Shown here: piece after piece, positions 1-55,434 of the stretch
How the letters are laid out: the number at the start of each line of letters is the position of its first letter
Numbering within the stretch: position 1 is the first letter of the stretch
Virus record (IMG/VR): IMGVR_UViG_3300033153_009453
Coordinates: 1 to 55,434 of that record
DNA length: 55,434 bases
DNA from: a virus
Reading direction: 5' to 3' (one strand)
Position numbers and translations under genes: made by a program
Notes under the pieces: generated by a model
What the model was told of the DNA's origin: nothing
Database searches by the model: none
What the model saw: the letters and a program-made list of their open reading frames with translations, nothing else

Positions 1-114
1 ATAATTGCCTCTATTTCTCAAGCTGTCTGGTCAGCTGTAGCCCCTGCCTCTATTCAGGTTAACTTAGTTTTCTCTGTGTCTGTATATAACCTATTTGTAC
101 TTCAATCTGTATGA
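1..114. repeat. Terminal 114-bp direct repeat (left copy)
   Basis: Bases 1-114 are identical to 55321-55434. The reading frame of the tail-fibre gene continues through the joined ends, so the two copies are one locus seen twice in a circular or circularly permuted genome. A short physical terminal repeat cannot be excluded from sequence alone. Confidence 0.97.
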
Positions 115-902
115 TTGTCAACATCTAAAATTTCAGCTATTGTATTTCATCAATCTTGTATTAGTTTACCTGTAGTTAAGTTAAATGTAGCAATATTATC
201 GTCCGTAGCACTTCATGGTCAAACAACATCTCAAGCTCAAGCTCAATCATTTCATTTTACCGCTAAAATTCCCCAATATGTTACATTAGTTGGTACATTT
301 CAAGTACTTTCTAATATACAAATATATGAGCTACCATTATAACTAACTCAATCATTAACTGCGTACGTTGTACCTCCATTATAAGCTTGCTCCCATATTA
401 ATCCAATAGGTCATGGGTCTCAGTCATCTCATTTAGTTCATTCTATCACTCATTCTAAATTCCAAATACTTTCCTTGCTATAAACTTTCCAATTAGTTGT
501 ATTTATATATACGTCTCAATCTTGTCATTCTGTAGTTGGTGTAACTGTTCAGAATAATATATTAGCTCAAAGAGCTATATTGTCGTCTATAAAATCAGCT
601 AACACTTGTATATTAGTTACACTATTATCCAATACACCTCAGAAGTTTGTTGTATCAATAGGTATTATTGCCGCACTATGTGTATGGGAATTACTCGCAT
701 AATCTCAAGGTTTCGCTCAGCTATCAGTTAAATTTCAACTACCATCAAGTCAGGCGAAATTACCTGTAGTAGGTGATGAAACTTTATCAGCTTTATCATC
801 TAACAGGTTTTCTGTTTTTGTGCTACTGTAAACTGTAGTAGTAGAAGGTGAAGCATCATTAATGCTAGCACTACCATACGGTTTTGTATATATTCAGCTC
901 AT
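1..902 (-). CDS. Tail fibre, N-terminal part (gene crosses the window ends)
   Basis: Start ATG at 902-900, one base after the stop of the preceding gene. The frame runs through base 1 and continues at 55320 to a TAA at 53639-53637, giving 861 residues in all. Residues 1-60 are a Ser/Thr/Asp-rich virion-anchor-like stretch. Around residues 150-165 there is a short collagen-like Gly-x-y run (GTKGDDGDPGP), with the glycines often written TGA. Near residues 170-210 a Trp/Tyr-rich stretch (WEQAYNGGTTYAVND, then YNGSSYICI) resembles a small carbohydrate-binding module of the chitin-binding type. Such modules and collagen-like spacers are common in phage receptor-binding fibres. The role in host attachment is inferred from composition and from its position after the capsid genes. 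Confidence 0.85.
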
Positions 903-903
903 A

Positions 904-1185
904 TTATTTATTGTTATTTCTTAAATATTCCTCTATTACTCTTTTAGAGAGAGGGTTAATATCAAGTTTTTTAAATTGCATAAGTCAAAATGATTTAAGT
1001 TCCTCTAAAGTTCAAATTCAATTCTCTAATAATACCTTAACTGTAAACTCTCAAACTCATTTTAATTTCAATAAATCAGTTTTAGTAAAACTACTAATCT
1101 TAGATTTAATTTTCTTCTTATTCTTAAAAGCCTCAGCTTCTATAAGCTTAGCTCTGTTTCCTGCAAAAACTTTAGCGTAATTCAT
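904..1185 (-). CDS. Small helix-hairpin-helix protein
   Basis: A 93-residue basic protein. Residues 36-70 carry a clear helix-hairpin-helix (LLKLKGVGEFTVKVLLENGI, then TLEELKSF) like the DNA-binding HhH of repair and replication proteins. The second Gly of GVG, and others nearby, are encoded by TGA, so this motif supports the recoding. The gene lies between the capsid terminator and the tail fibre, with one base before the fibre start, so it is probably co-translated with it. A packaged or DNA-binding accessory role is possible, but no specific function can be assigned. Confidence 0.8.
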
Positions 1186-1208
1186 TTAATTTTCTTATCC
1201 AAATAAAG

Positions 1209-1243
1209 AAAAAAGGTAGAACTGTGAGAAGCTCTACCTTTTT
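1209..1243 (-). terminator. Terminator after the capsid gene
   Basis: Inverted repeat with arms at 1209-1220 (AAAAAAGGTAGA) and 1233-1243 (TCTACCTTTTT) around a 12-base loop, with U-runs on either strand. It lies just downstream of the capsid stop on the minus strand, so it probably limits read-through from capsid into fibre. It also closely resembles the hairpin at 41934-41971. Confidence 0.75.
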
Positions 1244-1256
1244 ATTAATAGGGCAA

Positions 1257-2369
1257 TTAAATCGCACTACCTGTTCATGTAGACCCAACTACCATTTCTG
1301 GAAATAGTACTTGTGCTCCAAAGAACTTTTCTACTGTTACGAAAGCAGCTCTTGTTTGATTGTCTTCAAAGAAGCTAATTGCACTTTCACCAAACTTTAA
1401 TCTTCTTAAAGCTTTTCTTGCCTTAGCATGCTCTTTGTTCATTAAGAACCACATTGTAGCAGAACCAACATCTACTGTACTATCATTAATACTTGGTTGG
1501 TTCATAGTTTCTAATACAACTAGTCTAACCTTGAAACCTGCTCTCATGAACACGTTACCATAGTTATCATTAGTTGCAGCTCAACCTGTAAAGGTGTAAG
1601 GGGCAAACCCATTACCATCTGATAATATATCTAATGCTGTTTTCTCCAATTCAGGAGAAATTATTAAATCATATACTCAGTTGGAAGGTCTACTAATTCT
1701 TGTACCTAAACCATCTTTCATTCAAACTCTCAATCTATCAAGTGCCTCTAATAGAGAAGTAAATGATAATGCTGCGTAATTACCGCTTCAATCATCTACT
1801 ATATTAGAATATGCTTCACCTGTGTCTTGAACTATATGATTAGTTGAAAACAATGCTTTAGCATCATATACAGCACTTCATGGTCATTTAGCAGCCGATA
1901 TGTCAAACCCTAGCGTCAAACATTGAGTGTAATACTCATTCTCTTTCATTCTCATTGCGAAGGCTTGGTCTTCAACTCTATTTAAACTCTGTTGTAAATC
2001 TTTTAATAGGTCATCAGGAATAGCTTGTGCCATTGCTGCTCTTTCAATTCTCTTTCTGGTAAGAGAAGAAGCACCTGTACCTGTATATAGTCTTTCAACT
2101 TCATAAGAAATTTCTTGACCATACTTTTGCCCGATAACTTGGAATGTATCCCATTCACCAACTATCCTAGCTCATTCTTGTCCTAATTTTGTTTTAATTA
2201 TTCAATCTTTATCGTAAACTTCAAATTCTGTAAATCAAAGTTTCCCTGCAACATCTTCTTTAACTCTAGGGTCTAAAACCTTTTCGTCAAACATTTCAAT
2301 AACCACAGGTGATATTAATTTATAACTTTCATCATCTGAAAGTATACCAGCTTTTTGTACTACTGTCAT
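1257..2369 (-). CDS. Major capsid protein
   Basis: A 370-residue protein from ATG at 2369. Size, position directly after scaffold and decoration genes, and the mid-protein pattern (ALFSTNH, then SFTSLLEALDRLRVGMKDG, then SRPSNGVYDLIISPELEKTA) match the HK97-fold major head proteins of tailed phages. In that family a substrate-handling loop precedes a helix and a P-domain with an LIVxPxLE-type strand. The C-terminus (FFGAQVLFPEMVVGSTG) fits the A-domain strand. There is no N-terminal protease-type delta domain, so the separate scaffold gene is consistent. TGA codons lie at several turns (for example VGMKD, TGGAA). It is followed by a hairpin terminator. Confidence 0.85.
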
Positions 2370-2396
2370 CTTTTATTTTTTTTATTATAAATTAAA

Positions 2397-3722
2397 TTAT
2401 TTAGCTACCGTAAAGTCTCCAAGTGTTGAAGTTTTTACTTTGCGTAGATAAAGTTGGTCTGGGCTATCTGCTGAAACATTTACAGTACCTGTTGCTGCTG
2501 ATAATGTTTGAGTGTCTGCTCCTGAACCTGCTGTAGCTGCACATGTTATTGTGAACGATGTACCTGCTGCATCTGATGTAATTGTAACTGTTGTTGTACT
2601 ATCTACTGCTGTAACATTTCAATTTTGTGCTGAAATATTAATTGCTGCTGTAAGTCAAGCTGTTACATTCGCTACTGTTGCTGCTGTAGCTACGAAAGCT
2701 ACATCAGTTGCATTAATTGTAGCTGTAAATGTATCACCTACTTCTACGTTAGCTGGAGTTGCTGTTGATATTTGAGCTACCGCCACTACATTTGCTGTAG
2801 TATTAACTGTAGTTCAAGCTATATCGTCTGATGCGTTATCTACAACTGGACTTGAGAAGGCTGTACCTGCTACTGCTGCTGTAAATATTAAATCAGCTCC
2901 TGAGCTTGTCAATGTTACTCATACTGTTGCATAATCTGCTGCCGAGTTGGTAACAAAATCTGTTGCTGTTTGAGTAAGTGAAGTATTCCAAGTAAGTAAT
3001 TCTACTATACCTGCTGCCGTACAGTCTGCCGTACCTGTTGTACCAGCTGAAAGTGTACAAGTATCAACTTGTGCTACCGCCACTACATTTGCTGTACCTG
3101 TTGCTGCTGTAAGTGTTTGAGTATCATTACCTCATCCATTAACAGCTGTTCCTGATATTGTAAATGCTGTACCTGCTGTATCAGATGTAATTGTAACTTC
3201 TGTAGTATCATCTACTGCTGTTACATTACCACTCTCACCACTTAAATTAATTGCTGATGTTAAACCTGTAACTACATTTGCAACTGTTATTGCTGTAGCA
3301 GTAAAAGGAATATTAACACCATTAATTACAGCTGTAAACACATCTCCTATTTCTACATTAGCTGGAGTAAGTGTTGATATTTGAGCTACTGCCGATGTAG
3401 AACTTGCATTAACATTACCGTCTGAACCTAGGTTGAATTTACTACCTACATCAGATTGTGTTATTGTACCTGATGTAACTTCTATTTCAACTCTAGTTTC
3501 TGGCGTAAATCCTATATAATCTACTTTATCTTTCTTTACTGTTATATTGTCGCTGTCATAGGTTTCTATTTTAGCTGATAGTCAATATATTTTATCTCAA
3601 CTAACTGCTTTATTACCATATCAAGCTTTTATAGCAACTAAATCCTGTGTGTCTATATCTAAGGAATTAGCAGCTATTGGGCTATCCCCAATCCCTCTTT
3701 CTGGGCTTATTATTCTACTCAT
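2397..3722 (-). CDS. Repeat-rich decoration or head-fibre-like protein
   Basis: A 441-residue protein made mainly of Ala, Thr, Val and Gly. After about 105 N-terminal residues there are three related modules of about 100 residues (near residues 109-214, 214-316 and 315-417), each starting VAQ and ending in a VT..TSD.AGT..TI type strand. Modules 1 and 3 are closest (ANVEIGDVFTAVING versus ANVEVGDTFTATINA). Such beta-sandwich (Ig-like) repeats are typical of phage decoration proteins and head fibres. The gene lies between scaffold and capsid, 27 bases before the capsid start. A capsid-decoration role is inferred from context. No family was recognised with certainty. Confidence 0.7.
2470..3395 (-). 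repeat. Three tandem coding repeats of about 310 bp
   Basis: The DNA encoding the three modules of the decoration-like protein is itself repetitive. The blocks around 2470-2780 and 3085-3395 share most of their sequence, while the middle block (about 2770-3085) is more diverged. This is a likely site for copy-number change by recombination. Confidence 0.75.
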
Positions 3723-3746
3723 TTATTCTTGTATTAAATAATAATA

Positions 3747-4421
3747 TTACTTTTTCTCTTTCAATCAAAGACTTTTCCTTAATTGATTTTGAGCTGTTAC
3801 CATGTCTTTCTTGTCAAGCTTTTGTTCACTTGGTTTCACCATAGTCTTTCATTGTAATTGTAAATAAGTTTCAACATCAATATCTAAGCTATTTGATATT
3901 AATTTTGTAGCCTTATTTACTCTTTCTTTAGATGGTAAGCTAGAACTTATACTTTTAAGTTCTTCCTTAATCTTTTCTGTAAAGTTAGGAATACTGGAAA
4001 CTATTTTTGAATTAACTGAAATATACTTATCTATTTCATCATCAATGTCTTTCTTTTCTAGTTTCATTTTTAATAACCTGTATTCTCTTTCCATCTTGTC
4101 AACTCAGTTGTTTTCATCAAACTTCTCAGTTGACTTTCCTTCTAGAACATCAGGTAACATTATCCTAAGTTCGTCAAGGTTATCATATCCCCAAACTTCT
4201 TTAATTATCTTATTTTGGATTTTACTTTCCATATTAAGTAATTCCTTTGGGTCATTTTCAGCAAGTTTCTTACTTATATCGATTAAAGCTTGGTTAGCCT
4301 TTGTTCAGAAAGCTTGTAGATTTACGTACTCTTCCTCAGAGTAAGTCTTTTTATCAGCCTGCTCTTTTGAGTTCTGATTATTCTCTTGAAATTCTGAATT
4401 GTTTTTTTCAGTCTGTTTCAT
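3747..4421 (-). CDS. Scaffolding protein
   Basis: A 224-residue, highly charged, Lys/Glu/Asn/Gln-rich protein with no hydrophobic core pattern. It has predicted coiled-coil stretches (residues about 110-165), an N-terminal disordered Q/N/E segment (EKNNSEFQENNQ) and a basic C-terminal tail (RKSLGLKEKK). This profile and its position after portal and before capsid fit phage scaffolds, which bind capsid through a basic C-terminal helix. It has its own promoter upstream (4440-4467), consistent with the high amounts needed. Assignment is by composition and order, not by a conserved motif. Confidence 0.7.
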
Positions 4422-4439
4422 TATGTTATTGTTATTAAT

Positions 4440-4467
4440 ATAATATTCCTATTTAACTGTTTGTCAA
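4440..4467 (-). promoter_or_regulatory. Late promoter before the scaffold gene
   Basis: On the minus strand the -35 TTGACA (complement of 4462-4467) and -10 TATTAT (complement of 4440-4445) are separated by 16 bp. The -35 lies inside a 19-bp sequence (plus strand 4457-4475) that is repeated exactly at the terminase promoter (9360-9378). Confidence 0.7.
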
Positions 4468-4483
4468 CTGTCTGTATTTAGAG

Positions 4484-4717
4484 CTATTTCATCATTCATT
4501 TTAAATATCAAATCATGTATATAGCTCATTTAACAAATTCAGTTGAAAGATTTTCCGTCAGCATCTTATTTGTTACTTTGTTTTTTATTTTAGTAAGGGC
4601 TTTATTTATTACTTCTCATTCCCTTCCTAAAGATTTTAACTTCTCTTTTTCTTGGGGGTTAAGTTCCGCCTCATCCATAATATTCAAGAACTTTCTAAAC
4701 TCTAAATATTTAATCAT
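4484..4717 (-). CDS. Small protein of unknown function (portal-scaffold interval)
   Basis: A 77-residue basic helical protein (MIKYLEFRKFLNIMDEAELN, Lys-rich middle, ending GAIYMIGYLKGMMK). The start ATG at 4717 is 9 bases after the upstream stop. No family was recognised. Position suggests a minor head component. Confidence 0.7.
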
Positions 4718-4726
4718 TGCATTCTA

Positions 4727-5338
4727 TTATCAAAGTAAATCTTTCAAGTCATCCATTATATCTTCCGCTGTTCTCTCAGCGTTAACCTCTTCAATCTTTT
4801 GTTCAACCTTTTGAGTTGGATTAAAGTCTTTATGGGTTTTCTCTAAAAGTCTAAAAGAGTAGTCAACTTTCTCTTTATTCTTTATTCATTTCATTTCTCA
4901 TTTAATAGCCTTTCATATATTGTCAACACTTACATCCTGTAAGTATTCCATCTTCTGTTTCTTAAGTCTTTCAAATTCTTTTTTAAGTTCAGGATACCTT
5001 GCGAGTAACTGATATAGTGATTGTGGATTTGTCCATCAAGCTTCTCTACAAGCCTCTAATGTATTCATTTTTTGAAATGGTTGTATTCAATCATCTATAT
5101 TCTTTTGAGAGGTAATCTCAGAAGCTCAAAAGGTTGTAAGATTTACAACCTTTGCAATCCTTTTAGCCTGTTCAGTAAGGGGGATTTGAGGTCAGTGTTT
5201 TCTTCAATTCTTTCTTAAAGGAGTTCAATCATCCTTAATCTTTCAAGGTTTATATTGTCAGTATTTATATCAAGGATTTTCAGGGTTGTCCTTTGGTACA
5301 TAATTGTTTCCTTTATCTGGATATTTACATCAAGTCAT
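4727..5338 (-). CDS. Possible small terminase subunit
   Basis: A 203-residue hydrophilic protein. Residues about 90-125 read NTLEACREAGW, then QSLYQLLARYPELKKEFERL, the pattern of the helix-turn-helix seen in small terminase proteins that recognise phage DNA (a short helix with an invariant Ala/Gly turn, then a Tyr/Leu-rich helix). The rest is helical and charged, as in the oligomerisation part of TerS. The N-terminal 60 residues are Gly/Pro/Lys-rich with many TGA-encoded glycines. Against the assignment, it lies after the portal gene rather than before the large terminase. Alternative: a head-completion protein. Confidence 0.5.
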
Positions 5339-5345
5339 ATTTATT

Positions 5346-7115
5346 TTATTCTAAAGGGATAGTATTCTTTTGTGCTCAACTAATAGTTGAAACATTTTGA
5401 GATTGATTTCTTTGTGCTGGTGGAACAAAGCTAGGGTCAGCCTCAGTTCATTGAGTTCAAGCGTTCTGTTGTTTATGGTCTTGTAATATTGATTTAGCTG
5501 TCTTTCAACTATCAGATTGTTCTGAAAGCTTTTCATAGTCAAAGCCAAACTTATCAGTAACTAATTTAGCTAACTGGGTTGCTGGTACTGGTCTACTTCA
5601 ATCAGAATTTTGCATACTTCAAACTACTTGAGCGTATTCTAATGCTTCTTGTAATTCTCTTTCTTTACTGTTTCAAAGCATTGTTTCTACGATTGGCAAC
5701 ACGTGTATTTGTCATCCTAGTAGATGCTTAGTTATCTTAGCACTTCCATATCATCAACTGTCAGAAGTAAATACTCATTCAGCGTCAATACTTCAACCTT
5801 CTATAGGTATTTCTTGACTTCAAATAGAATGGAGGAACTGTATATTTGACATTCTAATTTCTGCAAGTCTTCTATAGAAACCCCAAGCATTGTCTTTAAT
5901 GTTTTTATTAATTCTTTTCTTTGCTGATTTATTTTTACCTGCTGTCTTTGTTGCAGTCTCTCAAGATGATAATATTTGAGACCTATAGTCTACTCATGTT
6001 TGAGCAATTAAGTCTTCATCTACTTTATTTTCAGCTGAAAGTAATTCATTAACCGGAACATTAGGAGAGAATTGTTTAATTCAGTTTATATCATCTGTTT
6101 CATATACTTCTCAAATTCAGAATTGCATTTCATCTTCTTCAAGTTCTGCTGTTCTATCTTTAAGTATAATTCATATAGATGATTTTATTCATCTTATAAG
6201 AAGCGTTCTTAACTCATTCTTATACCTCTCATTCTGCTCTGTGAGTTCAAATTCACCTATTCACCAAATCCTCTCCTGTGCCTTGTTGTCCAAGTAAAGA
6301 GAAAAAGGTAACATCTTATGAGGATAAGGAATTGGTATATTTTTAATTTCAACTCAGTTGGCTTCGATTATATACTCATCTTTCGCCGAGTTCCAATACT
6401 CTATTTCCATTACAGTATTATCAGATTGCATCTCTTCAAATTCATTCCCAGTAGTTCAAGCTATTGGTGCGAAATCTCAGGTCATCTTTTTTACTTTATC
6501 TAGATTTTTTACAAAGTTATCTCATTCTTTTTCTTTGATATAATCTGTTTTATCAAAGTATCTTATAACTGCAACTTCTGTTGAGTTTCTTATATTTGTT
6601 CAGTTTATAAAGAAGTTCTGAAATGGAATACATTCTGAATATATTCAAGAATATATTAGCTTCTCTTCTTCTTTAAAATCTATTCATGTTGGGTTTCAAT
6701 CTTCATCTTCTGTATAAAAAGGAGTTTTTACTGTTTGCCGAATATGCTTAATTCAGTCAAAGAATACTCCTGTTCAGTTAGTAGTAGAGGATTGAATTGT
6801 TTCTGAGATAGCTTCATCAGTATTTGAAAGTAACCGATGGTAATCCCAAACATGCTTGGCAACCTTCCTATTAGCTCTTCATTTATCATCCATTCAAACA
6901 AACAACCATTCAGGTTGAGCTGATAACAAGTCGGCGTCCTTCTGGTACTTGATAGTAGCTCATATCTGAGTTCTAAAATCATTCTTATCAGGGGGAGTAG
7001 CCTCCTTTGCATTAGCCTTATTTCTCCGATTAGTAGCTTGTACCTGAGTTATGTGGTTCTCTTTAAGAGCCATTAGATTAGTTAATCTCTCTGTAACATA
7101 CGAGTATTTTATCAT
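5346..7115 (-). CDS. Portal protein
   Basis: A 589-residue protein, the usual size of podovirus-type portals, placed between the methyltransferase/terminase genes and the scaffold/capsid genes. Visible features are an aromatic N-terminal clip/wing region with Trp-rich stretches, a central LTEQNERYKNELRTLLIRG helix like the long stem helix of portals, and a Gln/Ser-rich disordered C-terminus (residues about 545-589). Many loop glycines are TGA. The portal is the dodecameric DNA-entry ring and docks the terminase. Identity rests on length, order and pattern, so another head-tail connector role is unlikely but possible. Confidence 0.75.
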
Positions 7116-7120
7116 TCTTT

Positions 7121-7816
7121 TTAATTATTTTCTATTCTATTTTTAGCTATATTGAAATATTTATTATTAAGTTCAATTCAAATAAATTCTCTATTTAAAT
7201 TTTTACATGCTACTCAAGTTGTACCGCTTCCCATAAATGGGTCTAGTACTATTCATCATTCTGGGCAACTATTTCTTATTATCTTCTCAGTAAAATCCAA
7301 TGGTTTAATTGTTGGGTGTCCCCATAATTTTTTATCTTTATGATTTATTAATCATAAGTAAACAGTTTTAGCATCCTCATAACTTTGAGGCTTATTGTAA
7401 GCTCATGGTTTTTTGAAATATAAACAGTATTCATTGTCTGTGAGATACTTATTACAATAACTTGGTATTGCATTTCTCTTATTCCATATCAGTATATCAA
7501 ATAGACATTTTTTTTGTAATACGAAATATTCAAAATACATTGGAATTTGTTTTTTATTACACCAGATATATATATTAATCTTGTCTTGTAGTTGTTCTGC
7601 TTTTCTTATGAACTCTTTAAAATTATATCAATTATCAATTCAAGCCTCATTCACTTGCTTTATTGAATTTTTAAACTTCTTAATTGTGTTTATACTTCCT
7701 CATCCCGAGGTAACGCTCACCTCATAAGGTGGGTCTGTTATAATAGTATCAACCTTTACTCATTGTTCTATTAATTTATCCATTTCCTCAAGACAATCTC
7801 AATTTATTAGTTCCAT
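7121..7816 (-). CDS. DNA methyltransferase (adenine-N6 or cytosine-N4)
   Basis: A 231-residue S-adenosylmethionine-dependent DNA methyltransferase. The catalytic DPPY motif is at residues about 28-31 and the SAM-binding motif FMGSGTTG near residues 194-201. In the latter the last Gly is TGA, an independent proof of recoding. The order, catalytic motif first and SAM motif last, is that of beta-class N6-adenine or N4-cytosine enzymes. HPTIKPL just before motif I is also typical of this class. No restriction endonuclease is adjacent, so it is probably an orphan enzyme that protects or marks phage DNA. It starts 12 bases after the terminase stop. Confidence 0.9.
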
Positions 7817-7828
7817 ATATATATTGTA

Positions 7829-9304
7829 TTAATATCTAATTGTTTTCTTAACTCTATTCATTCTTTTATATTTTTTCTTTAATTCTTTAGTTTCACTATG
7901 GGGTTTATATCAGAAGATAAAATAACGCAAAGCGTCTAACGCATCATCATTTAATTTTATTACATCCTCACTTCAATTTCATTTATAGGCATGGACTGAA
8001 AGCTCCTTAACTAAGCTCATACATTTCTCAGAGATGTACAGCATCCCATTTTTAAAGAGCTCATTAACTTTAAATATACCTGCTCTTCTATTTGATAGAT
8101 TATTTTCTCATTTGGAAAACTTATCAGCTGGAATAGTATTAAGTCAATAAACTTCTTTCAATTCCATTCTTGCCCTCTTGTCAGCCGTATCAGCAACTAT
8201 ATATTCTAGGTTGATATGGTACTCTATCTCCTTCCCTCTAACCTCATCCCTAAGTTCGCCCAATCCCATATTCTTTTGATAAATCATATCAAAAACATAT
8301 ATATGTCAATCCATATCAACTGCTATAAATAACATCGCCATTGGATGGGAAACTCAAAAGTCTAAGGCTCAGTAGAACTTAGTTCAGTTTCATAACTTTC
8401 TAGGATGGAAGTATTCAATTAAGTTTTTATTTCTTCTAAATTCATTATAAACAAGTCAACTTGGCGGAATAAACATTCAGAACCTTCTTATTTTCTGCTC
8501 TTCTTCACTCAATCATTCTAACCAAGTATGGTCTGCATACTTATTCTCTAAGCTGTCTACTTCTTTGATATATGTTTTAGACTTTACATTCTCGCTTCAT
8601 TGTCAGTAGAAGTAATCATGGACAGCTGGATTAAACTTTGTTGGTGTAAATGAAAGCAACATCTGGGTACGTCTTCATCTTGTTCATCTAAGAAGTTCTA
8701 TAAAAATATCCTCTCTTTCAGGTAACTCATCTAGATGTATAAAATCAGGATTACTTCACTCAAGTCTAGCTTGTCAGGCATCATATGTTCTGAACATTAT
8801 CTTGTTTCAATTCTTTAATGTGATTTCCTTTAATGTTTGTGTACTTCAATCTCTTTTAACTTTAGCTAGTTCATTTTTAGGGAGCTTAATTATATCTCAT
8901 ATTGTGTTGGTTCAAAGAAAATAAGGTTCTAAGTTTGTCTTAATACTATCAGAAGTTTTAGTTACAACTAAGGTTTGTTTACTTTCTCAAATGTAAGGTA
9001 GATTATACTTTTTACATCACTCTTTTCATAGGGCTAGAAGTATATCAATATCACAACTTACAATTGTTTTACCTGAACCATTCCCTCAAATAAACATTAT
9101 ATATTTATATTTAGGTACGGGTCAATTTCTTGCTCCAACAGCATCTATTACTTTCTGTTGATGTTCCTGCGGAATAAAATCAAGAATAGGGTAATGGAGC
9201 TTTCTTTTTTTAAGCTCTTCAATCAATGCTTGTATTCCAAGTCGTTTTTTAATACTTAAAGTATCTAAGTTAACTTTCTCTAAATCTTTTAAACTAAGTT
9301 TCAT
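7829..9304 (-). CDS. terL: Terminase large subunit
   Basis: A 491-residue DNA-packaging motor. The N-terminal ATPase has Walker A GGNGSGKT at residues 73-80 (G73 is TGA) and a Walker B strand ending HLDELPE near residue 190. The C-terminal nuclease shows acidic motifs: ALDFGVSHPMA (about 313), VADTADKRAR (about 370) and DDALDALRYF (about 455). The enzyme cuts concatemers and pumps DNA into the prohead through the portal. It is the first gene of the leftward late operon, starting at 9304 behind the promoter at 9344-9371. The leader just before the ATG is CACCACCTCCCC and has no Shine-Dalgarno. Confidence 0.93.
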
Positions 9305-9343
9305 AAAGGGGAGGTGGTGTGGAGGGTTACTATTATACAGGTA

Positions 9344-9371
9344 AGTATAGTTCTAAGTTACTGTTTGTCAA
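9344..9371 (-). promoter_or_regulatory. Late promoter before terL
   Basis: On the minus strand TTGACA (complement of 9366-9371), 16 bp, then TATACT (complement of 9344-9349), about 40 bases before the terminase start. The 19-bp plus-strand sequence ACTGTTTGTCAACTGTCTG (9360-9378) covering the -35 is repeated before the scaffold gene at 4457-4475. Confidence 0.8.
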
Positions 9372-9411
9372 CTGTCTGATAAAATAGCCAAAGTTATAAC
9401 TAACATACTTT

Positions 9412-9490
9412 AAATCGTTTCTAAGGCACTCTAAACCTCAAGGGTTATAAGTATACCTAAATAGTACTAGAAGTTGTCTAAGGGGTATTA
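9412..9490. repeat. Copy a of a dispersed TTTCTAAGG element
   Basis: AAATCGTTTCTAAGGCA (9412-9428) is identical to the start of the intergenic element at 37756-37840. Both are followed at similar distance by a TATACCTAAA word. A related inverted copy lies at 51480-51545. It sits 40 bp upstream of the late promoter. Confidence 0.55.
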
Positions 9491-9544
9491 GAATGAGTTC
9501 TAGAGGTATATCTACAGTAGACACCACACCACAGTAAATTAACA

Positions 9545-9820
9545 GCGAAACGAAGTGAAGCCGCAGCAACACTAACTATAGGCGAATAAACTAATTTCCA
9601 AATAAAGAGAAAGAGTAATACCTTTTTCTTCTTTCTTTGGACGATAGGGATAACTTAGTTTACTAAGTTATTACTATCGTATTACTTTATTCTTTTTAGT
9701 TAAGTTTAAAGTGAGTTATTATTTATATATATTATATTATATTATATTATATTATATATATTACTATACGGCGAATTTGGATTAACTCTTAAAGTTACGG
9801 CGAAACGAAGTGAAGCCGCA
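9545..9820. other. Candidate replication origin core
   Basis: Two identical 21-bp direct repeats (GCGAAACGAAGTGAAGCCGC plus one A, at 9545-9565 and 9800-9820) flank an AT-only tract of repeated TATAT units (about 9724-9762) and a strong hairpin at 9642-9679 (arms CGATAG..ATAACTTAG and CTAAGTTAT..CTATCG, loop TTTA). Direct repeats beside an AT-rich unwinding tract are the usual architecture of initiator-dependent origins. No initiator gene is adjacent; the nearest candidate is at 25742. Confidence 0.45.
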
Positions 9821-10367
9821 AAAGTAATACCTTGTAGATATTTATATATTTAACTTTTTTCTTTTACTTGGAAAATTAACTCTAAAGCCCCTTCCCCAAA
9901 AAAAAAGAAACTATAATAAAGTTAGAACTTGATGGGGGATATAGGGGGATATAGTTATATTTTAAATATAGTTATACCTATAAGTTATATAATATTACTA
10001 TTGCCATCCCTTTCGGCGATACCTGGAAGAGAGCCATCCCTTTGGGCGGGGCTTATGAGGTTTATACCTTGCTATAGCCATCGCAATTATTAAGGGGGCT
10101 ATTAAAAGCCATCGTATATACTTAGTATAATTTCTACCCTAGATGAGCAGCCGAATTTCATTTTTTAAATTTTCCTCTGAAAGTGAAGGAAACTAAGACA
10201 ATACGGTACTTACATTCTATGCCCCCTCGGGGGGGGGTGACCAGCCCCATCATCATACGATGACTTGTCAGGTAGTCAAGGTCGCATGGTACTGCCAACA
10301 CTAGCCTATAAAAGCCCTCCTAGACAACAATCTACTCTTTGTCAAGCGTTTGATGATACTGCCAAGC

Positions 10368-10395
10368 TTGACAATCGTATTTTAGGTGGTATAAT
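10368..10395 (+). promoter_or_regulatory. Consensus sigma70-type promoter, rightward
   Basis: TTGACA at 10368-10373 and TATAAT at 10390-10395 with a 16-bp spacer, a perfect match in both boxes. It would start near 10402 and first transcribe about 290 bases lacking any substantial open frame. Confidence 0.8.
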
Positions 10396-10401
10396 GTATA
10401 G

Positions 10402-10690
10402 AAGATAGAATGGCTTGACATTTCATGAAGTTATGGCTTAACAAAGCTTTAAATCTTGCTCAATTTTAACCGTAATCAATAGCCTGTAAAACAACTAACA
10501 ATAAAACCACCAACCAGACGCTAGTCTTAATATGGCTATTCAAAGCCTCTCCATACCATAATACTACAACCTCCAACCACCTTGCTTATTGATACCAAGT
10601 CTCATTAGTAGTCTCACTAAGCTTTAGAGAGCCAAAACTGTAAGCGTATTACTGTAGTAATACAGTCCCACATTACCCAAATAAAAGAAT
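10402..10690 (+). ncRNA. Possible early untranslated RNA
   Basis: This is the stretch transcribed from the perfect promoter at 10368-10395. Only a 19-codon frame (ATG near 10410, TGA as Gly) exists in it. It contains the hairpin GTATTACT-GT-AGTAATAC near 10647-10664. Either a regulatory RNA or a long leader for the early genes. Evidence is limited to promoter quality and lack of coding. Confidence 0.4.
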
Positions 10691-10725
10691 AATGGTATAT
10701 GTCAAGGCGAACTTGTACAAATAGT

Positions 10726-10753
10726 TTGCAATTAAGTCAATAAAGAGTATACT
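10726..10753 (+). promoter_or_regulatory. Early promoter of the TTGCAA class
   Basis: TTGCAA (10726-10731), 16 bp, TATACT (10748-10753). The same -35 variant followed by TTAA recurs at four other early promoters. Confidence 0.75.
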
Positions 10754-10798
10754 TATATTAGTTAAAGGAAAGGAATAATATTTATTAATAATAACATT

Positions 10799-10888
10799 AT
10801 GGGAACAGTAAAGATAGCAATAAGTCAAGCTCAAACTAGCTTAAAAGTAAAGAAAACATTAAATAAATATTATACTCCTAAATTGTAA
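10799..10888 (+). CDS. 29-residue peptide sharing its start with a later early gene
   Basis: ATG at 10799 opens a 29-codon frame (MGTVKIAISQAQTSLKVKKT, ending YYTPKL, then TAA). The first five codons ATGGGAACAGTAAA and the upstream ATTAT are nearly identical to those of the 85-residue gene at 12011. It may be a leader peptide, a decayed copy or simply the duplicated control cassette. It is too short for a firm call. Confidence 0.35.
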   Translation: MGTVKIAISQAQTSLKVKKTLNKYYTPKL

Positions 10889-10997
10889 AACTTTACAATA
10901 TATTCGCCGAACTGGTTTAATTACTAGACATGGTTTAACTCGGTTATAATAAAAGAAATATAAAAAGTTTTGCAATTAAAAGAATAAATGATATAAT
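10885..10997 (+). repeat. Early control cassette, copy 1
   Basis: In order: palindromic GTAAAACTTTAC, then ATATTCGCCGAAC, a TAGACAT word, CGGTTATAATAAAAGAAATA, then GTTTTGCAATTAAA leading to TATAAT. Copy 3 (15879-15991) keeps the same order, and copy 2 (12276-12440) has the parts rearranged. Each copy sits between early transcription units. Confidence 0.65.
10970..10997 (+). promoter_or_regulatory. Early promoter
   Basis: TTGCAA (10970-10975), 16 bp, TATAAT (10992-10997). First gene start is 31 bases downstream, behind the leader motif TTTAATTATAAGATTATG. Confidence 0.8.
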
Positions 10998-11027
10998 AGA
11001 GTTACTTTAATATTTAATTATAAGATT

Positions 11028-11192
11028 ATGGAAATAATAATAACATTCTGGTCACTAATATTGGGTAATATATTTATATTCTTTATTACTTTTCTTATTA
11101 CTGAAAATGAGGAGAAAATAGCTATAGTAATATTTCCTACATTCTTTATTTCAGTTTTTATATTAACTCTGGTTTGTTTAATTAATAATTAA
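11028..11192 (+). CDS. Small membrane protein
   Basis: 54 residues with two hydrophobic helices (residues about 4-24 and 30-52) separated by TENEEK. It contains no in-frame TGA. First gene after the promoter at 10970-10997. The start is preceded by the AT-rich leader motif rather than a Shine-Dalgarno. Function unknown; small early membrane proteins of phages often act on host membrane functions, but nothing here shows which. Confidence 0.7.
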   Translation: MEIIITFWSLILGNIFIFFITFLITENEEKIAIVIFPTFFISVFILTLVCLINN

Positions 11193-11196
11193 GATT

Positions 11197-11520
11197 ATGA
11201 GTGAGCAAGATTTAGTTTCTTTGATAGAAAGACAAGACAAGGGATGATTTACTTTATCTATCAAAGGTAATATGGATAGGTATATAGTGTGACTAACTCA
11301 TAATAATAATGTTTCGGCGAAAAGATTAAAAGCCCAAATTAAAGAGTACAATATATTAGATAATGTCAACCTTTGAGGTTGGATTGATAATGAAACTAAT
11401 AAGCAATATATAGACATTTCTACCTCATGTAGAAGCCTTGACTTTGCTAAGAAGTTAGGTAAGCTATATAAGCAAATTGCTATATGGGATATGGAAACAA
11501 TGAGTGAAGTGAGGATTTAA
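11197..11520 (+). CDS. Conserved-type early protein
   Basis: 107 residues. It starts 4 bases after the preceding stop. The pattern HNNNVSAKRLKAQIKEY, then NLGGWIDNETNKQYIDIST, then FAKKLGKLYKQIAIWDME recalls a family of small phage early proteins with a GW-D-T-G/N-x-x-Y-x-D core and an AI-W-D ending. The function of that family is not known to me. Two TGA glycines (VGL and LGG) fall in turns. Confidence 0.75.
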
Positions 11521-11537
11521 TAATTAATTATAAGATT

Positions 11538-11912
11538 ATGGCAACTAGTAACATACAACATACAGGACTAGAAGAAAGTATACATTTTATTGAGGATGAA
11601 GAAAATGTAGAATATATACAAGAATGCGTGGATTTTGATAAATATATTGAGGAGGTGAAAGTATATGATAATAATTCTAAAGAATGGGAGGAATTAGATT
11701 TAGAAATTAAAATGAAAGGTTGTTACTATGAATGAGCTAATTTAATTATAGAAAGTTCAGAAGACATTGAAGAAATGGACTTAAGCTTGACAAGCGAAAG
11801 GAAGATTACAAGAGCAATTAAAAGATTAGAAAAAGTAATGAGTACATATTCAATAAAAATTAAATGTGTAGGTAGTTTTAGCAATTGAGAAACAATTTTT
11901 GAAAGATGTTAA
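11538..11912 (+). CDS. Acidic protein of unknown function
   Basis: 124 residues. The N-terminal 60 are strongly acidic (HFIEDEENVEYIQECVDFDK) and the C-terminal half is helical with a TRAIKRLEKVMSTYS segment. Contains TGA at two positions. Leader TTAATTATAAGATTATG precedes the start. An acidic N-terminus could mimic DNA, but this is a guess. Confidence 0.7.
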
Positions 11913-11932
11913 AAAGAAAATTAAAAAAAGTT

Positions 11933-11961
11933 TTGCAATTAAAGAAAAAAAGTCTTATACT
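11933..11961 (+). promoter_or_regulatory. Early promoter
   Basis: TTGCAA (11933-11938), 17 bp, TATACT (11956-11961). It is followed by AAATAAGGAAAACAATTTTA and TTTAATAATTATAAATTATG, a leader shared with the gene at 13175. Confidence 0.75.
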
Positions 11962-12010
11962 TAGTAGTAGATAAATAAGGAAAACAATTTTAGTTTAATA
12001 ATTATAAATT

Positions 12011-12268
12011 ATGGGAACAGTAAAAAAACATGAAAGATTTTTTCATACTCCTGAAAAGGATATATTTTCAGTTCACTCTAATGAGTGAGGAGAAACTAAA
12101 GAAATAGGTAAAGCTAAAGAGTTTATACTATACATGAATTTCATGTTAAAATATGATAACCACAAGGAGGTTACTACTATATGGGAAGCCTTAGATAGTT
12201 TTCAAGCATATTATGCTTGACCTGAGGTTTGAGGGTGAATGGAAATATTTATAACTTATTGAAAATAA
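12011..12268 (+). CDS. Early protein of unknown function
   Basis: 85 residues (MGTVKKHERFFHTPEKDIFS, ending MEIFITYGK), aromatic-rich, with four TGA glycines including EVGGW. Its first codons match the 29-codon frame at 10799. No family recognised. Confidence 0.7.
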
Positions 12269-12275
12269 TAGTAAG

Positions 12276-12440
12276 GAAAACTTTACAATATATTCGGCGA
12301 ACGACTTATAAAGTAATTATTCTAATTGTCAAGCTAAAATACTTGCAATTAAAGTAAAAAGTCTTATACTACTATTAGTTCAATTGAGAAGCAGTAACAT
12401 TCTACCTCACTAATCATAATGTATTAGACAAGTATACAAG
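12276..12440 (+). repeat. Early control cassette, copy 2 (rearranged)
   Basis: AAAACTTTACAATATATTCG and CGAAC (12276-12302), then a TTGCAA promoter, then TCATAATGTATTAGACA and GGTATAATAAAAAGAATA (12410-12440). The same words occur in copies 1 and 3 but in a different order. Here the palindrome is TTCGGCGAA, the reverse complement of the TTCGCCGAA found in the other two copies. Confidence 0.6.
12343..12370 (+). promoter_or_regulatory. Early promoter
   Basis: TTGCAA (12343-12348), 16 bp, TATACT (12365-12370), ahead of the 196-residue gene. Confidence 0.75.
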
Positions 12441-12495
12441 AGGTATAATAAAAAGAATAGCTTCTACTTAATAATAATTCTTTAAATAAAATAAT

Positions 12496-13086
12496 ATGAA
12501 AAATATACAAATAGAACTACCTTTATTTACTGGCTTCTATCAAGGTGCTCACGACGGTAATATGGAGGTTGCAGAAGAGCAAATTATGGAAAACTATGAC
12601 TTTAATAATTATGATGACTTTATTAAAGCCTACAATATAGATTATAAAGCTATTCATAAGGAATATAGTAAAGATTATACTAATGAATATATTTCTTTAT
12701 TTGGGGAAAAAATAAAGAAAGTTACTTGAATAAATATAATTAAATTCATTAAACTAACTAGCCCACAATATTATAATTATTCTACTGATACAATAGATGT
12801 AGAAGTTGAAGTAAATCAAGAAGAGCTATTGGCTTTTATTAATAAAGCAGGTGTAAGCTTCATTCAATACATTAAGGGAACTAACACTTCTTCTGATTGA
12901 TTTATTACTTATATGCCTAATAATATAGAAGAGTATATTAAGAATATAATTGAATACCCTAACAGAATAAGCCAAGTGATAGAATACTATCTTGATAGTA
13001 TTACATTTAATGAGTACGATATAATTGAAAATATAGAAGTATCAGAAATATTTGAGAGTAATATCTCAAGTTGTCAAGCTAAATAA
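12496..13086 (+). CDS. Early protein, GFY-type N-terminus
   Basis: 196 residues. The N-terminus (IELPLFTGFYQGAHDGNMEV) resembles a group of phage-encoded proteins that begin with a short hydrophobic strand and FxGFY. The remainder is acidic and Asn/Tyr/Ile-rich. Only two TGA codons. The longest of the early genes and alone behind its promoter. Function unknown. A role in blocking host functions would fit its position only. Confidence 0.7.
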
Positions 13087-13096
13087 TAATATTAGT

Positions 13097-13124
13097 TTGT
13101 AATTATAAGAAAAATCCTTATAAT
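13097..13124 (+). promoter_or_regulatory. Early promoter
   Basis: TTGTAA (13097-13102), 16 bp, TATAAT (13119-13124), followed by the leader TTAGTTAAATAAGGAAAACA and TAATTATAAGATTATG. Confidence 0.65.
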
Positions 13125-13174
13125 TACTCTTAGTTAAATAAGGAAAACAATTTTAATTTAATAATTATAAGATT

Positions 13175-13336
13175 ATGGTAACTAAAAAAGAAATAAAAAA
13201 TCAAGTTATGAATTTAATTATTCAAAGAAAAGATTGGATAGAAGAGCCCAACATGGACAGTAGAGATTGAGAGTTAACTAATGAATATGATAAGTGATAC
13301 TTACAAGCTTGTCAAGATATAAATAACTGGCTTTAA
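13175..13336 (+). CDS. Small early protein
   Basis: 53 residues, hydrophilic (MVTKKEIKNQVMNLIIQRKD, ending QACQDINNWL), with two TGA glycines. The leader is nearly identical to that of the gene at 12011. No family recognised. Confidence 0.65.
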
Positions 13337-13354
13337 TTATTAATAATATAGATT

Positions 13355-13720
13355 ATGAGAAATATAGAAACAATAATTCTACTAGGACTATTAATAATGT
13401 TAATGATAATACTACCAACGCATCCTACTAACGCATATACAACCACTGATTTAGTAGAAGAAGAACAATGTTATAGTGACGGCGACTGTTACGACTTTTA
13501 CTTGATTGTAGAATGAGAAGGTTATAATGAAAGCTATTATACTAACTATTGGTATAATTGAAATACATATAAAATTCCAATGCCTAACACTAGACAACAC
13601 TTTCTTCTTTTACTTGGATACTTTGAGAATTGAACTCTAAGTAAGAATAATGATTATTATAATACTATGGTAATCCATAAGACATTACTGATGTATTGAA
13701 TGGAGGGTTTAATTTATTAA
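13355..13720 (+). CDS. Exported early protein
   Basis: 121 residues with an N-terminal signal-type helix (IILLGLLIMLMIILPTHPTN, then AYT) ending in a plausible signal peptidase site. It is followed by an acidic, Tyr-rich extracellular part with a Cys pair (QCYSDGDCYD) that could form a disulfide. Four TGA codons. Expression early in infection at the cell surface suggests superinfection exclusion or envelope remodelling, but this is inference. Confidence 0.7.
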
Positions 13721-13734
13721 AGTTGAAATTAAAT

Positions 13735-13762
13735 TTGACTTTGATAAAGAAAAGAATATAAT
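13735..13762 (+). promoter_or_regulatory. Early promoter of the TTGACT class
   Basis: TTGACT (13735-13740), 16 bp, TATAAT (13757-13762). The sequence TTTGACTTTGATAAAGAAAA through TATAAT is repeated almost exactly at 15838-15866. Confidence 0.8.
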
Positions 13763-13818
13763 AGAGTTAGTTAAATAAGGAAGCAAGGCTTCACTTTTAA
13801 TAATTAATTATAAACATT

Positions 13819-14133
13819 ATGAATAATTACAGAGTAATTATAGAAATAATAATAGAAGGAAAATGATTAGTTGAATTAATTTATAATTACAATAATGTAA
13901 GTTATGAAAAGGCTTATGAGTTAAGTCAAAATGAAGAATTACCTAAAGGTTACAAAGAGTGAAGCTTTGAAATTATAAGCATTTTAAAAATAATAGAAAG
14001 GGATTGCGACTTAGATGTGAATAATTATAAATCTTATTGTATAAGTGCAGATATTGATTTTAAATTGCAGGCTAGCTTAGATAATTTCCTTGAATGGACT
14101 GAGGATGCCTTAGAGGATTTAATTATAGATTAA
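13819..14133 (+). CDS. Early protein of unknown function
   Basis: 104 residues, acidic, with an N-terminal NYRVIIEIIIEGKG strand-rich part and a C-terminal acidic helix (FLEWTEDALEDLI). Two TGA codons. Leader AATTAATTATAAACATTATG. No family recognised. Confidence 0.7.
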
Positions 14134-14199
14134 TATTGTAAGTATATATAATTTAACTATTGTATATACTATAGAATTTTAATATTTAATTATAACATT

Positions 14200-14409
14200 A
14201 TGAGTAACAGGTATTTTGCAGATTACAGAAGGGGAAATATAGACGAACTAGCTATATACGACAGAGAAGAAAATGAGAACGGTATAGTTAATGTTGAAGT
14301 TGATTTTATAACATTAGAAGAGGATAATATAGATGAATGTGTAGAATACATTCTAAAAGAAAATAATATAAAAAAAGAGGAGGTTTGTGATTATACTAAT
14401 TTAATTTAA
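14200..14409 (+). CDS. Small acidic early protein
   Basis: 69 residues, strongly acidic (NIDELAIYDREENENG, then FITLEEDNIDECVEYILKEN). It has no TGA codon. Leader ATTTAATTATAACATTATG. Function unknown. Confidence 0.7.
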   Translation: MSNRYFADYRRGNIDELAIYDREENENGIVNVEVDFITLEEDNIDECVEYILKENNIKKEEVCDYTNLI

Positions 14410-14429
14410 TATTTATTAACTTGTAGATT

Positions 14430-14576
14430 ATGAACGAAAAATTAGAAATTCTTAGAGGGATTTTAAAAGACCAAAACGAGATTTTAATCATTTGTTCTAT
14501 TGAAAAGGAACATCATATTTTAAAACAAATAGAAGCTACTGAGGAGCAAATAAAACAAATGATTAATTGTTGGTAA
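14430..14576 (+). CDS. Small helical early protein
   Basis: 48 residues, predicted mainly helical (KLEILRGILKDQNEI, ending QMINCW). It starts 20 bases after the previous stop with the leader word CTTGTAGATTATG, which recurs at 15790-15802. Confidence 0.6.
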   Translation: MNEKLEILRGILKDQNEILIICSIEKEHHILKQIEATEEQIKQMINCW

Positions 14577-14743
14577 TAATATATTTATAGAATAATCCTA
14601 CCTTAGTAGTAATCTACCATTATAGCTTATATATAATATAAACTACCAAGTCATAAGTAGATAATAATGAAGAGTGAAAAAGCCAATAGTTCTTTAATAT
14701 AATCCGAATTTATATAAATTACTTTATTTCTTTATTTGGAAAA

Positions 14744-14872
14744 ATGGAAGAATTAGAATTAATTTGACAACTTGAAGAGTTGTTGGAGAGTTGAAATTAT
14801 CAACCTCAAAAGAAAAAGGAATTAGAGAAAAGTATTTTAAAACTTAAAAAGAAACTATGATTAAAGAAATAA
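14744..14872 (+). CDS. Small coiled-coil protein
   Basis: 42 residues, Leu/Glu/Lys-rich with heptad spacing (ELELIGQLEELLESGNYQPQ), ending KKLGLKK. Its 3' end overlaps the next gene by 16 bases. Function unknown. Confidence 0.55.
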
Positions 14873-15018
14873 CAGTAATGATAATAGTTATAACTATTTG
14901 TATAACCGCATATAGTATAAGTAAGGTATACAGTCCTTATAGCAATGACTGTGAGGCTTGTGAGTGTATTACTACTATCGAAAAAGACTGAAGCGAATAT
15001 GATGCCTTAATCTTCTAA
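14857..15018 (+). CDS. Small membrane-anchored Cys-rich protein
   Basis: 53 residues: one N-terminal transmembrane helix (residues 4-22, ITVMIIVITICITAYSI) then an outer CEACEC cluster that could bind metal or form disulfides. Overlaps the preceding gene, so translation is probably coupled. Confidence 0.6.
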
Positions 15019-15037
15019 TAATTATAACTAAAATATT

Positions 15038-15181
15038 ATGAAAAATAAAATAAAATTCTACATAAAGAAAACTACTTTACCCCACAAGGAATGGTGACCG
15101 TTTGAGAATAAAAAGAAAGCACACGAGGCTTTAATAGATATTAGGGATGATTTTCCTGATACGAAAGTATTTTCTAAATAA
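15038..15181 (+). CDS. Small basic early protein
   Basis: 47 residues (MKNKIKFYIKKTTLPHKEWG, then KKKAHEALIDIRDDFPDTKV). The composition resembles small nucleic-acid-binding or inhibitor proteins, but no family was recognised. Confidence 0.6.
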
Positions 15182-15185
15182 TATT

Positions 15186-15302
15186 ATGAAATTTGATACA
15201 AAAGTATTACTTTTTACTCTATTCTTATTTAGTCTTCTTACTAGTATTTTACTATTAATAGATTATCTAATGGAAAAAAAGATTTATAATTTAATCTTCT
15301 AG
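15186..15302 (+). CDS. Short single-pass membrane protein
   Basis: 38 residues with one hydrophobic helix (VLLFTLFLFSLLTSILLLID). It ends in TAG, starts 4 bases after the previous stop, and is followed by a C/G hairpin. Confidence 0.5.
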   Translation: MKFDTKVLLFTLFLFSLLTSILLLIDYLMEKKIYNLIF

Positions 15303-15307
15303 TAATT

Positions 15308-15332
15308 ACCCCCTTTAATTAGGGGGATTTTA
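15308..15332 (+). terminator. Possible terminator after the early cluster
   Basis: CCCCCT and AGGGGG arms around TTAATT, followed by ATTTTA. A compact GC stem in a very AT-rich region at the end of a gene run. The U-tract is short, so termination may be weak. Confidence 0.5.
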
Positions 15333-15394
15333 CCTTAGATGAGTAGGCGAACTATAAAAATCTAATTTGTCAAGAGTTTTCTTTAAATTTAAAT

Positions 15395-15422
15395 TTGCAA
15401 TTAAATAGTTATTCGTTATACT
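15395..15422 (+). promoter_or_regulatory. Early promoter
   Basis: TTGCAA (15395-15400), 16 bp, TATACT (15417-15422), 48 bases before the next start. Confidence 0.75.
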
Positions 15423-15469
15423 TAGGGTAGTTCAATTAAGAACACTTTATATTTTAATTATTATTTATT

Positions 15470-15769
15470 ATGAATTGAATAAATCATATAAGAGATACGA
15501 TTACTGATGAGGTTTTCATATTAAAATGAGAGAAAAGAAATTTATATAATTGAGATGATGTAGTATTTTTCTATTTATTTGAGAAAGATATTGATAAGAA
15601 TTTAATATCTCACAGGTGCGGGATATGTAAATATCTTGATTTAGATTTTTATTTTGAAAAATATTTTTTAAAAGATAAAAAAGTAACAACCTTAGAGGTT
15701 GGAGATTTTCAAAAATGAGAAGATATTTTCTTAGAACATAAAAGATATTGTCGAGCATCGAGAGGGTAA
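15470..15769 (+). CDS. Early protein with a possible metal site
   Basis: 99 residues, charged and aromatic, with HRCGICKYLD near residue 49-58 and a late HKRYCRAS. Two Cys and two His could bind zinc. Five TGA codons, the densest use among the early genes. No family recognised. Confidence 0.65.
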
Positions 15770-15838
15770 CCCCCCTTTATATTATTAACCTTGTAGATTA
15801 TGTTTAAAAATATTTTTAAAAGAAAATTAAAAATAAAT

Positions 15839-15866
15839 TTGACTTTGATAAAGAAAAGAATATAAT
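15839..15866 (+). promoter_or_regulatory. Early promoter of the TTGACT class
   Basis: TTGACT (15839-15844), 16 bp, TATAAT (15861-15866). Near-identical to 13735-13762. It overlaps the end of a 21-codon frame at 15800, which is therefore unlikely to be a real gene. Confidence 0.75.
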
Positions 15867-15878
15867 ACTCTTAGTTAA

Positions 15879-15991
15879 ATAAAAGCTTTTACATATTCGC
15901 CGAACTAATCATAATGTATTAGACATGTAATCCTCGGTATAATAAAAGAAATATAAAAAAGTTTTGACTTATAAGAATAAAAGAATATAAT
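15879..15991 (+). repeat. Early control cassette, copy 3
   Basis: TAAAAGCTTTTACATATTCG and CCGAAC, AATCATAATGTATTAGACAT, CGGTATAATAAAAGAAATAT, then GTTTTGACTTATAAG leading to TATAAT. It matches copy 1 at 10885-10997 over most of its length, and precedes the structured RNA and tRNA unit. Confidence 0.7.
15964..15991 (+). promoter_or_regulatory. Promoter of the structured RNA and tRNA unit
   Basis: TTGACT (15964-15969), 16 bp, TATAAT (15986-15991). Transcription would start near 15998, immediately before a hairpin and with no gene until 16480. Confidence 0.8.
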
Positions 15992-15997
15992 AGTTAT

Positions 15998-16120
15998 GTG
16001 TTACAAGCTAACGGTTCGGCTACCTTAAACACTTTAAAGATAAGAGGTATTAAAAAGAAAATCGTATAAGACAGTAGGGTTTAATATAATTAATCCTCTG
16101 AGCTGGGGTTTAAATCCCTG
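15998..16120 (+). ncRNA. Structured 5' RNA domain
   Basis: Starts with a stem GTGTT (15998-16002) and AACAC (16028-16032). A second closing stem is AGAGG (about 16043-16047) with CCTCT (about 16095-16099). It ends in a T-arm-like hairpin GGGG-TTTAAAT-CCCT (about 16105-16119). No open frame of note. The T-arm-like piece does not extend to a full tRNA because no matching acceptor 5' strand exists. Function unknown. Confidence 0.45.
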
Positions 16121-16124
16121 ATTT

Positions 16125-16247
16125 ATTAAAAACAAATACTTGTACATCAAGCTTCAAGGTAGCTCCTTGAAGGGTTGCAATTACATGCATCCTATAGAAT
16201 GTAATTAAGTTTCAAGTACTTAAGGTGTACAAGTATTTGTTTTTAAT
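16125..16247 (+). ncRNA. Three-way-junction RNA closed by a perfect 22-bp stem
   Basis: Arms 16125-16146 and 16226-16247 are exact reverse complements over 22 bases (ATTAAAAACAAATACTTGTA and two more). Inside are two 8-bp hairpins: CTTCAAGG/CCTTGAAG (16152-16159, 16165-16172, loop TAGCT) and AATTACAT/ATGTAATT (16179-16186, 16199-16206, 12-base loop). It ends 11 bases before the tRNA. It may be an independent RNA, an RNase III-type processing substrate or part of the tRNA precursor. No known family recognised. Confidence 0.65.
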
Positions 16248-16258
16248 ATAAATTATAT

Positions 16259-16343
16259 GCCACCTTAGTTCAGTGGTAGAACAAAAGTAAGCCAGCTTTG
16301 AGCTGGATACTTTCGGTCGCTGGTTCAAATCCAGCAGGTGGCA
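16259..16343 (+). tRNA. tRNA with enlarged anticodon arm, possibly tRNA-Gln(UUG)
   Basis: The acceptor (GCCACCT with AGGTGGC, discriminator A), D arm (GTTC-AGTGGTA-GAAC), 5-base variable loop (CGGTC) and T arm (GCTGG-TTCAAAT-CCAGC) are canonical. Between them the anticodon stem AAAGT/ACTTT (16284-16288, 16309-16313) closes 20 bases instead of 7. Those 20 bases contain an inner hairpin CCAG-CTTTGAG-CTGG. Read as an extended arm, the 7-base loop CTTTGAG gives anticodon UUG with U33 and A37. Removing 13 bases to restore a normal loop never leaves U at position 33, so a simple intron is less likely. CCA is not encoded. Identity is tentative. Confidence 0.75.
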
Positions 16344-16366
16344 ACATTTTAAATAAAGACAGTGAT

Positions 16367-16452
16367 GGATTGTATAATTCTGCTTTTGCAGATTGGGTTA
16401 ATTTTCTAGTAAGGGTTGACCTGCACATTATACAATCCTTTTTGTTTTTATT
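16367..16452 (+). ncRNA. Small three-way-junction RNA with 3' U-run
   Basis: Outer 12-bp stem GGATTGTATAAT (16367-16378) with ATTATACAATCC (16427-16438). Inner hairpins are TCTGC-TTTT-GCAGA (16379-16392) and GGTTAA/TTGACC (about 16397-16422). It is followed by CTTTTTGTTTTTATTTTT, so the element may be both an RNA and the terminator of the tRNA unit. Confidence 0.6.
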
Positions 16453-16479
16453 TTTGATTTTATTTCTTAATAAGCTAAC

Positions 16480-16725
16480 ATGAATTCTAATGTGCTTTCA
16501 CTTAAAGGTGAAACTCAGGGAGCTATTTATTTTATAACACTCAATTATTTAAGAGTAACTCAAGATATATTTTTTGGATATTATTGATATAGTAGATGGA
16601 TTAATGGTATACCTATAACAGTAGATGGGTACTGAGTACCCTATAATGAAGATAATGAAGCTGAAACTACTTCATATTGAAGGAAGAAAAATACTTATGC
16701 TCCCTTATTTTTTAGGGATTTTTAA
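16480..16725 (+). CDS. Small aromatic protein of unknown function
   Basis: 81 residues, Tyr-rich (GETQGAIYFITLNYLRVTQD, then GYYGYSRWINGIPITVDGYG), with TGA glycines between aromatics. First gene after the RNA unit. The 190 bases after it hold no convincing frame. Confidence 0.65.
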
Positions 16726-16916
16726 GTATCTCATCATATGATTAGGGGGTATCTAATGACATAATGAGAAGTAATAGAATATTTAAAAAGAATATATTAC
16801 TCTTTTTCAAAGAGTAGAAGAGGGCTTTATAGATAGTCTCCATATAAAATGAAAAAAGAGTTTATATAATTTTTTTATTTTACTTGGGCTATATTTATTT
16901 CTTAACAAGTCAATAG

Positions 16917-17369
16917 ATGTGATTAATAGTCAAGCATATAATACAAGAAGTTCCTGCTTATGGAAGAGAAACAACCTCCTATAAAATAGGAAGACAAATA
17001 TTCAAGGAAAACCATAAAGATTATGATTTACATAGAAGTCTGTACTATATCTTACAGAGGTTACCTAAGGAGTACTTCTGTATTAAGAAAGATATAGATA
17101 ATCCCTTATGGGGAAACTATATTAAATGGCTTAAAGGAAAGCCTAATGGAACATGGGATATAGATAGTCCAAGAGGTATCTACTTTTGAAAAATGGCTGA
17201 TTGGGGTTATTTTCGGCAACGCACTTGTTGGGGGGAATTACTAACCCTCAAAGATTGGGATTATATAATTAATCCCCCTAAAAGGAGGTTAAGAAGAATA
17301 TGAAATACTTCTTTAAGGAGAGGATTAAGGAAATTATTAATTAATAAAATAAAAAGATGGAAGGACTAA
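16917..17369 (+). CDS. Basic protein of unknown function
   Basis: 150 residues from ATG at 16917, with TGA as the second codon. Trp/Tyr-rich with a strongly basic C-terminus (PPKRRLRRIGNTSLRRGLRK). The GxxYFxKxxDWGYFRQR segment suggests a folded core. Overlaps the next start by 13 bases. No family recognised. Confidence 0.65.
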
Positions 17370-17470
17370 CAAATGAACAATTAGATGAATTGGAGAGCTA
17401 CTGTTGAGTAGCAAAATCTCTAACTTATACTGAGAGAAAATTGAGGGAGTACGAAAGGGGGGAAGTTTAA
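17357..17470 (+). CDS. Very small protein
   Basis: 37 residues (MEGLTNEQLDELESYCGVAK, ending REYERGEV), helical, overlapping the previous gene by 13 bases. Function unknown. Confidence 0.5.
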
Positions 17471-17497
17471 TATTTAATTTTATAAGATTATGTTAAA

Positions 17498-17611
17498 ATG
17501 GTTACAATAATAAGCTTAGATGAGCTTTACAAAAGGGATTGTACTATTGACGAAGCTATAGTATATCAGAATAACAATGAGAGTAGATTTTATTTATGTA
17601 AAATAATTTAA
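17498..17611 (+). CDS. Very small protein
   Basis: 37 residues (MVTIISLDELYKRDCTIDEA), ending two bases before the next start, so it may be translationally coupled to the membrane protein that follows. Confidence 0.45.
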   Translation: MVTIISLDELYKRDCTIDEAIVYQNNNESRFYLCKII

Positions 17612-17613
17612 CT

Positions 17614-17997
17614 ATGGAATTTGATAAAATATATAATGACTTTACAACCCAAGTCTTGCCGAAAATATCGGAGGGGTTGACTATGACTAAAGATTATGCT
17701 TTAGATTTACTTGGTAGATATATAAATTACCTTATAGTAACTGATACTATTACCTTAGTGGCAACAATTCTATTAAGTCTAGGAATAATAATCCTATATA
17801 GGGTTATATGGAAAAAGTCTAAAGACTTTAATAGTCATGATAAAGAGACATACAGGGTTTGATGTTGAGTAATAGGAGTGATGCTTTTATTTATTACACT
17901 AAGTGTTGTATTACAGAGTGGCACAAATCTTATACAAGACTTACTTATACCTGAAATAAGGGTATATCAAGAGTTTTGAAATAATTTTAATAAATAA
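17614..17997 (+). CDS. Two-pass membrane protein
   Basis: 127 residues. An amphipathic N-terminal part with TMTKDYALDLLGRYINYL is followed by two transmembrane helices (about 42-64, TITLVATILLSLGIIILYRV, and about 85-103, VIGVMLLFITLSVVLQ) joined by a charged cytoplasmic-type loop. It directly precedes the membrane-anchored transglycosylase-like protein, suggesting a shared envelope role. It is not clearly a holin, since the dedicated lysis genes lie in the late operon. Confidence 0.7.
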
Positions 17998-18008
17998 TTT
18001 AAAAGTAT

Positions 18009-18713
18009 ATGGTTTCTAAAAAAACAATTGAGATAATGGAGTTAATAATGGGAGTAATAGTAGTTTTATTCATTTTCACTCTAACAACAATGTTAGTTTT
18101 CTCAGTCCCCAAGGCTTCCGCCGAAGAAGTTAAGATTGATTATACTAATAAATGTATTCCTTTCTCTCTAGCTGGAGGAGAAATTCTAAGGTTAAGAACC
18201 AAGATTACAATATTAGGGGCTGAGAATTTAGTCCTTAGAGCAAGGTTAAAGTCTTTAGGGACTGTTAGTACCCAAAAGGTATTAAAGTCCGGTAGAGTGA
18301 CTAAAAAGGGGTATAGAGTAGATGATTACCGCCATGAGTATATTAACTATGCGTTCTCACTAGGTTTGAATGATAAAGTTATGTATAGAAGTTCAGGAAC
18401 TAATAGTGCCTCTAAGGAGTTCGTAGGGTTACTAGAAGCTGAGAATAGTGCTTGGAATATTAGAACAAGAAGTAATTCTAGTTATTGGAGACCAGCAGAT
18501 ACTATAGAATGATACTGGAGACCAGCAGGCACTTATTGGGACTTTGGATTTTGTCAAATAAGTAATTATTATCATCCTAGTAAAACTGAAAATAAGAGAT
18601 TTTATACAGATTGGAAATGGCAAATAGACCAATGTTATAAGCTATGGAGATGATGAACTAAGTTCTATTGAGCTAAGAATATATCTAGAACAATTTTAAG
18701 ATTTAACTTTTAA
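18009..18713 (+). CDS. Membrane-anchored lytic transglycosylase-like protein
   Basis: 234 residues. A transmembrane helix (residues about 13-35) is followed by a short coiled-coil-like segment (ILRLRTKITILGAENLVLRA) and a domain with the SLT/lysozyme pattern. The candidate catalytic Glu is in LLEAENSAWN (about 141-150), then DFGFCQIS (the GxxQI turn), and YTDWKWQIDQCYKLWRGG near the end. Two Cys may pair. A tandem duplication YWRPA-x5-YWRPA lies near residues 158-170. The enzyme would cleave peptidoglycan from the outer face of the membrane. Its place in the early/middle region, away from the lysis cassette, suggests cell-wall remodelling, superinfection control or timed weakening. Confidence 0.65.
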
Positions 18714-18719
18714 ATAAAT

Positions 18720-18926
18720 ATGAAAAAAATAATAATACTAGCTATATTAATAGCTACATTAACTAGTTGTTGAAAAGATTGTACATTCTATAATATGTCT
18801 AATGAAGACATAATTAAAGAAGTTAAAAAGTGTAAAGAAGCTGGAATGTGACATGAGTTTAATAAAGTCTCTTGACGGGGATTTTGTCCTAGACCTAAGG
18901 AGGTTATTTGTTCAGGTTATTTATAA
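18720..18926 (+). CDS. Small lipoprotein
   Basis: 68 residues with a type II signal: charged start MKK, hydrophobic core, lipobox LTSC at residues 14-17 followed by a TGA-encoded Gly. The mature part has four more Cys. It would be anchored to the outer face of the membrane. Phage lipoproteins often block entry of related phages, a role that fits but is not shown. Confidence 0.75.
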
Positions 18927-18944
18927 ATATAAAATATATTAAAT

Positions 18945-19274
18945 ATGGAAAAATGTAAAGCTTGTGAAGAGGCTGTTAAAAAGTACAACCTTGATAAAGA
19001 AAGAACACTTTGGTATTATAGTCTACCTAGAGATATGGAAAGATGAAGTGTTTGGAGTGAAAAAAGCTATGGAATTGAGGGTTTAGATATAAATTTTAGA
19101 GATAATAGACTACATTTATATCTTAAAAAAGTTAATAATACCTTGATGGAACAAGAATTAGGGTTTTGTAGAACAAGTATTGCTTGTAAAGTACAAGGGT
19201 TTTCTATAAAAGAAGAAGCTATTGAAGCTTATAATAAAGCCTTAAAAGAAGAATATGAAAGTAATTTACTTTAA
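18945..19274 (+). CDS. Protein with N-terminal CxxC
   Basis: 109 residues. It begins MEKCKACEEAVKKYN, and a second Cys pair (GFCRTSIACK) sits near residue 80, so a zinc site is possible. The C-terminus is a helical acidic segment. Function unknown. It leads into the amidoligase cluster. Confidence 0.65.
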
Positions 19275-19289
19275 TTAAAAAGCTAAAAT

Positions 19290-19841
19290 ATGAAAAGAAA
19301 ATGGGAACTACTTGCAAAGATTAAACCGTTAGTCAATAGGGGATGTTGTATTCATACTGAGTATAAGGTATGAAACGAATACGCTTATGAATTAATAGGT
19401 AATAATACTATTACCTTAACCATTCGTTGAGAATGGAATAACCCTAAATGAGGGGTTAATAAAATTAATAATAATATTATTAAAAGAACATTTAATAATA
19501 TTATTAAGGAAACTAATGCAGAAAAGGTTTCACCTCCAATAACCTTGGAAATTTGATATGAAGATAGCCTAAGGCTTCTCTATCATCATTATCCTTTTGG
19601 GGAAACTAATAATTCTAATTCAGTATTAGTTAACTGACAGAATAGAATAATAGCCATTCAATGGAATGGATTAAAGAATACTTCCTTAGTTCATTCTAAT
19701 GAGGTTAGAAATATACCTAATTATATTGTATTGAATAATTCTAAAAAAGTAGAATGAAAGTTCTATTTGGAGGATTTAGATATTATAACTAAGTGTTTGA
19801 GAGATTTATTTAATAATAATAAAGAATATGGGAAAATTTAG
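19290..19841 (+). CDS. Unknown protein coupled to the first amidoligase
   Basis: 183 residues, Asn/Ile-rich. N-terminus MKRKWELLAKIKPLVNRGCC; middle LEIGYEDSLRLLYHHYPFGE; C-terminal helical tail. It ends in TAG and overlaps the next gene by 14 bases, so the two are probably translated together. The Y-E-D and HHYPF residues could be functional but match no family I know. By context it is a candidate partner or substrate-binding component of the amidoligase pathway. Confidence 0.65.
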
Positions 19842-20676
19842 GGATTACCAAGAGGATTTAATATTTAATAAATCTAAGGATTGCTCTTTTGCAATAGAGT
19901 TAGAAATAGGATTAACCTTTTACGAAAAAGAAATAGAGTGACTACATTCTAATAGAATAAGGGAAAGTTCTAATATTATGGAACTAAGAGACCTTCACCT
20001 TAGAGACAAGAAAACAATTTCTAAGGTTTATAAGAAATGTCAAGAATATTATAAAGATAAGTTTCCATTATGAGCTAACGGTCATAATAGTTGAGGAGTA
20101 CATTTTCATGTATTTTGAGATTTTGATATATTTGAAGATACTAGTATTAATAAATTCAATTCACTTTTAATTAATTGCCCATTTTTTATGAAGCTTTATA
20201 ATTGAAGTTTTTATAATAGACAAAATAGGATGCACAGATTTGAAGATTATAGAGATGTAGAAGATAACTCTAAGGGATTATGTGTGACTTGTAATAGTGT
20301 TGGCTCTTTTGAATTTAGATGTAATAATGTTATTGATGGGAGATTATTAGGGTATTACCAATGAGTACTATTGGCAGCAAAAAAGAAAATTAAATTTGAA
20401 AAAGTTTCCAATAAAATTGAAACCTACTCAAAAAGATGAGATACTAAAGGATATTGACAACGGAATGAGGGTAATCATTCTATACTTAAATGAACTAAAT
20501 ATGAGGATTGAGTGACTGATATACCAATTGAAGATTGTGAGGGTATAAAAGTCTCTCAAGAAGATAAAGGTATAATTCTAAGGAATGTGGAAATTATCGT
20601 TTCCCTTCTAAAAGAAGAGGGATTAACTAATTCTTCTAAGGCTTTCGGGGAATATTTGGATGAATTTAATTTTTAA
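19828..20676 (+). CDS. Amidoligase-like enzyme 1 (COOH-NH2 ligase, GS-like fold)
   Basis: 282 residues. Motifs in the expected order for the glutamine-synthetase-like amidoligase family: an N-terminal acidic strand FAIELEIGL (about 22-30), a central His motif GGVHFHVFG (about 89-97) and a later Glu/Arg strand SFEFRCNN (about 157-164). These supply metal, ATP and phosphate contacts. Members join a carboxylate to an amine with ATP. Neighbours include a second paralogue, a cyclotransferase and an amidotransferase, the association described for this family by comparative genomics. Assignment rests on motifs and context. Substrate unknown. Confidence 0.7.
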
Positions 20677-20686
20677 TTATAAATAA

Positions 20687-21082
20687 ATGGGTAAAATAAT
20701 TTGAGTATATGGTACTCTAAAGAGAAGTGAAGGTAACTATTCTGTAATGGAAAGGGCAAAAGGTGAGTATATAGGAGATGACTATATTAGATTTGACAAA
20801 GTCTGAGATTGCGGCTTCCCTAAAGTTAAACTTTCAGCGGAAAGTAATAAATATTTACTTGTAGAATTGTTTGAAGTTCCAGAAATAGGAGTTGAATGAC
20901 CCTTAGATGGATTAGAAGGATATAATCCTAATTCTTCTTACAATCATTACAATAGAGTTAAGACAGTAACTCTAAAATGAAAAGAAATAGAAGTATATGA
21001 AATAGCCTGAGATACAGAAGATTGTTGTGAGAATTACTTTTCTCATATTGATTGAGAGAGACTATTTTATAATCGGAAATAG
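20687..21082 (+). CDS. Gamma-glutamylcyclotransferase-like protein (AIG2/GGCT fold)
   Basis: 131 residues. VYGTLKRSEGN at the N-terminus (YGTL at 8-11, the substrate-binding loop), a FPKV strand, and the catalytic acid in LDGLEGY (E77), followed by the usual aromatic NHYNRVKTV and an EVYEIAG strand. The enzymes cyclise gamma-glutamyl amines to 5-oxoproline and a free amine. It starts 10 bases after amidoligase 1. In such clusters it is thought to process or remove gamma-glutamyl adducts made by the amidoligase. TGA encodes glycines at IIGVYG and KGKE. Confidence 0.85.
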
Positions 21083-21164
21083 TTCAATATACTATTTTAT
21101 ATTGGCTTTTATATAATTGAGAAAAAAGATTATGTAGGAGTATTATTTATTAATTATATATATT

Positions 21165-22217
21165 ATTTGCTGAATTGCCATCGTTAGATGAAAAAAGAGG
21201 CTTGCAGAAGCTTTAACTAACCAAGTAGATAGATGATTAGAATGAATGGGGGTAATAACCCCTAAGTGTTATTATAGAGCTTTATATAAGAAGCTTAAAA
21301 ATTATCTTTCTTATATAAAGAATTGTATTGAAGAAGATAGTATTTATATACTCCACCATAGAAAAGCCTCTGTAGGAGCTATATGTTTAGATAATGTCCA
21401 CCCTTTTGAGGGGGAGAGCTTTATTTTAGTTCAAAATTGAACTATTAGAAACTTTTATAAAGCATATAAAAATATTTATTGAAAGGAAACTGATACAGAA
21501 ACACTTCTTTCTTACTTGGAAGAAAAAGCTTCCTGTTTGAATGATATACCAATCATTCTCAAAGAGCTTTCAGAAACCTATAAGGAAGATTTTTGAATAA
21601 TTATAATTAAATCTAGAATTGAGGATAAAATATTATTCTATACTGATGGTAGTAGAGAAAGTTATATAGATATAAATACCACCAATAATACTATAAATGG
21701 TATTTATAACTATAATACCCATTCAGGGTATGAAAATACAGGACATATAGTGCTTTCCTATAAGGGGGTAATCTTAGAAAATACCTTTAAAAGTTTTAAT
21801 AAGAAAACATTTTATTTATATACTTCTTGAATACAGAAGAGGAAGAATGCAATAACTACTAGAACCTATTATGGGGAAGGTTGGAAGTGGGATTATCTCT
21901 CACGAAGTTATAAGTATACTCCCCCTAAAAAGGACAAGAGTAAAGTAGATGAATATGAAAAAGAAAAGGAAAAGATTAGAAACGAAGTTTCATACTTATT
22001 TGAAGAGTATAAGGCTTCTGACATGTATTGGATTATATGGGATTTTCTTGAGAATGTATGGGAGACGAAGCTCCCAACCGAGATTAATGCAAAACGGGCT
22101 TTTGTAGAATGGTATTATAATTTTAAAATTATGGATGAATATAAAAAATACCAATGTATTATGGAAAGAATAGAATGAGAGTTCTATGAAGCTTTCAAAA
22201 TTATCTTTAATAAATAA
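21165..22217 (+). CDS. Class II glutamine amidotransferase
   Basis: 350 residues starting, by family rule, with the N-terminal nucleophile Cys: ATT-TGC-TGA-ATT reads (M)CGIAIVRG. The start codon would be ATT at 21165. No ATG, GTG or TTG lies upstream in frame before the TAG at 21155 region (21135). Glutaminase-domain motifs are HHRKASVGA (about 63-71), NVHPFEG (about 76-82) and LVQNGTIRNF (about 87-96, Gly = TGA), aligning with HTRWATHG, AHPH and VHNGIIEN of GlmS/PurF-type domains. It releases ammonia from glutamine. No synthase domain follows. Instead there is a unique C-terminal half with a charged coiled segment. It likely feeds ammonia to the neighbouring amidoligases or acts as an amide-exchange enzyme. 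Confidence 0.85.
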
Positions 22218-22228
22218 TAAAATAAAAT

Positions 22229-23605
22229 ATGAAAGTATGAATAGAAGTAGAGCTTCATTCTAACGGTGAGAGTTTTTATGATATAAAAGACTGTCTATGA
22301 TTGAGCTTTAATTCATTTAATGAAGAATGAATTAAAATGAGTGAAGAATATTATAGAAGTACTATTGAGTTTAATTTCATGCCTATAGGATTAGATAAAA
22401 AGGAATTTAATAGAATTTCTGATTATTTAAAAGATAAAAGAGAAAGATTTAATTTGAAATTAAATTGAGGTAGACCTCAATTCACCTGAACTCATCTCCA
22501 TCTATTTGAAACCTCTTCTTTTAGAAGAAATAGATTATTAAAGTGAGTATTAAGCTTTATTAAAGATAATTTTGATGGATTAAGTAAAGGTTCTAAAGAG
22601 AGATTATTACTAGCTCACCAACTCTGGGGATTTTATGACCATAAGGTCACTAATGGAGAATGGATTAATATTATTAGGGGAAATGGATTTAATATTACTA
22701 ATTATAGTTTAAGCTATGATAAACCTAAATATAGTCCAGTAATTAAATCACCAGCCATAGAAGGATGAAAACCTTTATCAACTGAGATTAGATGTATTCC
22801 TAATGAATATATCTTTAATGGTAAAGCTTATGAGCTTTGTAGGGAAATTGAAAATGGGGAGTTATATAGGAGAGAACCCTTGGAGGCTATTGACTTTTTT
22901 AAATTCCTAATAAAGGATTTAAGATGACAAGAGGTGGTAATTCCTAGTTTATTTCATAATTCTAATGTTGACTTACTTGACCATGAGGGAATTATACGAT
23001 TAATTAACCAACATTGAAGTGAAGCTGTATTTGGCTATTCATCAATATGTAATTGATGGAATTTAAGAAATGTTTGCAGTAGATTTAACTCATTCAAAGA
23101 AGAGTTAAAGAAATTTAGATTAATTAATCAAAGATTAATCTTTAAAAATATTAATCTACTACTTAATCTTTTTAATGAACATAGCTTCAATAAAGCTAAG
23201 TTTGGTGAAATTAAAGATTATATTAATCAATTTGATAATGATGAATTTAGTAATAATTATTCTTGAAGAAGTTCTGAGTTAGTAAGAATACCTAGATTTT
23301 CAACAGAAATGATTATTGACTTTATTAAAGATATTAATAGTGAAGAAAAAGTTACAATAATAAATAACTTACTAATTTCACTTGAATGAAGAATTATATG
23401 AAATGACTTAAGGAGATTATGTGAATATGAAAATTCATTAACAGTAGAAGGAGATACTGGTGAAGTAGTTGGATTAATTCCAAACACCTTCTCTGATACG
23501 TTAGTTGAGCTAAGAAATAACTGCCTTATACCTAATAATTCATTTACGGGACAATTCTCTTACATGAGAGATTATAGTAATATTAACATTAATGACGATG
23601 AATAA
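22229..23605 (+). CDS. Amidoligase-like enzyme 2 (COOH-NH2 ligase, GS-like fold)
   Basis: 458 residues. Clearer family signature than paralogue 1: VGIEVELHS (residues 3-11), GTHLHLFETS (about 86-95, first Gly TGA) and STEIRCIPNEY (about 184-194). About 200 further C-terminal residues, rich in Asn, Leu and Ile, are not part of the core and may bind the acceptor. It starts 11 bases after the amidotransferase and overlaps the RNA ligase by 8 bases, so the whole run is one operon. Predicted to form an amide or isopeptide bond with ATP. Target unknown. Confidence 0.78.
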
Positions 23606-24650
23606 ATTTAAAAGATATAATAGGATATATTCATTATTAGATAATGAGTGAAAACCTAGAGAAGAAACTGATTGAATATTGAAAGGAATTTGTAGTATTC
23701 AAGAAAAAATAGATTGATGTAATCTTTCAGTTTGGATGGAAGACTGAGAGATTAGAGTTTGAAGTAGAAGTCAAGAGGTGACTAAGGATGGCTTTAGATG
23801 AGCTGTAGACTATATTACTACCCATACAGGCATAAAAGCTCTCCTAGGGGGCTTAGAATGAGATATAAGACTATATGGTGAATGGTTAGTTCCTCATACT
23901 ATTACTAATTATTTACCAGAAGCATATAATCATTTTTACTTATTTGATATAGAGCAAGATGGAGAATTATTATCAACCTTAGAAGTTGATAATTTAGCTT
24001 CTAAATATTGAATTAAGAAACCTCATCTTATAGGGTTAATTAATAATCCTACTATTAAAGAGCTTACCTTCTTAATAGGGAAGACTTGGCTTAAATGAGA
24101 TAAGAAAGACTGAGGGGAAGGAATAGTAATTAAAAACTTAGATTTTACTAATAAATTCTGAGATACTTGCTACGCTAAAATAGTTGGTGATGACTTTAAA
24201 GAAAGTAATGCTATTGTCTTTGGTAATCATAAAAAATGAGATATTGAGATGGGGCTTGCTACTAACTTTTGTAATTTAGCAAGAGTAAAGAAAATTATAA
24301 ATAAAGTAGAGGAAACTCTAGATAGAAAAATATTAAAAACTGATATTAATCAAATAATTTGAAGAGTTCAGTATGATATTATTACCGAAGAAATCTGGGA
24401 AATACAAAAGAAATGAATAATTAGCTTTAGGCAATTAAAGTCTCTTATAGGGAGGAGGGCAGCTAGAATAGCTATTGATATTATTGAGGGGAATAAGGAG
24501 AGTGTTGCATTTAGTAATGCTCCCCAATTAAATAAGAAAGAAGAAGTTGTAGTGATTAATGAAGATTTAGATTATGCTACATATAAGGCTTTTTTAGATG
24601 AAACACAACCTATTTTACCTTTTAAAAAATTACCAGAATGAACAAAATAA
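23598..24650 (+). CDS. RNA ligase (nucleotidyltransferase superfamily)
   Basis: 350 residues. Motif I SIQEKIDGCNLSVW with the adenylated Lys near residue 36 and an essential Gly encoded by TGA. Then VGSRSQEV, IRLYGEWL (motif IIIa), GEGIVIKN (motif IV) and CYAKIVGDDFKE (motif V). The motif set resembles Rnl2-type ligases more than DNA ligases, and the C-terminal helical domain also fits. It seals 3'-OH and 5'-phosphate RNA ends. It overlaps the kinase/phosphatase gene by 13 bases, forming a complete RNA-repair pair as in T4. Confidence 0.87.
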
Positions 24651-25516
24651 TAGCTTTGAGAGGCATTCCTTGCAGCTGAAAGAGTAGCTTCGCCCAAATA
24701 AAGAAAAAAAAGGATTGAGCGAAAATATTTAATAAAGACGCTATAAGAGACAGACTTGGAATTACCCCCGAAACTTGGAGTAAGTCCGCCGAAAAGAGAG
24801 TTATAAGTGAAGAGAGAAAATGAGTAGAGAAGGCTATGGGGGAATGAAGAGAGCTTATAGTGGTTGACAATACTCATTTATGAGCCTTTAATACCCATCT
24901 TTTCTTTTATAAGGGACTAGCTAAAACCTATAATTATGAGTTTGAAGTTAAAGACTTTTACTGTAGTAGAGATGAAGCTATAGAGAGAGATAGCCTTAGA
25001 GAGAGGAAGGTAGGAGTTAAGGTTATAGATAAGATGATTAAACTCCATGGTAATTGAGGTAATGTTCCAGTATTCGCCTCTTACAGAGAACAAACGGAAG
25101 ATTTACTAAATGCTTATATATTTGACATTGACTGTACATTAGCCCAGATGGATAATAATAGAAGCCCATACGATTACTCTAAGGTTTATGAAGATAAGCC
25201 TAACCAGTATATTATTAATATAGCTAAAGACTTAGCTTTCACTAATAATATCATCGTAGTGAGTTGAAGAGAGGATAGCTGTAGGGGTGATACCATTAGA
25301 TGGTTAAAAGCCTTCTGAGTGCCTTATAGTGACCTTTATATGAGGAAGGCTTGAGATACTAGGAAGGATAGTATAGTTAAGAAGGAAATATTTGAGAATG
25401 AGATAGAGGGGAAGTATAATATATGAGGAGTATTTGACGATAGAGACCAAGTTTGCAAAATGTGGAGGTTAGAATTAAAGTTGCCCTGTCTTCAAGTTTT
25501 TTACGGGTCTTTCTAG
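24638..25516 (+). CDS. Polynucleotide kinase / 3'-phosphatase
   Basis: 292 residues with the T4 PseT arrangement. The N-terminal kinase has P-loop GIPCSGKSS (residues 9-17, Gly TGA) and a VVDNTHL motif. The C-terminal HAD phosphatase has AYIFDIDCTLAQM (about 158-170) with the two catalytic Asp, VVSGREDSCR, and GVFDDRDQV near the end. It converts cleaved RNA ends to ligatable ones by removing 2',3'-phosphate and phosphorylating the 5' end. In T4 this pair repairs tRNA cut by the host anticodon nuclease. Presence here suggests the same threat in the host. Confidence 0.92.
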
Positions 25517-25532
25517 CTATTTAGTCAAATGC

Positions 25533-25560
25533 TTGACAAATAGTAGATTAGAAATATGTT
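25533..25560 (+). promoter_or_regulatory. Internal promoter
   Basis: TTGACA (25533-25538), 16 bp, TATGTT (25555-25560), 24 bases before the next gene. Shares the GACAA-ATAGTAGATTA context with the promoters at 26575 and 29183. Confidence 0.65.
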
Positions 25561-25583
25561 GATAATTTTTTAAATAGTTAATT

Positions 25584-25757
25584 ATGAATAATTTAAGTGA
25601 AATACAAAAGGGGTATATAAAGGAAAGATTAGCGTATAGCTATGATTTACTTCATTATATATCCATGGAAGAGCCAGAGCAAATTACAGAGTGTAAGGAA
25701 GAAATAAAGAGACTTGATATTATTATTAATAAGTTATTAGAATGCAACAATATATAA
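25584..25757 (+). CDS. Small helical protein
   Basis: 57 residues, helical, acidic (LSEIQKGYIKERLAYSYDLL, then EEIKRLDIIINKLLEC). No TGA. It overlaps the replication-initiator-like gene by 16 bases, so the two may act together. Function unknown. Confidence 0.6.
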   Translation: MNNLSEIQKGYIKERLAYSYDLLHYISMEEPEQITECKEEIKRLDIIINKLLECNNI

Positions 25758-26545
25758 ATCTAAGTCAAGCTCACCTTGCTCAGTTCTGATTATCAGTTAT
25801 TGATTGAATATTATTAGACTATATAATTAGAGCTCATACTTGGGCGAAAGATATTATAGTTGACGGAAGGAAATATTATTGGATTAATATGGGAAAAATA
25901 ATATCAGACTTACCAACTCTTGGGATTTCTAATGAAAATAGTATGAGAAAACATATTAGTAAATTAGTTAATCTAGACTTTCTAGACCGCATAACACAGG
26001 GGAATAAATCATACTTTGCTCCTACTGATAAGGTAGAGGAATATTGTGTAGGATGACCGCCATCCCCAAAAGGAGGGCAGGTATCGCCCAATAGGATGGT
26101 AAGTATCGCCGAACGGCGTGACAATAGTAATATTAATAATAATATTAAATATATATCTATTTCTGTTGCCCAAGTAAAAGAAAAAAAGGGGGAATTGATT
26201 AAAGAGTTAGAATGGTTACTTTCTTCTTTACGAGGACAAACAGACCTTAAAGATGTTGGTGCAGATGATATAATAGTTCTATGGAACTCTTATAGTTCTA
26301 AGTTTAAATTACCTAAGGTTAATCTAGATAATCCTAAAAGTTTAACTATTAGGAAAATTAAAGAGGCTTGGGGGAAATTAAAGTCTGAATTTACTAAGGA
26401 AGAGTTCAATGTTGGACTACAGAATTATTTTAAGGAGATAGAACAAAGGAAACCTGATGGTAACTATTATACCCATAGGTTCTCTTTATTCAGCTTCCTA
26501 ACACAAGTAAACTGAATTAGAAAGTTTATGTTAATCAATATTTAG
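25742..26545 (+). CDS. Replication initiator-like winged-helix protein
   Basis: 267 residues. Residues 1-105 (LSQAHLAQFGLSVIDGILLD, then SENSMRKHISKLVNLDFLDR, then GNKSYFAPT) have the winged-helix layout of phage and plasmid replication initiators of the DnaD/RepA-N-terminal type: helix, recognition helix, wing. A Gly/Pro/Ser linker (115-140) follows, and the C-terminal part (TRKIKEAWGKLK, then NYYTHRFSLFSFLTQVNG) resembles DnaD-like loader tails that end in an YxxxxxFS-F motif. It precedes the primase-helicase, so it probably recruits it to the origin. The CCAAGTAAAAGAAAAAAAGG DNA motif lies inside the gene at 26170. Confidence 0.65.
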
Positions 26546-26574
26546 TAAAGTCAAGTAGAACTTTAATCAAAAGT

Positions 26575-26602
26575 TTGACAAGAAGTAGATTAAGAATATA
26601 CT
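26575..26602 (+). promoter_or_regulatory. Internal promoter before the replication genes
   Basis: TTGACA (26575-26580), 16 bp, TATACT (26597-26602), 43 bases before the next start. Confidence 0.75.
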
Positions 26603-26644
26603 AGTGTTAGGAAGCTAAATAATTTATTTATTAATATATAGAAT

Positions 26645-27013
26645 ATGTTAGAAAAAGTTTTGATTGTGACAGCAGATTGGAATGATGGAGATTATGTTAC
26701 TAAGATTACTCGTTATAAAGACTGAGTAATACCTAAACAAGACCAAATAATAATTGAAGCAATAGCTAAGGTTAATACTTCATATGATGAAGATATTGAA
26801 GGAAAAATTTGGGAATTAATCCCTAAAGAAGCTAAGGATGAAATAATGGATAAATGGATAAAAGAAGAATGAGAAGAAAGAGTTAAAGAATATTGAGAAG
26901 ATTGGATTAATGACCTTATATGAGACTTTTTACCTTATGTGGATAACTGAGAAATCCATACAATAAAAAGCGTAGAAGTACTTGAAATTAATAATAGAAC
27001 AAAATACTTATAA
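26645..27013 (+). CDS. Acidic protein of unknown function
   Basis: 122 residues, strongly acidic with W-rich helices (KWIKEEGEERVKEYGEDWIN, then DLIGDFLPYVDN). Seven TGA glycines. First gene after the promoter at 26575. It ends 3 bases before the primase-helicase start. Confidence 0.7.
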
Positions 27014-27016
27014 TCT

Positions 27017-28690
27017 ATGGGAAAAACAACAATAGAACAATTAAACCAGAAGGATGTCGCCGAAATACTTGGAGCTTTACAAATAAAATTCTCTAAGAAA
27101 TGAAGTACTTTTTCTCTTTATGAGGGCAATAAGTCTACAGGTTGATGGAAGGCCTCAATAGATTGAGAGTTTAAAGACTTTAGTAATAAATGAAGAGCAG
27201 AAGGTGATAGATTAAAGTTTATAGCCTCCTACTTAGGAGTTTCTACTCACGAAGCCTTGAATTGGGTAGAAGAAACTTTCTGAATTAAATGAGATAAATG
27301 AGGTAATGAAACAAGAGGTTCACCTCTTACGAATAAACGGAATAAATTTAAGCCCCTTAATGAGGAACAAATAGAATACCTTTCCTCTAGAGGTATATAT
27401 AAATACGATTGGTGTAGAAGTTATAAGAATAATATTTGTATTCAAATATGTACTGGTAGAGAGAATATAACCTCTCTACAAAGTAGAAATATAGGTGAAT
27501 GAAATAGATATTATGTAGAAGCCTCCACAGATAGTGATGGCTTATTTATCCATAAGTTAGATTATTCTAAGAAGGCTTTAATTGTTGTTGAATGAATGAC
27601 AGATTATTTAAGCTTAAGGCAATATACAACTAATGTTGTAGGTCTTGTAAACGCTAAGAATGATGGTCAAATACAAATGATTAAAGACTTGTCTAATGAG
27701 TTTGAAATATACTTTGTGCCTGATAATGATGATGCAGGGAAAGTAACAATAGAGAAGTTTAATAAGTTATGATTGCATTATAATTTGTTTAGGTTAGAAC
27801 CTTATTGAATGAAGGACATTAATGATGTATTAGTTAACTATTGACTTTGAGAAGAGATACTAACTATAATATTTACTGAAAGTGAGAAACCTTTAGGTAA
27901 CTTAGAGTTAGCTAGAGTAAAAGCTTTAGAGTACAAAGCATTATACGAAGAGAATGATTGACATTTAGGTTTCCCTTCCTGATACGAGCCACTAGATAAG
28001 TATACGGATGGAGTTATAAGATGAAAGGTTTATATGATTATGGCTTATAGTAATGTGGGTAAGACAAGATTTGCCTACTCCTTACTAAAAAATATGATTA
28101 AGCTTAAAAAGAGAATACATTTCTATTCCTTAGAAGTTGATACTGGGATGTTGTTTCTAGAGATTATCCAGTCTATATACTGACGGAATAGAGGGAAAAC
28201 CATGGAAGGCTTGAAAGATTTAGATTTAACTGAACTTGAGAAATGTATAGAAATACATGATGATGTACGCTCCTTAGATAAGATTGTACAATCTATTAAG
28301 AACGAAAAACCCGAAGTAGCCTTTATAGACTTTGTCCAGAATATAGAGGAGAAAGGTTGAGAGTATGAGAAGATGACTAATATCGCCCTAACCTTACAGA
28401 AGCTAGCTATATTTACAGGAACTACTATATTTCCTTTAAGTCAAGTAGCTAATGAAGGTAGGTTTGCTTGAGGTGATGCTTTACCTAAATGAAGTTGAGC
28501 CTTATTTGCTAGTAGTGATGTAATCTTTACCCTTTGGGCGAAAGACTGAGAGAAGTACCTTACAATTAGTAAGAATAAGTATTGAAAGGCAAATGTGAAT
28601 TATATACTTGATATAGATTATCAAACCTCCACCTTTAGGATGGCAGAGGATAATCTAGAAGAAGTTTGAGGCTTTAAATGATTAACTTAA
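27017..28690 (+). CDS. Primase-helicase (TOPRIM + DnaB/gp4-type helicase)
   Basis: 557 residues. The N-terminal region lacks the Cys zinc finger of T7 gp4. The TOPRIM part has LIVVEGMTDYLSL (about 187-199, Gly TGA) and VPDNDDAGK (about 234-242). The RecA-type helicase has Walker A AYSNVGKTR (about 342-350), a Walker B strand VAFIDFVQN (about 432-440), a PLSQVAN sensor (about 475) and a late SKNKYGKAN Arg/Lys finger region. It unwinds DNA 5' to 3' and may prime lagging-strand synthesis. Without the zinc domain, priming specificity may be altered or lost. No phage DNA polymerase is present, so it must work with the host enzyme. Confidence 0.9.
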
Positions 28691-28696
28691 GGAAAT

Positions 28697-28918
28697 ATGA
28701 TATATAAAATAAAAACAACTAAAGAGAAGGTATCTAGGTGAATAGAGGAAATTAAGAGAAACTGAGGAAGTTATTATAATTGAGAGTTTTCAATTTCAGG
28801 AGTAACTTGAAGAGCGACATTTGGTCTTGCAAACTATTTACATATAGATATTACAGATAAGCCTTGGTTAGCTAGTTGGGATATGATAGAGGAGAAAATA
28901 AATGAGTTTTTTAAGTAA
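28697..28918 (+). CDS. Small protein of unknown function
   Basis: 73 residues (MIYKIKTTKEKVSRGIEEIK, then FSISGVTGRATFGLANYLHI, then WDMIEEKINEFFK). It looks like a small alpha/beta fold, starts 6 bases after the helicase stop and has four TGA glycines. Position suggests a replication accessory protein. Confidence 0.65.
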
Positions 28919-28931
28919 TTAATTTAAGAGA

Positions 28932-29165
28932 ATGAGAGATAATTGTAAAGATTGTTGAAATATTGTTCCTAATGGGCATGATAGATGTAAATATTGTATT
29001 ATATTAAATAACTCAGATTTTGGGCAACTTTCATATAAAGAAGACTGAGATAAAATCTTCTGTCATGGCTCGGATTTTATTAATCTACAAGAAAGTATTG
29101 CTTGATTTGGAAACTCAGAAGACGAGGCAAGAGAAGATTATGCTATTAATTTAAGGAAAAAATAA
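28932..29165 (+). CDS. Zinc-ribbon-like small protein
   Basis: 77 residues with NCKDCGN and RCKYCI (two CxxC pairs 11-12 residues apart) at the N-terminus, plus a later FCHG. A four-Cys zinc site is likely. Function unknown. Confidence 0.65.
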
Positions 29166-29182
29166 AAAAGTCTAAAAAAGTT

Positions 29183-29210
29183 TTGACAAAGAGTAAATCC
29201 TGAATATACT
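29183..29210 (+). promoter_or_regulatory. Internal promoter
   Basis: TTGACA (29183-29188), 16 bp, TATACT (29205-29210), ahead of the guanylate kinase. Confidence 0.8.
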
Positions 29211-29250
29211 GTATGTAGGGTAAAGGGAAAGGTTAAAACGAAAATAATAA

Positions 29251-29802
29251 ATGGATAAAGTTATTGTTATCACCTGAGTTAGCTGTAGCGGTAAGACAAC
29301 CTTACAAGAAGAGTTAACAAGAAGATGATATGAAAGCCCTATAAATTTTACTACTAGGTCTCCTAGAAGCAAAAACTATTCCTCAATAGATGAGGACTGA
29401 GATTACAACTCTAAAGAGTTTGGAGAATATATATTCCTCAATAAAAGTAATTTCCTTAAGAAGCTAAGAAATTGAGATTTTCTTGAACATGTTCAGTACT
29501 GTAAAAACTGGTATTGAATAAGTAAATTTCTACCGAATTGAAAGGTAGTATTGATACTTGACCCTATTGGGAGAAATCAAGTACTTCGATACTTTAGTGA
29601 TATTTGAGTAGAAGTAGTTACTTATTACTTAGAAATAAGTAAGAAAGTTCAAGATGAAAGGTTACAACAAAGGAAACTTGATGATAAACAAGTTATATCA
29701 AGAAAAAAAGACTTTGAACGGTTTAGTCCTACAAATAAGTGTAGAAAGCTAAATTGAACCGTAGCTGTCAAAGAATTAGCTGATATAATAGAAAACGCTT
29801 AA
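29251..29802 (+). CDS. gmk: Guanylate kinase
   Basis: 183 residues. P-loop ITGVSCSGKTTL at residues 7-18, where the first Gly is TGA: this invariant position is a clear argument for Gly over Trp. The GMP-binding NFTTRSPRSK (about 31-40) and DGDYN, the FLEHVQYCKNWYGISK lid region and the VVLILDPIG strand follow the family order. Slightly short for the family (about 190-205). It phosphorylates GMP/dGMP to supply nucleotides. It directly precedes the nuclease gene, whose ATG overlaps its stop. Confidence 0.9.
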
Positions 29803-30269
29803 TGGGAAACTTTAGAGAAGATTTAAAAAAGGGAGAAGAAATGGAAGAGGTAGTAAGAGAATTACTTAACACTAAGTGATTTAGCTTACTAAAAAATCCA
29901 CAAAATAAAGAGATGGATTTGTTAATTATAGAAAAGTGAATTGAGGTCAAATTTGATGAGTATGCACAATATAGTGGTAACTTTTATATTGAATTTGAAA
30001 GTAACTGAAAGCCTTCTTGAATATTTAGAGAAGAGACGGTACATTTAGAATATTGGGCTCACACCGACGGAATAACACTAAATCTCTTAGAATGAGATAA
30101 ATTTAAAGAGCGGGTAAGTGATAAGATAGGAAAATGTAGAGATAACAAGTCTAACACCTCTAGAGGATTTAGAGTTGTAGAACAATGAGGTGACGGTTGA
30201 AGAACCAAAGGATTGCTAGTGCCTGTAGAAAAACTACAAAGTCAAGCAAAATATATTTTTAATTTATAA
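29802..30269 (+). CDS. Small PD-(D/E)xK-type nuclease candidate
   Basis: 155 residues. The segment NKEMDLLIIEKGIEVKFDEY (residues about 38-57) has the D-x8-E-x-K spacing of restriction-endonuclease-like nucleases. It is followed by YIEFESNGKPSGI with a further Glu, as in phage resolvase or endonuclease families. The start overlaps the gmk stop by one base. It may degrade or process DNA. Assignment is motif-only. Confidence 0.6.
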
Positions 30270-30279
30270 ATAGTAAAAG

Positions 30280-30546
30280 ATGGTAAATATAAAATCAATA
30301 AACGAAGTAAAAAATGCAGAAAAAGTAACTATTACTCTTTCAAAAGAGGATATAGTAAAATTCCTACATTTCGCTAACTTTGGAGCTAGAACAATGGAAG
30401 CAATAGGAGAGGTTTACAAAGGTAATAAACAAGACTTAGACTTAAAAATAAGTAGAGAAGTTTCTAACGGAATTAAAGACCAATTAGAACTAGTAGACGA
30501 TGAAGGAAGATACCTTAAAACAAGTAACTTAGTTATAACTGATTAA
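30280..30546 (+). CDS. Small protein of unknown function
   Basis: 88 residues (MVNIKSINEVKNAEKVTITL, then DIVKFLHFANFGARTMEAIG, C-terminal LKTSNLVITD). No TGA codon, unusual among its neighbours. It lies between the nuclease and SSB. Function unknown, possibly a recombination accessory. Confidence 0.7.
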   Translation: MVNIKSINEVKNAEKVTITLSKEDIVKFLHFANFGARTMEAIGEVYKGNKQDLDLKISREVSNGIKDQLELVDDEGRYLKTSNLVITD

Positions 30547-30559
30547 TCCCAAAAAATAA

Positions 30560-31087
30560 ATGTTAGGAAATTGAAAGAACGATGATAAGAACTTTATTAA
30601 CCTGAAACTAACAGCTACACCTTGAGAAACAAATATCAGCCCAGTATTTACAGTACTGGGTGCTGATTTCAAGGAAACAGCTGAGACTTATAGTCAAGTT
30701 AAATGAAAGTTAATTAAGATAAATCCAACCTTTACTCCAGCTAAGGGTAATATGGGTGACATATACTGATTTAAAGCATTTTTAGAGGATGGAGATGAAA
30801 TGTGTGTGGTAGAAAGTACTATTACTAACGCATCTAAAGACCTACTTAATGCTTTACTTGTTAATATAGGCATAGTACTAAGTATAAGCTTGTACTTGAA
30901 TAAAAGAAGTTATCCAACAGCTTCTGTGAAGCTAGAAGATTGAAATTGGGCTCAAACTGCCTTTGAATTTTCAGCCCTTGACAACAAGGCGTTGTATGAG
31001 AAGATGGTTGAAATACAAGAACCAAAAACAACAGTTAAGGTAGAAGATAAATGAGAAGAACTTTTAGCTGAGGATATACCTTTTTAA
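30560..31087 (+). CDS. ssb: Single-stranded DNA-binding protein
   Basis: 175 residues. The C-terminus LLAEDIPF is the acidic partner-binding tip typical of bacterial and phage SSBs (DDIPF). The body is strand-rich, with LKLTATPGETNISPVFTVLG and KLIKINPTFTPAKGNMGDIY consistent with an OB-fold. It coats replicating DNA and recruits nucleases and resolvases. It lies 13 bases after the preceding gene. Confidence 0.75.
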
Positions 31088-31096
31088 ATAAGTAAT

Positions 31097-31255
31097 ATGA
31101 AAATAGAAATTGATGTAAGTGAATATATTCAACTTGTATACGATAACTGAAAGCTAGCAGCCTTAGAAGAAGAATGAGTAGATAGTATAATCTCTGAGCC
31201 AAGTTGGGATAGTTACGAAGAGGTTACAAATATTGTAACGAGTTCATTAGAATAA
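31097..31255 (+). CDS. Small acidic protein
   Basis: 52 residues, acidic (IEIDVSEYIQLVYDNGKLAA, then ISEPSWDSYEEVTNI). Last gene before the RNA region. Its stop codon overlaps the first stem of the RNA element. Confidence 0.6.
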
Positions 31256-31353
31256 TTGGGAAGATAAGAGAGGTTGGTTTAAAAGGTAAATCCTATTGCT
31301 GTAATAGTCCTCTCTTCACCCAATAGTGTTTCAGGGGAGAGGGATTGCACTAT
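31255..31353 (+). ncRNA. Structured RNA upstream of tRNA-Thr
   Basis: Closing stem ATTGGG/CCCAAT (31255-31260, 31319-31324) continues as AAGAGAGG/CCTCTCTT (31266-31273, 31309-31316). Inside are hairpins GG.TTTA/TAAATCC (31276-31293) and ATT-GCTGT-AAT (31295-31305), a three-way junction. A further hairpin ATAGTG/CACTAT spans 31323-31353. Non-coding in all frames. Confidence 0.6.
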
Positions 31354-31375
31354 AACTAATCAAACTCCTCCATTC

Positions 31376-31452
31376 GCTCTCTTAGCTCAATGGAGTAGAG
31401 CGTTCGCCTTGTAAGCGAAAGGTTATCAGTTCAAGTCTGATAGGGAGCTCCA
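31376..31452 (+). tRNA. tRNA-Thr(UGU)
   Basis: Acceptor GCTCTCT/AGGGAGC (one G-U pair), D arm with AGCTCAATGGAGTAGAGC, anticodon arm TTCGC-CTTGTAA-GCGAA (anticodon UGU), T arm ATCAG-TTCAAGT-CTGAT, discriminator U and encoded CCA (31450-31452). All arms are canonical. Confidence 0.93.
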
Positions 31453-31806
31453 ATTAAAAGAAAATATATTGCTAATAGAATTTAGGAGACTGGCAACTTC
31501 CGTGCAATAGTTGGATTAATCTCCATGAGCAATATGCGTTTCTATTACACCCCTAACAAGGATAGCAGCGTAAAGATAAGGATTAGAGTAATCTAATCTA
31601 GCCTACTGTGAAAGGCGAAAATCCTACAAAAGTAGGTAGAGAATTTAGAGTGGAAACATTCTATAGTAAATTACCACCCCGAAATAGGCTAACCTCTCCT
31701 CACCCGAAAGTTAGTTGACCGAGAAACTCTGCCCCTCTATATTTTAGAGACGGAATGTAAGGAAATTGGAAGGGGTATGTATACAGTAATTTACTTCTCT
31801 TTATTT
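31453..31806 (+). ncRNA. Candidate large structured RNA between two tRNAs
   Basis: 354 non-coding bases with many local helices: ATATTGCT/AGCAATAT (31466-31473, 31528-31535) enclosing GGAGA/TCTCC and CAACT/AGTTG; GATTAGA-GTAA-TCTAATC (31581-31598) with a GNRA-type tetraloop; CCTAC-AAAA-GTAGG (31623-31636); and CTAAC/GTTAG (about 31689-31713). G+C is well above the genome average. Large ornate phage RNAs such as GOLLD and ROOL are known to sit beside tRNA genes. Similarity to either is not established here. Confidence 0.55.
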
Positions 31807-31880
31807 AGCGAGCTATTGTAACGGTAGCATAACAGTCTCATAAGCTGTAGGATGTGGTTCAACTCCACAGCTCGCCACCA
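31807..31880 (+). tRNA. tRNA-Met(CAU)-like
   Basis: Acceptor AGCGAGC/GCTCGCC, with positions 1 and 72 an A-C mismatch. Anticodon arm ACAGT-CTCATAA-GCTGT (anticodon CAU), T arm TGTGG-TTCAACT-CCACA, discriminator A, CCA encoded at 31878-31880. An unpaired 1-72 is an initiator-tRNA trait, but the three G-C pairs of initiator anticodon stems are absent. It could be elongator Met, or Ile2 after lysidine modification. Confidence 0.88.
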
Positions 31881-31901
31881 AATAAAATTAAAGAATTAAA
31901 T

Positions 31902-32084
31902 ATGGATAAAATAGCAAGGATTAGCTCAATGGTTAAACTTTTAAGACCCGAGAAAAGTAAAGAAGTTTTCCTATCAAAAATAGAATTTGATTATTATGTT
32001 AGGACTTTTAAGATAAAAAAACCTTGAAAGCAATTCAACCATATGGGGTATAGTATTTATTTAATAGAAGAATTATGAAGCTAA
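31902..32084 (+). CDS. Small basic protein
   Basis: 60 residues (MDKIARISSMVKLLRPEKSK, ending LIEELGS), overlapping the next start by 10 bases. First gene after the tRNA region. Function unknown. Confidence 0.55.
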
Positions 32085-32251
32085 TAAAAAGAGTAAATTG
32101 AATTTGGGATAGTATGGGCGTTGCCTTCATTTGTTGGAGATATGATGACCGAAGAGAGTTTAATGAACAATGAATTAAACAATCTATTGAGATTAGATTA
32201 AATCTAATTCCTAAAATAAGTATTGACTTTAAAATTACTAAAAATAAATAA
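32075..32251 (+). CDS. Small protein, member 1 of a tandem pair
   Basis: 58 residues (MKLIKRVNGIWDSMGVAFIC, WRYDDRREF, IEIRLNLIPKISIDF). Shares MKLIK-V----W---(I/V)AF-CWRY and a -EIR-N- strand with the next gene, so the two arose by duplication. Function unknown. Confidence 0.65.
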
Positions 32252-32252
32252 T

Positions 32253-32429
32253 ATGAAATTAATAAAAAAAGTAACAGAAGAGTGGTGAAGATTGGATATA
32301 GCTTTTTTATGTTGGAGATACCAACATATTTCAAAAGGAAGGATGAAATATTTGGAAATTAGATTTAACTTTCCTTATAGATATTTTCTATGATTTGATT
32401 TAGTTATATGAAAATACTCGTATGACTAA
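32253..32429 (+). CDS. Small protein, member 2 of a tandem pair
   Basis: 58 residues (MKLIKKVTEEWGRLDIAFLC, WRYQHISKG, LEIRFNFPYRYF). Paralogue of the preceding gene. Two bases separate them. Confidence 0.65.
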
Positions 32430-32451
32430 ACTTATTTAATAAAAAGTATAT

Positions 32452-32682
32452 ATGAAAATACTTGTAAGAATTAAGATTTTATTTTTATGGCTTTCAAAGA
32501 ACTGGAGATTATGGTTATTAAAAATAGAATATGATGATAAAATATATCGGACAGATATAGCTATCTATAGAAGATTAGGAGATTTTTTTAAACAAACGGA
32601 GGGATTAGAGAATACTTATAAGTCTAAAAAGAAAGCAATTGAAGTGGACTATGATGCAGATATTTATTTCTTAAAGCAATAA
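32452..32682 (+). CDS. Small basic protein
   Basis: 76 residues (MKILVRIKILFLWLSKNWRL, C-terminal KKKAIEVDYDADIYFLKQ). Amphipathic or membrane-peripheral N-terminus. No TGA. One base before the phosphoesterase start. Confidence 0.65.
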   Translation: MKILVRIKILFLWLSKNWRLWLLKIEYDDKIYRTDIAIYRRLGDFFKQTEGLENTYKSKKKAIEVDYDADIYFLKQ

Positions 32683-32683
32683 T

Positions 32684-33331
32684 ATGGAAAAGCTTTTAAT
32701 TATATGAGACCTCCATTGACTAAATATCTGGAAAGACCTTGTTAAGAAATATGAATTTGACAAGGTTATTTTTTTAGGAGACTATGTTGATAGTTTTGGC
32801 GTTCCAGATGATGAGATGGTGAGTAATCTACAAGAGATTATTAAATACAAGAAAGAGAATATAGAGAATACTATCCTTTTATGGGGAAACCATGACTTAC
32901 AATATATTGACAAGAAGTTTAGATGTAGTTGATATAGACATAGAATTGCAAAGACTTTGTATAATATATATAATCCAAATAAGAACCTATTTAAGGTAGT
33001 CCATTTGGAATGAGATTATGTATTTTCACATGCAGGCTTTACAGATTGATGGATAAATGAGAACTTCCTAGCTTGATGGTTTGAAGAAGAATTAAATGCT
33101 ATTCCTGATTGTTTAAGTCAAGTATGATTTGAAAGATGAGGTTGTACTAAATTTGGTAGCCCTGTTTGGGCTTGAAGAGAAGAAACTGAGAAGGATGAGT
33201 TTGTATTAGGGAGTTTAATACAAGTTGTATGACATACAGCTGTTCCCCATATAATTGACAAGTGACATATAATATATTGTGATAATTTAGAGTTTGGAAA
33301 TTGAGTACCTTTAATTCTTAATGTTGAGTAA
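32684..33331 (+). CDS. Calcineurin-like metallophosphoesterase
   Basis: 215 residues. Metal-binding motifs in order: LLIIGDLHGL (residues 3-12, both Gly are TGA), VIFLGDYVDSF (about 28-38), LLWGNHDLQ (about 66-74), VFSHAGF (about 119-125) and VVGHTAVPH (about 186-194). This is the phage lambda protein phosphatase / ApaH-like family pattern. Possible substrates are phosphoproteins, cyclic nucleotides or diadenosine polyphosphates. The sequence does not decide which. Both motif-I glycines being TGA strongly supports recoding. Confidence 0.88.
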
Positions 33332-33525
33332 TGGAAGACTTTATAAAGTATTATTATAGAAGTATAAAATGAAATAAAGCTATAGGAAACAATCCTAGAT
33401 ATATTTATACATTATACAGATACTTTATATTGAATGCAAAATATTGAAGCTTAGGATGGAAGGTTAAGAAGTGGTTATTACAACCTATTTGACCTAATGA
33501 AGATGTACATTGGAGTAGAATTTAA
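33331..33525 (+). CDS. Small basic aromatic protein
   Basis: 64 residues (MEDFIKYYYRSIKGNKAIGN, then RYIYTLYRYFILNAKYGSLG). Its ATG shares a base with the upstream TAA. Unknown function. Confidence 0.6.
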
Positions 33526-33545
33526 TAAATAAAGCAGTTATATAT

Positions 33546-33671
33546 ATGAGAACATATAAAAAAGAGAATGGTGAAATAATCACCCATAGTGATAGTAAGA
33601 TTATGTATACTTGGGCTTCTAAGGAAGAGATAGAGAAAGGGGAAGATTGATATTATATGTTAATGAGTTAA
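33546..33671 (+). CDS. Very small protein
   Basis: 41 residues (MRTYKKENGEIITHSDSKIM, ending DGYYMLMS). Function unknown. Confidence 0.5.
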
Positions 33672-33677
33672 TAGAAT

Positions 33678-34622
33678 ATGAGCGATAAACTACCAGAAGG
33701 TTATATTAAATGAATAGAGAGGGTTAGTAATGTTGTTAGTTTTCTTTTTCCATTTAAAGGAGAAGATAAAAAGAGATATATTGAATGGGTATATAAGTCT
33801 CTTTCTCCAATTATAGAGTTTTCCTGAGACTTTGATAATCAAAAGGCTAGAGATTTAATAGCTGAATACCCTGAGTTTGTATGATTGAACTACAATATAG
33901 GTCATATGGTAGCTTTAGAAGCCTTATATATAAAAGAGGCTCAAGAAGTATGAACAACAATCCATTCCCATATGGAGAACTATATCCTATGAAATGCTAA
34001 TGATTGGTGTATAGATAGCCCTGAAACTGATTTTGGAATTAAATATATTTCCCAACTAAAAGAAGAAGGCTACACCTATATCGCCGAAAAGGTTATAAGG
34101 GATAAAAATAACCGCTTTCAATGAACTATAGATTTAGTTCAAATAGACGAGGACACTAAAACGGTTTGGTTGTATGATTGGAAGACTTGGTGAATAGCTA
34201 AGGAAAGATTTAATCTTCCAAATAAATATAGAAAACCATATAGTAAACTAAAGAAGGTAGCTCTACAGCTTTCTCTTTATGCGGAATACTTTCGCCAGAA
34301 AGGTTATACTATATGATGAATATATGCTGTATGGTTACATCATACTTGAGCGTATGAGTATCCGTTGAAGTTATGGACTACAGATGAGATAAACTCATTA
34401 TTAGAGAAGTTTATCAAGAGAGATTGATTACTTCCCCCAAATATAGATTTAATTTTTAAATATAATCCTATGAGACTAGAAATAAATACCGCAATACCAG
34501 ATAATACTTATTCTAATGCTAGAGTTATTCTAGAACAGAATGATATTGAAAAGTTTCCTAATCCAGAGAAGGCTATAGAAAGTGCAATTTCCTTACAAAA
34601 ATACTTATTAAGTAAATATTAA
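33678..34622 (+). CDS. RecB/Cas4-like exonuclease
   Basis: 314 residues with a PD-(D/E)xK core of the RecB/AddB family. GTIDLVQIDEDTKT with a catalytic Asp, then WLYDWKTWG (about 161-169, D-x-K) and the QLSLYAEYFRQKGY helix (about 196-209, the Q-x3-Y motif specific to RecB-family nucleases). The N-terminal 90 residues contain the HSHMENYILGNAND stretch where such enzymes have a His motif. It acts in DNA end processing or recombination together with the SSB and RusA-like protein. Cas4-type Cys ligands for an iron-sulphur cluster are not evident. Confidence 0.8.
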
Positions 34623-34624
34623 GA

Positions 34625-35761
34625 ATGAAATTAGATATAAACAAGTTACACCCTATTCCTAAGAAAATTGGAATAAGTACATTCTGATTAGCTGTATACA
34701 GTAAACCTAATAAAGAAATAGAGGAATTTATTAATTTTCATAACCTTAAAGTAGAAGAGAGTGGAAAATATACAAATATTCTAATTTGAGAAGATTGAAA
34801 CATTTTTAACTTATTCAAGCAACCAGAACAATTTGCTTATATGGATGGATTTTCCCCAAATATAAATAAAAGTCTTCATGCTTGACATTTAGCTAACTTA
34901 GTTACAGCTAAAGCATTTCAAAAGCTGTGAATTACAGAGAAAACGATTGCATTAATGGGGGACACTTTACAATGAACTAATGAAAAATACTTAGAAGAAT
35001 ATTTTAATTTAATACATAAGTTTAAATATAAACTTCACAATACCTACTTTGCTTCAAACATGGTTTATAATTGAAGGCTTCAAGCTTGAAATGATAAATA
35101 TGAATGAACTAAAGTATTTAATATAGATTGAAATAAGATTGTATGAACTAAGAAAGATGGAAGTAGTTCTTATTTTTATCAGGATGCTGCCTTGGCAGAA
35201 TTATTAAACAAGAAAACCTTATATCTAACAGGTAGTGAACAAAATCAACACTTTGAATTATTAGGTAAAATATTTAATATAAAACATATATGATTATGAT
35301 TACTTAAACTTTCGGGCAAGAAAATGTCAAGTAGAGTTTGAAATGTTATTATGGCTAAAGATTTAGTTAAGACAGAATTGGATTATAATATCTTTGCAGG
35401 GCATATTCTTAAAAGAAACCCTAAGACAGAAAAGATTATTAATCTTGATGAACTTAATAATCCAACTTATAGCCCTTGATTATATATAAGCTATACAATG
35501 GCTAGATTGTATTCTGCAGGATGTGAAGATGAGAAATGATGTTCAGCTAGGCTAGATTATGCTTATTTAAAATCTAAGTGTAATTTAAATCCATCCATTC
35601 TATTTAACGAGTTATTTAGTTATTGTGTTTCAATCAATTCCCTATATGAAAAGAAAAGAATTAAATGAAATGCTGATAATTTAATATTGTTTTCTGATAT
35701 GTTAGGTAGCTTAACTACACAATGTGAAAGATTGGGATTATTTAAAACTAAAAAGGTATAA
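34625..35761 (+). CDS. Truncated arginyl-tRNA synthetase-like protein
   Basis: 378 residues against about 550-600 for ArgRS. The class I signature is in FSPNINKSLHAGHLANL (about 75-91; PNxxKxxHxGHL is the ArgRS form of HIGH). Next come KKDGSSSYFYQDAAL, KTLYLTGSEQNQHFELLG (the ArgRS VGxEQxxHF block), IGLGLLKLSGKKMSSRVGN (KMSKS loop, about 226-244) and LYISYTMARLYSAG, start of the helical domain. The N-terminal Add-1 domain is missing, and only about 80 residues remain of the anticodon-binding domain. It could charge tRNA without reading the anticodon, act on a tRNA-like RNA or use arginyl-adenylate for another purpose. It starts 2 bases after the nuclease stop. Confidence 0.85.
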
Positions 35762-36027
35762 TGGCATTTAGAGATGAAAACTGAAACATAATTACAGCTA
35801 GACAAGTTTCGGCGAACAATAGAAGGGGAGTTAAAGGAAGTTACTTTTCTTTAGTTGGAAAAAAAATTTGGTATGTTGAAGATGATTATAAGTTATACGA
35901 AGGAGTAATTATACAAGAGATGGAGGGAAATATTGTTAGAACTAGAGTAATTGATAGACATATTAATTATACAGGATGAGAAGTAGAGAGAGATGTAGGG
36001 TTAAATATTGTAAGATTTAAAAAGTAA
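35761..36027 (+). CDS. Small beta-rich protein
   Basis: 88 residues (GNIITARQVSANNRRGVKGS, then YFSLVGKKIWYVEDDYKLYE) with alternating strands, possibly an SH3-like barrel. Its ATG overlaps the stop of the synthetase-like gene by one base, so the two are likely co-translated. Function unknown; its coupling makes it a candidate partner. Confidence 0.65.
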
Positions 36028-36029
36028 AT

Positions 36030-36254
36030 ATGGAAATTGAAACTTTGTATGATGTGGGTGATACAGTTTACTATATGCACCACAATAAGGTGCAAGAAGA
36101 TAGTATTTATGAAGTGAATATAAAAAGATGCTTAAATCATTATTCTATTACAACTACAGAAATAACATATCTTTTTAGCTGAAAATGGAGAAAAGGTAGC
36201 TGGTCGATAACAGACGTGTTTAGAACAAAGAAAGCCTTATTAAATAGTTTATAA
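36030..36254 (+). CDS. Small protein of unknown function
   Basis: 74 residues (ETLYDVGDTVYYMHHNKVQE), with the DVGDxVYY pattern often found at the start of small SH3/Tudor-like phage proteins. It ends in a helical KKALLNSL. Confidence 0.6.
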
Positions 36255-36258
36255 ATAA

Positions 36259-36567
36259 ATGAAAGTATTTACAGAAAAACACCTAAAGGAATGTATAGAA
36301 TACCAAATGAAATTAAATTGATATTCTATTACATATAATACAATTAAAAGACTTGATAAACATTGAGTTCAATGGTATCACGATTTTACAACAACAGAAA
36401 AGAAAGAAAAAGAATATAAGAAATGGCTTTTCAAATATTTTAAACCTTTTGAGAAGAATAAAAAGGTAAGAAAATCTAAGGTATCTTACTTTATTTTATC
36501 ATATTGACTTAGAATTATAAATGAAAATAGTAACTCCGATATACATGGTTCAAAAGTTCAAGACTAA
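36259..36567 (+). CDS. Basic protein of unknown function
   Basis: 102 residues, Lys-rich and aromatic (MKVFTEKHLKECIEYQMKLN, then FKPFEKNKKVRKSKVSYFIL). Overlaps the RusA-like gene by 47 bases in another frame. No family recognised. Confidence 0.6.
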
Positions 36568-36904
36568 GAAGAGTAAGAATATCTCACTTAATATGAATTG
36601 GTATAGGAATGTCCATTACCTTATAAATAATAAGATGAAGAAAGAGTTTAAGGTTCTTATTTCCTCTCAAATAGAATGAAAAGTACTTAAGCCTCCAATT
36701 AGAGCTGAATATACACTATATTGGAGTAGGTTGAGTGATTTAGATAATCGGGGAGCTGTTGTAACTAAATACTTACAAGATGCTTTGGTTGAATATTGAG
36801 TTATAGAAGATGATAATTTTAATTTCATAGTAGAGAATAATTATAAAGTTTGAGGGAAGGATAGAGATAACCCTAGATTTGAGGTATTATTAATAGAAAT
36901 ATAA
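36521..36904 (+). CDS. RusA-like Holliday junction resolvase
   Basis: 127 residues. The core SDLDNRGAVVTKYLQDALVE, then YGVIEDDNF, fits RusA: an Asp-rich D-x-DN loop, a helix with K-xx-DAL and the catalytic IxDD. The strand YTLYWSR before it is the RusA beta-strand. It resolves branched DNA before packaging. The long 47-base overlap with the gene before it is unusual, so the start could be the later ATG at 36545. Confidence 0.82.
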
Positions 36905-36906
36905 AT

Positions 36907-37113
36907 ATGAAACCTAAACCAAGAATGTGTAGGTGTAGAGACTGTAGAGGTTATAGAAGCTGGTCTAGGCATCTACAACATCAACGCTATAGACAGTTTC
37001 AAAGAAAGGTATTTAATAGAAAGTTTAGAAAGTATTCTAAAGCTTTATTACAAAAAGGTAATTATGACGATTTACCTAATTATTGAAAATTTATAGAATT
37101 TTATACAGATTAA
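36907..37113 (+). CDS. Small Arg/Cys-rich nucleic-acid-binding-type protein
   Basis: 68 residues with CRCRDCRG at residues 8-15 and RHLQHQRYRQFQRKVFNRKF. Very basic. The Cys and following His could form a zinc knuckle. It starts 2 bases after the resolvase stop. Confidence 0.6.
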
Positions 37114-37119
37114 AAAACA

Positions 37120-37437
37120 ATGGACAAATATACAAAAGATATTAGAAAGTTTCTCATAAAGGAGAATATGGAAGTTTATTATAAAGATAAACTATATGTT
37201 GTAGTAAAAATTAATGAAGATTGAACTGTTTTTATACAAGAACAATTTAAAAAATTGGAAACTGCTGTTAGATTTGAAAAAAATCCTAACGATTACAAGA
37301 CTGTTAATATTAATGAATTAATGTTTACAATCAATTTTGGAGAAGTAATAGAAGAGGAGGAACTAAAGAGACAACTAGATGCTTGGGATGCAAAAAGGAA
37401 TAAGAAAATATTTAAAAATATGGGAATAACTAATTAA
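37120..37437 (+). CDS. Protein of unknown function
   Basis: 105 residues. The start at 37120 is recovered only when the TGA in NEDGTVFIQE is read as Gly. The N-terminal half is strand-rich with YKDKLYVVVKI, and the C-terminal half is helical and charged. No family recognised. Confidence 0.65.
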
Positions 37438-37439
37438 TT

Positions 37440-37745
37440 ATGAGAACAATATATATTAGGCTAATAGCCTACTTAAAAGCTGAGATGATGCTAAAGAGAA
37501 AGAGTAGAACTTTTATGAAAAAGATTTACAAAAATAGAATTGAAGCAAACTTAAAATGAGATAGAGAGTTTGTAATATTCGCTATTGATAAAATGAGTGA
37601 GAGTTTTCATTCAAATAAACTATCAGTAGAATATATAGAGAAGTTATTGTATGGGTTTTACTTTATGACCTGAAAAAAGGAATTAAATAGAGCTATACTT
37701 GAAACTATCAAGCAAAGGAAGGAAGAATTGAAGAAAGGGGTGTAA
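37440..37745 (+). CDS. Basic helical protein
   Basis: 101 residues, Arg/Lys-rich N-terminus (RLIAYLKAEMMLKRKSRTFM) and helical C-terminus (KELNRAILETIKQRKEELKK). Last gene before a structured intergenic element. Unknown function. Confidence 0.6.
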
Positions 37746-37758
37746 ACCACCATTAAAA

Positions 37759-37831
37759 TCGTTTCTAAGGCATCTTAGTTGCCCTAGACTATACTTATAC
37801 CTAAAACCTATAACAAGTACCTTAGAGGCGA
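37759..37831 (+). promoter_or_regulatory. Structured intergenic element, copy b
   Basis: Arms TCGTTTCTAAGG (37759-37770) and CCTTAGAGGCGA (37820-37831) pair over 12 bp with two G-U pairs, closing a 49-base loop that contains TATACTTATACC. The left arm and flank are identical to 9412-9428. A relative lies at 51480-51545. It sits in the leader of the next gene, so it may be a regulatory RNA or a protein-binding site. Confidence 0.55.
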
Positions 37832-37857
37832 TGTTTTAAAGAAATAATATTAAAATA

Positions 37858-38181
37858 ATGAAATATTTAACAAAGAATAGATGAAATGTTGAAATAGAGA
37901 GAGAATTTGTAGCTATTGATACAAAAGATGTTAAAGTTATAACTCTTACTCTTTCAAGTAGAGGCGTATTATTTGGTTCAACTTCTAGTGCTTATAATTT
38001 TGATGGAAAAGGAAATACTGAGCGTACAATTTGTTTAAATAGTTGTTGGGGTTCTGTTGTTGGTGGTGGTTGGATAGACTTAAATATACCTAATGGTTAT
38101 GAATATGGTTGAATAATGTTTGATAAGTATGATGTTATTATAACATTGATTAATAAGGATGTTAGTTTATTTTGATTATAA
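37858..38181 (+). CDS. Protein of unknown function
   Basis: 107 residues, Gly/Ser/Val-rich, strand-like (VITLTLSSRGVLFGSTSSAY, then NSCWGSVVGGGWIDLNIPNG). It is unlike its charged neighbours and may be a small beta-sandwich. Preceded by structured element b. Confidence 0.65.
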
Positions 38182-38187
38182 TATAAA

Positions 38188-38412
38188 ATGGAAGAAATAA
38201 AAGACTTTGTATGAAATACAGCTGAGATGTGAGATATAATCGCCTTTATAGGAAGTAGAAAGGGGAAACTAGAAGAGAGGGAGATTTTTAAGTTAGAAAC
38301 TCACGGTTATCATAAATACAATGCTGAGATACAATCAAGAACTACAGGATTTATAAGAAACACATATTTACGAGAGAATAATTTTATAATATTAGAAAAG
38401 AAATGAAATTAA
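38188..38412 (+). CDS. Small protein of unknown function
   Basis: 74 residues (MEEIKDFVGNTAEMGDIIAF, ending IILEKKGN). Overlaps the next gene by 10 bases. Confidence 0.6.
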
Positions 38413-38633
38413 AAATTAAACAAGTAGTTCAGGAGTTTAAGTCAACTTATGATGAAAAAATAAAATGAGTATATGTTATAGAGATAACAGAAACAGAACG
38501 CAGTAATTGAGAAGAAATAATAGTGAGGGATTGAGATGTTTTTCAAAAACTTACTCATTGTTTAAATTGAAGTATATTAGAGGGGCATTTTACTGAAAAG
38601 TTCAACGACGAACTTAAAAGAATATTTGTATAA
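38403..38633 (+). CDS. Small protein of unknown function
   Basis: 76 residues (KQVVQEFKSTYDEKIKGVYV, then HCLNGSILEGHFTEKFNDEL), alpha/beta. Ends 10 bases before the NrdG start. Confidence 0.6.
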
Positions 38634-38643
38634 GAATAAAGTA

Positions 38644-39090
38644 ATGAAATATTTAAGTAAACAAATAACTTTACAAGAAGTACCTAATGAGATTAGTTTA
38701 AGTTATCTCATTACAGGTTGCCCTTGAAGATGTAAGGGCTGCCATTCCCCAGAAGCTAGAGATTGAAGTTTAGGAGAAGAGTTAACAGTAGAGGTGCTAG
38801 CCTCTCATCTAAAAGAGAATGACGGTATTACTTGTGTTTGTTTTTTAGGAGGAGATTGGGAGGATTTAACATTATTTAGTTTAATTCTAGGAATTAAAGG
38901 TCAATGATTAAAAGTTTGTCTATATACGTCAAAGGAAAGTGCCCCTAAGGGGTTAGGATGATATTTAGATTATCTAAAGACTTGACCTTATATAGAAGAA
39001 TTATGAGGACTTGATAATCCTAAAACAAATCAAAAGTTTTTTAATTTTAGAACTTGAGAAAAACTAAATAAATATTTTTTAAAGAAATAG
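38644..39090 (+). CDS. nrdG: Anaerobic ribonucleotide reductase activase
   Basis: 148 residues, a radical-SAM enzyme. ITGCPGRCKGCHSPE carries the iron-sulphur ligands C26, C30, C33 (CxxxCxxC), with the Gly after CP read from TGA. CVCFLGGDWE is the SAM-contacting GGE-type strand. It uses S-adenosylmethionine to form the glycyl radical on NrdD. It is separated from NrdD by one 58-residue gene. Ends in TAG. Confidence 0.92.
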
Positions 39091-39093
39091 AAT

Positions 39094-39270
39094 ATGCTTA
39101 ATATAAGTTTAGAAGGATTAATTTGGGACTTAAAGGAAGATTGGGAAGATTGATGAACCACTAGTGAAGACATCCGTAAAAAAATAGAAAAGGAACTTAA
39201 AAAAATATCTGAGGATGATTTAAGACAATGAGTTTTAGATTATTTTACAGAGGAAATTTGTAGTTGATAA
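39094..39270 (+). CDS. Small acidic protein between nrdG and nrdD
   Basis: 58 residues, acidic (LIWDLKEDWEDGGTTSEDIR, ending FTEEICSG). Its position inside the nrd unit suggests a link to nucleotide reduction, but no motif supports this. Confidence 0.55.
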
Positions 39271-39280
39271 TAATAGTTAA

Positions 39281-41065
39281 ATGTTTGTAAAATTAACAAA
39301 AGACCAAATAAAGAAAAAAAAAGAGTTTATAGAGAACTATAAAACTAAAAACAATCCTGCAACTCTATCAACATTAGATGCAAATGCAAATGTAGCTCAT
39401 AAAAATATAGCCACACTTGAAGCTGAAATCAATAAAGATGTTAATATTCAAATTAATAGAGCAATTGTAAGTGATAAAATAACTGAGATGTTCGGCGAAG
39501 AGTTAGGAAGTGAATATGTGAGGCAAATAGAAGACCATGAGATATATGTCCATGATGAGACAAGCTTAAAGCCTTATTGTGTTAGCGTAAGTATGTACCC
39601 ATTGTTAACGCATTGAATGACTACATTATGATGAGAAAGTAAAGCTCCTAAGAATATATACAGCTTCGCAGGTAGCTTTGTAAACCTAGTATTCGCTATA
39701 GCTAGTCAATTTGCTTGAGCTGTAGCAACTGTAGAGTTTTTAATGTACTTTGACCATTTTGCTAGAAAGCAATGGGGAGAAGGTTATACTAAGAATATAA
39801 CACCTGAGCTTCATAAAGAGCTTACTCAACTATTCCAGCATGTAGTATACTCAATAAATCAACCAGCTGCCGCAAGAGGGTATCAATCCGTCTTTTTTAA
39901 CATAAGTATATTTGATAAGAATTACTTTACTTCTTTATTCGGAGACTTTGTGTTTCCAGATTGAGATATTCCTAAATGGTCTAGTCTTGACGGACTACAG
40001 AAAGTGTTTATGGAATGGTTCAATGAAGAGAGGAGTAAAGCTGTTCTAACATTTCCTGTAATTACAGCTGCAATGTTGACAGAGAATAATGAAGTGAAAG
40101 ATAAGGACTTTGCTGATTTTATAAGTAAGGAAATGAGTGAGGGTAATTCCTTCTTTGTATATCAATCAGATAGTGTTGACAGCCTCTCAGCGTGCTGCAG
40201 GCTCAAGTCTACCATTACTGACAATACATTTAGTTATTCCCTATGAGCTTGATGAGTTAGTACTTGAAGTATTAATGTTATAACTATTAACTTTAATAGA
40301 TTAATTCAGAAATGAATTGATTTAAAGGAGCAAATAGACAGAATACATAAATATCAACTGTCTTACTTAGAAGTGATTAAGGATTATAAGAGAGCTTGAC
40401 TATTACCTGTATATGATGCTGGTTATATAAGTTTAAGTAAGCAATTTCTAACCATCTGAATTAATTGAATGGTTGAAGCTGCTGAAAGTTTAGGATTAGA
40501 AGCCTCTAATAACGACGAATATAAGGCTTGGGTTGCTACCCAGCTAAAAGTTATTTACGATGCAAATAAGGCTATTAAAGCATCATCTGGAGTGATGTTT
40601 AATACAGAGTTTGTTCCAGCTGAGAACTTATGAGTTAAGAATAGTAAATGGGACAAGAAGGATTGATTAAAGGCTATAAGAGATTGTTATAACTCTTATT
40701 TTTATAAAGTAGAAGATGAAGAGACAAGTATGATTGATAAATTTTCCCTCCATTGAAAAGATATGATTGAATACTTAGATTGATGAAGTGCTCTCCATTT
40801 AAACTTAGATGAATTATTAACTAAAGAGAATGCTTTGAAGTTACTTAATTTATGAGCTAAATCAGGTTGTAATTACTTTACATTTAATGTAAGAAGTACA
40901 ATATGTAATGGCTGTGGGTATATAAACAAAGAAACTAAGCAATTCTGTACTAAGTGTGGTTCTATGGATATAGACTATGGTACAAGAGTTATAGGGTATT
41001 TAAAGAGAGTTTCAGCTTTTTCAGAAGCTAGACAAACCGAAGCCCATATAAGATTTTATAATTAA
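39281..41065 (+). CDS. nrdD: Anaerobic (class III) ribonucleotide reductase
   Basis: 594 residues. YVHDETSLKPYCVSV, the active-site SLSACCRLKS, SLHLNLDELLT, a C-terminal zinc ribbon CNGCGYINKETKQFCTKCGS (two CxxC) and the glycyl-radical site RVIGYLKRVSAFSEAR near residue 572. The N-terminal ATP-cone regulator is missing, as in several phage enzymes, so allosteric control is likely reduced. It makes deoxynucleoside triphosphates without oxygen, implying an anaerobic host. TGA occurs at many internal glycines, including the sequence after Tyr-Ser-Leu. Confidence 0.94.
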
Positions 41066-41078
41066 AAAAACAACTATA

Positions 41079-41252
41079 ATGAATTATTGAAGAGTAGATT
41101 TAGCTCGTAGAATTTTAGTTAGCCTTATGGTTAATACAACTAAAAATCCTAAGTTTCTATCAGGAGAAAAAGATTGACCTAAGCTATGTAAAAGAAATAT
41201 GGCTGTTGCAAGATGTATTCTAGAAATAGATGCGTTGAAGAAGATTTTATAA
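41079..41252 (+). CDS. Small basic protein
   Basis: 57 residues (MNYGRVDLARRILVSLMVNT, then CKRNMAVARCILEIDALKKI). Unknown function. Confidence 0.55.
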
Positions 41253-41263
41253 TTAAAGAATTA

Positions 41264-41437
41264 ATGATTAAAACAGTTTGAGATTTAATGGAAGAATTAG
41301 GTAGTTATCCATATAATATGGGGCTAGTAATTACCTCCTCTCATAAGAACGGTTGGGAGGGGAAAGTTATAAATAATATTTACTCTAATATTGAAGATGA
41401 TACTATTCATCTAGACATATGAGATAACTTAGAATAA
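41264..41437 (+). CDS. Small protein of unknown function
   Basis: 57 residues (MIKTVGDLMEELGSYPYNMG, then LDIGDNLE), acidic C-terminus. The pattern T-x-x-DLMEELGSYP resembles short phage proteins with a 'hLxxLxxxPxxxxV' core. Unknown function. Confidence 0.55.
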
Positions 41438-41439
41438 TA

Positions 41440-41601
41440 ATGATTATAATAACAATAATATTAGTCTTCTTAGTAGCTATATTAGGCGACTTAGCTCTTT
41501 ACTATAAAAGACTAAGTGAAAGAACAATAAAGTTAAATGGAGAGTTAATAAAAGACAATAAGAGTATTCTTAAAATACTTGAGACAACAAAAAAGAGGTA
41601 A
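41440..41601 (+). CDS. Small membrane-anchored protein
   Basis: 53 residues: one N-terminal transmembrane helix (IITIILVFLVAILGDLAL) followed by a basic coiled-coil-like segment (LSERTIKLNGELIKDNKSIL). Topology resembles a small spanin-like or membrane accessory protein, but it is not in the lysis cassette. Confidence 0.6.
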   Translation: MIIITIILVFLVAILGDLALYYKRLSERTIKLNGELIKDNKSILKILETTKKR

Positions 41602-41623
41602 TAATTTATAATAAAAAAAATAT

Positions 41624-41917
41624 ATGGAAAGAAAATGACTTACTGTAACAAAGGAACTAGAAGAGCTTAAAGATAAAGAAAAATTAGAAGATATAAAAAA
41701 ATCCTTATCTCATTCTCCTAATATTATCAAAACCGTAGCAAGTTTGATTGCCTTATTAGAAAAGTTCCCTAGTGAAAATAGTTTTAACATTAGGGTTTTC
41801 CCTAAAGATGATAAATTTGGAAATACTCTAAATATAGATAAATTATTTTGTTATTGAAATGATGTATATGTAGATACAAGTATAGTTCCTAACTCTGTAA
41901 TAGAGGTAAAAGGATAA
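41624..41917 (+). CDS. Last rightward gene, unknown function
   Basis: 97 residues (TKELEELKDKEKLEDIKKSL, then FPSENSFNIRVFPKDDKFGN, ending SVIEVKG). Helical start, strand-rich end. Followed by the bidirectional terminator. Confidence 0.65.
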
Positions 41918-41933
41918 AAAAAAGAATACAAAT

Positions 41934-41971
41934 AAAAAAAGAGGTAGAATTAATTTTCTACCTCTTTTTTT
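41934..41971. terminator. Bidirectional terminator
   Basis: AAAAAAAGAGGTAGAA (41934-41949) pairs with TTCTACCTCTTTTTTT around TTAATT. Both strands end in a U-run. It separates the converging middle and late operons, and its stem shares GGTAGA with the terminator at 1209-1243. Confidence 0.9.
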
Positions 41972-44900
41972 ATTTCAATGGAATTTTATTTTTCTTAGCT
42001 ATTCTTTTAAGTTCCTTTTTTATGTTAGCTATTTTACTATCAGAAAGTATTCAAGTACCTTTCAATTTATAAAATTGTTTCTTCATTTTCTCCAATCATT
42101 CATCTTGTAAAATACGAGCAAATCTTTGCCCTATTTTATCAGCACTCATCCCAGTAAAAAAGAAATAATTAGTTCAATACTTTAATTTAATTTCTTTATC
42201 TTTAAGTTCTTCTTTTAGAATTTTCTTATAATCACTTTCATAAAATTCATAACTTTTATATTCCTTTATAAGTTCTTGTACCCCCTCTTTATATTCACCC
42301 ATACTTTTCATTTCTTCAAGTCTAGTTCTAATCCTTTGTCTATGGTCTGCCTTAAATGATTGTTCAGCGAAACCTTCTTCTGTGGCTATATCTTCTTCCG
42401 AAGTAAGTTCTTGAAGCTTGTAAGCTTTCTTAAATACACCAGTTATTCTAGCTATCGGTCATTTAACATTAGTCTCTGATACTCAAACATCAGAAATCTT
42501 ATTTAAAGCAAGAGCTGCTGTATCGGAAAGTACTCATGTTGGGTCAAATGTTTCAAAGAACTTTTCTAATTTAATTGGAGAAGGTTGTTGTCCTCATTCA
42601 ATTACTCAGCTCTCACTAACTTCTCATCAAGTAATTAATGCCCAAGCTTTAGAAAGCTTTATATACAATGGGTTCGTATACTTAGTATATTGCTCCGTAC
42701 CTTGTCTTTTATCATAATCTGATACTAAGTCCTTATCTCTGAAAAAGTCTTTGTTTAGAGTAACTTCTAGGACTTGTTTAAGTCAGGGTGGTAATTTAGA
42801 TGGGTCTACTCATAAAGGCTTTTCTAAGTCTCCTCCATAAGTTAAATCTTGAAATAAGGGGTTTAATCCCATCTTACCTATACCACCATTTTCGTGTAGG
42901 TCAACCACCATTGGATATATCCATTTAATAGGAGGTACTTTAGATAGTACTTTATAGAAACTCATTTCTCAATTCTCTTCATCTAAAGAAGCAAATCAAG
43001 CTTGTGTGCGTTTAAAGGCGGATTGTTTTCTTAAAGCATCTCATCTTTCGCCTGAATAGTTATATTGATACATAATCTCAGCTATAGCTGTAGAACCTCC
43101 AAGAACTCAAACTATAAACTTTCTTGGGTTATCATCAAACATCTTCTTCATAGCCAAGTTACTAGAGAGTGCTGTATTAAGGTATGGGATGAACTTTGAT
43201 ATATCATTTATAGCTTTACTAGCTGAGGCATAATCCATTATACTTCTAGCTACACGACTAGCATCCTGAGCATCAGCTCATAATCATTTAAGTTCATTTG
43301 TTAACCCTTTTACATCTGTTTGTCAATCCACCACATATTTCTTAGCTATTTTCTGGAAATCAGGAGCACTTAACCCTTTTTTCTTTAGTTGGGCTTCAAA
43401 AGTCGGAAGTCTAGTAGTATTTTTCTCTATTATATGTCATAAGGCGTTATACAGTTTATGGGTCTTAAGAGACCATTCTCTAATCTTACCAACCTTATTT
43501 ATATCTTCTACTCATAAAAATTCTCAAAACTCTCTTTCAAATAATTTAGTTCTAGTAAAATCTCCTCAATGTTCCTTCAACATTGCGTGCATTGCAATTT
43601 TACCTTCTGGTGTTCCCATATAACTAGTTCATTTAGCGAATTTACTTGTATTAGTAGAAGCTAATACCATAGATTTAATATAATCTACCATATTTCATCA
43701 GTTAAGCCAATTCTTCATAGCTGCCATCGGTGCTTCATATGCTGGAGCTCCTACTTGAAAAGCTATATTAGCTGATACTGCCATTGTTTTAAGTATTCTA
43801 GATGGTGTTTGAGCTATAGTACTCAATAAACTTATTGCTCCTGCATCATTTTTGTCTAATGCTTCTTTATAATAAGCTGGAACTTCCACATATATCTTCT
43901 TTCCATTTTGAAATGCTTCCACAATAGCTCATCATCTTTCTGTAACCTTATCCTCAGGAACTATTTTAGCTATTCCTAAATCTTCACCATACTCTAGCAT
44001 TGTATTAACTAACTTAGACCTTGTTGCTACCTTAGTTCTATAAGCTAAGTTTTTAGCTAGATTTTCCAAAGCATTCTTTGATAAATCAACATCCTCAGTT
44101 CATTCTCATAACTTTTGTCCCATCTTAACTAAGCGTCAATTGTCATCGTTTTTAACTGCTGTTTCTATTACCGCTACATCTCATTTATCTGGAACATATA
44201 CTGGATTATTTTTCTTAAATGCTGCTACCTCCTCAGGTGTTCTCATTCAAGCCTCTATTTCAAGGTCTAATACTTGATTATTAGGTCTCTCAGCTATTTT
44301 AGCTAACTCCTCATACTTTCATTCTCTTTCTGCAATACTCATTTTAAGTCTTTCAGGTGTCCAATCCATTTTAGCTCAGTTCTCAAAATTTTGAACTGTG
44401 GAAAATGCCTTTCATCTTCCTGCTTGTGATATTGCCTTGTTATACCTTGACTTTTCCCAAAGGTATTGATTAAAGTCCTCAAAGTCTCCTCATGCCTCTT
44501 TAACAATTCTATTAAAGTCTCCTTTAATATTATCAGCTTTATTAAAAGTTTGAGCTACATCCAAGTCATTTTCAACTTTCTTTATAGCTGGACTTAATTT
44601 CCAGTTAACACTTTTGTCTCCTACTGATTGCCCGAATAGTCTATTTTGATTTTCATAGATTTTAGAAGCACTTCTATTATAAATATAATCAAAAGTATTA
44701 GCAAGACTACCTTTCTTTGGGTCCCACATTTTTAAATCTTTAGCCCTCTTCTCTATAAATCATTCTTTAATAGGTTTCTTTCTAGCTCTCTTTATACTCT
44801 CTTCTCTCATCCTTTTAACTAAAGCTGCCTCAGATGCCCCCTTGATGGGGTCTACTTTAGCTCATTCCTTAACTGATTTAGTAAATCACTCTTCTACTAT

Positions 44901-46109
44901 TGGTAGTTTAGCTCAAGAGAATTTAGCAAACTTCTCAACTCATTCAAAAGTTAGCTTCTTAAATTCCTCGGAAAACATTTGAACTCATTTTTGAACTTCT
45001 TTATTTCTAAATAAAGCTTTTATTCATCACTTACCTAAATCATAAGCCTTCTTTCAAGCTTTATAACCTCACTTTACAGCCTTAGGTGAGAGTTTAATTC
45101 ATAGACTTGTTAGAAACATTAAAGCTCACTCAGTAGCCTGTGGGTCATCTTCCCATAACCATTTTCAAGTCAAACCGTAGTAAGGTCAAGCTACTGCTGC
45201 AACTCATACCCCTAGTTTAGCCATATTAGTTAAGCTAGGGTTTATTGTATTCTCTAAGGCTATCATTGTTTTCCCTACAGCTGTTTTAGGTCAAGCTTTT
45301 AAGGCTAGCTGCCCTAATCATTTAGATATTCATCACATTGTAAGCAGGTTTGCCACAACATCATAAACTATAGTGTATGGTTCAAGCTTTTCTAAATCAT
45401 TCCTTAGTTCTCAGTCCGATTTTTCTACTATCTTTCTTCTTTTTTCTTGTGCTGTGTCCATATTTAGGTAATCATTCATACTTAAATTGGTTCAAAATAG
45501 ATATTCAATTCTATCTTGAAAAGCTTCTGTGTCTTTTCACGCCTTCATCCAATCAAAGTCTCTAAACTCTACCATTGATTTATACATTTCCTTTGTATTG
45601 AAATATCAAGCAGCTCATATAGTATATAATGAACCAAAAGGCTTACTAATAGCAGTATCTACGGGTTTATCCATTACTTGAGCAACTCACTTTAATACCT
45701 TTCATGTTCATTCCTTAATTTGTTCTTCAAAAAGCTTTGTTACACTGTCTTTAACTGTAAAATCTTCTGAGGACTTTAGCTTTCATCATACTTCCGTAAA
45801 GCCTATATCTTCATCCGTTATTTCTTTATTTGGAAGAGTACTACCTCTTCAATATGTAGCGTAAGTCTCAGATGCCGGAGTATTTTCTACTGGTTTATTT
45901 ATTATTAGGTTTTTGTATGTTTCTGGTTTATTTTCTTTATAGGGAGCAGAACTTAGCCCGCTCTCCTTTCTCATTATAGTAGCTGTTTCATATAAGTCTT
46001 CCTCATCATCTTCCTCATACATTGTAGAAAAGCCCTCAGTCTTATATCTCCAAGCTTTCTCTTCCTCATCCTTTGTAGGGGGAACATATTTCCCAAAGTA
46101 ATCTGCCAT
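41970..46109 (-). CDS. Giant internal virion / ejection-type protein
   Basis: 1379 residues, the largest gene, last in the late operon. Mostly helical and Lys-rich, with short hydrophobic stretches in the middle (TPSRILKTMAVSANIAFQVG near residue 770) and near residue 1000 (PRKFIVGVLGGSTAIAEIMY). The segment DISKFIPYLNTALSSNLAMK, then KMFDDNPRKFIVGVLGG (about 970-1015), resembles the LPD38 domain of large phage polyvalent or ejection proteins. An N-terminal acidic 100 residues may be an ejection signal. By order (nozzle, lysozyme protein, then this) it matches the inner-core proteins of podoviruses that form a channel across the host envelope. It has no protease or lysozyme motif of its own. 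Confidence 0.75.
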
Positions 46110-46126
46110 TTGTTTTTAAATTAAAA

Positions 46127-48532
46127 TTATAAAGCATCTAAAGCACTGTAATCTCCCTCTTCTTCCTCTTCTTCTTTTTCAGCCTTCTTAGCTCTTTCAG
46201 CTATCTCGTCTCCTATTATAGCTTTTATAGTTTCAACCCCAGCCTTCTTGTCAGGGTATTTTTTGAAATATCTAAAATATTCTTCTCTTACGTTTGATGG
46301 ATTTATTTTGTCCATCACTTTTGATAATTCTTTAGTACCTTCTATGTCCTTCTCTTCTCTTGCTTTCTCTTTATTCTTTTTATCTGCAAACTCTTTTACA
46401 TTTTTAGTTGGACGCTCCCCTTTAAGGACACTATCCAACATACTTAATAATTGACTACTTGATGTTAAAGCTCTATTTCAAGCAACTCATTTATAAGTAC
46501 TTTCATTACCTGCATCTTTTGGTAGACTTGCCCATATTCCGCTTATTCTCTTTTGGAATTGTTGAGGTGTAATCTTTCAGCTCTTAAAGTCATTAAAGCT
46601 TGAACCCATTAGCTTCATCGCCATTTTATCTTGTAATTCAGGTGTAAACTTTTCATTTCAAGTTAATCCCATATCTCTAATTAAGCCTCTTAATGTTCAA
46701 CTAACTATTTGATATTTCCCCATTGCTCATCCTATATAATTCTCTCCATCAGATGATAAGTAAAGTCTACTTTGTTGAAACTTTTGTAGTTCCTTTAGGG
46801 TCATATTAGTAATCTTTGTTTTAGTTTGACTTCAAGCTCAAAATAGAGCTTCATAGTTTCAATTGGTTCATTCAGCACTTGAAATAAAATCTAGTAACTC
46901 ACTAGTTCAACCACTTCATGCAGTATAATCTTGGTTTTCAACATCAAACTGTCTTGCTTCTTCTCTAGCCTTAGCTTGGTCAAGTGCATATTCTGCTCCG
47001 AATTTAGCTTTGTCAAATGCAAACTTCCTTTCCTCTAAGGAAACAGCACTTTGTCTTGCTTTGTATTCAGGTGTTTCACTTAGGACTTGCTTTGTAGCAA
47101 TAGCTGTAGCCTCTTCTAGAGTGCTTCAACCTTCCATTAATCTGTGGACATTACCGTTTATTTCTGCTCTAGTCTCTTCCGATGTAATATAACCTTCCCC
47201 CATCATTTTAGATACATTAGCTGAAACGGATTTCGCTATTGAACTTTTCTTAATTGAAGTTAAATCAATTAAGTTTAATCAAGCCTTTCTTGCTAAAGTA
47301 TCTAATTCAACATCATTCATTTCAAATAATGCTCAGCTAGTTATTTTATCATTTATATTCTCTTTTGCTAAACCTTGGTCTTTTTCAATTTGGTTTTGTA
47401 TGTCTATTTGATATTTATATCATCTATCTTGAATTTTAATCATATCATCTATATGTTGGCGTTCTAAGTCTCCAACTTCACTTCTATAATCCTTTAATAT
47501 CCCATCTATTGCTTCCTCCTTCTCTTGAGTACTTAATAGTAAACTCTTAGTAGTATCTTGTATTCTTTTTTCTGCTTGTTCATCTAAATCATCTAACTTA
47601 TCAGAGTAAGTATTTATTGTTTGATTGATTAATCAAGAATATTGCAGATTAGCTTTCTCTAATTCTATACCTACCTTAGATATTTCCACTCATGTAAAAG
47701 CTTCATTATAACTCATCTTAGCTTTTATTTGAGCTATAGCAGCTATTCAGTCAGTTGCTATTTGTTGAGATTGGTTTATAATTCAAGAACTAAAACCTAA
47801 TCATAACTTTTGATAAGCCCAAGCTGATTGTTGTCTTTCTATTTCTATTGCAGCCTCTGCTTCTATAATTGAGTTCTCATTTTGTATTCTCTGGTACTCT
47901 TGTGAGGCTTCTAATTTCTCTCTATCAGCCTCAGCTAACCTCATTGATAAGTCTTTCTCTTTCTGTAATCTTTCAACCTCTCAAGCTTTTTCATCTTCTA
48001 ATCTAACCCTCCTTTCATCTTCTAATAAAGATAGTTTTTCATCTTGTTTCGTTAATAAATCTTGTAATTCTTTTGCATGGGTCTCTGTTCTTTCTATATC
48101 AGTTTCTTTAGCTGTTTCCAAATCAGATATTTTAGTTTCTTTTAATTCTTCCAACTTCTGTCAAGCTGCTGTATTTTGTGCTAATATTTGTTCCGCCGTT
48201 CATTTAACGTCTCAAGGTTCAATTGTAGGAGTTGAAGGTGCATCAACTGTTCCCGTAGGCGTTGTAGTGTCTTCTCCAACTAAAGAAGAAGGAGTAACGG
48301 GGGTATCGGCGACCTTTAATCATGTTCAAGTTGCTGCTATTTCCGCTGCATCATTCCTACTTCCAGCTGTTTCTTTTATATCTGGGGTTAATTTAAATCA
48401 TTTTCCTACTACCTTACGGGTACGTTGAACTGGTTTTACTGTCGCTGGTTTTGGCGGTAATACTTTATTTGTATCTTTCCCAGCTCACGGAATAGTTGCA
48501 GTTACTTTCTTTTTTCCTCTTACTACTACCAT
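46127..48532 (-). CDS. Virion protein with long coiled coil and lysozyme-like domain
   Basis: 801 residues. After a Pro/Thr-rich start, residues about 130-400 form a long Glu/Lys/Gln coiled coil (ESDLETAKETDIERTETHAK-type heptads). Residues about 530-690 carry a lysozyme-type domain: LLDFISSAEGTNGNYEALF with candidate catalytic Glu near 551, then GGAMGKYQIVSGTLRGLIRD (GxxQI-type turn) and FTPELQDKMAMKLM, as in lambda-R/transglycosylase folds. The C-terminal 100 residues are acidic/basic mixed, ending in a Glu run. Likely ejected with DNA to open the peptidoglycan, the role of T7 gp16. Confidence 0.78.
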
Positions 48533-48546
48533 ATTTTATTTATTTA

Positions 48547-50364
48547 TTAATAATAATTTGATTGTGAAACTCTTAAAGGTTTAATTCTAAAGTTTACACT
48601 TGAAACCTCCACATATCAATCTCATTCATGGGTAAGTCTGAACTGAAATATTCTTGCATCATCAAATAAGTCAATCTTTTCTCTAAATCTATTGGTAACT
48701 CAAGTTGCCGCAGAAATTATTCTTTTAGTTGGGTTAGCTCCTGTTCAAATCTCTAAAGCTACTCAGTCTGCTAGTATTTCAATTTCTAGATTTTTAGTAC
48801 CTCAAATTCAAGTTATATCTCATATAACTTCTACTTCTTTTCCCCTAACATAATCTACTTCATCTATAAAGGCGTACTCCTTACTTGTTCTAGTTCAGTC
48901 TGTAGTCCATCAATCATTATCTTCATATAGTTTTCAGTTAGTTCACTCTATAGAAAAGTAGCATCATTTAGCTACTCATACATTCTTAGTTGTTTCTTTT
49001 ATCCAACTTTTCTCATCAACATTATAACAATATATAATATCGTTAATTGTCGGTGTTCATCATTCCTCTACTGTTGTAAACCTTAGGTTAGGATAACAGT
49101 AGTAAAGCCTTTGCTGTATTCAATCTATATCGCTGTCTTGGTTGTTAAACCATTCATCTACTTCATCACTCACTGCGGTGTCTCTAAGGGTTGTTAAGTT
49201 CTGCTCATAACTTAATCTCCTAACCTTTTCAGTAATTCAATCATAGTAAAATATATCTTGTTCTACTTTTACTATACAAGCCTTGTCTTTAGCTCAATTA
49301 TTTGTAATTTTATTTACATTGAAATTAAAACTTGTTCAAGTATCAGTTTCACTATTTGAATACCATATTTCATCTTCTTTGAATATATACAATCAATTCT
49401 CTCATACTATTAATCAAGCAATATTACCATCTCATCATACCCTTTGGGCTCATGCTGAATAGGCTGTAAAATCCATTACTAGATGGGGCTCTGATGGAGT
49501 TGATGTTTTAGAAAAGTATAATACATTACTGTCTTCTAAAAAGTACACAAACTTACCATTATAATACACTCAACCTTTAGCTTTTATTAAATCTGAACCA
49601 TTGTACATATTAACTCAAAATAGACTATCTCAGCCTCATATATTTTGATAATATTGAGTATTTCATCCATCTGTAATTAAAATTAAATCATCTCAACTTT
49701 TAATTATTTCAGGGTTAGTAACATCTCAACTAAATTGTCAAAGTCCCACGTCTCAAGTATTAGCTCAAGTATCTGATACATCAATTCTTCAAGCATTTTG
49801 CTTAGCCCAAATAAATAATCAATCTAATTGTGTTAATCAAGGTGTATGGTAATAACTTCATACTTCACTATCAATATTTGTATCAATAATATCAGTTACC
49901 AAAGCTTCATATACATCATCCTTAGTATCTCAAGCTTGAACTGTATAACTCGAAGCTATAGGTCAATAACTAAAGTCTACTCATGTTACCGTAATTTCAT
50001 ATACCTGTCAAGCACTTATACTTCATGGGATATTCCAAAACCAAGAATGTATATTATTATCATTATTAAGCCAAATATTATTAACTCACTTTGTAATCTC
50101 TAAAAAGCTACCATAATGTGTCATATATACATTTTGGTCTATTATGTCAACACTTCTAATTTCATGGTTACCTATTTTATTTATTTGGTTCAGCTCATAT
50201 TCTTTATAGCCTTGACTATTTATAAGCTTATTTCAAAAAAAGTTCCAATTCTCTTGAGCTAAAGCTTGTATATCTTCTATTTCACTTGGATAATCTCTAA
50301 GGTTAACACCTCATGTTAAGTCTTTAAGTCTAAAGTCCTGAAATCAATGGGTATATCAAGTCAT
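48547..50364 (-). CDS. Tail hub or nozzle-like protein (propeller type)
   Basis: 605 residues, rich in Trp, Tyr, Asn and Gly with repeated short strands (for example GGWYYNGKFVYFLEDS-type segments, GLYIFKEDEIWYSNSE near residue 330, DIFYYDGITEKVRRLS near 375). The IFKEDxIWYS pattern is seen in beta-propeller tail proteins of P22 gp10 and T7 gp12 type, which form the nozzle below the portal/adaptor. TGA-encoded glycines sit at most predicted turns, about 70 in total. It starts 13 bases after the adaptor-like gene. Confidence 0.68.
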
Positions 50365-50377
50365 ATTTCTTTGTTAA

Positions 50378-51451
50378 TTATAAATCATCATAAAATCATT
50401 CTGGTATAATTTCTATTGTTCTATATTCTAATCCTCTATCAAAGGTAGAAGCAAATCAAATTTTACTTTTCGTTTTCCTAGTTCACTTAGCTTTATAAGC
50501 TTTATATTTCCTGTACTCTTTTTCAAAAGCATTCTCGTAGTATTGCCATCTATCGTCTTCTCTAGAAGCTAATAATCTATATACTACATCATATACAGGT
50601 ACTCTCTTATATCTGTAAGGAAGGTTTAGTATATCTTCATCTTTAGTCATTATAGCGTAATCAGGAACATACTTTACGACTAATGTATATTCAGTTGAAC
50701 TATATGGAAGATAAAGGTACTCATTTCCTTGGTAGTCTTTTATAATTGTAAATCTATCTATAGTATCCATATAAAAATCTCTACTGTCAATATGTTCTAA
50801 TTTATATCAATCCACATATACTTCACTTACTCTTTCTACTCAATATGGTATTCTATGTCAAACAATCATTCTGTCAAAATCATCTATCAAATCATTTCCC
50901 GCTACTTCAAATTTAATTCAGTCATAATCATAATAATTATAATAAATTCATTTTCAAACTAGAAAGCTTCACATTATAGCTAATGGATAACTTTCAGCTG
51001 TAGTGATACTTACTGTATTCTGGTCTTTCTCAACCGTTAGTCAGTTTAATCATTTTAATGAGTAATGCTGTATGTTACCTCTTTCAGGTACTCAATCTAA
51101 CATTGTTCAAATTGTCTGATTTAACTCTCTTCTTATTTTAGGTTTAGGATAAATAGTAGATGAGGAAGTTCTTCAAATCTCTTCCCAAACTTCATCTATT
51201 AAATCTCACAATGTAACTTCGCCGTTACCTAAAATATCCCTTTCTTCCCTAGTAAAAGAAGAAATAGTAATTGAAGTTACTGGGGCGACTGTTACGGTTA
51301 CTGTATCATGGATGAACGTATAAGCTGTTCATATATCACTTCAATCAACAATTATATTACTTATATAACCTATATACTCTTCTAGAACATATTCTTTATT
51401 TGCTCCATCTATATCTCAAGTTGGAACTTCATTCTCTATTAGTTTTAACAT
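50378..51451 (-). CDS. Head-tail adaptor-like protein
   Basis: 357 residues. A middle segment (LIDEVWEEIGRTSSSTIYPK, then IRRELNQTIGTMLDGVPERG) and a late helix (VYDVVYRLLASREDDRWQYY, then ENAFEKEYRKYKAY) resemble the adaptor/gatekeeper proteins under podovirus portals, whose helices pack on the portal clip. It precedes the nozzle-like gene and follows the endolysin. Position-based, with moderate motif support. Confidence 0.55.
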
Positions 51452-51479
51452 ATTTGTACTTTATTTGGTATTTAAATCA

Positions 51480-51545
51480 TTTCTTAGAGCTTCTAGGAGG
51501 TTTTAGGACACATTGTACCTAATCATTCTAAAAGCCCCTTAGAAA
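51480..51545 (-). promoter_or_regulatory. Structured intergenic element, copy c
   Basis: Arms TTTCTTAGAGCTT (51480-51492) and AAGCCCCTTAGAAA (51532-51545) pair imperfectly. The words CTAAGG, TACCTAA and CTAGAAG are shared with elements at 9412 and 37759. It lies between the endolysin stop and the adaptor-like gene, so it may regulate or process the tail transcript. Confidence 0.5.
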
Positions 51546-51554
51546 GCATTTAAA

Positions 51555-52130
51555 TTATCTTTTATTTTCTATTACTTCTCTAGCTCTCGCTATTTCAATT
51601 AACTCTTTAGTTTCTTGTTCTGTAAGAGGATTATTTCCTTCGTGAGAATTAAATATTGGCTCAATTCAAGCTTGTTTTAAAGCTCTCTCCATTATTCAAG
51701 AATATTTACTTTGTTCCCCTTGTTTAGTCTTTGCTTTGTCTGTAGTTCCTTCTTCTTTATAAGGTATTCAGTTATCTTGAAAGTGTGGTAAATCCTTTCA
51801 CCGTAAATCAAAACCCCAAACAATTCAATATTTGGCTGCTATATTAGCTATTTTAGTCCACTCTTTTATATTACTTGGATATAGTTCCTTTCACCTAAAG
51901 GCTATATCGATTGCCTTTCTTGTCTTATGGTAAGAGTTTAATGTCCAAGTAACCTTATTTCACTTCCTAGTTCTTCATTGTCCATATAAATATATTTGCC
52001 TTTCTTGGCTTCTATATGTTTCAGTAATGAATACTTCCTTTCAGGCTTCCTTAATAAATAACTCTACTTTCCTTTTAAAAGAGGGTGTAAGCTCATTAAT
52101 ATCTCGGCAAGGTGTTTTTATGTTAGTCAT
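51555..52130 (-). CDS. Endolysin, L-Ala-D-Glu / D-Ala-D-Ala peptidase (M15 family)
   Basis: 191 residues. The VanY/M15 zinc motifs are TETYRSQERQIYLYGQGR (about 36-53), SYHKTRKAIDIAF with zinc ligands H68 and D75, and LPHFQ with H116. Several glycines (YGQGR, GIVWG, LRGKD) come from TGA. The catalytic domain fills residues 1-125. Residues 125-191 are a charged helical tail that may bind the wall. It cuts peptide cross-links to release progeny. It is in a cassette with the holin-like genes. Confidence 0.9.
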
Positions 52131-52135
52131 AATGT

Positions 52136-52312
52136 TTATGTTAGCTTTTTAAAATAATCAACTTTAGGAAGGATTATTCCAGAAGGCTTATCTTTTCTAA
52201 TCCTTTTCCTTTTAAGCTTTCTTTTAGGCTTTGTAATTCTAACTTTTACCTTTACTTTCCTTTTACCTTTTTTAGGTTTAACTTTTATAGTTGTTTTCTT
52301 TACGTAAGCCAT
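52136..52312 (-). CDS. Very basic small protein in the lysis cassette
   Basis: 58 residues, more than 40% Lys+Arg (MAYVKKTTIKVKPKKGKRKV, then KLKRKRIRKDKPSG). Composition recalls protamine-like or DNA-condensing proteins, or a cell-envelope-disrupting cationic peptide. Placement beside holin and endolysin favours the latter or a ribosome/RNA role. No TGA. Confidence 0.6.
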   Translation of the reverse strand: MAYVKKTTIKVKPKKGKRKVKVKVRITKPKRKLKRKRIRKDKPSGIILPKVDYFKKLT

Positions 52313-52315
52313 TTA

Positions 52316-52450
52316 CTATTTATTATATTGTAATATCGGTCATTCTGCTATTAAAGCAGTTTTTATTTCTTCCAGTTGAAAGCTTTGATATACTTCCACT
52401 CATAGTATTAATAGAATTATTACAATTAATAAATAAATACTATTTTTCAT
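52316..52450 (-). CDS. Small membrane protein (possible spanin or holin helper)
   Basis: 44 residues: transmembrane helix at residues 4-19 (IYLLIVIILLILGVEV), then a short polar tail (FQLEEIKTALIAEGPI). Stop overlaps the next gene region by proximity (3 bases). Size and topology fit the inner-membrane member of a lysis accessory pair. Confidence 0.55.
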
Positions 52451-52758
52451 TATTTCTTTAATCATAGTTTCTCTTTTATTATATTAATTCAATCTTTTTC
52501 TATATAATCTAGAATAGGAGCAGTTAGGAAACCTATAACTCATATCAAAGCATATTTACTATCTCCCATAGTTGCTGGAATTGCCCATCAGGCTATTACT
52601 CCTAACCATCAAGCTAAGAAGGCATTCAAGAGAAACATTCATCTCTTAAAGATTACTTTTTTTTTCCTTACTTGGTTTAGATACATAACAATACCTCATG
52701 TTCAACTTACACTTGCGAAGATTAATACTTGTTTCCACATAGCTAATTTTTCTTCCAT
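52450..52758 (-). CDS. Holin-like membrane protein
   Basis: 102 residues with three hydrophobic segments (WKQVLIFASVSGTGGIVMYL, FLLNAFLAGWLGVIAGWAIP, YALIGVIGFLTAPILDYI) and a Lys-rich C-terminus (IIKEKLGLKK). Three-helix, charged-tail architecture is that of class I holins. Seven glycines inside the helices are TGA. Confidence 0.72.
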
Positions 52759-52765
52759 TTTGTTT

Positions 52766-52963
52766 TTATTTGTTGTAATTTGTTAAATACCTTCTAAGTC
52801 CATCTATTGATGTACCAGCTATTAACCCATATATTATTTTCATATCAAAGTTTCCACTTTGAATTTGTTCTAGGAATATTAGAATAACAGGTGTATAGAT
52901 TATAAGTATTTGCCTTACTATTCTTTTTAAATCCTCTTTCTTTAATTCGTATTTGTTACTCAT
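52766..52963 (-). CDS. Holin-like membrane protein, small
   Basis: 65 residues: charged N-terminus (MSNKYELKKEDLKRIVRQIL), two hydrophobic segments (IYTPVILIFLEQIQ and MKIIYGLIAGTSIDGL) and a basic end (RRYLTNYNK). Resembles small two-helix phage holins or antiholins. It has no in-frame TGA. Confidence 0.68.
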   Translation of the reverse strand: MSNKYELKKEDLKRIVRQILIIYTPVILIFLEQIQSGNFDMKIIYGLIAGTSIDGLRRYLTNYNK

Positions 52964-52969
52964 TTTATT

Positions 52970-53635
52970 TTAATTATAAGATAATCAGCTTCATCAATTA
53001 TATAAGCTTGTAATTTCTGCTTGTGTTAAAGTTTTACTCCAATATCATGTTTCATCAATTTTTCAATCAAATCATCTATTAATATATGTTTGTCATATTT
53101 GCAAAGAAGTTGTTGTTGTACAACTCCCACTAGCAGCCTGTGTTCATCTTAATACTCAATTTAAGTATATTCTTATGTTACTACCATCATATGTTGCTAT
53201 TACATTATACCATGTACCAGTAGTTATAGCTACAGAGCTTGTTATTCATGCAGCAACTCAATATAGATAGATATTAGGATAATCTGATGTACTTAATTGA
53301 AAATGAAACCCCGCACCGGTTGTTGTTGTGCTTCATATTATTCATCTATAATTTCATAGTGCATCTAAATAAATCCAAGAACTAATTGAAAATGTTGTTC
53401 AAGGAGTTATATTCGAAAGCCCAACATAATCAGTTGTTCAGTTATAACTATATGCTCAGTCTACCTTTCAGCTTGAGGTATATGAAGCTCAACTTATTGT
53501 TCATGTATTACTTCAATGTGCATCTGGAAAACTACCATTAGTATCAGCTCTCCAATAACTAACTAGTCATGTGGTTAAGGTTGGATGACTACTTATCGTG
53601 CCAAGGTTAAATATATATGGGTTTATTATAAACAT
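52970..53635 (-). CDS. LamG-domain (concanavalin-like) protein
   Basis: 221 residues. Classic LamG order: LVSYWRADTNGSFPDAHGSN, then KVDGAYSYNGTTDYVGLSNI, then FSISSWIYLDALGNYRG, then WYNVIATYDGSNIRIYLNGV, then FDGKIDETGYWSKTLTQAEI. These are the strands of a jelly-roll glycan-binding fold found in phage fibres and surface proteins. There is no signal peptide. It starts one base after the fibre stop, so it is co-translated. Likely a virion-surface adhesin. Confidence 0.85.
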
Positions 53636-53636
53636 T

Positions 53637-55434
53637 TTATTGGTGTCAAATTATATAAACTTTCAATCATGTCTCGTCTGCGTCTCATGTTACCGCATCA
53701 ATATCAATTGTTATTTCAGCATCATCTGCTAAAGCACTATCATCTATTACGGCAGGAGTTGCGGCTGTTGTACTTGTTAACTCTGTATTATCAATTGTTA
53801 GCTTAGTTGAAAGTATTGTTGTTCAACTCTCATTAATATCAATTGTTGTAGTTCAGCTTGTTCATCAAGCTCATGTAAGTGAAGCTCTAACATCTGTTAC
53901 CGTGAAAGCGTAAGGCATTCTAAATGTTAACTTCTCTGTTCAGGTTGTTAATGCTGTAGTCTCATCTGAGGCTGCAAGAGCTATAACTTCTGTATATCAA
54001 TCACAATTACTTAAATCTCAACTTGCAGGCACTCCTAATGCTGGAGTTACTAATGTTGGAGATGTAGCAAATACTAACTCTCAACTTCATGTCTCATTAC
54101 TTATCACACTTGCTAATTCTGCGGAGGTGGTAGCTGCAAATTGGTCTAATGGGTCTCATACTACTGCCATATTACCTAAATCTACATTACTATCAGGCAT
54201 TGTAATTGTTCTTGTTGTAGCTGTTGTTATTCAACTAGCATCTAGTGCTATTTTCTTTGTTGTATCAGCTGTATTTTCAACCCTGAATGTACTATCAAGA
54301 AATGTTGAAGAAGCTGATGTAGAACTACCTGCTGCTGTATTAGGTAAGGTTCACCTCAAATCATCTCAAGCTCAATCATAAGCTGTAAAGTTACCTCAAC
54401 TTAATCTTCATATCATTCTATATATTAATATAGAAGTTCATTTAAAATCTTCATCAATTGAAAAGTCTGCATACTTACTACTATCTTGTCTAGCATCCGC
54501 TTCTGAGGAATAACTTCAAGAAGGCTTACTAATATATAATTTACTGTCAGATGTTAAATTACTATAAGTGTAATAGAAAACATATGGAACATATTTATTA
54601 TTAATACTTCAACCTGTACTATCTGTTGTAATACTCGCCATATTAGTTATAGCTGTGTATGGTGTTGTTTCATCATTTTTTATGTAAAATGTAGCTGGAC
54701 TTGTAATTGCTGGAGTTGCATGCTTGTGCATTTGAAACATCACTCAACTTGAAACCGCCACATTTACAGTTGCTCCTCAACTTCAACTATAACTAAGTGC
54801 ATTTCAACTTTGCCAAGTTGCATGTTGATTTCTAATCCATTCATTAAGATGTGTCATATGTCAGTTATCTCCTGATGTGAAAACATGGTCTGCCCATTCA
54901 TGGGTTTTATATGTTCAGCTTGCCGCTACAAATGTAGCACTTCAAACAAAGGTAACTAATACTGGCACATATTCAACAGATGGAAAACTTGTAGTAGAAG
55001 TAGTTAATAAATTTGTACTCTTAAGTATATAAACATAGTTTATTTGTGGGACTGTATCTGTTCCAGCTGTTAGATTAACACTTGCTGGACTTGGAGTACA
55101 GTCTAATGTTTGTATTCAGCTTGATGTTGAATACCTTACATCTCATGTTCAAGTCTTTTCTAATGTAGCTGAAATTGTACCTCAATCAGATGTTACGTCT
55201 ACTGAGCCCTCATCAATCATAGCTCAATTGAAAAAGTCCATTAACTCTCAATTATTTGAGAAGTAGGTGTCAATTTCATCATGGGTTGTAGTTCAAATGT
55301 CTGCTATATTAGTATGACTTATAATTGCCTCTATTTCTCAAGCTGTCTGGTCAGCTGTAGCCCCTGCCTCTATTCAGGTTAACTTAGTTTTCTCTGTGTC
55401 TGTATATAACCTATTTGTACTTCAATCTGTATGA
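53637..55434 (-). CDS. Tail fibre, C-terminal part (gene crosses the window ends)
   Basis: Continuation of the fibre that starts at 902. It is open at the right window edge because 55321-55434 repeats 1-114. The stop is TAA at 53639-53637. This part is Ser/Thr/Asn/Gly-rich with repeated strands such as SWDxS and TGxxT stretches, and a WADHVFTSGDNGHMTHLNEW segment. The composition fits a beta-helical or beta-sandwich receptor-binding region. A chaperone-type C-terminus (peptidase S74) is not visible. Confidence 0.85.
55321..55434. repeat. Terminal 114-bp direct repeat (right copy)
   Basis: Identical to 1-114. Marks the junction of the circular map. Confidence 0.97.

What the first reader, a model, noticed from the sequence alone, without database searches (positions are those of the whole stretch)
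18945..23605. Phage-borne amidoligase / GATase II / cyclotransferase pathway
Two GS-like amidoligase homologues (19828, 22229), a GGCT-fold cyclotransferase (20687) and a stand-alone class II amidotransferase (21165) form one tight operon, with an unknown protein (19290) overlapping the first. Known: comparative genomics linked these families as pathways that conjugate amines or amino acids to carboxylates of peptides or metabolites. Two paralogous ligases plus a removal-type enzyme in a lytic phage of a reduced host suggests modification of a host protein, peptidoglycan stem peptide, or a poly-amino-acid tag. This is the best candidate for an undescribed system here.
Basis: partly seen in the sequence, partly recalled or inferred. 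Interest (0 to 1): 0.88.

Follow-up and report, generated by a model that had tools for sequence, protein, structure and literature searches.

The report
Phage amidoligase module, known kind
A virus of a bacterium that reads the stop codon TGA as glycine carries a very diverged, slimmed-down version of a known set of phage genes that builds and trims amide bonds, thought to change the host cell wall; the kind of system is already described, but this host type and this reduced composition are unusual.

Summary
Read with code 25, window 18945-23605 is a tight cistron series. It encodes a GGCT-fold protein (Pfam GGACT 2.6e-5), a class II glutamine amidotransferase (GATase_6 4.1e-8) and two GS-like amidoligase candidates. 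No Pfam, PHROG or NCBIfam model finds the ligases. However, both keep the E-x-E / H-x-H / E-x-R motifs, rank first and second of 56 window ORFs against an Amidoligase_2 profile, and the second gives weak glutamine-synthetase/YbdK fold matches. The claim 'undescribed system' does not hold: this is the published phiEco32/LUZ24/RIO-1 'peptidoglycan modification module' (Iyer 2009; Hardies 2013). The closest phage relatives of the GGCT and GATase are carriers of that module, and adjacent gene pairs are conserved. What differs: extreme divergence, a code-25 phage, no recognisable ATP-grasp or COOH-NH2 ligase, and a GATase apparently starting at ATT. One other viral contig (L032) has the same two-amidoligase, ATP-grasp-free layout. 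Most likely mechanism (inferred): the GATase frees ammonia from glutamine, the amidoligases use it or an amino acid to amidate carboxylates, probably on peptidoglycan stem peptides, and the GGCT trims gamma-glutamyl products. The target was not tested here and I found no published test.

The parts
19290..19841 (+). 183 aa protein of unknown family, overlapping lig1 by 14 nt; positional counterpart of the 160-205 aa unknown protein next to Amidoligase_2 in known modules
   Evidence: position compared with LUZ24 gp17, phiEco32 gp85, RIO-1_12, TC6_050, T4S1 ORF15. No sequence similarity detected, so counterpart by position only
19828..20676 (+). lig1: GS-like amidoligase, Amidoligase_2-type (282 aa); motifs AIELEIG, GGVHFHV, GSFEFR
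   Evidence: E24, E26, D55, L58, R59, H92, H94, R131, G159, E162, F163, R164 invariant with known module amidoligases; rank 1 of 56; AF2 model low confidence, best BFVD matches amidoligases but not significant
20687..21082 (+). GGCT/GGACT (AIG2/YtfP-like) gamma-glutamyl cyclotransferase-fold protein, 131 aa, acid residue E77 in LEGY kept
   Evidence: (hhalign 98.7%, 4.5e-16)
21165..22217 (+). stand-alone class II glutamine amidotransferase, 350 aa, ATT start directly before Cys2 (ATT TGC TGA = M-C-G)
   Evidence: (hhalign 95.8%, 6.9e-9)
22229..23605 (+). lig2: GS-like amidoligase core (residues 1 to about 215; motifs GIEVELH, GTHLHLF, STEIR) plus about 240 aa C-terminal extension of unknown fold
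   Evidence: rank 2 of 56; BFVD: phage amidoligases; PDB: YbdK and glutamine synthetases on top, E 0.05-0.35
18945..19274 (+). 109 aa protein of unknown family at the head of the cistron series; membership in the module not shown
23592..24650 (+). RNA ligase cistron overlapping lig2 by 14 nt; probably a separate RNA-repair function
   Evidence: (PF09414 6.2e-21)
24638..25516 (+). polynucleotide kinase/phosphatase cistron overlapping the RNA ligase by 13 nt; probably a separate RNA-repair function
   Evidence: (HAD_PNKP 9.2e-46)

Best explanation
A diverged, reduced member of the phage amidoligase module known from phiEco32, LUZ24 and RIO-1 (the 'peptidoglycan modification module'). Proposed working: the class II GATase hydrolyses glutamine and supplies ammonia; lig1 and lig2 use ATP to activate carboxylates as acyl-phosphates and join ammonia or an amino acid/amine to them; the GGCT-fold protein removes gamma-glutamyl (or similar) amide products as the trimming or reversal arm. 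Most likely substrate: carboxylates of peptidoglycan stem peptides or precursors of the code-25 host, altering the envelope against rival phages or wall enzymes. Shown (sequence): gene set, active-site residues, operon, membership by relatives and gene pairs. Inferred: ammonia transfer between GATase and ligases, direction of the GGCT, the substrate and the benefit.
For: The nearest GATase relatives are in RIO-1, TC6/PA11, Pecta and T4S1, and the nearest GGCT relatives in phiEco32-like phages, TacPo2 and PJNS034; the modules were seen directly in loci L001-L009. Motifs and profile rank put both ligases in the Amidoligase_2 group. PDB fold matches of the lig2 core are led by YbdK and glutamine synthetases. 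Gene pairs GGCT-GATase-ligase and unknown(160-205 aa)-amidoligase recur as in RIO-1/T4S1. Of 39 viral loci fetched by GGCT alone, 23 carry the module GATase. Host wall exists for the target: the phage has an M15/VanY peptidase, and a code-25 CPR bacterium encodes peptidoglycan synthesis (PMC8080830). Published prediction of wall modification: PMC5498523, PMC11945000, PMC10580990. Precedent for glutamine-dependent amidation of wall peptides: MurT/GatD (PMC3267633) and AsnB (PMC8554201).
Against: No library model recognises the ligases and no close relative was found. AF2 models are weak (pLDDT 43 and 53) and were built on alignments with amidoligases, so their fold matches are not fully independent. 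ATP-grasp and COOH-NH2 ligase, usual in the module, are not recognisable. The GATase needs an ATT start. The peptidoglycan target is a prediction in the literature too; I found no experiment.
Confidence: 0.6

Rival explanations
1. Same enzymes, different target: the ligases conjugate amines or amino acids to a host or phage protein, or make a small gamma-glutamyl metabolite, rather than acting on the cell wall.
For: Amidoligases as a class act on proteins, metabolites and wall peptides (Iyer 2009, cited). Mycobacteriophage Marvin's copies were read as secondary-metabolite enzymes. GGCT-fold enzymes classically act on gamma-glutamyl amines and small peptides (family knowledge). No wall-synthesis gene lies in the operon.
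Against: In related phages the published reading is wall modification. Nothing in the operon points to a protein substrate or an exported product.
Confidence: 0.25
2. The operon belongs to nucleic-acid repair or modification: with the overlapping RNA ligase and PNKP genes, the amidoligases would modify tRNA or DNA.
For: RNA ligase and PNKP overlap lig2 and each other by 14 and 13 nt. L010 has an RNA ligase gene between a GATase and a COOH-NH2 ligase.
Against: Among the loci fetched, a similar RNA ligase turned up only in L015, where no other module gene beyond the GGCT was detected; the modules of LUZ24, phiEco32, RIO-1, TC6 and T4S1 show no annotated RNA ligase beside them. RNA ligase plus PNKP is a known stand-alone tRNA repair pair of phages (general knowledge).
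Confidence: 0.08
3. The ligases are decayed or not amidoligases, and only the GGCT and GATase are functional remnants.
For: No family match; AF2 models weak; GATase lacks a usual start codon.
Against: Frames of 282 and 458 codons stay open; all motif residues are kept in both, and glycines at functional motifs are TGA-coded, which fits use of the frames in code 25; both rank top of the window.
Confidence: 0.07

Closest known systems
phiEco32 / LUZ24 / RIO-1 'peptidoglycan modification module' (Iyer et al. 2009; Hardies et al. 2013)
   Same: Two GS-like ligases, class II GATase, GGCT/AIG2 protein and an unknown 160-205 aa protein as one cistron series; gene pairs GGCT-GATase-ligase and unknown-amidoligase as in RIO-1 and T4S1; primase/helicase shortly downstream
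   Different: No recognisable ATP-grasp; second ligase carries the Amidoligase_2-like motif, not the GGHxHxG COOH-NH2 form; GATase shorter (350 vs 419-676 aa); RNA ligase and PNKP follow; code 25; ligases far diverged
Viral contig L032 (IMGVR_UViG_3300026382_000017)
   Same: Order amidoligase - GATase/GGCT - second diverged amidoligase, no ATP-grasp or COOH-NH2 ligase detected
   Different: GATase and GGCT fused in one 450 aa protein, table 11, zinc-ribbon-like repeats before the first amidoligase; no detectable sequence kinship of the ligases beyond the motifs
Bacterial wall amidation enzymes MurT/GatD and AsnB/LtsA
   Same: Glutamine-derived ammonia put on wall-peptide carboxylates (PMC3267633; PMC8554201)
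   Different: Other ligase folds; GatD is a class I type GATase (own knowledge); comparison is by function, not by sequence

Membership tests
phiEco32-type phage amidoligase (peptidoglycan modification) module | GGCT/AIG2-like protein of the module family | tested here: met
   hhalign 98.7%, E 4.5e-16 against module GGCTs; tblastn best hits are module phages
phiEco32-type phage amidoligase (peptidoglycan modification) module | Class II GATase of the module family with N-terminal Cys | tested here: met
   hhalign 95.8%, E 6.9e-9; Cys2, R66, N91-G92, D110 conserved; start codon ATT is inferred
phiEco32-type phage amidoligase (peptidoglycan modification) module | Amidoligase_2-type GS-like ligase | tested here: met
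   lig1: motif, alignment and rank 1 of 56; below any library cut-off
phiEco32-type phage amidoligase (peptidoglycan modification) module | COOH-NH2 ligase type 2 (PF14395) | tested here: inconclusive
   lig2 occupies the place after GATase as in RIO-1, but no PF14395 hit, ranks 3rd of 56 against that profile without significance and has the Amidoligase_2-like motif
phiEco32-type phage amidoligase (peptidoglycan modification) module | ATP-grasp ligase | tested here: not met
   No Pfam or profile hit in any window ORF above background; present in 20 of the 23 GATase-bearing loci among L010-L048. Loci with the set but without it exist, e.g. L032
phiEco32-type phage amidoligase (peptidoglycan modification) module | Activity on peptidoglycan | not testable with these tools
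   A prediction even for the type phages as far as the papers read show
Amidoligase_2 / GS-like fold | E-x-E, H-x-H, E-x-R residues on strands of a GS-like sheet | tested here: met
   Motifs in order in both proteins (1-2 per 50,000 shuffles); strands at motif positions in both models
Amidoligase_2 / GS-like fold | Three-dimensional GS-like fold | tested here: inconclusive
   lig2 core: YbdK and glutamine synthetases lead PDB matches at E 0.05-0.35; model pLDDT 53 and not independent of the alignment rows

The most novel reading that the evidence does not exclude
A distinct ATP-grasp-free subtype of the amidoligase pathway (amidoligase - GGCT/GATase - amidoligase), shared by this code-25 phage and contig L032, making a different product from the phiEco32 type, possibly a wall modification specific to reduced CPR hosts.
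Probability: 0.25. Interest if true: 0.55.

Novelty: new variant of a known kind. Interest (0 to 1): 0.4.

Why it matters
The module is widespread in phages, yet in the papers read its product and purpose are only predicted. A minimal version, with one ammonia source, two ligases and one removal enzyme, narrows which parts are essential. Its presence in a phage that uses code 25 extends the module to phages of the Absconditabacteria/Gracilibacteria type of host, which have small genomes but, in the one case read, encode peptidoglycan synthesis.

Tried and rejected
Library searches for the ligases (Pfam, PHROGs, NCBIfam, PDB sequences): none. tblastn of both ligases in phages: none. Single-protein scans of viral contigs with lig2, lig1, PNKP, primase and GATase, and of genome contigs with lig2: no relatives. 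GATase alignment too diverse to scan with. 183 aa protein compared with the unknown module protein and ATP-grasp: no signal. Full-length lig2 alignments (A4, A5) misplaced the E-x-R motif, so the core alone was used. GST matches of the GATase in PDB (E 0.0012) rejected: low-scoring, in a stretch inconsistent with the GATase motifs. IF-6 match of the lig2 C-terminus (E 0.02-0.08) not followed. Search for host genomes through NrdD reached mostly Bacteroidota, no code-25 genome.
Full report
What is there. The window is a virus record of 55,434 bases. ORFs of 100 aa or more cover 79% of it if TGA is sense and 13.5% under table 11, so code 25 is the right reading. Between 18945 and 23605 on the plus strand lie six cistrons, followed without a gap by an RNA ligase and a polynucleotide kinase/phosphatase gene. 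Glycines at functional motifs are coded by TGA: the Gly after the catalytic Cys and the Asn-Gly of the amidotransferase, Gly4 and the Gly before the H-x-H of lig2. That is a direct sign that these frames are used with TGA as glycine.

The GGCT and the amidotransferase are sound. The 131 aa protein matches GGACT (2.6e-5) and phrog_2520 (4.7e-12), and a profile of known module GGCTs at E 4.5e-16; the Y-G, F-P and LEGY motifs with its acid residue are kept. The amidotransferase matches GATase_6 (4.1e-8) and the module GATases at E 6.9e-9; Cys2, R66, N91-G92 and D110 are kept. Its reading frame has no ATG, GTG or TTG between the upstream stop and the Cys; the codon before the Cys is ATT. The next ATG (21246) would delete the Cys, so I infer an ATT start; an assembly error in an ATG cannot be excluded.

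The ligases needed more work because no model finds them. The ordered motif E-x-E ... H-x-H ... E-x-R occurs in only two of the 56 window ORFs of 120 aa or more, exactly these two, and in 2 and 1 of 50,000 shuffles of their own sequences; among 616 ORFs of related loci it marks 30, most of them recognised amidoligases. Against a profile of 26 amidoligase cores they rank first and second of the 56 window ORFs, aligned over almost the whole profile (hhalign E 0.0014 and 0.0079). Alignments place the motif residues together. AlphaFold models are weak (pLDDT 43 and 53), but the lig2 core finds YbdK and glutamine synthetases as its leading PDB matches (E 0.05 to 0.35) and phage amidoligases in BFVD. 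The alignments given to AlphaFold contained amidoligases, so this is support, not proof. The C-terminal 240 residues of lig2 remain unexplained.

What it is. Searching phage genomes with the GATase and the GGCT returned carriers of one known gene set: RIO-1, TC6/PA11, T4S1, Pecta, phiEco32-like phages, TacPo2, PJNS034. Their loci show the set directly: COOH-NH2 ligase, an unknown 160-205 aa protein, Amidoligase_2, class II GATase, ATP-grasp and GGCT, in varying order and often just before the primase/helicase. Papers describe it as a peptidoglycan modification cassette that may block superinfection, citing Iyer et al. 2009 and Hardies et al. 2013 (PMC5498523, PMC11945000, PMC10580990); the gene table of UFV-P2 lists the parts (PMC3890496). 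The 2009 paper itself was not held, so its content is taken from the papers citing it and from my own knowledge. Two gene arrangements of the window recur there: GGCT-GATase-ligase (RIO-1) and unknown protein overlapping an amidoligase (LUZ24, T4S1). The 183 aa protein is thus the positional counterpart of the unknown module protein, but I found no sequence similarity.

How it differs. Contig L032 has the same reduced layout, amidoligase - GATase/GGCT fusion - diverged amidoligase, without ATP-grasp. This may be a subtype or two independent losses.

How it most likely works. From family chemistry: the GATase frees ammonia, GS-like ligases form acyl-phosphates with ATP and make amides, the GGCT-fold protein cleaves gamma-glutamyl amides. 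The likeliest target is the wall stem peptide: published for the relatives, precedented by MurT/GatD and AsnB (PMC3267633, PMC8554201), and compatible with a host that has a wall, since this phage encodes an M15/VanY peptidase and the code-25 bacterium Vampirococcus encodes peptidoglycan synthesis (PMC8080830). The target step is inference; a protein or metabolite target remains open. The RNA ligase and PNKP that follow are more likely a separate RNA-repair pair, because the reference modules read here do not have them beside the set.

How sure. Membership in the known module kind: about 0.85. Peptidoglycan as the target given membership: about 0.6 to 0.7. The 0.6 given for the best explanation covers the statement as a whole.

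Verdict. Observation confirmed, interpretation partly supported, system of a known kind in a reduced and highly diverged form.

Noticed in passing
16258-16345: tRNA-like gene that ARAGORN could not assign; by eye an anticodon loop CTTTGAG (Gln, UUG) with an extra AAAGTA/TACTTT pairing that lengthens the anticodon arm.
   Followed up: partly
39281-41065: Anaerobic ribonucleotide reductase NrdD is 61-66% identical to Capnocytophaga and other Flavobacteriaceae enzymes, pointing to transfer across phyla.
   Followed up: partly
34625-35761: 378 aa protein with a class I (Arg-type) tRNA synthetase catalytic-domain match (PF00750, 1.4e-6).
   Followed up: no
18009-18926: Directly upstream of the cistron series: a protein with a signal-like N-terminus and a lysozyme-like look (GFCQIS, by eye only) and a small lipoprotein-like protein.
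   Followed up: no
51555-52130: M15/VanY-type peptidase (PF13539, 1.1e-7), probably an endolysin or tail lysin; the same strand also holds an 801 aa protein with a PHROG endolysin match (46127-48532).
   Followed up: no
32684-33331: Calcineurin-like phosphoesterase (PF00149, 5.2e-13) with a match to part of a phage RNA ligase family (phrog_8238), possibly part of an RNA-repair set with 23592-25516.
   Followed up: no
L121, L122: Two short viral contigs with terminase 90% and 73% identical to the window's: close kin of this phage exist, but these contigs of under 10 kb do not show the module.
   Followed up: partly
L010:705-5867: 416 kb phage contig with a class II GATase, an RNA ligase and a COOH-NH2 ligase as near neighbours, and a GGCT 39% identical to the window's.
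   Followed up: partly
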